DNA of 39,921 nt. Source: an uncultured Mollicutes bacterium. Its GTDB lineage: Bacteria > Bacillota_I > Bacilli_A > RFN20 > CAG-826. A program made the translations under genes and the position numbers. The stretch spans positions 1 through 39,921 of the forward strand of contig CAMNHN010000003.1 in the NCBI GenBank assembly GCA_946539555.1. Reading direction: 5' to 3'. A model generated the notes under the pieces. The model ran no database searches. It was not told the DNA's origin and worked only from the letters and a program-made list of their open reading frames with translations. Shown here one piece after another: positions 1 to 39,921 of the stretch. Each line of letters begins with the position of its first letter. The first letter of the stretch is position 1.

Positions 1-2535
1 AAAGAATTTGTTTCAAATATCATTGGAACAGATTTAAATTTAGATGTTTCAAGAGTTACAATCTCTGATATCATCGCAATTTTCAGCTATTTCATGAATT
101 TAATGGATGGTTTTGGATCAGTTGATGATATCGATCACTTATCAAATAGACGTATTAGATGTGTTGGTGAACTTATTCAAACTCAATTTAGAATTGGTTT
201 AACTAAGATGGCTAAAAACATCACCCAAAAAATGTCTATTACAACAGGTGAAACAAAAGAACTCACTCCTAAATCCTTAATAAATATAAAACCTTTATCA
301 AGTGAAATTAGAGAATTCTTTGCTAGCTCACAACTTTCTCAATTCATGGATCAAACTAACCCTCTTGCAGAACTTGCTAACAAGAGAAGAATTTCTGCTT
401 TAGGTCCTGGTGGATTAACCCGTGATAGAGCATCAATGGAAGTTCGTGACGTTCACTTTACTCACTACGGACGTATTTGTCCTATTGAAACACCTGAAGG
501 TCAAAACATTGGTTTAATTAATAATCTTGCTACATATGCAAAGATTGATAAATATGGATTTATTGAAACTCCATATAGAGTTGTTGATAAAGCAACTGGT
601 GAAATCACAGAAAAAACAGTTTATTTATCAGCAGAAGAAGAAAACAATCACGTTATTGCTCAAGCAACTCGTGATGATATTAAAGATGGAAAACTTGTTG
701 GCGACAAGGTTGTTGCTAGATTCAATGGTGAAAACATTTTAGCTGATGCAAAAGATGTTGATTATATCGATGAATCCCCAATGCAAATTGTTTCTGTTGC
801 TGCAGCATGTATTCCATTCCTTGAAAATGATGATAACACTCGTGCTTTGATGGGTGCTAACATGCAACGTCAAGCTTTACCACTTTTAAGACCACACGCA
901 CCATTTGTTGGTACAGGTCTTGAACATAGAATCGCATTCGATTGTGGATTAGCGGTAATTTCAGCTGAAGAAGGTGTTGTTACTTACACCGACTCACAAG
1001 TTATTAAAGTCCAAGAAAAAGAAGGCTTAAGAACATATAAGCTTCAAAAATTTGAAAGAAGTAACAATGGTACTTGTATCAATCAAAGTTCAATTGTTAA
1101 AGTTGGTCAAAAGATTAAGAAAGGTCAACTTATCGCTGATGGTCCATCAATGGATAATGGTGATTTAGCTCTTGGTCAAAACGTTGTCGTTGCCTTTATG
1201 ACTTGGGAAGGTCTCAACTATGAAGACGCTGTCATTATGTCAGAAAGACTCGTCAAAGAAGACGTTTATACAACAATTCATATCGAAAGTTATGAAATTG
1301 AATGTAGAAGAACTAAAAACGGTGATGAATCCATCACTCCAGATGTCCCTAACATCTCACTTGAAGCAAAAGCTCACCTCGATTTAGATGGTGTTGTCTA
1401 TCCAGGAACAGATGTTAAAGAAGGCGATATCTTAGTTGGTAAAGTTACACCAAAAGGTGTTTCTGAACCATCTCCAGATCAAAAATTATTAGATGCTATC
1501 TTTGGTGATAAATCAAAAGATGGTAAAGATACATCACTCCGTGTCCCTCACGGTGGTGCAGGAACAGTATTAGATGTCAAAGTTTTCACAAGAGAAAATG
1601 GTGATGAACTTGCTCCAGATGTCTATAAAAAGGTTAGAGTTTATGTCGTCCAAAAGAGAAAGATCTCTGAAGGTGATAAGATGTCAGGAAGACATGGTAA
1701 CAAGGGTGTTATTTCACGTATTGTTCCAGTTGAAGATATGCCATTCTTACCAGATGGTACCCCAGTTGATATCTTACTTAACCCACAAGGTGTCCCTTCA
1801 CGTATGAACATTGGACAAATTCTTGAAGTCCACTTAGGTATGGCATGTAAGACACTTGGTGGATTAAAGATTGCTACACCAGTTTTTGATGGAATCTCAA
1901 ACGATGAAATCACAGAACTCATGAAGGAAGCAAAAATGCCAAGTGATGGTAAATACACGCTTTATGATGGAAGAACCGGTGAAAAATTCGACGATAGAAT
2001 CAATGTTGGTGTCATGTACATGATTAAACTTGTCCACATGGTCGATGATAAACTTCACGCAAGAGCAACTGGACCATACTCAATGGTTACACAACAACCA
2101 CTTGGAGGTAAAGCTCAAAACGGTGGTCAAAGATTTGGTGAAATGGAAGTTTGGGCACTTGAAGCTTATGGTGCAGCAAACATTCTCCAAGAAATGATTA
2201 CTATTAAATCAGATGATAGAGTCGGTCGTAGAAAGACTTATGAATCTATTATTAAGGGTCACGCACTTCCAAAACCATCAATTCCAGAAGCATTCAAAGT
2301 TTTAACAAAAGAACTTATGGGCTTAGGAATGAATGTTGAGTTATTTGGTAAAGATGGAAAGATTATTGATATGGATGATCTTGCACGTAAGACTCAACAA
2401 GAAGAACAACGTTCAATGAGATCACTTAGAAATATTGGTACAGATGGATCTTCATCTTCAAGACATATAGACGATTTTGGTGATTATAGCGAAGAAAGTG
2501 CTACATCAGAAATTGTCAGTGATATTCTTAACTAG
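1..2535 (+). CDS. rpoB: DNA-directed RNA polymerase subunit beta (5' truncated by window edge)
   Basis: Frame 1 is open from base 1 ([62 protein letters not shown]...), joining the listed 813-aa ORF; RpoB motifs [75 protein letters not shown]. Confidence 0.98.
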
Positions 2536-2547
2536 GAGGTATGCGAT

Positions 2548-5500
2548 ATGTTTGATGTAGAAAAATTAGGCAGCATTAAAGTTGGATTAGCATCCCCTGC
2601 AAAAATTAGAGCATGGTCTCATGGTGAAGTTACAAAACCTGAAACCATCAACTACAGAAGCCAAAAACCAGAAATGGATGGTTTATTCTGTGAAAAAATC
2701 TTTGGACCTTCTAAAGATTTTGAATGTCATTGTGGAAAATATAAAAAAGCAAGATTTGCCGGTGTAGTTTGTGAAAAATGTGGCGTTGAAGTCATCACAA
2801 AAGAAGTTAGACGTGAAAGAATGGGTCACATTGAACTTGCTTCACCATGTTCACACATTTGGTACCTCAAAGGTATCCCATCAAGAATGGGTTTAGTCCT
2901 TGATGTATCTCCAAAACAACTTGAAGAAGTTATCTATTTCTCAGCACATATTTGTTTAAATCCAGGTACATGTAAGAGTTTATATTACAAACAATTCTTA
3001 GATGATAGAATCGGAAGAGAAACATTTATTGCTGCAATTAGAGAAATTCAAGCAGGACTTGAAACATCTTCATTTGAATATCAAAAAGCCAACGATTTAC
3101 TTGAAAAACTCGGCAATCCTAACGAAATTTTCAATTTCTTCACATGTGCATCATTTATTTCTCAATTCACAGGTGCTGAATTTGGAGAAGGTGCTGAAGC
3201 AATTAAACGTTTACTTCAAGAAATCAAAATTAACGACTACAAAGTAACTGATCCAGTAACCGGAGAAGAAAAAGTCGTTGAAGGTGAATTCAATAAGGTT
3301 CAAAGAGAAATCAAGTCAGCTAGTGGTCAAAAACTTCAAAAATTAATTAAGAGACTTGAAGTTTTAGATGCATTTAGAAAATCAAACAACCTTCCTGAAT
3401 GGATGGTTCTTGATGTAATTCCAGTCATTCCACCAGATTTAAGACCTATGTTACAACTTGATGGTGGAAGATTTGCAACATCTGATTTAAATGATTTATA
3501 TAGAAGAATCATTATGCGTAACAATCGTTTAAAGAAATTAATCGATATGAACGCACCATACGTTATTCTCATGAATGAAAAACGTATGTTACAAGAAGCA
3601 GTTGATGCTTTAATTGATAATGGTAGAAGAAATGGTAAACCAGTCACTGGTCCTAATGGTAGACCTTTAAAATCACTCTCAGGTGCTTTAAAAGGTAAAC
3701 AAGGTAGATTCAGACAAAACTTACTCGGTAAGAGAGTCGACTACTCAGGACGTTCAGTTATCGCTATTGGTCCATCCCTCAAGATGTATCAATGTGGACT
3801 TCCACGTGAAATGGCTATTAACTTACTTAGACCATTTATCGCTGCAATTTTAATTAAAACAGGTAAATGTCAATTACATAGACAAGCAGACAAGAAAATC
3901 GATGCAAAAGATAGCGATGTCTACGATGTTGTTGAAAAGATTATTTCTGAACACCCAGTTTTATTAAACCGTGCTCCAACACTTCATAGACTTGGTATCC
4001 AAGCATTCCAACCAATTCTTGTTGAAGGACGTGCTATTAGACTTCACCCATTAGTCTGTACTGGATTTAACGCAGACTTTGATGGTGACCAAATGGCAGT
4101 TCACGTCCCAATTTCAAAAGCTGCTCAAGAAGAAGCTTTGGATTTAATGCTTGCAAGTAACAACATTCTTGCTCCAAAAGATGGAAAACCAATCGTTACT
4201 CCATCTCAAGATATCTTAATTGGTAACTATTATCTTACAACTGAAGCTGATAAAGCAGATTTCTTAAGAAGAGCTGAAAAATATGAAAAAGTAGGCGACA
4301 CTGAAAGAGCTGAGCAATATCGTAAATATGCTGAAATGGAAGGTAAAGTCTTCAAAGATATTAATGAATGTTATAAATGTTATGAAATGGGCTTAATCCA
4401 TTTACATAATAGAATTGCAATTCCAGGCAATCAAATGAAGAGAACATCATTTGATGAAGAAATGAATAACAGTTATTTAATCACAACTGTTGGTAAAGTA
4501 ATTTTCAACTTTGCTCTTCCTACAGACTTCCCATATATTAACGATGGTAGTGCTGCAAATACAGTTATGAATAAGAGAGAATTTTTTGTACCAAAAGGAA
4601 CAAATATTCCTGAATACATTGCTTCTCTTCCATTAAAAGCTCCAATTGGTAAAAAGCAAATTAATGCAATTATTTCTGAAGTTTACCAAAAATATGGAAC
4701 TCAAAAGACAAGTGCTGTCCTTGATAAGATTAAAGACCAAGGTTATCACTATTCAACAGTTTCAGGTTTAACCGTTGCTATCTCTGATATTTATGTCATT
4801 AGTGGTAAAGATAAACTTGTTAAAGAAGGTGATGCAAAGGTTGAAAAGATTCAAAAACTTTACGAAAGAGGTTTCTTAACTGATCAAGAAAGACACGCAA
4901 AAGTTGTTGATGTCTGGAACGATATCAATAAAGTCGTTGGTGATAAGGTTGAATCAACTTTAAAAGAAGATAACCACAATCCACTTTATATCATGTGGAA
5001 CTCTGGTGCTCGTGGAAGTAGATCTAACTTCGCACAACTTATGGGTATGAGAGGCTTGATGGCATCTACTTCAGGTGAAACAATCGAATTACCAGTTAAA
5101 TCTTGTTTCCGTCAAGGTCTTAACGTTTCAGAATTCTTTACAGGAACTCACGGTGCCCGTAAAGGTGGTGCAGATACTGCTCTTAAAACAGCAGACTCAG
5201 GTTATTTAACAAGAAGACTTGTTGATGTTTCTCAAGACGTTATCGTTAGAGAAGAAGATTGTCACTCAGACCATGGTTCATTTGTTTCAGATATTATCAA
5301 CACTGCAGAAAATTCAGTTATCGTCACTTTAGAAGAAAGACTTGTTGGACGTTATGCATGTCACGATATTATTCACCCAGAAACAGGTGAAGTCATTGTT
5401 AAAGGCAACACTTTAATTGATGAAGTCGCTGCTGAAGCAGTTGTAAATGCTGGTATTACAAAGGTTGAAATTAGATCACTCTTTGGTTGCCAAACAAAAG

Positions 5501-6528
5501 ATGGTGTCTGTCAACATTGTTATGGTAGAAACTTAGCAACAGGTAAACCAGTTGAAATTGGTGAAGCAGTTGGTATTATGGCTGCTCAATCAATTGGTGA
5601 ACCAGGTACCCAATTAACCATGAGAACATTCCACTCTGGTGGTGTTGCTACTTCAGAAGATATTACTCAAGGTCTTCCAAGAGTCCAAGAATTATTTGAA
5701 AGTAGAAATCCAAAAGGTGAAGCTCTAATTTCTGAAATCACAGGTAAAGTTACTAAGATTGAAGACCACAATGGTACATATCAAGTAACTGTCTCAAATG
5801 ATCTTGAAGAAGTAGTTTATACAACTAACTTTGGCGCAAGATTAAGAGTTAAATTAAATGACACCGTCAAAAACGGTGGAAAGATTACCGAAGGTGCTAT
5901 TTCACCTAAGAAACTTCTTGAATGTGCTGATGTTGGAGCAGTTCAACGTTACATTGTTAAAGAAGTTCAAAAAGTCTATAGATCACAAGGTATTGCTATC
6001 TCTGATAAGCATATTGAAGTTATCGTTAGACAAATGTTAAGAAAAGTTGTCATCATCGATGGTGGTGATACAGAAATGATTCCTGGAACAAGAGTTTCCG
6101 TTGTTGAATTCACAAGACTCAACAAAGAAGCTTTACTCCAAGGCAAGAGACCAGCTGTTGCTAGACCACTCGTCTTAGGTATTACAAAAGCTGCTCTTGA
6201 AACTGAATCATTCTTATCAGCTGCCTCATTCCAAGAAACAACACGTGTTTTAACAGATGCTGCTATCAAAGGCAAAATTGATACTTTACACGGCTTAAAA
6301 GAAAACGTCATCACTGGTAAATTAATTCCAGCTGGTAGAGGTTTACTTGATAAAGCAGAAGCAAAGAAACTTGTTGATGACTTTACAGTCTCAGGAAGAA
6401 TGAGAGAAGTTAAACAACAATACATTGGAATTCATGATAGTGATTATGAAGAACAAGAATCAATCGATACAAGTCTTGAAACTTTAGAATCACTTGCAAC
6501 TGAAGATACTTCAACATTCTCAAACTAA
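2548..6528 (+). CDS. rpoC: DNA-directed RNA polymerase subunit beta'
   Basis: N-terminal zinc finger [23 protein letters not shown], catalytic [14 protein letters not shown], second Cys cluster [16 protein letters not shown] aggagg upstream; directly follows rpoB. Confidence 0.98.
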
Positions 6529-6553
6529 TTAGAAAATTCTAATTAAATAAATT

Positions 6554-6577
6554 GGCTTGGTAAATCCAAGCCTTTTT
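6554..6577 (+). terminator. Rho-independent terminator after rpoC
   Basis: GGCTTGG-taaat-CCAAGCC followed by TTTTT. Confidence 0.8.
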
Positions 6578-6710
6578 AATATAGATTTGAAATATTTTCT
6601 TAAAAACCCTGCAAATCTAAACTATTTTTTATAGTAAAAATTTAATTGTATGCAATTGATTTTTGATATTAATATAGATTGAAGATAAAATTTAATCTAT
6701 AATCTTATAG

Positions 6711-7910
6711 ATGGAATCAATTAAAGACATTTTTATAATTGGAAACGGACCAAGTTCATCTCATACAATTGGTCCTTCTTTAGCAGTAGATAAAATCTTA
6801 AATGATTATAAAAATATTAAAAAAATAAATGTAACGCTATATAATTCTTTAGCTTTAACTGGTAAAGGACATTTAACCGATAAAATAATAAAAGAAAAAT
6901 TAAAAGATTTTGATGTGGAAATAAATTATGATATCGATTCACCAACACCTCACCCAAATACATTAGATTTTGATATCGTTTTAGCTGATGAATCTAAAGT
7001 TCATAGAAGATTTTTTTCAATTGGAGGAGGAACAGTTGTAGAAAAACTATGTTCGCACTCTAAAAAGAATCATATATATAAAGAAGATAAGCTTGAAGAT
7101 ATTTTAAAATTCTGTGAAGAAAAGAATTTTTCTTTATATGAATATGTTTTAGATCATGAAGATAAAGACATTTTAAATTACATTAAAAATGTTTTAAAAG
7201 TAATGGATGATTGTGTTTCTAGAGGTTTAAAAAAAGATGGACTATTACCTGGAAAATTAAAGGTAGAACGTAAAGCAAAATATTTACTTGAAAACTCTAA
7301 ATCAACAATTAGAATCGGAACAAAAAACGATCAAATTGTAATGGCTTATGCTTATGCTGCTTCAGAAGAAAATGCAAGTGGAGGAATAGTTGCTACAGCA
7401 CCAACTTGTGGAAGTTCAGGTGTTATTCCTGGATGCATTGAATATTTGAGATTAAATAATATTAAAGAAGAAAAGATATTAGAAGGTCTTTTAGTTGCTG
7501 GATTAATTGGAAAATTAATTAAAACTAATGCCACTGTTAGTGGTGCAGTAGGAGGATGCCAAGCTGAAATTGGAAGTGCTGCTTCAATGGGAGCTGCTTT
7601 AATAATGCATGCTTTAGGATATGATAATGAAAAAATTGCACAAGCTTCTGAAATTGCTTTAGAACATTCTTTAGGTTTAACTTGTGATCCAATTGAAGGA
7701 TATGTTCAAATTCCTTGTATTGAGCGTAATGCAATATTCGCTTTAAAGGCGATAAATTCATGTAGTCTTGCTGCGGTCATAAATTATGAAACTTCAAAGA
7801 TTAATTTTGATGATATCGTTCAAACGATGTTTGAAACAGGGAAAGACCTTAAAAAAGGTTATAAAGAAACTAGCAAAAAAGGTATGTCAAAGATTAAAAT
7901 TGAATGCTAG
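6711..7910 (+). CDS. L-serine dehydratase (L-serine ammonia-lyase, iron-sulfur dependent, single-chain)
   Basis: 399 aa; GPSSSHTIGPSLA N-terminal motif and APTCGSSGVIPG ... AVGGCQAEIGSAASMGAA ... EHSLGLTCDPIEGYVQIPCIERNA typical of SdaA-type enzymes. Confidence 0.93.
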   Translation: MESIKDIFIIGNGPSSSHTIGPSLAVDKILNDYKNIKKINVTLYNSLALTGKGHLTDKIIKEKLKDFDVEINYDIDSPTPHPNTLDFDIVLADESKVHRRFFSIGGGTVVEKLCSHSKKNHIYKEDKLEDILKFCEEKNFSLYEYVLDHEDKDILNYIKNVLKVMDDCVSRGLKKDGLLPGKLKVERKAKYLLENSKSTIRIGTKNDQIVMAYAYAASEENASGGIVATAPTCGSSGVIPGCIEYLRLNNIKEEKILEGLLVAGLIGKLIKTNATVSGAVGGCQAEIGSAASMGAALIMHALGYDNEKIAQASEIALEHSLGLTCDPIEGYVQIPCIERNAIFALKAINSCSLAAVINYETSKINFDDIVQTMFETGKDLKKGYKETSKKGMSKIKIEC

Positions 7911-7951
7911 AAATAAATAAGTAAAATTACATATTTAATAATTTTGATAGG

Positions 7952-8371
7952 ATGAATAAGATGGAAAACATTATTTCAAAAGAAAACTTTGTTAAAGATT
8001 TTATAAAAAACTTTGTGCCAACAATTTCAATTAAGCAATTAAAAAAACTAAAATGTTATCCTCCAAATCATGGATATCTATGGAATGTTTGTGGACATAA
8101 TTTAGTCGAAAATTTAAAAGGCGATGATGCAATGACAGCATATGATAATGTTGATAAAACTGGTGCAGTAGAATTCCAATATGATAATGGGTTTATGGGT
8201 GATGATGTTTCAATACCACTTTCCAAAGAAAATGATAGTTCAATAAAGATTAAAAATAATGGATTAATTGAATTTTATGTGATTGGCAAAGATTTTTCTT
8301 GGTGCTATATAGTAACTCACGAACGCGATGGATGTGGGCCATATTTTATAATTAATAAAAACAACAAATAG
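7952..8371 (+). CDS. Hypothetical protein, possibly DUF4275-like
   Basis: 139 aa; C-terminal DFSWCYIVTHERDGCGPYF pattern recalled from DUF4275-type proteins (from memory, unverified); alternative ATG at 7961 with AGGATG upstream. Confidence 0.5.
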   Translation: MNKMENIISKENFVKDFIKNFVPTISIKQLKKLKCYPPNHGYLWNVCGHNLVENLKGDDAMTAYDNVDKTGAVEFQYDNGFMGDDVSIPLSKENDSSIKIKNNGLIEFYVIGKDFSWCYIVTHERDGCGPYFIINKNNK

Positions 8372-8391
8372 CAAATTACTTTCACAAGCAA
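8369..8391 (+). repeat. 23-bp direct repeat copy A
   Basis: TAGCAAATTACTTTCACAAGCAA, beginning at the stop codon of ORF 7952-8371. Confidence 0.85.
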
Positions 8392-8503
8392 GCCATCTAG
8401 TGGTAAAAATGGATTACAGGTACACAGCATATAGAAATTATAGCCTAGAAAGGAGAAGTTATTCAGTCATCAAACTATGTTTAACTGAATAATACGAAAA
8501 ATT

Positions 8504-8890
8504 GTGGTTATTAAAGATAAATTGATAAATGAGTATCCGTTAATTAAAAAAATAGATTGTTCTTTTGAATGCTTTGAAGTTATGAAAAGAAGATATGTTA
8601 TTTTTTATGATGAAAAAATCAATAGAGAAAATATGGAATCTTTATTGGATGTATTTAATGATAATTCAAAAAACAGTTTTACAGAAAGAAAAACATTAAT
8701 TATTGTTGGTCATACGGACGAAAAGTTTAATAAAGAAGATTTGTTGTTTTTCAACGGAGTTGATACATTTGTGGTTTATTATTTATTAAATGACAATAAT
8801 AATGAAATTTACTTTAATGATCAAAGAGTACTCTTGTTCAGTTTGGATTGGAAAAAAATTATTAAAAAATTTAATGAAATATTGAAATAA
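8504..8890 (+). CDS. Hypothetical protein (small, immunity-like size and context)
   Basis: 128 aa ORF with GTG start, no clear SD; flanked by the 23-bp repeat also found after the previous ORF. Confidence 0.5.
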   Translation: MVIKDKLINEYPLIKKIDCSFECFEVMKRRYVIFYDEKINRENMESLLDVFNDNSKNSFTERKTLIIVGHTDEKFNKEDLLFFNGVDTFVVYYLLNDNNNEIYFNDQRVLLFSLDWKKIIKKFNEILK

Positions 8891-8891
8891 T

Positions 8892-8914
8892 TAGCAAATT
8901 GCTTTCACAAGCAA
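8892..8914 (+). repeat. 23-bp direct repeat copy B
   Basis: TAGCAAATTGCTTTCACAAGCAA, one mismatch to copy A, immediately after ORF 8504-8890. Confidence 0.85.
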
Positions 8915-9113
8915 AACTAGGTGGGTTTATCTTCGGGTAGATTTACATTTTCATTTAATCTATATTAACAGATTATTTAATAGAAGGAAGCCGCTAAATA
9001 CCTACATTTTCGGCCGTCATAAAACTACATTTTCTAATTGACGATTACAAAAGGAAAATTTACTTTAGTTTTAACTCACAAACCCGGGTGTGTAAATTTT
9101 TTAAAAATAATGC

Positions 9114-9142
9114 TTGCAAGCCTGTTTACAATAATGTATATT
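9114..9142 (+). promoter_or_regulatory. Probable sigma-70/A-type promoter of the rpsL-rpsG-fusA operon
   Basis: TTGCAA - 17 nt - TATATT upstream of rpsL. Confidence 0.65.
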
Positions 9143-9222
9143 ATTGAAGCGACTGAAAAGTTTTATTTTTTAGTAAGTAGTATGATACACCAGGAAATGT
9201 GTGTATAAAAGGAGAGAAAAGA

Positions 9223-9645
9223 ATGCCAACTATTAATCAATTAGTTAGACAAGGTAGAACAAAACCTACATTCAAGTCAAAATCACCTGCATTATTAAAA
9301 AGATTCGATTCTTTAAATAAGAAAGAAAGAAATCAAAATAGTGCACAAAAAAGAGGTGTTTGTACCCGTGTCGGCACAATGACACCTAAAAAACCTAACT
9401 CAGCTTTAAGAAAATACGCAAGAGTTAAGCTCTCTAACGGATATGAAGTTACAGCATATATCGGAGGAGAAGGACACAATTTACAAGAACACTCAACAGT
9501 CATGATTCGTGGCGGTAGAGTTAAGGACCTTCCAGGTGTTAGATACCATATTATTAGAGGAACACTTGACTGCGCAGGTATTGAATCACGTAGACAAGGT
9601 AGATCACTTTATGGTACTAAGAAACCAAAAGGTAATGAAGAATAA
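9223..9645 (+). CDS. rpsL: 30S ribosomal protein S12
   Basis: [24 protein letters not shown]...[70 protein letters not shown] at 9223 preceded by SD aaggagag (ORF-track start 9199 is upstream extension). Confidence 0.97.
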
Positions 9646-9659
9646 GGAGGAGACGGACT

Positions 9660-10130
9660 ATGCCAAGAAAAGGAAGTGTAGCTAAAAGAGATGTCTTACC
9701 AGATCCAATTTATAATTCAAAATTAGTCACAAGATTAATTAACAAAATTATGCTTGATGGTAAAAAAGGCACAGCTCAAAACATTTTATATGGTGCTTTC
9801 AACAAGATTGAAGCTAAAACAGGAAAACCAGCAATGGACGTTTTCGCCACAGCTATCAACAACATCATGCCAGAAGTCGAATTAAAGACAAAAAGAATTG
9901 GTGCTGCAAACTATCAAGTTCCTACTGAAGTTTCACCAGAAAGAAAAGTCACTTTAGGTTTAAGATGGTTAGTTAACTATTCAAGACTTAGAAAAGAAAA
10001 ATCAATGGAAGATAAACTCTGTAACGAAATCATTGATGCTGCTAATGGAACAGGTGCTTCCGTTAAGAAGAGAGAAGACGTTCATAAGATGGCCGAAGCT
10101 AATAAAGCTTATGCCCATTATAAATGGTAA
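9660..10130 (+). CDS. rpsG: 30S ribosomal protein S7
   Basis: [47 protein letters not shown]...; SD aaggagg. Confidence 0.97.
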
Positions 10131-10144
10131 TTTAGGTCGAATTT

Positions 10145-12214
10145 ATGGCTAGAGAGTACGACTTACAACATACCAGAAATATCGGTATCATGGCTCACAT
10201 TGATGCTGGTAAAACAACATGTACAGAACGTATCTTATATTTCACACATAAGATTCATAAAATTGGTGAAACACACGAAGGTGCTGCCACCATGGACTGG
10301 ATGGTTCAAGAACAAGAAAGAGGTATCACAATTACTAGTGCTGCCACAACTTGTTTCTGGAAAGAACATAGATTAAACATTATCGACACTCCAGGGCACG
10401 TAGACTTTACAGTTGAAGTTGAACGTTCACTTAGAGTTCTTGATGGTGCTGTCACAGTTCTTGATGGAAAAAACGGTGTTGAACCACAAACAGAAACAGT
10501 TTGGAGACAAGGTACAAAATATGGAGTTCCTAGAATTGTCTTTGTTAATAAACTTGATGCAATTGGTGCTGATTTCGAAATGAGTTGGAAATCAATTCAT
10601 GAAAAATTAGGTGCTAATGCAAAACCAGTTCAAATTCCAATCGGTATATCAAGTGAACTTAAAGGTGTCATTGATATCATTAAAAGAGAAGCTTGGGATT
10701 TCACTGATGCAAATAACCCAAAATTAATTCCAATGCCAGAAGAATATGCTGATAAAGTAGAACTTCTTAGAATGGAATTAATCGAAGATTTAGCAGGATT
10801 TGATGATGATTTCATGATGAAAGTTTTAGATGGAGAAGATCCAACTGTTGAAGAAATTAAAGCAGTCATCAGAAAAGCCACAATTAGCGGTGAATTCCAC
10901 CCAGTATTCTGTGGTTCAGCTTATAAAAACAAAGGTATTCAATTGTTACTTGATGGTATTATTGATTACCTCCCATCACCACTTGATATTTCTCCAGCAA
11001 AAGGAAATAAAGAAAATGGTGAAGAATATTCATGTGTTCCAGCAGACAATCAACCAATGGTTGGTTTAGCATTCAAAATTGCTACTGATCCATATGTTGG
11101 TCGTTTAGCTTATGTTCGTGTTTATTCAGGTATCCTTAAATCAGGAAGCTATGTTGAAAACACAAACAAAGGAATCAAAGAAAGAATTGGTCGTTTAGTT
11201 TTAATGCATTCAAATCACAGAGAAGAAGTCGAAGCACTTCATGCTGGTGAAATCGGTGCAATTATTGGTCTTAAAAATACCACAACAGGTGAGACACTCT
11301 GTCAAGAAGGTCTTGGAGTCATCTTAGAGAAGATGGAATTCCCAGAACCAGTTATTGAAGAAGCTGTCGAACCAAAAACAAAAGGCGATCAAGAAAAAAT
11401 GAGTATTGCTTTAGCTAAACTTGCTGAAGAAGACCCAACATTTAAAGTTCATACGTCAGAAGATAGTGGTCAAACAATTATCGCTGGTGTTGGTGAATTA
11501 CACCTTGATATTATCGTTGATAGATTAAGAAGAGAATTCAATGTCCAAGTCAACGTTGGTAAACCACAAGTCGGATATAGAGAAACAATTAGATGTGAAG
11601 GCGATTGTGAAGGCAAATATATCAGACAATCCGGTGGTAGAGGTCAATATGGTCACGTCATTATTGATTTTGAACCAAATCCAGGCAAAGGTTTTGAATT
11701 CGTAAATGCTGTTGTTGGTGGTACAGTTCCAAAAGAATATATTAAACCAACTCAAGATGGTCTTGTCGATGCTCTTCAAAGAGGTTTAATCGCTGGTTAT
11801 CCAGTTATTGACATCAAAGCTACATTACATGATGGTTCTTACCATGATGTTGATAGTAGTGAAGCAGCCTATAAAATCGCAGCAAGTATGGCTTTAAAAG
11901 AAGCTGCTAAAAAATGTGATCCTGTCATCTTAGAACCAATCATGAAGATTGAAGTTACAGTCCCAGAACAATATTATGGTGATGTAATTGGTGATATCTC
12001 TAGACGTAGAGGTAATATGACCGGAGAAAGCCAAAGAGGAAATGCTAAAATCGTTGAAGCCGAAGTTCCACTTTCAGAAATGTTTGGTTACGTTACAGAT
12101 TTAAGATCATTTACTCAAGGTAGAGGAAGCTACTCAATGTCATTTGATCATTTCGGTGAATGTCCAAGATTCATTCAAGACGAAATCATCAAAAAAGTTG
12201 GTGGCGCCAAGTAA
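10145..12214 (+). CDS. fusA: Elongation factor G
   Basis: [61 protein letters not shown]; 689 aa; between rpsG and tuf. Confidence 0.98.
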
Positions 12215-12321
12215 AAATTAATTCAATATATATCTTTAGATATTTATTGATTAACTAAAGAAAATTTAATAAAATATTTTCATTGCAAAGCTATTTAATA
12301 ATTAGGAGGAAAAATTACTTT

Positions 12322-13506
12322 ATGGCAAAAGAAAAATTTGATAGAAGTAAGGTCCATATGAACATTGGTACCATCGGCCACGTCGACCATGGTAAAACAA
12401 CCTTAACAGCAGCTATCACACACGTTCTTGCAAAAGCAGGCTTATCAAAAGTCATGGACTACGATCAAATTGACGCAGCTCCAGAAGAAAAAGCAAGAGG
12501 TATCACGATTAATACAGCTCACATCGAGTACCAAACAGCAAAAAGACACTATGCACACGTTGACTGTCCAGGGCACGCAGACTATGTTAAAAACATGATT
12601 ACTGGTGCTGCTCAAATGGATGGTGCTATCTTAGTCGTCGCTGCTACAGATGGTGTTATGCCACAAACAAGAGAACACATCTTACTTGCTAGACAAGTTG
12701 GTGTTCCATATATCGTTGTTTTCTTAAACAAAACAGACTTAGTTGATGACCCAGAATTAATTGACTTAGTTGAAATGGACGTCAGAGACTTATTAAGTAA
12801 ATATGGTTTCCCAGGCGATGAAGTACCAATCATCCGTGGTTCAGCAAGAAAAGCTCTTGATGGTGATCCAGAAGCAGAAAAAGCAATTCTTGAATTAATG
12901 GATGCTGTTGATAGCTACTTCCCAGATCCAACAAGAGATGTTGATAAACCATTCTTAATGCCTATCGAAGACGTTATCACAATTACAGGTCGTGGTACCG
13001 TTGTTACAGGTAGAGTCGAAAGAGGTCAAGTTAAATTAGGTGACCCAGTTGAAATCGTCGGTATCAGACAAACAAAGAGTTCAGTCGTTACAGGTATCGA
13101 AATGTTCAGAAAAACACTTGATTACGCCGAAGCAGGTGACAATGCTGGTGTCTTATTAAGAGGTGTTGCTAGAGACGAAGTTATCCGTGGTCAAGTTTTA
13201 GCTAAACCAGGATCAATCACACCACACTCAAAATTCACCTGCCAATGCTACATTCTTACAAAAGAAGAAGGTGGTAGACATACAGCTTTCTTAAGCAACT
13301 ACAGACCACAATTCTTCTTCCACACAACAGATATCACTGGTACAATTACTCTTCCAGCAGGAACAGATATGGTTATGCCAGGTGATAACGTTACATTCAC
13401 AGTTGAATTAATTCACCCAGTCGCAGTCGAAAAAGGTACACAATTCTCCATCCGTGAAGGTGGTAGAACAGTTGGTGCTGGTACTGTTGCTGAAATCATC
13501 AAATAG
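12322..13506 (+). CDS. tuf: Elongation factor Tu
   Basis: [40 protein letters not shown]...; SD taggagga; true start ATG 12322 rather than the ORF-track 12283. Confidence 0.98.
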
Positions 13507-13525
13507 TTTTAACTACTTGAATATC

Positions 13526-13556
13526 AAAAAGAGCTATCGTAAGATAGTTCTTTTTA
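13526..13556 (+). terminator. Rho-independent terminator after tuf
   Basis: aaaaaGAGCTATC-gtaa-GATAGTTCttttt hairpin with U-tract. Confidence 0.8.
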
Positions 13557-13580
13557 TACGCCCGAAAAGAGTATAAAAGA

Positions 13581-13609
13581 TTGCTAAAACCTAGCAAAAA
13601 TCATATAAT
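13581..13609 (+). promoter_or_regulatory. Promoter of mgtC-like gene, probably leaderless
   Basis: TTGCTA (13581-13586) - 17 nt - TATAAT (13604-13609), ATG only 7 nt downstream at 13617. Confidence 0.65.
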
Positions 13610-13616
13610 TTATAGC

Positions 13617-14369
13617 ATGAAAACAATAGATCAAGTAATTGCCGATAAATTGGGCAATTGGTATATTGGCGATTGGCCAATTGGTAATTTTATTTTATGC
13701 ACAATCTCACTTTTGCTTTGTGTTATTTTGTGTGGAGCAATAGGTATTGAAAGAGAAAAGCGTGGAAGAAGCGCAGGATTAAGAACTCACTTACTTGTTG
13801 GTGTTGGCTCTTGTATAGTTATGATTATCTCTATTTATGGTTTCCCAACAATTTATGTTGATGGAACAGTAATGAATAGAGATATAGCCCGTCTTGCTGC
13901 TCAAATTGTTAGTGGTATTGGTTTTTTAGGCGCAGGTGCTATTATTCATAAAAATGCAGGCACAAAAGGGTTAACAACAGCTGCATCAATTTGGATTGTT
14001 ATGGCTATAGGTCTTGCTTGTGGTTCTTTCAACTTTATTCTTGCAATTGGTGGTACAGTTTTAATTATTTTAGTTTTAACTGTCTTTATTAAAATTGAAA
14101 ACCGCATTATTAAAAAGAATCCATTATTTATCATTCATTCAACGATTGATTCACCTGTTGCTGGAAAGATTATTGAAATCACTAATAAGTACAATTCAAA
14201 GATTGAAAATTTGAAAAGCGAAATTGATGATGAAGGCATTTTAGAAATCACTTTTTATGTATTATCAAACGCACAAAATTTTGATCCTAATATCATTTCT
14301 ACTGAAATTAGTTCAATTGAAGGCGTTAAAGATGTGCAAATTTTAAATAATGCTAAAAAGGTTAGATAA
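13617..14369 (+). CDS. MgtC/SapB family membrane protein
   Basis: GAIGIEREKRGRSAGLRTHLLVGVGSCIVMIIS ... ARLAAQIVSGIGFLGAGAIIHKNAGTKGLTTAASIWIVMAIGLACG is the MgtC/SapB signature; C-terminal ACT-like domain. Confidence 0.93.
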   Translation: MKTIDQVIADKLGNWYIGDWPIGNFILCTISLLLCVILCGAIGIEREKRGRSAGLRTHLLVGVGSCIVMIISIYGFPTIYVDGTVMNRDIARLAAQIVSGIGFLGAGAIIHKNAGTKGLTTAASIWIVMAIGLACGSFNFILAIGGTVLIILVLTVFIKIENRIIKKNPLFIIHSTIDSPVAGKIIEITNKYNSKIENLKSEIDDEGILEITFYVLSNAQNFDPNIISTEISSIEGVKDVQILNNAKKVR

Positions 14370-14390
14370 GAAAAATAAGCTTAAAAAACA

Positions 14391-14414
14391 AAAAGAGAAT
14401 GTGAAATTCTCTTT
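14391..14414 (+). terminator. Rho-independent terminator after mgtC-like gene
   Basis: AAAAGAGAAT-gtga-AATTCTCTTTT. Confidence 0.7.
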
Positions 14415-14505
14415 TATTTTTTGCTAAATTTTGAAAATGTGCAAACTACTAAAAAACTACTAATTTTTAAAAATAATTGAGTTTTGCAGACTTTTTATTT
14501 AGATA

Positions 14506-15186
14506 TTACAATAATTTTATAATTTGAGTTAAGATTTCAAAAGTAATTCCAGCAGATTCATCTACCATTTTATAATATTCATCAAGGCCGCCGTTTTTAG
14601 AATCAGATACACCTTTGATAAAAATAGATCTACAATTGTGTTTTAAAGATGCTATTAAAATCCCTAATGATTCCATCTCACATATTAAACATCCAAAATT
14701 ATCATGTAGATAATCTTTGAATTTTGGTTCTGTCAAAAATTTATTTCCAGAAGCACAAGTAACATGAGGTATATTAGGGAAATTCTTTTTTACTAGTTCA
14801 AGTAAATCTTTTGATGGAATTAAATAAGTTGAATCAAAATCTTGATGATAGCCCAGTGGAGTGCCATCAAGTTCTTTTAAATCTAATTCATAATCAAAAA
14901 TTTTATCGATAATAACTGTACTATTTAAATCTAGGTCATCAACTAAACTTCCAACAACACCATAATTTATAATGGTATCTACTCCATATTTATCAATTAA
15001 ATGTTGTGTAGCAAGAGCAGAATTAATTTCGCCAATTCCACAATTTATCGCATATATTTCTTTGCCTTCTAAAATTATTTTAAATAAAGGAAAAGGAACT
15101 TGCTCAAGTTTGATATTATCAATATTCCTAAACTTGAATATAGCTTGGAACTCGTTTTTTGTTGCCACAACTAGACCTAATTTCAT
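14506..15186 (-). CDS. 5'-methylthioadenosine/S-adenosylhomocysteine nucleosidase family protein
   Basis: NCGIGEINSALATQHLIDKYGVDTIINYGVVGSL ... CEMESLGILIASLKHNCRSIFIKGVSDSKNG; minus-strand SD gaggaa. Confidence 0.85.
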   Translation of the reverse strand: MKLGLVVATKNEFQAIFKFRNIDNIKLEQVPFPLFKIILEGKEIYAINCGIGEINSALATQHLIDKYGVDTIINYGVVGSLVDDLDLNSTVIIDKIFDYELDLKELDGTPLGYHQDFDSTYLIPSKDLLELVKKNFPNIPHVTCASGNKFLTEPKFKDYLHDNFGCLICEMESLGILIASLKHNCRSIFIKGVSDSKNGGLDEYYKMVDESAGITFEILTQIIKLL

Positions 15187-15268
15187 ACAATTAATTCCTC
15201 TAAAAACTTATTTTTAAATGAAAACGACTCTAAAATTATAGCAGTTTTTATGGTATTATAAAATAAGT

Positions 15269-16450
15269 ATGAAAGTAGGAATTATCGGTCAAGGACAAGC
15301 AGGTTTAGTGCTTGCGATTATGTTAAAAAAGAATATCAAAGATGTTGATATAACGATTATTGATAAAAACCAAATTGCTGGTAAAAAATTATTAGCAACA
15401 GGTAATGGAAGATGTAATCTTGCTAATTTGAAAATTAAAGAAAATTCATATAATTCAAAAGAAGCTTTAAAAATTGTAAAAGATTTTGATGCAAAGAAGC
15501 AAATCGAGTTTTATAAAAGCATTGGTATAATGACAAGGTCTTTAAATGATTTAGTTTATCCATTTTCTTTAAGTGCTAAAAATTATGTCGATTATTTAAT
15601 TAGATATATAAAAGAATTAAAAATTAAATTAATAAATAATGAAATAGTTAAAAGCTATGAAAGTAGTGAAAGCAAAGTAAAAGTTACTACTAATAAAAAA
15701 GTTTTTGTATTCGATTATTTAATTTTCGCTACAGGAAATGAAAGCGCACCTCAATTAGGTGGAGATCCATCCATTTTAAATATTTTGAAAAAACATGGAT
15801 ACATTATAAAAGAGAATAAACCTGGTTTGTGTCCAATTAGAACAATTGAGCAAACTAAAAATATTGAAAATGAAAGATGGAAATGTAAAGTAAGCTTAAC
15901 AGTCGACAAAGAAAAAGTATATGAAGAAGATGGTGAAGTATTGTTTAAAAAAGATGGTTTAAGTGGTATTGCTATTTTTAATTGCGCTTCTTTAATCGCA
16001 AGAAATAGAAAATTTAAGAAAGCTTCAATTAGTTTAGACTTAATGCCAGAACTATCAATAAGTGAAGTAGAAAAGGTTTTTTTTGATATGAATTTTGTGT
16101 CTAAAGAATCTTTCTTATATGGAATTTTTACTAAACCTATGGCTTCATATATTCATTATATAGCGAATGTTAAAAATCCTTTTAGATATACAAACACAGA
16201 AATTAAGAAGATTGCTAAGGCAGTAAAAGAATTAACTTTTAATTATAAAGAAAGTTATGATTTTAAAGATTGCCAAGTTGCTATCGGTGGTTTAGAATTT
16301 GAAAATTTAAATTCAAATTTATTCTCAAAAATTGAAAATAATGTAGGATTTGCTGGGGAATTGTTAAATGCAGACGGTTTATGTGGTGGTTTTAATCTAA
16401 TGTTTGCAACTGCAACAGCAAATAAGATTTGTGATTATTTATTAAAATAA
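15269..16450 (+). CDS. HI0933-type (BaiN/RdsA-like) NAD(P)/FAD-dependent oxidoreductase
   Basis: GIIGQGQAGLVLAIMLKKN, GKKLLATGNGRCNLANLKI, LIFATGNESAPQLGGDPS, GFAGELLNADGLCGGFNLMFATATANKICDYL. Confidence 0.9.
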   Translation: MKVGIIGQGQAGLVLAIMLKKNIKDVDITIIDKNQIAGKKLLATGNGRCNLANLKIKENSYNSKEALKIVKDFDAKKQIEFYKSIGIMTRSLNDLVYPFSLSAKNYVDYLIRYIKELKIKLINNEIVKSYESSESKVKVTTNKKVFVFDYLIFATGNESAPQLGGDPSILNILKKHGYIIKENKPGLCPIRTIEQTKNIENERWKCKVSLTVDKEKVYEEDGEVLFKKDGLSGIAIFNCASLIARNRKFKKASISLDLMPELSISEVEKVFFDMNFVSKESFLYGIFTKPMASYIHYIANVKNPFRYTNTEIKKIAKAVKELTFNYKESYDFKDCQVAIGGLEFENLNSNLFSKIENNVGFAGELLNADGLCGGFNLMFATATANKICDYLLK

Positions 16451-16455
16451 GTTAT

Positions 16456-16911
16456 TTATAAATCAATTTCTTTAAACTCGTATTTTACGAGTTTTTTATT
16501 TTCTATGGTCAAAATTAAATAAGATCCTTTTGACCCATCTCTTGGTCTAGTAAGGCTACCAGGATTAAAAATATATGTATTTTTTACTTTATTTGCCAAC
16601 TTAATATGAGTATGGCCGAAAAGAAAAATATCACATTTTAAGTCTTCGATATATTTAGAAGGATTCATCTGAAATTTAAATCCGTCTCCATGTTCCATAT
16701 GAATTTTTAAGCCATCGATTTCAATATCTTTTGTTTTTGGGAAATCTGCATAATCACAATTTCCTTTAACGGTTGAGTAATCATTCATTAAGTATTCTGG
16801 TAATTCAGAATCACCGAGATGCAAAAAATAATCGCATGTTGCGTTTTGGTAATACAAATCTTTTAATAAAGAAACATTTCGATGAGTGTCACTAACGATT
16901 AATATTTTCAT
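16456..16911 (-). CDS. YfcE/MJ0936-type metallophosphoesterase
   Basis: MKILIVSDTHRN ... FLHLGDSE ... VKGNCDY ... MEHGDGF ... LFGHTHIK ... FNPGSLTRPRDGSKGSYLIL. Confidence 0.92.
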   Translation of the reverse strand: MKILIVSDTHRNVSLLKDLYYQNATCDYFLHLGDSELPEYLMNDYSTVKGNCDYADFPKTKDIEIDGLKIHMEHGDGFKFQMNPSKYIEDLKCDIFLFGHTHIKLANKVKNTYIFNPGSLTRPRDGSKGSYLILTIENKKLVKYEFKEIDL

Positions 16912-17111
16912 AACATCTAATATTATAAAATGTAAATTGTAATTTTGAATGCACTATATAATTTTGCATAATTAATTTAATTTATTTTGTTTTTTAGCAA
17001 ATACACAATTGAAAAATTTTTAAATTTTTAAAACTTATTGTTACAAATCTACTTTGAAAGCCTTTCATATATCGATAGTATGCTGCTTATAGAATTCAGT
17101 AAAAATGGCAA

Positions 17112-17577
17112 GAAATTGAATTGTATATTAAAAATTATACTAATATTGCTTTTAATATTTATAATATAAGTAATGAAAAAGAAAATCCGATTATCATCGA
17201 ATGAGTTTTATAGGGAAAGTATATTTCTTCTTCCTTTTTTGGTAACGATTATGATAATTACATATTTTTATATTCTGAAAATATTTCTGATGTCGAATTG
17301 AACTTATATTTAGACAAAATTGATTATGGAAAAAAGAAATTATATTAAATTTAATGAATTGATTTTAATTGATATTTTAATGCTTGTAAGGTTTTCAAAT
17401 AACGATGATATTAAGTTCTTTTCTAGTTTGATAAATTCAAAGTATCTATACTTGAATATTGGTGATAATTCGGTAGGAATTGGATTTAAAAATGAACAAA
17501 TACCTAAGAATTCGACTGAAGAAGCGTTTGATACTTTTGTTGAATTTCTAGGTCAAAAGGCGATTCTGTTTTTGTAA
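17112..17577 (+). pseudogene. Degenerate hypothetical gene broken across reading frames
   Basis: Successive frame segments (EIELYIKNYTNIAFNIYNISNEKENPIIIE* ; GKYISSSFFGNDYDNYIFLYSENISDVELNLYLDKIDYGKKKLY* ; EKRNYIKFNELILIDILMLVRFSNNDDIKFFSSLINSKYLYLNIGDNSVGIGF...) read as one protein if frame is restored; the last switch coincides with an A6 run at 17330-17335. Confidence 0.5.
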
Positions 17578-17592
17578 GAAAATAGAGAGATT

Positions 17593-18477
17593 TTGAAGAT
17601 TGAGGTTTATATAGAGAATTCAATTAATTTTTTCATTAATTATAAAAAGGAATGCTTGAAATTATCAAAAAGGAAGAAGACATTTTTTGATAACATTAAA
17701 TTCAATCGAATTGATAATTATTCTTATTATTATTTCGAATCTACTTTAAATCGTATAAAAATAAAGGAAAGTGTCATATTGATAAAACATAAATGTTATT
17801 TAAAACTTGCCTTATTTGATTATAATAATCTAACTAAGTCTTTATGCAGTCTACAAAAGTTAATTTGTTTTTATAATGAATCTAGCGATTTGGAAAAATT
17901 AGAATTAATGTGTTTGATAAACACCTATTACTTAGGATTTATTATATATTGCATGAGAGAATACAATATATCTGATAAAGCGTTGTTTACTGTAACAGAT
18001 CTCAATAACAACTATTTGTTTTCCCATTTATATAAGTCGATTGATGATTTTGTCTTTAATTTTATAAAAAATGTTAATTCTTTTAACGAAAAAGAATATA
18101 TTGTGAAAATTGATTTATTTGAACACTTTTTATATTCTTCAATATATGCTTTTGAACTTAGTGAATCTAAGCTTTTAAAAGATTTAGATAAGTATAATAT
18201 TAAACTTCATTTTAGATTTAATTATAATTCGTATTTTACTAAAATAATTAAGGATAAAAAAATCGATTTAACAATTGGAAAGAACTTTAAAATCTATGAG
18301 TTAAATGAATCAACTGAATTTATTAATGAAATTTTGCGATGGAATAAACTTAATATTTCTGAAGATGAAATTATATTGCGAGCTGCTTATTTAATTTTGT
18401 TGATTAAGAAAAATTCAAATCAAGTCGCAAAAAAAGAAATTTTGCACATTAATAAGAAGACTTCCATCAGAGCTTAA
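17593..18477 (+). CDS. Hypothetical protein
   Basis: 294-aa open frame, TTG start, no family recognised. Confidence 0.5.
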   Translation: MKIEVYIENSINFFINYKKECLKLSKRKKTFFDNIKFNRIDNYSYYYFESTLNRIKIKESVILIKHKCYLKLALFDYNNLTKSLCSLQKLICFYNESSDLEKLELMCLINTYYLGFIIYCMREYNISDKALFTVTDLNNNYLFSHLYKSIDDFVFNFIKNVNSFNEKEYIVKIDLFEHFLYSSIYAFELSESKLLKDLDKYNIKLHFRFNYNSYFTKIIKDKKIDLTIGKNFKIYELNESTEFINEILRWNKLNISEDEIILRAAYLILLIKKNSNQVAKKEILHINKKTSIRA

Positions 18478-18545
18478 ATGTTAAATTGATATATAAATTA
18501 TAGAAATGAAATACATTAGAAAATAATAAGTTTTTTATTATAAAG

Positions 18546-18884
18546 GTTATAATATATTATCCTGAAAACGAATTTGAAAAACGTTTTGAAGCTTTAACAA
18601 AATATGTCGAATTTATTGAAAAAGCCTGCAAAACTCATATCAAAATTATAAAAGATACATATAATCATGATGAATTTATATGTGATTTACTACCTTTTAA
18701 AGGCGAAGAAGAAGGTGGACATAGATGTAAAATTTGTATTGAAAAACGTTTTAAAAGAACATTTGATTTTGCTTTATCTAATGGGTTTAAATATGTTACA
18801 ACAGTAATGAGTATATCAAGAAATAAAGATGTAGAGTATCTAAATATGCTAGGAGAAGAACTTGCTAAAAATATAAAAATCTAA
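18546..18884 (+). pseudogene. queH: Fragment of epoxyqueuosine reductase QueH (DUF208 family)
   Basis: Open frame without ATG/GTG/TTG start: VIIYYPENEFEKRFEALTKYVEFIEKACKTHIKIIKDTYNHDEFICDLLPFKGEEEGGHRCKICIEKRFKRTFDFALSNGFKYVTTVMSISRNKDVEYLNMLGEELAKNIKI*; matches the QueH pattern EGGxRCxxCxxxR...A...GF..(F/V)TT(L/V)..S..K but lacks the N-terminal Cys-containing motif and the C-terminal part. Confidence 0.7.
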
Positions 18885-18998
18885 CATATGTACATGCAGA
18901 TTTTAAAAAGAATACTGGTTAATTTTTTTCGCGCGAACCCTATTAATAAATATTAATGAAAAAATTAAACTAAATATTTATTTCTTAAATTAAATATT

Positions 18999-19004
18999 TA
19001 TAAT
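18999..19004 (+). promoter_or_regulatory. -10 box, ATG 8 nt downstream (19013)
   Basis: TATAAT then TAATACGA then ATG; no SD. Confidence 0.5.
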
Positions 19005-19012
19005 TAATACGA

Positions 19013-20521
19013 ATGAAAAAAGAAGAAAAAGAATTACAGCGCAAAACACCCTATATTGATGCCTATAAAAAATATATTCAAGATAAGAATATTGTTTTTG
19101 ATGTCCCTGGGCATCATCAAGGCAAAATCAGAACTGATTTTGATAAATTATTTAATCATGAAGTATATAAAAAAGATGTAAATTGCCCTAGAGGAATGGA
19201 TAATTACATGCATCCAACAGGAGCAATCAAAGAAGCCCAAGATCTTTTTGCTAAAGCTTGTAATGCAGATTATGCAAAATTTTTGCTTAACGGATCAACA
19301 TCTGGAAATTTGATTATGCTTTTAAGCGCATTAAAAGCGAACGAGAAAGTCCTTTTACCTCGTAATGTTCATAAATCAGTTATTAATGGCTTAATTTTAA
19401 GTGGCGCTATTCCAATTTTTATTCTTCCTCATATTGATAGTGAAACTGAAGTGGCTAATCAACCAACTTTAAAAGAGTGGAAAGAAGCAATTGATAACAA
19501 TCCTGATATTAAAGCTATTTTTGTAATTAATCCAACATATTTTGGGGCAACTTGTGATTTAAAGAAATTAGTTGAATATGCTCATAAGAAAAATATCGTA
19601 GTTTTAGTTGATGAAGCTCATGGCACTCATTTTTATTTTTCAAAGAAATGCCCAATCTCTGCAATGGATGCAGGAGCGGATATGTCTACATTATCTGTCC
19701 ATAAAACTGGGGGAAGCTTAACTCAATCGAGTGTTTTACTTGTTAAAGGAAATAGAGTTCCTCATTATGAAGTTATTAAAGCTTTTAATTTAATCACTAC
19801 AACATCACCAAGTTCAATTCTTTTAGCAAGTCTTGATGCAGCAAGAAAATATTTAGTATTTAAAGGAAGTAGACAAATATATAACGCGATAAAACTTGCT
19901 AAGCAAGCACGACTAAGAATCAATGAAATTCCTGGATTTAAAGCCCATTCTAAAGACTATTTCACTCAAAAGTGCCACTCTTTTAGTTTTGATGAAACAA
20001 AAGTTTGTGTCGAACTTGATAAACTTTCAATTGATGGATTCGAATTTTATAAGATATTAAAAGATAAATATAATATCCAAATCGAGCTAGCAGAAAAATA
20101 TGTTTTCTTACTTCTTTTTACTATTGGAAGCGAACAAAAAGACGTTGATAAATTGATTGAAGCTTTAAAAGATATCAGCATGAAATATTATGATGAAGGA
20201 GTAAGTTACGATTCACCTCACTATATGACTAGCTTCCCAAAAATGAAGATTAGACCTAGAGTCGCTTTCCATGCTCCTTTAAAAGTAGTTGAACTTGACG
20301 ATTCGCTTAATATGATTTCAAAAGAAATGGTTATGGTTTATCCTCCAGGAATTCCAATCATTGTTCCAGGTGAAATTATTTCTAAGGAAGTAATCAATCA
20401 AATTAAATATTATGAAAAAAGTAAAGCTACAATTCTTTCAGATCGGGATTCAATAAATCAAATAAGTGTAGTTGATGAAGAAAACTGGGATATAGATTTA
20501 GCAGAAAAAAATATTGAATAA
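19013..20521 (+). CDS. Orn/Lys/Arg (group III-type) decarboxylase, PLP-dependent
   Basis: FDVPGHHQGK, NGSTSGNLIMLLSALKANEKVLLPRNVHKS, VDEAHGTHFYF, STLSVHKTGGSLTQSSVLLV, MVYPPGIPIIVPGEII. Confidence 0.92.
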   Translation: MKKEEKELQRKTPYIDAYKKYIQDKNIVFDVPGHHQGKIRTDFDKLFNHEVYKKDVNCPRGMDNYMHPTGAIKEAQDLFAKACNADYAKFLLNGSTSGNLIMLLSALKANEKVLLPRNVHKSVINGLILSGAIPIFILPHIDSETEVANQPTLKEWKEAIDNNPDIKAIFVINPTYFGATCDLKKLVEYAHKKNIVVLVDEAHGTHFYFSKKCPISAMDAGADMSTLSVHKTGGSLTQSSVLLVKGNRVPHYEVIKAFNLITTTSPSSILLASLDAARKYLVFKGSRQIYNAIKLAKQARLRINEIPGFKAHSKDYFTQKCHSFSFDETKVCVELDKLSIDGFEFYKILKDKYNIQIELAEKYVFLLLFTIGSEQKDVDKLIEALKDISMKYYDEGVSYDSPHYMTSFPKMKIRPRVAFHAPLKVVELDDSLNMISKEMVMVYPPGIPIIVPGEIISKEVINQIKYYEKSKATILSDRDSINQISVVDEENWDIDLAEKNIE

Positions 20522-20524
20522 AAT

Positions 20525-20550
20525 GAATATCTATTTAGATATTCTTTTTA
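20525..20550 (+). terminator. Rho-independent terminator after the decarboxylase gene
   Basis: GAATATC-tattta-GATATTC followed by TTTTTA. Confidence 0.65.
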
Positions 20551-20572
20551 GTTGTTTTATAATTAATATAAT

Positions 20573-23038
20573 ATGGAAAAAAACGAACATAAAGAAGTTA
20601 CTCATTTTAACCCATCTTTAGAAGAAGGACTATCTTTAGAACAAGTTAAAGCAAGAGAAAAAGACAATTTAACTAATGTTTCAAAAGGAGTTAGAGGTAA
20701 ATCTCATTTAAAGATTATTTTTGAAAGTTATTTCAACTTTTTTAATATTATTCTTTTTGTTGTTGCGATAGTCTTTGTAATTTGCTCATTTTCTTTTAAG
20801 GATGGCGTAAAATACATACCTTTCACAAAATATATTTTCTTACTTTTTATTTTAGCAAACGGAACAATCAGTGTAATTTCTCAAGAATTAAGTAAAAAGA
20901 AAATTGAAAAAATGAAACTTATTTCTGATCCTAGAAGTAAGGTTTTACGTAATGGAAAAGAAGAATCTATATATAGTAAAGATATAGTTCTTGATGACAT
21001 CTTAATTTTATCTTCTGGAAATCAAATTTCTTGTGACCTTGAAGTTTTAGAAGGTGAAATATTTGTTGATGAATCAATGCTTACTGGAGAATCAGATAAC
21101 ATCTTAAAAACAGTAGGTGACACACTTTATTCTGGATCTTATGTTGTTAGTGGTAATGGTAAAGCAAAAGCAATAGCAGTTGGAGAAACAACTTATATTT
21201 CAAATTTAGAAAGAAAAATTGAAAAAATTAAAAAGAAAAAATCTAAATTAATGGTAAACATTTACCAAATAATTAGAATAATGGTTTATTTTATTATTCC
21301 GATTGTTCTCGCTGTTTTTGTTAAAACGTGGTTTGTAGGAGATGGAAGCGGAAACTGGGAATTTAATGTAAATGTAATAACAAAAAGTGCTGCTGTTCTT
21401 GTAGGTATGATACCAATTGGTATGATACTTTTAAGCTCTGTTACTCTTTCAAAAGCAATTTTAGAATTAAGCAAAATGAATACCATGATTCAAGAGCTTT
21501 ATGCTATTGAAAATTTAAGTGCGGTCAATACACTCTGCTTAGATAAAACAGGGACAATTACTACTCAAAATTTTGATGTAAGTGATGCAATTAATTTAAA
21601 AAATGTAGAAGATTTTCATGATGTAGTTTTCACATTTTTTAGTTCTTTTAAAAGTTTAAATGAAACAGGGAAAGCACTTAAAGAACATTTTAATAAAGGT
21701 AAGTTACTTGAAGTTGTTGAAATCTCTCCTTTTGATAGTAAAAAGAAATCTTCATCAATTGTTCTTAAAGATGGAAGAGTAGTTACATTAGGTGCTCCAG
21801 AATTTACTTTTCATAAAGAAGAGAATTTAAAAACAGCTGAAGCTAAAGCTAAAGAAGGATTTAGAGTTTTAGGGTTAAAAATTAATGATGAGGAAGTTGC
21901 TTTATTCTTATTGAAAGATGAATTAAGAAAGAACATTAAAGAAACCTTAGATTTCTTCAACAAACTTAATATTGATTTAAAAGTTATAAGTGGCGATAAT
22001 CCAATAACAGTCATGCAAACTTGTAAAAATGCAGGACTTCAAAATTGTGATAAATATATTTCAATGGAAAACGTGAAGTTAGAAGAAATACCTGAAATTT
22101 GCGAGGTTTATTCGATTTTTGGAAGAACTTCACCAGATCAAAAGCAAGAAATTATTAAGTGCCTTCAAGCTAAAGGAAGAGTTGTTGGATATATTGGAGA
22201 TGGAGTTAATGACACACAATCTTTAAGACAAGCCGATTGTTCAATTGCTTTAAAATCTGGAGAAGATTCTACAAAAGCTGTTAGTGATGTCGTACTTCTT
22301 GATGATGATTTTGGGCACTTACCATCAGTTTTAGAAGTAGGAAGAAGAGTTGTAAGTAATATTGAAAGATCGATGTTGCTCTTCTTAACAAAGGGAATAT
22401 TTATTGGATTATTCTCATTTATTTCAGTATTCATTCCTGGGGGATTGGTAATTGAAATTGAATCAATGTATGTTTATGAAATTACAATAATTGGTGTTGC
22501 TGGAACTTTACTTGCCTTTCAAAAGAATCAATCAAAGGCTCAAAATACAAATTTTGTTTCTGAGGTTTTACTTAAATCGCTTGTTTCAGGCCTATTTATG
22601 ACTTTTACAGCATATTTACCTTTATTACTTTCAAAGTTCTTTGATATGCCAAATTATAGTTATTTGATTCCGATTTTTATTACAATAGCTGGCGTATCAA
22701 TACTTTTTGATATATGTAAACCATTTACAAAATATACGACTATTGTCTTCCTTTTATCAACGGTTTTATCGGTTTTCTTATTTATTTTGATACCAAATTT
22801 CTTCTGCAATCCAAATTATTTAAAGACTGCTGGAGGAATCGGAGATCAACTTGAATTGTTCTCAAAATCATTCTTTGATTTCACAATTTATAAGTCGATG
22901 AAAACTGCTGAAATGATTTCAATAATTGTTTATTTTGCTTTATCGTATATTGTTTATTTTGGAATTAAGCATCTTGTTAATTTTGTTTATAAGGTAATTG
23001 GGAAAAGTATTAAAAAAGCAAAAAGTAAAAGTAATTAA
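20573..23038 (+). CDS. Cation-transporting P-type ATPase (CtpE/ATPase E-like)
   Basis: DESMLTGESD, CLDKTGTITTQNFD, VISGDNP, GYIGDGVNDTQSLRQADCSIALKSG; multiple TM segments. Confidence 0.93.
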   Translation: MEKNEHKEVTHFNPSLEEGLSLEQVKAREKDNLTNVSKGVRGKSHLKIIFESYFNFFNIILFVVAIVFVICSFSFKDGVKYIPFTKYIFLLFILANGTISVISQELSKKKIEKMKLISDPRSKVLRNGKEESIYSKDIVLDDILILSSGNQISCDLEVLEGEIFVDESMLTGESDNILKTVGDTLYSGSYVVSGNGKAKAIAVGETTYISNLERKIEKIKKKKSKLMVNIYQIIRIMVYFIIPIVLAVFVKTWFVGDGSGNWEFNVNVITKSAAVLVGMIPIGMILLSSVTLSKAILELSKMNTMIQELYAIENLSAVNTLCLDKTGTITTQNFDVSDAINLKNVEDFHDVVFTFFSSFKSLNETGKALKEHFNKGKLLEVVEISPFDSKKKSSSIVLKDGRVVTLGAPEFTFHKEENLKTAEAKAKEGFRVLGLKINDEEVALFLLKDELRKNIKETLDFFNKLNIDLKVISGDNPITVMQTCKNAGLQNCDKYISMENVKLEEIPEICEVYSIFGRTSPDQKQEIIKCLQAKGRVVGYIGDGVNDTQSLRQADCSIALKSGEDSTKAVSDVVLLDDDFGHLPSVLEVGRRVVSNIERSMLLFLTKGIFIGLFSFISVFIPGGLVIEIESMYVYEITIIGVAGTLLAFQKNQSKAQNTNFVSEVLLKSLVSGLFMTFTAYLPLLLSKFFDMPNYSYLIPIFITIAGVSILFDICKPFTKYTTIVFLLSTVLSVFLFILIPNFFCNPNYLKTAGGIGDQLELFSKSFFDFTIYKSMKTAEMISIIVYFALSYIVYFGIKHLVNFVYKVIGKSIKKAKSKSN

Positions 23039-23113
23039 GCTTTAAATTTTATAAAAAATTTATTTTATTGATTAGTAGGGCTCGCTTCTTTATAATAAAA
23101 TGGAGGTTATTTT

Positions 23114-23875
23114 ATGGAAGAAAATGTTGAAAGAGAAGGCATAAGTCTAACAGATATTTGGAAAATAGTTAAAAAATATTGGGTTGGATTAGTTGCTATT
23201 ATTGCTGGAACAACTTTAATCGGCTTACTTGCCGCTTTCTTTGTTGTACCAAAATCATATGAAGCTCACGAAAATTTATATGTTATGTATAGAGACAAAA
23301 ATTCTAATCCTGACGATTATATGGGTTCAGGTGATGTCACAACATCAATTAGATATGTCGATACAATCGCAACTTATTTAAAGAGCTCAAAAGAACATTA
23401 TATTGCTACTGAAGAAGCTTTAAAGGCTCAAAATATTGAAATCCCATACAAGAAGTTAATTAAAGGTTTTAGTTTCACAACCGGAACAACAAGCTTAGCA
23501 ATTAGTGTCAAATATACTTCAAGAGACAAAACTGTTATTCCTGCTGTTTTAAATACATTTGTTACAACAGCTAAGGCGAAAGTTAAAGAACAATTCTTTA
23601 ACAATGAATTAGATGTTTTAAAAAATGATGCTGAAATTGACGCAAGTGATGTTAACGATGTTTCTACAAGTAAGATTGTGGTGGTTGCTGCTTCAGCAGT
23701 TGTTGGTGCTGTTTTAGGTTTAGCTTATGAATTTATTGCAAATTCACTTGATAGAACAGTTAAAAACAAAAAATATATCGAAGAAACATTTAATATTAAA
23801 GTTATTGGTATGATTCCTGATATTTCTAAGAGCGTTGGTAATGGAAGTGACGCATCAGATGTCAACGAATTATAA
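23114..23875 (+). CDS. Wzz/CpsC-family polysaccharide chain-length regulator/BY-kinase modulator
   Basis: Two TM segments (YWVGLVAIIAGTTLIGLLAAFFVV near N-terminus; IVVVAASAVVGAVLGLAYEFIAN near C-terminus) with Wzz-like topology; SD ggagg; immediately upstream of BY-kinase. Confidence 0.88.
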   Translation: MEENVEREGISLTDIWKIVKKYWVGLVAIIAGTTLIGLLAAFFVVPKSYEAHENLYVMYRDKNSNPDDYMGSGDVTTSIRYVDTIATYLKSSKEHYIATEEALKAQNIEIPYKKLIKGFSFTTGTTSLAISVKYTSRDKTVIPAVLNTFVTTAKAKVKEQFFNNELDVLKNDAEIDASDVNDVSTSKIVVVAASAVVGAVLGLAYEFIANSLDRTVKNKKYIEETFNIKVIGMIPDISKSVGNGSDASDVNEL

Positions 23876-23886
23876 GAGGTGAAAGT

Positions 23887-24582
23887 ATGGCAAAACGTAA
23901 ACATAATGGTTCATTATTTGATGAAAGAATTATTATAAGCGATCTTTCATCTAATGCTGGAGAAGCTTATCAAAGATTACAAGTTAATGTTGATCTTGCT
24001 TCAATTGATTCAAAATATAAAGTTATTGGAATTACATCTTCAACAAAATCTGAAGGTAAATCGACAACAATCGTCAATTTAGCAAACGTCTATGCTCGTA
24101 AAGGAAAAAAGGTTTGTGTTATTGATTTAGATTTAAGAAGACCTTCACTCCATTATTTCTTTAAAAAACCTAATGATGTTGGACTTGTTGATTATGTTTT
24201 GGGAGAAGTAGAAAAAGAAAATTTAGCAAAGCACAGTGATGAAGGAATTGATTTTATCAATACTGGTAAACATACTCCATTCCCAGCACAAGTTCTTGAA
24301 AGCAAGAATTTAGTTGATTTAATCGACTACTTAAAAACGATTTATGATTTTGTTTTATTAGATTGCCCTCCAATGTTAGTTTCAGCAGATACAACAATTA
24401 TTTCTAAATTTACTGATGGATTTATCTTTGTTGTTAAGACGAATTCAACAGTTAAAGATGCTTTAGGCGATTCACTTGAAGCACTTAAAAATTGTGGAGC
24501 AAATGTCATTGGTGCAGTTATGACCGATGTCCCAAGCGGCAGAGGTAGTGACTACTACGGATATGGCTACTATAAATATTAA
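23887..24582 (+). CDS. CpsD/Wze-type bacterial tyrosine kinase (BY-kinase)
   Basis: Walker A ITSSTKSEGKSTTIVNLA, Walker A' VCVIDLDLRRPSLH, Walker B FVLLDCPPM, C-terminal Tyr cluster DYYGYGYYKY. Confidence 0.92.
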   Translation: MAKRKHNGSLFDERIIISDLSSNAGEAYQRLQVNVDLASIDSKYKVIGITSSTKSEGKSTTIVNLANVYARKGKKVCVIDLDLRRPSLHYFFKKPNDVGLVDYVLGEVEKENLAKHSDEGIDFINTGKHTPFPAQVLESKNLVDLIDYLKTIYDFVLLDCPPMLVSADTTIISKFTDGFIFVVKTNSTVKDALGDSLEALKNCGANVIGAVMTDVPSGRGSDYYGYGYYKY

Positions 24583-24612
24583 TAAGCAAATTTATTGAAA
24601 TAAATACTATGA

Positions 24613-24637
24613 GACCTAAAATTAAATTAGGTCTTTT
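24613..24637 (+). terminator. Rho-independent terminator after BY-kinase gene
   Basis: GACCTAA-aattaaa-TTAGGTC then TTTTA. Confidence 0.65.
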
Positions 24638-24646
24638 ATTTAAGTT

Positions 24647-25846
24647 ATGATTTTAGAAGAGTATAGAAAATATTGTAAAGAAAATTTCAAAGATTATTAC
24701 AACGAAAAAGTGTTGCATAATTTTTTAGTTGATTACGCTTCTAAAAAAGAAATGAGTTTAGAAAATGTTTATTCTGTTTTAGAAAAGGAATATATACCAT
24801 TTTTAGATCCAGATGGAGATTATTTATTTTCTAATGAAGTCATTAAGAACGTTAAAAATTACTTTTATTTTGAAATCTTATATTTAAAAAGCGATTCTTC
24901 AATTTCGCTTTCAGAGCGTGAAATTAGAATTAACAAATTATTTGATAGTTTTCTTGAAAATCGTGATTTTAACGTTGAAGAAAATAAAGAATTTAATCTC
25001 AATAATTTATTAGAATTTGCTACTTTATTTCTATATGTAGAAAATTATAAAAAAGCAGAAGAATGTTATGAAATCGCATTTTCAAAAGTTATACAAAATG
25101 AATTTTTAAATTATGTGACAAAGACCATAATTGCTATTGAAGAAGGGGATGATGATAAATATTATTCATCACTTTTAAAAGCTAGTGAAAAAGAAAATGC
25201 TGAAGCTTATATTTATGCACTTCAAACTCTTTATGAAATTAAAAATGAGAATTTTGAAACCGCTTATTCATATCTATCAAAAATAGAATTAAGGAATTTA
25301 TATTTATATTATGTAGTTGGATATCGCTATATTACGACCGATTTTACAAGTGAAATCTCATCATATAAAGAAATTTTAGAGTACGAAAGCAGTGATTTTA
25401 ATAGAAAAAAACGCATTTCTGCAAGGTTATTTGAAAAGTTAGCTTTCCATTTCATTTTTATGAACCACGCTTGGGAAGAATTTAATGCTCTTGTTTTAGA
25501 ACGTTTAGTAGCAAGATATAATTTTTCAGATATTGAAAATATAGTATGTTTAGCTTTATCAGAAACTTTTCTTTTCACTCTTTCAAACGTTATTAGTTTG
25601 AAGAATCTTGAGAAATATTTATTTGGTACTGGTAGAAAAAAAGATTTTGATGGAGCTAATTTTTTTGGCGAACTTGGAAAAGAAAGCAAAGATGAATTCT
25701 TTAAAATTTTAAACAAATTTGAAGATTTAAATTTAATCGATAGAAATTTTGAAGACCCAGATAAAATTCATATTCACGAAGAACTTTATATTCTTGCAAT
25801 TTCAATAATTAATAAATATTTTTCTTCAAAAGATTTATCTAGTTAA
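24647..25846 (+). CDS. Hypothetical acidic, helix-rich (TPR-like?) protein
   Basis: 399 aa; segments such as ENYKKAEECYEIAFSKV resemble TPR helices; no clear family. Confidence 0.65.
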   Translation: MILEEYRKYCKENFKDYYNEKVLHNFLVDYASKKEMSLENVYSVLEKEYIPFLDPDGDYLFSNEVIKNVKNYFYFEILYLKSDSSISLSEREIRINKLFDSFLENRDFNVEENKEFNLNNLLEFATLFLYVENYKKAEECYEIAFSKVIQNEFLNYVTKTIIAIEEGDDDKYYSSLLKASEKENAEAYIYALQTLYEIKNENFETAYSYLSKIELRNLYLYYVVGYRYITTDFTSEISSYKEILEYESSDFNRKKRISARLFEKLAFHFIFMNHAWEEFNALVLERLVARYNFSDIENIVCLALSETFLFTLSNVISLKNLEKYLFGTGRKKDFDGANFFGELGKESKDEFFKILNKFEDLNLIDRNFEDPDKIHIHEELYILAISIINKYFSSKDLSS

Positions 25847-25882
25847 AGTTTTATAAAACTTTATTTATGAATTTCAATAACT

Positions 25883-25888
25883 TATAAT
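25883..25888 (+). promoter_or_regulatory. -10 box, ATG 6 nt downstream (25895)
   Basis: TATAAT-TTTATT-ATG; no SD. Confidence 0.5.
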
Positions 25889-25894
25889 TTTATT

Positions 25895-26596
25895 ATGGAA
25901 AATTATAAGAAAACTTTTACGATAACAAATAATCAATTAGATAAAAACGATCACTTAACATTAGGTGCTATTTTAGATTTGATTCAAGAAGTTAGCGGCA
26001 ATCATGCTGACACTTTGAGTTGTGGGTATGATGATTTAATTAAACGCAATTTAATTTGGGTTGTTATTAGACATCATATTGAATTTAAAAGACATTTGCA
26101 CGTTGGCAAATTTGTCGAACTTGAAACTTACCCTTTAAATCAAAGATTTGTTGAATATCCTAGAGAAGTGAAAATGTATGATAATGGTGAGCTATTTTTA
26201 GTTGCTAATACGACTTGGGTTGTTCTTAACTTAGAAAAATTTAATTTTATAAGTGAAGAGCTATATGATAAATCGATTGCTAGAGAAAGTTATTTTGATA
26301 AAAGATTTGGGAAACTTCAAAAAAAGAACAAAGCAGATTTAAAATTTGTAGAAACTGTTGATGTCAAATATTCAATGCTTGACCACAATGGTCACATGAA
26401 TAATACTCGATACTTAACGTGGTTTTTAGATATTTTTGAAGAACCTAGAGATCCTAAAAATTTCCAAATTGAATATTTAAAGCAAAGTTTCTTACACGAG
26501 AAAGTTGATCTTTATGTCTCGGATGAAGAAAACGCAAAAGAATTATATGGATATAATGGAGACGAGCTCAAATTTTATTGTAGAGCAGAATATTAA
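25895..26596 (+). CDS. Acyl-ACP thioesterase
   Basis: FatA-like: LTLGAILDLIQEVSGNHADTLSCGYDDLIKRNLIWVVIRHHIEF ... VDVKYSMLDHNGHMNNTRYLTW. Confidence 0.88.
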   Translation: MENYKKTFTITNNQLDKNDHLTLGAILDLIQEVSGNHADTLSCGYDDLIKRNLIWVVIRHHIEFKRHLHVGKFVELETYPLNQRFVEYPREVKMYDNGELFLVANTTWVVLNLEKFNFISEELYDKSIARESYFDKRFGKLQKKNKADLKFVETVDVKYSMLDHNGHMNNTRYLTWFLDIFEEPRDPKNFQIEYLKQSFLHEKVDLYVSDEENAKELYGYNGDELKFYCRAEY

Positions 26597-26599
26597 AAT

Positions 26600-27502
26600 A
26601 TGAAAATTAGTGAAGAAGTTAAAGAAGCTATTAGACTTAACAAGCCAGTTGTTGCATTAGAATCGACAATTATTTCTCATGGTATGCCTTATCCAAGAAA
26701 TGTCGAATGTGCTTTGCTTGTTGAAAAAACAATTAGAGAAAACGGGGCAATTCCAGCAACGATTGGGATTATTGAAGGCGAACCAATTGTTGGAATGTCG
26801 CCAGAAGAAATAGAAGAATTTGGTAAACGTAAAGGTATTGCTAAATGTTCAAGAAGAGATTTGCCAATTGTTTTTGCTAAAAAAATGTGGGGAGCAACAA
26901 CAGTTAGTGCAACAATGATTTTAGCTGAAAAGGCTGGAATTGAATTTTTTGTAACTGGCGGAATTGGTGGTGTTCATAGAGGAGCAACTCAAACTTTTGA
27001 TATTTCTGCTGACCTTGATGAATTATCAAAAACAAATGTTTCTGTAATTTGTGCTGGACCTAAAGCTATTTTAGATATTGGTTTAACTCTTGAATATCTA
27101 GAAACAAAAGGCGTTCCAGTAATTGGCTATAATTCAGATAAATTACCTGCATTTTATACAAGAACTAGTGAATTTAACGTATTATTTAACGCCAAAAACC
27201 CTTTAGAAATTGCTCAAATTGTAAAAAGCAAAAGAGAATACGATTTAGAAGGTGGAATTTTAGTTTGTAATCCAGTACCAGAAGAATTTTCTTTACCAGA
27301 AGAATATATTAATTCTAAAATCGATCAAGCCATAAAAGAAATGAATGAGAAGGGAATAATTGGAAAAGATCAAACTCCATTTTTACTTTCTAAAATTGTT
27401 GAATTAACTGATGGAGAATCTTTGAATACAAATATTAATTTAGTTTTAAATAATGCAAAACTTGGTGCTTTAATTGCTAAGGAATATACAAAAATTAAAT
27501 AG
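26600..27502 (+). CDS. psuG: Pseudouridine-5'-phosphate glycosidase
   Basis: VALESTIISHGMPYPRNVECALLVEKTIRENGAIPATIGIIEGEPIVGMSPEEIE ... KMWGATTVSATMILAEKAGIEFFVTGGIGGVHRGATQTFDISADL. Confidence 0.96.
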   Translation: MKISEEVKEAIRLNKPVVALESTIISHGMPYPRNVECALLVEKTIRENGAIPATIGIIEGEPIVGMSPEEIEEFGKRKGIAKCSRRDLPIVFAKKMWGATTVSATMILAEKAGIEFFVTGGIGGVHRGATQTFDISADLDELSKTNVSVICAGPKAILDIGLTLEYLETKGVPVIGYNSDKLPAFYTRTSEFNVLFNAKNPLEIAQIVKSKREYDLEGGILVCNPVPEEFSLPEEYINSKIDQAIKEMNEKGIIGKDQTPFLLSKIVELTDGESLNTNINLVLNNAKLGALIAKEYTKIK

Positions 27503-27513
27503 GAGGAAGGACA

Positions 27514-28404
27514 ATGAAAAATTCAATGCTTCTAATCGGTGGATGTAATATTGATTTTATTGCCACAAGTAATGAAAAATTAATTAGACGTGTTTCTAAC
27601 ATAGGAGAAGTCTCTATTTCAAATGGTGGTGTAATGAGAAATATTGCAGAAAACTTAGCTCGTTTAGGAAATGATGTTGATTTTATTACAGCTATTGGAA
27701 ACGATGATTTAGGAAAATCTTTGAAACAAGAATTGATTAATTTAGGAATTAAAGTTTATTGCCCAGAAACCGATTTGCCTACTGGAAGTTATGTCGCAAT
27801 TAACGATCATAATCACGATTTAGCAGAAGCAATTTGTGATAATAGAATTTATGAAGTTATCAATGTAGACTTCTTACAGGCTAATAAAGAATTGCTTGAA
27901 AAGCATGATGCAATTTTAATTGATACTAATATTTCTCAAGAAGTAATCGATTATTTATTTGAAAATTATCCAAATAAAAAATATATGATGGATGCAATTT
28001 CACCAACTAAAGTTTTAAAGGTTAAAAAATATTTAGATAAATTTTATTTAATTAAATGTAATATCCATGAAGCTACTGCATTAATGGGAATTGATTTAGC
28101 TAATAAAGATTTAACTAGTGGTTTACTTGCTAGAGGCGCTCAAAAAGTAGTAGTTTCTCACGGAAGCAATGATATCTATTTTGGTGAAGATTTGAGAAAA
28201 ATTGATTTTGTTCATGTCGAAGAAGTTTTCGATTTTGTAAATACAATTGGATGTGGTGACGCTTTAACAAGTGGTGTAGTTGACCACGTTCTTGGCGGCA
28301 AAACACTTAAAGAATCTGTTGCTTTTGGCAACGAATTAGCTCGTGTTACTTTAATGTCAAAGAGCGCAACAACTCCTGAGATTTCTAAATTTAAGGACAA
28401 ATAA
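27514..28404 (+). CDS. PfkB-family carbohydrate kinase, probable pseudouridine kinase
   Basis: GGVMRNIAENLARLGNDVDFITAIGNDDLG and C-terminal NTIGCGDALTSGVV PfkB signature; immediately downstream of psuG with own SD aggagg. Confidence 0.88.
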   Translation: MKNSMLLIGGCNIDFIATSNEKLIRRVSNIGEVSISNGGVMRNIAENLARLGNDVDFITAIGNDDLGKSLKQELINLGIKVYCPETDLPTGSYVAINDHNHDLAEAICDNRIYEVINVDFLQANKELLEKHDAILIDTNISQEVIDYLFENYPNKKYMMDAISPTKVLKVKKYLDKFYLIKCNIHEATALMGIDLANKDLTSGLLARGAQKVVVSHGSNDIYFGEDLRKIDFVHVEEVFDFVNTIGCGDALTSGVVDHVLGGKTLKESVAFGNELARVTLMSKSATTPEISKFKDK

Positions 28405-28406
28405 TT

Positions 28407-29384
28407 ATGCTTTATAAAGTTAATGAGGAAAATAAAGTCGTTTTAATTGATATTGATAATGAATGTGGTTTAAAAGCTCAACTTTGTAGTTTTGGAGCCG
28501 GTGTTTATTCTTTAAAATTTAATGATAGGAGAATGATTCTTGAACCAAAGACACTTGATGATTACAAATTTTCAACACAATATTTTGGCAAAAGCTTAGG
28601 AGTAGTTGCTGGAAGATTTAAAAAAGATGGCTTACTTTTAGGAAGAGAATATTCTTTAGTAAACGAACCTGGAGTCAATTTTTGCCTTCATGGTGGACAT
28701 TTAAAATCAATATCTTTTAAAAATTGGAAATATAAAATTAAAGAAACAAATAAAAAACTCGATGTTATCTTTAATGTTAAAACAAAAGATGGTGAAAATG
28801 GTTTCCCAGGAGGATCAAGCATTTTTGCAATTTATACTTTTATTAAAGGTAAAAACGAATTTAGAATTACTTACAAAGCTACAACACCAGATGAAGCAAC
28901 ATTTATGAATTTAACAAATCATATGTATTTTAATTTGGATGATAATGACATCTCTGAGCATAAACTTAAAATGAATGCTTCAACTGTTGCTGTTACAGAT
29001 GAGAACTTATTTATATATTCATCAAAGCCTGTAAGTTCGATGCTTGATTTTAACAAACTTTCAAAAATGAATGTTAAATTAAACCAAATTGAAAAGAAAG
29101 ATTTTAAGAAAACTATCGATGATACTTTTATTTTTGATGGTCCTGGAAAAATCGTTTTAACAAACAAAGATACAATTTTAAATATCGCAACAGATAACCC
29201 AGCTTTAAATATTTATGTCGATAATTCATTATCTGATATGAAGTTTAAAAATGAGAACATTTCTTCTTTAAGAAGAGGTATTGCTTTAGAAACACAAAAG
29301 TGGATTCTTGATAGAAACTCACTTATTTTAAAACATGGAGAAGTTTATAAACAAACAACTACATACAAATTTAAGAGAAAATAG
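28407..29384 (+). CDS. Aldose 1-epimerase family protein
   Basis: VVAGRFKKD, NFCLHGGHLKSISFKNW, FMNLTNHMYFNLD, RGIALETQKW. Confidence 0.88.
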   Translation: MLYKVNEENKVVLIDIDNECGLKAQLCSFGAGVYSLKFNDRRMILEPKTLDDYKFSTQYFGKSLGVVAGRFKKDGLLLGREYSLVNEPGVNFCLHGGHLKSISFKNWKYKIKETNKKLDVIFNVKTKDGENGFPGGSSIFAIYTFIKGKNEFRITYKATTPDEATFMNLTNHMYFNLDDNDISEHKLKMNASTVAVTDENLFIYSSKPVSSMLDFNKLSKMNVKLNQIEKKDFKKTIDDTFIFDGPGKIVLTNKDTILNIATDNPALNIYVDNSLSDMKFKNENISSLRRGIALETQKWILDRNSLILKHGEVYKQTTTYKFKRK

Positions 29385-29402
29385 CGTTTTAGAGGACTTT
29401 TT

Positions 29403-30569
29403 ATGACCAATTTAGAATTTCATTTTAAAAAAACATTCAATAGAAGAGCTCAATTTTATTTTGATACTGGTGGAAGATTTGAACTTTTAGGAAATCATAC
29501 TGACCATAATCATGGACTTTGTCTCGTTGCTAATTCTTCTTTAAGAATTAAAGCGGCTGTTGCTTTAAATGAAACTTCAATTAGAATCCAATCTAAGGGA
29601 TATAAGTTTTTTGAATTTGATATTGATGACCTTACTTATGACCCAAACGACTATCCAGCAACAAAATCTATATGTAGAGGTATATTAAGTAGATTCAAAG
29701 AATTAGGATATAAAATTGGTGGTTTTGATGCTTATATAACTAGTGAAATTCCTGATGGTAGTGGTGTTTCTTCATCAGCTGCTGTTGAATCATTATTTGG
29801 ATATATTTTGTCTATTTTATATAACGAAGGGAAAGTTCCACCAATTGAAATAGCAAAAATAGGACAATATTCAGAAAATAATTATTTTAAAAAACCAAGC
29901 GGATTACTTGATCAAGTTGGTACCTCTTTTGCAAATTCAAATTACATAGACTTTAAAAATATTAATCAACCATATATTGTTAATTTGCCATTCAAAATGC
30001 CTCTTGAAATATTTTTAATTAAATCCGAAGGCAATCATTCTAATTTAACTAATCTTTATGCAGAAATTCCTGCAGCAATGAAAAAAGTTGCCCATTTATT
30101 AGAAGGCAAAGAGTTTTTAAGAGATTGTAGTGAAGAAGATATCTTTAATAGAATTGACAAAGTTAATGCAACTGAAAAAGAAAAACGTATTGCTAAACAT
30201 TTCTTCTTAGAAAATTACAATGTTGTAAATGCTGAAAAAGCGATTAAGGAAAATAACGTCGATGCTTTTTTAGAATGTGTAAGAGCTTCACAAAAATCAT
30301 CAAAAGAAAATTTAAATAATACATTTGTTGAAGGCGAATTTGAAGATTCACCTCAAGATATTATTGATAAAGTCACTGAATATTTAGGATATAATGGCGC
30401 CGTTAGAATTCATGGTGGTGGTTTTAAAGGAACAGTTATTGTTTTTGTAAAACGTAAATATGCCGATGATTTCCTTAATTTTTTAAATAAGAATTATCCA
30501 AAGAACAGATTTTTTAAAGTTTCGATTTCAAATAAAGCTGTAAACTTTAAAGTTTATCAAACAAAATAA
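29403..30569 (+). CDS. galK: Galactokinase (GHMP family)
   Basis: GGRFELLGNHTDHNHGLCLVA, IPDGSGVSSSAAVESLFG, KPSGLLDQVGTSFA, RIHGGGFKGTVIVFV. Confidence 0.9.
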   Translation: MTNLEFHFKKTFNRRAQFYFDTGGRFELLGNHTDHNHGLCLVANSSLRIKAAVALNETSIRIQSKGYKFFEFDIDDLTYDPNDYPATKSICRGILSRFKELGYKIGGFDAYITSEIPDGSGVSSSAAVESLFGYILSILYNEGKVPPIEIAKIGQYSENNYFKKPSGLLDQVGTSFANSNYIDFKNINQPYIVNLPFKMPLEIFLIKSEGNHSNLTNLYAEIPAAMKKVAHLLEGKEFLRDCSEEDIFNRIDKVNATEKEKRIAKHFFLENYNVVNAEKAIKENNVDAFLECVRASQKSSKENLNNTFVEGEFEDSPQDIIDKVTEYLGYNGAVRIHGGGFKGTVIVFVKRKYADDFLNFLNKNYPKNRFFKVSISNKAVNFKVYQTK

Positions 30570-30570
30570 A

Positions 30571-30588
30571 AAAGACTATTTAGTCTTT
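30571..30588. terminator. Bidirectional terminator between convergent galK and hpt
   Basis: AAAGACT-attt-AGTCTTT flanked by A- and T-rich tracts. Confidence 0.6.
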
Positions 30589-31149
30589 CTTATCTTCAAG
30601 CAATTTGTCCCACTGAGCAAGTTGCTTTTTTGTTGGAACAAATATGTAGTCGGTATTTCTAGCCATTTCTTTATAATCAAGCCCATAACCACAAAGGAAT
30701 TTGTTATCAACCATTGAAACACCTGAGTAATCAACAGTTAAATCTACCTTTCTTAATGGTTTTTTATCGATGAGACTGATTAAAGTGATTGATTTTGGAT
30801 TGTATTTAACTTTTAAATATTGTTTAAGATAGCTTAAAGTTAAACCTGTATCAATAATATCTTCAACGATGAAAACATCTTTTCCATTAATATCTTCACT
30901 AACGTCTTTTAAAAGATGAATAACACCTGTTGTAGAAGTACCACTATAACTAGAAACTTGAATGTAATCGAGCTTCATTTCAAATTTGCATTTTTTAACT
31001 AAATCATGAAAGAAAGGCATAGCGCCTTTAAGTACACCAATGAAAACAGGAATACTTGTTTGCTTTTTAAATTTTGCATTCAATTTGTTAGCAATTGATT
31101 GAACGGCTTCTTGAATAGCTTCGCTTGTTAATACGATCTCGTTTGTCAT
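30580..31149 (-). CDS. hpt: Hypoxanthine phosphoribosyltransferase
   Basis: PRPP-binding motif VFIVEDIIDTGLTLSYL; FIGVLKGAMPFFHDLVKK; 189 aa; SD gagg. Confidence 0.92.
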   Translation of the reverse strand: MTNEIVLTSEAIQEAVQSIANKLNAKFKKQTSIPVFIGVLKGAMPFFHDLVKKCKFEMKLDYIQVSSYSGTSTTGVIHLLKDVSEDINGKDVFIVEDIIDTGLTLSYLKQYLKVKYNPKSITLISLIDKKPLRKVDLTVDYSGVSMVDNKFLCGYGLDYKEMARNTDYIFVPTKKQLAQWDKLLEDKKD

Positions 31150-31512
31150 AGTATATACCTCGAAAGTGTTAATATCTTATTTAACTTTTTTGGGAAAATC
31201 AAACTTTTTAAACCTTTTGTTATATAAATTAATTCTATCTTAATTCTTAATTCAAATTTTCATTTTATATAACTAAATTTCGATATTTTTATAAAAATTT
31301 ATGTGTCTTAAAAAGATTAGAAATTTTGTAATCTATTTTGATTAATTAATATACGATTCTACTTAAATTTATAATAAAATATTAGTTGATTTCTTTTATT
31401 AATTTATAAATATAAAGAAAAGAATCGACAAAATTTATCATCTTAAAATTCATTGTTATTTATTAAATAATTTTAAGATTATAAAAAAACAAAAATTTAT
31501 TTCTTTACAAAA

Positions 31513-31528
31513 CGTGATATCTATCACG
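31513..31528. promoter_or_regulatory. Perfect palindromic operator-like site, CRP/FNR-type spacing
   Basis: CGTGATA-TC-TATCACG, i.e. GTGA-N6-TCAC, 61 nt upstream of the tex start. Confidence 0.5.
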
Positions 31529-31589
31529 CTTTGAAAATTAAAAAGTACTGAGATTCGACTTTTAAAAGAAATAATTGAGGTAAAAATTT

Positions 31590-33743
31590 ATGAACATTTT
31601 AAAAAGATTACATGAAGAATTAAACATTGAAGAAAAGAATCTTCAAGCAGCAATTGGTTTGATGGATGAAGGAAATACAATTCCTTTTATTGCTCGTTAT
31701 AGAAAAGAAGTAACAGGAAATTTAACCGATGCAGATTTAAGAAAATTAGAAGAAAGACTTACATATTTAAGAAATCTTGATGAAAGAATTACTACAGTTT
31801 TAAAGTCAATTGAAGAACAAGGAAAATTAACCGATGAACTTAAAGATCAAATTGAAAACGTTAAAACTCTTTCGCAATTAGAAGATCTTTATAGACCATA
31901 TAAACCTAAAAAGAAAACAAGAGGAAGTGTTGCAAAAGAAAAAGGTCTTCAACCACTTGCTGATGTAATTTTAAATGAAGATACTTCGGTTAATCTTTTT
32001 GAATACGCAAAAGAATTTATTAATGAAGAAAAGGGAGTAAAAAGTGCTGAAGAAGCTTTACAAGGAGCTAAAGATATTGTTGCTGAAACAATCAGTGATG
32101 ATCCAAAAATTAGACAACTTATCAAAGCTTATTTAGAAAGAGAAGGACAAATTCATAGTGTTGAAATTGCTCAAGACGAAAGAAACACATATGAAATGTA
32201 TAAAGATTATAAAGAGAAAATTAGTACAATTCCTCCACATAGATATTTAGCTGTTAATAGAGGTGAAAATGAAAAATGTTTAAGGGTAAATCTCGATTAT
32301 GATGCTGATTTTTTGAATGTAGAAGTAAAACGCAAATATAATATCAAACCACAATTTAGTGATTTATATGTTGAAATTGTTGCTGATGCAATGAAACGTT
32401 TAATCATGCCTAGTGTTGAAAATGAAATTCGTAGTGATTTATTTGAAAAAGCTAGTGAAAAATCATTAGAGATATTTAAAAAGAATCTTAAGAGTTTACT
32501 TATGTATCCTCCTCTAAAAAATAAAAACATTTTAGGTTTTGACCCAGGATTTAGAACTGGTTGTAAATATGCTTTAATTGATTCTCAAGGTACTCCAGAT
32601 TTTAATTGTATTGGAGTTAGCTATATTACAAGAGATTCTGCTGAGCAAGTTGAAAGAGCTAAAACTGAATTACTAAAAGTTTTGAAATCTAAAAAGATTG
32701 ATTACATCGCTTTAGGAAACGGAACTGCTAGTAGAGAAAGCGAAGCAGTTTTATCTAGTTTGATTAAAGAAAATAATCTTCCTATTAAGATATATATTGT
32801 AAATGAAAGTGGTGCATCAGTTTATAGTGCTTCAAAACTTGGAGAAGAAGAATTCCCTCAACTTCCTGTTGAAAAAAGAAGTGCAATTTCCTTGGCTCGT
32901 AGATTGATGGATCCTTTAAGTGAACTTGTAAAAATTGATCCAAAAGCAATTGGTGTAGGACAATATCAACATGATTTAGATCAAAAGAAATTAACAGAAA
33001 CACTTTCTACAGTTATTGAAGATTGTGTCAATAATGTTGGAGTTAACGTTAATACAGCAAGCGTTTCTTTACTTAAATATGTATCTGGAATTAATAAAGC
33101 CATTGCACAAAATATTTACGATTATCGTGCACAAAATGGGCCATTTAAAAATAGAAATGAACTCAAAAAAGTCCCTAAGTTAGGTGATAAAGCTTTTGAA
33201 CAAGCTGCAGGATTTTTAAGAATTATTGATGGAGATGAACCACTCGATAAAACAAGTGTTCACCCAGAAAGTTATAAAATTGCAAAAGCAATTATTAAGG
33301 AAACAAAGATTGATTTAAATGAGGATGATGAAGCAACTTTAGATTTGAAGTTATCAAAGTTAGATATTAATAAATTTAAAAACCAAAACGAAGTCGGCTT
33401 ATTAACTTTAAAAGATATTGTTGATGAACTTAAAAAGCCAGGTCGTGACATAAGAGAAGATGTAAAAATTGTTGAACTTGATAATGCCGTTAAATCAATA
33501 GAAGACTTAAAGGTTGGTATGATTTTAAACGGCACTGTTAGAAATATTTCTGATTTTGGTGCATTTGTTGATATTAATGTTCACCAAGATGGATTAGTTC
33601 ATATTTCTCAAATAGCAAATAAGTTTATTAAACATCCAAGCGAAGTCTTATCAATTAATGATATTGTTAAAGTTAAAGTTATATCAGTTGATTTAGCTAA
33701 AAAGAGAATTGGATTATCTATAAAAGACGTTAAACAAGATTAA
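31590..33743 (+). CDS. tex: Tex-family RNA-binding transcription accessory protein (S1 domain)
   Basis: ALMDEGNTIPFIARYRKEVTGNLTDADLRKLEERLTYLRNLDER-type N-terminus; GFDPGFRTGCKYALID; C-terminal S1 domain VGMILNGTVRNISDFGAFVDINVHQDGLVHISQ. Confidence 0.95.
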   Translation: MNILKRLHEELNIEEKNLQAAIGLMDEGNTIPFIARYRKEVTGNLTDADLRKLEERLTYLRNLDERITTVLKSIEEQGKLTDELKDQIENVKTLSQLEDLYRPYKPKKKTRGSVAKEKGLQPLADVILNEDTSVNLFEYAKEFINEEKGVKSAEEALQGAKDIVAETISDDPKIRQLIKAYLEREGQIHSVEIAQDERNTYEMYKDYKEKISTIPPHRYLAVNRGENEKCLRVNLDYDADFLNVEVKRKYNIKPQFSDLYVEIVADAMKRLIMPSVENEIRSDLFEKASEKSLEIFKKNLKSLLMYPPLKNKNILGFDPGFRTGCKYALIDSQGTPDFNCIGVSYITRDSAEQVERAKTELLKVLKSKKIDYIALGNGTASRESEAVLSSLIKENNLPIKIYIVNESGASVYSASKLGEEEFPQLPVEKRSAISLARRLMDPLSELVKIDPKAIGVGQYQHDLDQKKLTETLSTVIEDCVNNVGVNVNTASVSLLKYVSGINKAIAQNIYDYRAQNGPFKNRNELKKVPKLGDKAFEQAAGFLRIIDGDEPLDKTSVHPESYKIAKAIIKETKIDLNEDDEATLDLKLSKLDINKFKNQNEVGLLTLKDIVDELKKPGRDIREDVKIVELDNAVKSIEDLKVGMILNGTVRNISDFGAFVDINVHQDGLVHISQIANKFIKHPSEVLSINDIVKVKVISVDLAKKRIGLSIKDVKQD

Positions 33744-34240
33744 TTGTTTAAGGCTGCTTTAATTAAAGTTTTAATAGAAATTATATATTTGTTTGTAGAT
33801 TCATCAATACATATGAATCCGTGTTTTTCATAAAATTCTTTAGATTCTTTTTTTGCATCAAAAATTACAAAAGCTATCCCAATATCAACCGAAACAAGAA
33901 TAATTCTTTTAAAAGCAAATTTAAGTAGTTGCTTTCCATAACCTTTCTTTTGGAATTTTTTATCTATTGCAAAACGAGCAATTCTTATTGCTGGTAGCGG
34001 GTAACGTGGGGAATGCTTTAATATTTCTTGAGGCATTTCTTCACATCTAATTTGAGCAGCAGTGAGTGTATAAAAGCCAACGATTTTTCCTTCATCCTGC
34101 AATACAAAAGTTCTGCTTATATTTTTTGAGTCGTTTTGTTTTGCATATTTTATAAAGTAAGAATTTAAATCTTTATTGCCACAATCAAATTTTTTGATCT
34201 CTTTGTCATCAACAAATCTTATCGTAATCTCTTTAATCAT
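33740..34240 (-). CDS. GNAT-family N-acetyltransferase, TacT-like toxin
   Basis: LNSYFIKYAKQNDSKNISRTFVLQDEGKIVGFYTLTAAQI ... PAIRIARFAIDKKFQKKGYGKQLLKFAFKR; overlaps the upstream DUF1778 gene by 8 nt. Confidence 0.88.
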   Translation of the reverse strand: MIKEITIRFVDDKEIKKFDCGNKDLNSYFIKYAKQNDSKNISRTFVLQDEGKIVGFYTLTAAQIRCEEMPQEILKHSPRYPLPAIRIARFAIDKKFQKKGYGKQLLKFAFKRIILVSVDIGIAFVIFDAKKESKEFYEKHGFICIDESTNKYIISIKTLIKAALNN

Positions 34241-34484
34241 TTAATAAAGCCCTTAATTCTTCATTTGGTTCTGGTGGATTATCTAATAATTGAATTATTT
34301 GATCTCTTTGCTCATTTGAAAGAATCAAGATTTCTTCTTTTTCTAAATCCATTTTTGCTGCATTAATAGCTACAGATAAAATATATGAACTTAGACTAGT
34401 TCTATTTAAATATGCGGCTGTTTCAAGTATTTCCTTATCTTTTTTATTTACTCTTAAATCAATTCTTGTAGTTTTGGCTTCCAT
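34233..34484 (-). CDS. DUF1778-family (TacA-like, ribbon-helix-helix) antitoxin
   Basis: MEAKTTRIDLRVNKKDKEILETAAYLNRTSLSSYILSVAINAAKMDLEKEE...NEELRALLND; likely start ATG at 34484 (the ORF-track start at 34535 is an upstream extension). Confidence 0.87.
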   Translation of the reverse strand: MEAKTTRIDLRVNKKDKEILETAAYLNRTSLSSYILSVAINAAKMDLEKEEILILSNEQRDQIIQLLDNPPEPNEELRALLND

Positions 34485-34498
34485 TGTATTGCTCCAAA

Positions 34499-34517
34499 GT
34501 GTGTTATTTGTACACAC
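34499..34517. promoter_or_regulatory. Inverted repeat operator at the TA promoter
   Basis: GTGTG-ttatttgta-CACAC, abutting a minus-strand TATAAT (34518-34523 as attata on +). Confidence 0.45.
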
Positions 34518-34650
34518 ATTATAAAAATAATTCAAATTGAATTCAATTAATAATTAAAATTTTTCAGTGTTCATTTTAATAATCTGATTAGTGTTGTATA
34601 ATCTTTCAAATTTATTTTATAATTTAATAAATTATAAGGAGGGCTATATT

Positions 34651-35193
34651 ATGGCCAATAAATACGCAGGAACAAAAACAGAACAAAATTTACGCACAGC
34701 TTTTGCAGGTGAATCACAAGCAAGAAATAAATATACATATTATGCTAGTGTTGCCAAAAAAGAAGGATATGAACAAATCGCTGCTTTATTTTTAGAAACA
34801 GCAGATAACGAAAAAGAACACGCTAAAATGTGGTTTAAGGAACTTGATGAACTTGGTGATACAAAAGCAAATTTAAAAGCTGCCGCTGAAGGCGAGAATT
34901 ACGAATGGACAGAAATGTATGAAGAATTTGCTAAAACCGCAGAAGAAGAAGGCTTCAAAGCTTTAGCAAATAAATTCAGAATGGTTGCTGCAATTGAAAA
35001 ACATCACGAAGAAAGATATAACAAATTACTTGAAAACGTTGAACTCGTCAAAGTCTTTAAAAAGGATACAGGTATTACAATCTGGAAATGTAGAAACTGT
35101 GGTTACATTTTTGTAGGAACAGAAGCTCCAAAAGTTTGCCCATGTTGTTTACATCCACAATCATTCTTTGAAGTAAACGCTGAAAATTATTAA
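34651..35193 (+). CDS. Rubrerythrin
   Basis: [62 protein letters not shown] and C-terminal rubredoxin [33 protein letters not shown] aaggaggg before ATG 34651. Confidence 0.96.
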
Positions 35194-35220
35194 TTTAATA
35201 ATATAAGTATTAATTTTAAG

Positions 35221-35242
35221 AAAGGAGAAATTCTCCTTTTTT
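35221..35242 (+). terminator. Rho-independent terminator after rubrerythrin
   Basis: AAAGGAGAAATTCTCCTTTTTT. Confidence 0.6.
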
Positions 35243-35368
35243 AATTGAAAAATATAATTATAATTCAAAAACCTTGCAAAACCTCAATATTTTTAGATTT
35301 TAAAGAAATCTAATTAAATTGAAAAAGGTCTATTAGAAATATATAATATTAATCAAGAGGTGAAAAAA

Positions 35369-36244
35369 ATGAGCGTAAAATATGCTGTAATTCCTTGTGC
35401 AGGACATGGCACAAGATTTCTCCCTATTACTAAGGGAGTACCAAAAGAAATGTGTCCAATTATTGATAAACCTACTTTAGATTATATTGTTGAAGAATGT
35501 ATTGATGGAGGCATTGAAGAATTTGTAATCATTGTTAGTGAAGGAAAAGATGATATTAAAAAATATTATTCACTTGATGAAGCATATGAAAAAGAATTAA
35601 GAAGTTTAGGCAAAGATAAATATGCTGACTTAATTCATAAAATCGGAACAAAAGCTAAATTCCATTATGTTACTCAACATGAACTTTTAGGTTTAGGTCA
35701 TGCTGTATTGCAAGCAAAAGAAGTAGTTGGAAATGAAAATTTCGTTGTTTGTTGTGGTGATGATATTTGTTTATATGAAGACAAAACCCCTGTTGCACAA
35801 CTTATTGAAGCTTTTGAAGCTCAAGGAGAAAAAACTGTAGTTGGTGGACAAACTGTCGCCCATGAAAACATTAATAAATATGGTTCAATGGACGTTAAAC
35901 GCCAAGTTGCAGATAGAACTTATGAGCTTAAGGGTATTGTTGAAAAACCAGATCCAGAAGTCGCTCCAAGTGATTTAGCTTCCTTAGGAAAATGGGTATT
36001 TAATTCAAGAATATTTGATGAACTTGAAAATACTCCTAGAGGAAAGGGCGGAGAAATTCAACTTACAGATGCAATAGCTTCTTTAATGAAAAAAGAACCA
36101 GTTTATTTCTATGATTTCGAAGGTAAAAGATACGATTGTGGAGATAAATTAGGCTATTTAACAGCAATCATTGATGTTGCACTTAAACGTGATGATTTAA
36201 AAGAAGGCGTTAAAGAACATATCAAATCACTTAAATTAGATTAA
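35369..36244 (+). CDS. galU: UTP-glucose-1-phosphate uridylyltransferase
   Basis: YAVIPCAGHGTRFLPITKGVPKEMCPIIDKPTLDYIVEECIDGGIEEFVIIVSEGK ... GLGHAVLQAKEVVGNENFVVCCGDD; SD agaggtg with ATG 35369. Confidence 0.95.
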   Translation: MSVKYAVIPCAGHGTRFLPITKGVPKEMCPIIDKPTLDYIVEECIDGGIEEFVIIVSEGKDDIKKYYSLDEAYEKELRSLGKDKYADLIHKIGTKAKFHYVTQHELLGLGHAVLQAKEVVGNENFVVCCGDDICLYEDKTPVAQLIEAFEAQGEKTVVGGQTVAHENINKYGSMDVKRQVADRTYELKGIVEKPDPEVAPSDLASLGKWVFNSRIFDELENTPRGKGGEIQLTDAIASLMKKEPVYFYDFEGKRYDCGDKLGYLTAIIDVALKRDDLKEGVKEHIKSLKLD

Positions 36245-36267
36245 TTCAAATTTATATAAATTTGATT

Positions 36268-36292
36268 GAGGATGTAACTGCATCCTCTTTTA
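36268..36292 (+). terminator. Rho-independent terminator after galU
   Basis: GAGGATG-taactg-CATCCTC-TTTTA. Confidence 0.75.
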
Positions 36293-36410
36293 ATTCTCTA
36301 ATATACTGATTTTTCTTGACTTGGAAATGAAAAATGTATATTTTATTAAAGACACAATTCTTATGAAATTAAAGTCCCGGTAAGATTTTAAGAAAATGGA
36401 GGATAGTGAA

Positions 36411-36869
36411 ATGTATAAACAAACAACAAGTTTAAAGAAGGAAGAGATCTCACGCAAATGGTATGTTGTCGATGCAGCAGGTTTACCACTTGGAAGATTA
36501 GCAAGTAATATTGCCGTCTACTTAATGGGTAAAGAAAAACCATCATGGACACCAAACCAAGATTGTGGAGACTACGTTATTGTTATTAATTGTGAAAAGG
36601 TTGCTGTTAGTGGTACACATAAACCTTTAAACAAGAAATACTACAATGTTAGTGGATACAATGGTGGTATGAGAATCAGAACTCTTGAAGAAATGTTAGA
36701 AAAGTATCCAGAAGAACTTTTCGAAAGAGTCGTTTGGGGTATGTTACCAAAGGGAAGACTTGGTAGACAAATATTCAAAAAACTCAAAGTCTATAAAGGT
36801 GCTGAGCACAAACAACAAGCTCAAAACCCAGAAGTCTTAACTTTCAAAAATTTAGGAGGTAAAAACTAA
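36411..36869 (+). CDS. rplM: 50S ribosomal protein L13
   Basis: [64 protein letters not shown]...; SD ggagg before ATG 36411. Confidence 0.97.
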
Positions 36870-37261
36870 TGGCTAACGCAAAAACTTACTATGGCACAGG
36901 AAGAAGAAAATCCAGTGTTGCAAGAGTTTATGTTAAATTAGGTTCAGGAAAAATTACTGTCAATGATAGAGATGTCAAAGACTATTTCCCTTATGAAACA
37001 TTAGTTCTTGATTTAAAACAACCTCTTACAATTTTAGGTGTCGAAGCCAAATACGATATCGTTGTCTTTGCACAAGGTGGTGGTTTTACTGGCCAAGCCG
37101 GTGCTGTTAGACTTGGTATTGCACGTGCTTTACTTGAAGCAGGTGAAGATAGAGGCGCCCTCAAAGCTGCTGGAATGTTAACAAGAAATCCAAGAGCAAA
37201 AGAAAGAAAGAAATACGGTCTCAAAGCCGCAAGAAGAGCTCCACAATTCTCAAAACGTTAA
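36869..37261 (+). CDS. rpsI: 30S ribosomal protein S9
   Basis: [34 protein letters not shown]...[35 protein letters not shown]; overlaps rplM stop. Confidence 0.97.
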
Positions 37262-37443
37262 TCTCACGTTTATATATTGCGCAAAAGGTCCAGTTTTGGA
37301 CCTTTTGTTTTGCATAAATATTTAATTAATTATTCAATTATATTCACAAAAATATGATAATAAAAATATGGTAAAGAATATAACTTGTGATGTAAACAAA
37401 ACTATCGAAAACCTTAACTTTGGAAAAAAGAAAGTTTCTTTTT
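37126..37443 (+). repeat. Long perfect direct repeat, copy 1 (318 bp)
   Basis: Identical to 38132-38449 (offset 1006); similarity continues with 3 mismatches to about 37461; contains rpsI 3' end, terminator, intergenic region and the start of a WapA-leader ORF. Confidence 0.95.
37282..37310 (+). terminator. Rho-independent terminator after rpsI
   Basis: CAAAAGGTCC-agtttt-GGACCTTTTG then TTT. Confidence 0.8.
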
Positions 37444-37565
37444 CAAGATGCAATCATAGTTTTTATGAAGGCGTAAAAAGTGATCTCAAGTATGTAATCG
37501 AAGCAGCATATTGTATTGATAGTGCGTATTTGAATGCTATTATTGACACTATGTGGTTTTTCTAG
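37368..37565 (+). pseudogene. Truncated WapA/Rhs-like leader ORF fused to a short C-terminal tail
   Basis: MVKNITCDVNKTIENLNFGKKKVSFSRCNHSF... resembles the start of the ORF at 39057 (MVKETNIKKDNFEIEELTFGRKKISLSTFKNKHKN); ends at TAGGAGG. Confidence 0.6.
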
Positions 37566-37574
37566 GAGGTGTCT

Positions 37575-37895
37575 ATGGACCTGAATACTTATAAGGCGAT
37601 AGTTGAATATATTCCATATTCTCGAAAAACGACTATTCCCTTTAAAAATAAAAACTATGCTCCACAAATCGAAATTAATGGAAATAAAATATTTTCAGGC
37701 AGCGCATGGTCTGTAATTTGTTATATCTATGAAGCAATTGATACTAATACTTATTATGCATATATTAAGTTTTTAAATGAAGAAAAAGCACCTAATATTT
37801 TATATGAGGGATTGAATTTTTACATATGTGAAGGCCCTAAGCGAGTAGCTTCATGCAAATTAATTGAAATCTCAAAAAGTACTATTAATATGTAA
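37575..37895 (+). CDS. Small hypothetical protein, candidate immunity protein
   Basis: ATG preceded by taggaggtgtct; about 106 aa (MDLNTYKAIVEYIPYSRKTTIPFKNKNYAPQIEINGNKIFSGSAWSVICYIYEAIDTNTYYAYIKFLNEEKAPNIL...); sits directly after the truncated toxin-like leader. Confidence 0.6.
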   Translation: MDLNTYKAIVEYIPYSRKTTIPFKNKNYAPQIEINGNKIFSGSAWSVICYIYEAIDTNTYYAYIKFLNEEKAPNILYEGLNFYICEGPKRVASCKLIEISKSTINM

Positions 37896-38012
37896 GCTGG
37901 GTGTCGCAGTTACTAAACATGCGACAGTGCAAGATGCTGTGGCAGATTGTGACACCAGTCTAATTTTTTACAATAATTAAGTAATTATCGCTTAAATAAT
38001 GTAAAAGACTGA

Positions 38013-38267
38013 ACTTTTAATACCTCCAAAAGCAAATTAGGTGAGGAAGTATTTTATATAATACAAACAGTTTTAAACAATGAAATCTATTTCATTGCTG
38101 AGTCATCCAATGGGGTTGATAGAACATTAGTTGCTTTACTTGAAGCAGGTGAAGATAGAGGCGCCCTCAAAGCTGCTGGAATGTTAACAAGAAATCCAAG
38201 AGCAAAAGAAAGAAAGAAATACGGTCTCAAAGCCGCAAGAAGAGCTCCACAATTCTCAAAACGTTAA
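38013..38267 (+). pseudogene. Chimeric frame: unidentified ORF fragment fused in frame to duplicated rpsI C-terminus
   Basis: [84 protein letters not shown]; no ATG/GTG/TTG start before the junction. Confidence 0.75.
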
Positions 38268-38449
38268 TCTCACGTTTATATATTGCGCAAAAGGTCCAGT
38301 TTTGGACCTTTTGTTTTGCATAAATATTTAATTAATTATTCAATTATATTCACAAAAATATGATAATAAAAATATGGTAAAGAATATAACTTGTGATGTA
38401 AACAAAACTATCGAAAACCTTAACTTTGGAAAAAAGAAAGTTTCTTTTT
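38132..38449 (+). repeat. Long perfect direct repeat, copy 2 (318 bp)
   Basis: Identical to 37126-37443. Confidence 0.95.
38288..38316 (+). terminator. Duplicated rpsI terminator
   Basis: Exact copy of 37282-37310. Confidence 0.75.
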
Positions 38450-38472
38450 TAAGATACAAACATAGTTTTTAG
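38374..38472 (+). pseudogene. Second truncated WapA/Rhs-like leader ORF
   Basis: MVKNITCDVNKTIENLNFGKKKVSFLRYKHSF* ending at TAGGAGG. Confidence 0.6.
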
Positions 38473-38481
38473 GAGGGCTTA

Positions 38482-38962
38482 TTGAAGGATTTTATGAGAA
38501 AAATTGAATTTCGTAAGGTGAATGGTGACATTCAGGTTTTAATAGATCATTCTTTATTTAAAACCGAAGAAAATGAAATTAAGTGTCTTTTTGAAGTCTT
38601 AACAGAAATAATAAAAGCATATACATTCAACGGAACTGTAGTAATTAGTTGTAAAGAAAAAAAATATAATAGATAAGTTAAAAAGAGCCTGCATTAAATA
38701 TGAAGAAAATGAACAAAAAATTCTTTGGATAAAAAATGTAATGTTAGGCCTTTATTTTAATGCTGAAGTACTATATGAAATGATAAGTTTATTTTATTTA
38801 GCCGATGTCACTTTTGATGGAGAAGGTGTTTGCTTCGATAATAGTAAAGTCGGAATCGTAATAAATGACAATGATTGTTCAATTTTTAATTTAAATAAGA
38901 GCCGGGAGAATTTAAATTATTATAAAGAGCAATTTGCGAATATAATTGAAACCAAAGTCTAA
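38482..38962 (+). pseudogene. Candidate immunity gene with a frameshift at an A8 run (two listed ORFs 38482-38676 and 38741-38962)
   Basis: Frame 1 ...EIIKAYTFNGTVVISCKEK continues in the +1 frame as KKNIIDKLKRACIKYEENEQKILWIKNVMLGLYFNAEVLYEMISLFYLADVTFDGEGVCFDNSKVGIVINDNDCSIFN...; switch at A8 38657-38664; SD aggaggg at 38471. Confidence 0.65.
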
Positions 38963-39056
38963 GTTTTAGCATTTTGAATTTTATAATTTTTAGTTTTGAG
39001 AAACGAGATTTTAAATTGTTTATATTATTTATATAATTAAATAAAGGTAAAAGTAT

Positions 39057-39921
39057 ATGGTTAAAGAAACAAATATTAAAAAAGATAATTTTGAAATTGA
39101 AGAATTAACTTTTGGAAGAAAGAAAATATCTTTAAGTACATTTAAAAACAAACATAAAAATTTAATAACAAAAAATAATTCAAATACTAGCGGTTTTGAT
39201 AGTTTAAATCTTACTACTTTTATCGATGAAAAGAACCCAAATACAATTGAATATAGTTTTGGAAATTGCAAAGCTAGAATTAGTTACATAATGGATTCAA
39301 ATAAGAAACTCAATAATATTGAGATTAAAAATGAAGAAATTAAATTTTCTGATGGATTTTATAATTTTGAGTATAAGAAGACAAAAAACGGAATTAAAGA
39401 GCTTATTTATATTAATAACAGGTGTGAAGAATATGTCTTTAAATACAATGTCAAACTTGATAATTTAAAAATTGAAAAAAAGAATAACCATATTATTTTT
39501 AAAAGTGTAGATTTAAATAAAACGATTTTTACTTTAATTGCACCTTTTTTATACGATTCTTCTCATAATTTTTCACATAAAGTCAATATTGATATTTGTA
39601 ATATTGGCAATGAAGAATATGAATTAGTTTATACTTATGATAAAAAGCGGATAAATAGTGATGAAAGGAATTTCCCAATTATTATTGATCCGACAATTAG
39701 TGTTAACGAGGAGAGTTCAGAGATTTATCAACTAATTTATAACGAATCAACTGGTAATTGGGAAGAAGATTTAAATCAAAGCTCATATTTCTATATTGAT
39801 GCTACTTATAGGGTCGGAATTTATATTGATATTTCGCAATTAAATCTGAGTGGACGTAAAATTACATCAGCATATTTAAATTTGGATTTCTCCGATGCTG
39901 GCAATTTCCTAGTGAATAATA
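39057..39921 (+). CDS. WapA/Rhs-type DNRLRE-domain protein, N-terminal part (runs off window; candidate polymorphic toxin)
   Basis: Open frame to the window end (no stop, so missing from ORF track): MVKETNIKKDNFEIEELTFGRKKISLSTFKNKHKN...NFPIIIDPTISVNEESSEIYQLIYNE...ATYRVGIYIDISQLNLSGRKITSAYLNLDF; FPIIIDPTI plus the ITSAYLNL segment match the WapA N-terminal/DNRLRE pattern; SD aaaggt and TATAAT at 39032. Confidence 0.75.
   Translation, partial: MVKETNIKKDNFEIEELTFGRKKISLSTFKNKHKNLITKNNSNTSGFDSLNLTTFIDEKNPNTIEYSFGNCKARISYIMDSNKKLNNIEIKNEEIKFSDGFYNFEYKKTKNGIKELIYINNRCEEYVFKYNVKLDNLKIEKKNNHIIFKSVDLNKTIFTLIAPFLYDSSHNFSHKVNIDICNIGNEEYELVYTYDKKRINSDERNFPIIIDPTISVNEESSEIYQLIYNESTGNWEEDLNQSSYFYIDATYRVGIYIDISQLNLSGRKITSAYLNLDFSDAGNFLVNN

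What the first reader, a model, noticed from the sequence alone, without database searches (positions are those of the whole stretch)
39057..39921. Large open frame at the right edge missed by the ORF track: WapA-type DNRLRE protein
From ATG 39057 the frame is open to the last base (288 codons). FPIIIDPTI followed by a YRVGIYIDISQLNLSGRKITSAYLNLDF segment matches the WapA N-terminal region leading into a DNRLRE domain. It has its own TATAAT and SD, unlike the collapsed upstream copies.
Basis: partly seen in the sequence, partly recalled or inferred. Interest (0 to 1): 0.65.

Follow-up and report, generated by a model that had tools for sequence, protein, structure and literature searches.

The report
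Truncated Rhs toxin beside orphan immunity genes
The open frame at the right edge is the beginning of a very large Rhs/WapA-like toxin that gut bacteria probably use against each other, cut off only because the assembled contig ends there; the gene itself is a known kind, but it has no export signal and sits behind broken older copies that appear to have kept only their protective (immunity) genes.

Summary
Confirmed: from ATG 39057 a frame is open for 288 codons to the last base. The window is a complete contig (39,921 bp) of a 0.97-Mb, 74% complete MAG, so the contig end truncates the gene. Profile libraries give no hit, but direct homology does: residues 97-276 match 'DNRLRE domain-containing' Rhs proteins of Priestia (31%, E 9e-12), and residues ~66-248 match 1,900-2,180-aa Rhs toxins in MAGs of the same family and order. 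Reading: N-terminus of an Rhs/WapA-type polymorphic toxin, ending inside its DNRLRE-like domain; core, toxin tip and cognate immunity gene are unassembled. It is not a canonical WapA: it and the order's other Rhs proteins lack the signal peptide of Priestia/Streptococcus/Lactococcus homologues. In relatives a small membrane protein lies just upstream of the Rhs gene (7 of 7 strong hits); none was found in this genome. Upstream, two remnants (first ~33 codons of a homologous N-terminus) are each joined to an immunity-like small gene and separated by an exact 318-nt repeat containing the rpsI 3' end: best read as module displacement by recombination anchored in rpsI. The gene is a known kind; the signal-less form and 5'-side remnant array are a modest variant. 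Assembly artefact in the array is not excluded.

The parts
39057..39921 (+). 5' part (288 codons, contig-truncated) of a signal-peptide-less Rhs/WapA-type gene
   Evidence: Open frame; homologues are Rhs proteins of Priestia plasmids and of MAGs of the same family and order
39672..39698 (+). FPIIIDPTI motif (residues 206-214), the conserved hinge before the DNRLRE-like domain
   Evidence: R204, P207 and P212 are invariant in the alignment of nine Rhs N-termini
39714..39920 (+). First ~70 residues of the DNRLRE-like domain, cut by the contig end
   Evidence: Aligned with the start of the NF033679 domain of the Priestia protein
39010..39047 (+). Promoter-like TTTAAA-16-TATAAT and AAAGG SD-like site of the open frame
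   Evidence: consensus matches only
37126..37443 (+). Repeat copy 1: rpsI 3' end, terminator-like hairpin, leader, first codons of a Wap-like N-terminus
   Evidence: 318 nt identical to copy 2
38132..38449 (+). Repeat copy 2: duplicated last 45 codons of rpsI, hairpin, leader, first codons of a Wap-like N-terminus
   Evidence: 318 nt identical to copy 1; left junction abrupt, homology fades about 20 nt past the exact block
37368..37565 (+). Remnant 1: ~33 codons of a homologous N-terminus joined to an unrelated 3' stretch
   Evidence: MVKNITCDVNKTIENLNFGKKKVSF aligns with MVKETNIKKDNFEIEELTFGRKKISL; 1 of 5000 shuffles as good
37569..37895 (+). Immunity-like ORF 1 (108 aa)
   Evidence: ~50% identity to the C-terminal domain of 413-aa TM proteins in four genomes of another genus; immunity role inferred from position
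37890..38128 (+). Relic element: coding tail (CKLGVAVTKHATVQDAVADCDTSLIFYNN*) plus start of a second short ORF
   Evidence: 71% identical over ~200 nt in the Rhs-linked array of G036; relic also 3' of an Rhs immunity-like gene in G259
38374..38472 (+). Remnant 2: 32 codons of the Wap-like N-terminus, then a stop
   Evidence: (0 of 5000 shuffles as good)
38482..38962 (+). Immunity-like ORF 2, broken into 38482-38676 and 38648-38962 by a frameshift near a run of A
   Evidence: no convincing homologue
36869..37261 (+). Intact rpsI, proposed recombination anchor
   Evidence: rpsI of same-genus G147 has the same upstream neighbours but no such array

Best explanation
The frame is the N-terminal part of an Rhs/WapA-type polymorphic toxin: a ~2,000-residue protein whose N-terminal region and DNRLRE-like domain precede an Rhs shell that encloses a C-terminal toxin, with an immunity gene after it. 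It would be released to poison neighbouring, mostly related bacteria. Shown: the frame, the homology to Rhs N-termini, and the absence of a signal peptide. Inferred: the missing core and toxin, and the function. The sequence upstream records toxin turnover. New modules carrying rpsI-leader-N-terminus-immunity DNA entered by homologous pairing in rpsI and illegitimate joining at the other end. The old toxin bodies were lost and their immunity genes were kept behind ~33-codon stubs. The insertion order and the selective reason (protection from kin that still carry the old toxins) are inferred.
For: Priestia DNRLRE/Rhs proteins match residues 97-276 (E 9e-12) and carry Rhs repeats, DUF6531 and an Rhs-associated core. 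Independent matches in the order include G228 (E 4e-12), G076, G226, G225, G189 and G273, mostly frames of 1,900-2,180 aa, several with the Rhs core end followed by variable tips, small immunity-like genes and displaced cores. Remnant N-termini match this gene's N-terminus. The exact 318-nt repeat includes 45 codons of rpsI. The element between the units recurs in the Rhs-linked arrays of two other genera. The proposed mechanism is the one inferred for V. cholerae immunity arrays (PMC5361080) and is related to rhs tip displacement (PMC2935791).
Against: No family profile hits P0001. No Rhs repeat or core is found anywhere in the own assembly, so the core is never seen. The small ORFs have no known immunity family, and ORF 2 is frameshifted. 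In known arrays old modules are displaced downstream of the intact gene, whereas here the remnants lie upstream. The membrane gene that precedes the Rhs gene in several relatives is absent.
Confidence: 0.7

Rival explanations
1. The frame is the 5' part of a separate ~500-aa N-terminal protein, followed by a separate Rhs core gene (split arrangement).
For: G228 and G226 carry exactly this: a 515-aa protein homologous to P0001 (31%) directly before a 1,575-1,580-aa Rhs gene; a Streptococcus plasmid also has a 1,035-aa N-terminal gene before a separate Rhs gene.
Against: Most relatives are single long genes.
Confidence: 0.17
2. It is a third decayed copy that happens to be open for 288 codons and stops soon after the contig end.
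For: Two neighbouring copies are decayed; no promoter or SD evidence beyond consensus matches.
Against: 288 codons without a stop (chance ~5e-14) and GC declining over codon positions 1-3 as in rpsI.
Confidence: 0.08
3. The upstream array is a short-read assembly chimera of two strains, not a real tandem arrangement (this concerns the array, not the open frame).
For: The two copies are identical over 318 nt, the kind of repeat where a metagenome assembler can misjoin.
Against: The left border of the second copy is an abrupt join between an Rhs-array element and mid-rpsI, which a simple misjoin inside the repeat does not make; the two units carry different remnants and small ORFs.
Confidence: 0.22
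4. A DNRLRE-domain surface protein (adhesin or carbohydrate-binding) without an Rhs toxin.
For: DNRLRE/CBM96 domains also occur outside Rhs proteins (family knowledge).
Against: The homologues examined by sequence belong to Rhs genes or to N-terminal genes next to an Rhs gene.
Confidence: 0.07

Closest known systems
WapA of Bacillus and Streptococcus (Rhs/WapA polymorphic toxins with DNRLRE domain)
   Same: N-terminal region with the IDPT motif leading into a DNRLRE-like domain; homologues continue into Rhs repeats, core and variable tip with small downstream genes.
   Different: No Sec signal peptide and no class B sortase gene upstream; core and tip not seen here; remnants lie 5' rather than 3' of the gene.
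Rhs orphans / C-terminal displacement in Enterobacteria (Jackson 2009, PMC2935791)
   Same: Module turnover leaves partial copies and small genes in a tandem series.
   Different: There the left-over pieces are core plus tip downstream of the gene; here they are 5' leader/N-terminus stubs plus an immunity-like gene, upstream.
Vibrio cholerae T6SS orphan immunity gene arrays (Kirchberger 2017, PMC5361080)
   Same: Effector lost, immunity gene kept, insertion explained by an upstream homologous anchor and an illegitimate far end.
   Different: The anchor here would be a core ribosomal protein gene (rpsI), copied in part; no T6SS.
Rhs toxins of the same order (e.g. G036 = uncultured Erysipelotrichaceae bacterium isolate RUG131)
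   Same: Signal-less N-terminus, same hinge region, same relic element in the array.
   Different: Several relatives carry a small membrane-protein gene just upstream of the Rhs gene; this gene does not.

Membership tests
Rhs/WapA polymorphic toxins | N-terminal region homologous to WapA-type Rhs proteins (IDPT hinge) | tested here: met
Rhs/WapA polymorphic toxins | Rhs/YD repeats and Rhs-associated core | not testable with these tools
   Contig ends at 39921; none elsewhere in the own assembly; present in homologues
Rhs/WapA polymorphic toxins | Variable C-terminal toxin with cognate immunity gene 3' of it | not testable with these tools
   3' part not assembled
WapA sensu stricto (Gram-positive wall-associated) | N-terminal Sec signal peptide | tested here: not met
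   Max 19-residue hydropathy -0.25 in the first 80 aa versus 1.2-2.3 in Priestia, Streptococcus, Lactococcus and L065
DNRLRE domain (NF033679 / PF24517 CBM96) | Profile match | tested here: inconclusive
   No profile hit, but only ~70 of ~160 residues are present and they align with the start of the Priestia domain
Orphan immunity array | Immunity genes without cognate toxin, homologous to immunity genes of toxin loci | tested here: inconclusive
   ORF 1 matches one domain of TM proteins not next to Rhs genes; ORF 2 has no convincing homologue; position and remnants fit

The most novel reading that the evidence does not exclude
Signal-peptide-less Rhs toxins of this order form a distinct export class: the toxin is released with help from a dedicated small membrane (holin-like) protein encoded just upstream, and their loci can evolve by rpsI-anchored insertion that leaves immunity genes behind toxin N-terminal stubs, giving a heritable record of past toxins on the 5' side.
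Probability: 0.2. Interest if true: 0.65.

Novelty: new variant of a known kind. Interest (0 to 1): 0.36.

Why it matters
The gene itself is a known kind. What would matter is (1) how ~2,000-residue Rhs toxins without a signal peptide leave a cell, with a consistently adjacent small membrane protein as a concrete candidate in relatives, and (2) a case where the anchor for exchange of toxin modules would be a core ribosomal gene, which would let immunity genes accumulate at a fixed chromosomal address in gut Firmicutes.

Tried and rejected
Profile scans of P0001 (Pfam, NCBIfam, PHROGs, PADLOC): nothing. Continuation of the gene on another contig: no Rhs sequence in the own assembly. Single-sequence AlphaFold model: mean pLDDT 41, discarded. 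Genome contigs and viral-contig scans with P0001: no relatives. Hits G040, G092 and G253 to P0001 were rejected as chance (stops inside, or unrelated enzymes). Immunity ORF 1 as an EF-Tu domain-3-like fold: four of five best PDB matches are EF-Tu C-termini but at E 0.8-1.9, only a lead. The 37890-38128 element as a structured RNA: no significant Rfam match in either copy; part of it is conserved as coding sequence. Its identity by plasmid/phage search: only chance hits. An exact-word scan gave L081, which names the relative G036.

Full report
Observation. The frame at 39057 is real: 288 codons without a stop to the last base, against a simulated maximum of 123 codons in sequence of the same composition. 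The window is the whole of contig C3 of a 968,846-bp, 58-contig, 74% complete genome, and the contig ends at 39921. The gene is therefore cut by the assembly, and its 3' part cannot be read. The genome has no other copy of this protein, no Rhs repeats and nothing similar to the Rhs protein of a relative.

Identity. No profile library recognises the 288 residues. Direct comparison does. Residues 97-276 match Priestia plasmid proteins annotated 'DNRLRE domain-containing protein' at 31% identity (E 9e-12). The full Priestia protein has a DNRLRE domain (NF033679, residues 288-446), DUF6531, Rhs repeats and an Rhs-associated core. The alignment passes through the IDPT hinge and ~50 residues into the DNRLRE domain. 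In the same order, the best matches are long frames: G228 2161 aa (E 4e-12), G076 1897 aa, G225 2179 aa, G189 1956 aa, G036 2130 aa and G005 2147 aa. Those scanned carry Rhs repeats, and those read to the end finish in the usual 'RYRGYYFD..TGLYYLNSRYYDPELGRFISPD' core followed by variable, often glycine-rich hydrophobic tips and small genes. One named relative, G036, is 'uncultured Erysipelotrichaceae bacterium isolate RUG131'.

What kind of Rhs. A WapA of Bacillus or Streptococcus has a Sec signal peptide (PMC12704120). P0001 does not, and neither do L008, L009, L010, L060, L061 or L063; homologues from Priestia, Streptococcus, Lactococcus and the more distant MAG L065 do. So it resembles WapA in domain order but fails one defining feature. 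In relatives a 150-175-aa membrane protein lies just upstream of the Rhs gene: all seven strong hits, in six genomes (G228 twice, G225, G076, G036, G226, G237), precede an Rhs gene or its split N-terminal gene, in the G226 locus and one of the two G228 loci with one small gene between. Another relative (L010) has a recognisable holin (PF16079, E 5e-15; PHROG holin) two genes upstream, and L016 has one downstream. The seven-hit family itself has no clear family match, so 'holin-like' is inference from size and membrane segments. The own genome has no hit.

Upstream array. Between rpsI and the frame lie two units. An exact 318-nt repeat (37126-37443 and 38132-38449) holds the last 45 codons of rpsI, its hairpin, a leader and the first codons of a Wap-like gene; the left border of copy 2 is abrupt, and the two copies part about 20 nt after the exact block. 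The predicted N-termini of both units match the N-terminus of the intact gene (at most 1 of 5000 shuffles as good). After ~33 codons each is joined to a small, different ORF: 37569-37895 (108 aa), and 38482-38962 (broken by a frameshift). ORF 1 is ~50% identical to the C-terminal domain of 413-aa membrane proteins in another genus. The size, position and neighbours suggest immunity genes; no family confirms it.

Between the units, 37890-38128 is a relic whose DNA is 71% identical over ~200 nt in the array behind the Rhs gene of G036, and whose first part (54 nt, 83%) follows the immunity-like gene of an Rhs module in G259, with a degenerate version of the second part after it. So the array contains material that travels with Rhs loci across genera. 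Same-genus G147 has rpsI with the same upstream neighbours but unrelated genes downstream.

Mechanism. The simplest account is intraspecific homology-facilitated illegitimate recombination: donor DNA of the form rpsI-leader-stub-immunity-relic pairs in rpsI, and its far end joins inside the recipient's rpsI, duplicating the rpsI end and leader. Repeated events push older modules, including the intact toxin, away from rpsI. The same type of event was proposed for V. cholerae immunity arrays (PMC5361080). What differs is the core-gene anchor and that the left-overs are 5' stubs with immunity-like genes upstream of the intact toxin. This account is inference from sequence anatomy; a mis-assembly could not be excluded.

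Verdict. Observation confirmed; interpretation partly supported: an Rhs/WapA-type gene by homology, not provable as WapA, truncated by the contig. Ordinary as a gene, moderately interesting as a locus.

Noticed in passing
L060 4562-5083, L063 11633-12157, L008 7922-8440, L009 7850-8317, L061 7820-8281, L062 2876-3337, L093 5989-6516: A 150-175-aa membrane protein family lies just upstream of signal-less Rhs genes (7 of 7 strong genome hits; in L061/L062 one gene intervenes). Possible export partner.
   Followed up: partly
L010 8686-8973 and 8976-9287; L016 7545-8235: Recognisable phage-type holin plus XhlA-like gene beside Rhs genes (PF16079 E 5e-15; PHROG holin E 4e-30).
   Followed up: partly
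L079 4451-5722 (G036 = RUG131): A Pycsar anti-phage system (PycC E 1e-86, PycTM E 4e-19) sits within the small-gene array behind the Rhs gene.
   Followed up: partly
window 37890-38128; L009 17750-18060; L078 near 4700-5030: Conserved relic (coding tail QDAVADC plus start of a short ORF) after Rhs immunity-like genes in three genera; identity unknown.
   Followed up: partly
L060 11537-14234: Three tandem near-identical lipoprotein-like genes directly behind an Rhs gene, apparently an amplified immunity gene.
   Followed up: no
L061 5435-6982 with 677-5419; L062 4175-10465: Rhs protein split into a 515-aa N-terminal gene and a ~1,580-aa core gene, with different C-terminal tips in the two genomes.
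   Followed up: no
L018 3877-7122: Same-genus Rhs locus with a displaced core module and several small PH-like membrane proteins behind the full gene.
   Followed up: no
window 33740-34535, - strand: TacA-type antitoxin plus GNAT acetyltransferase: a TacAT-like toxin-antitoxin pair (PF08681 E 1e-19).
   Followed up: partly
window 38650-38676: Immunity-like ORF 2 is broken near a run of eight A; could be a sequencing error or real decay.
   Followed up: no
window 37569-37895: Immunity-like ORF 1 resembles EF-Tu domain 3 weakly (four of five best PDB matches are EF-Tu, E 0.8-1.9); a lead only.
   Followed up: partly
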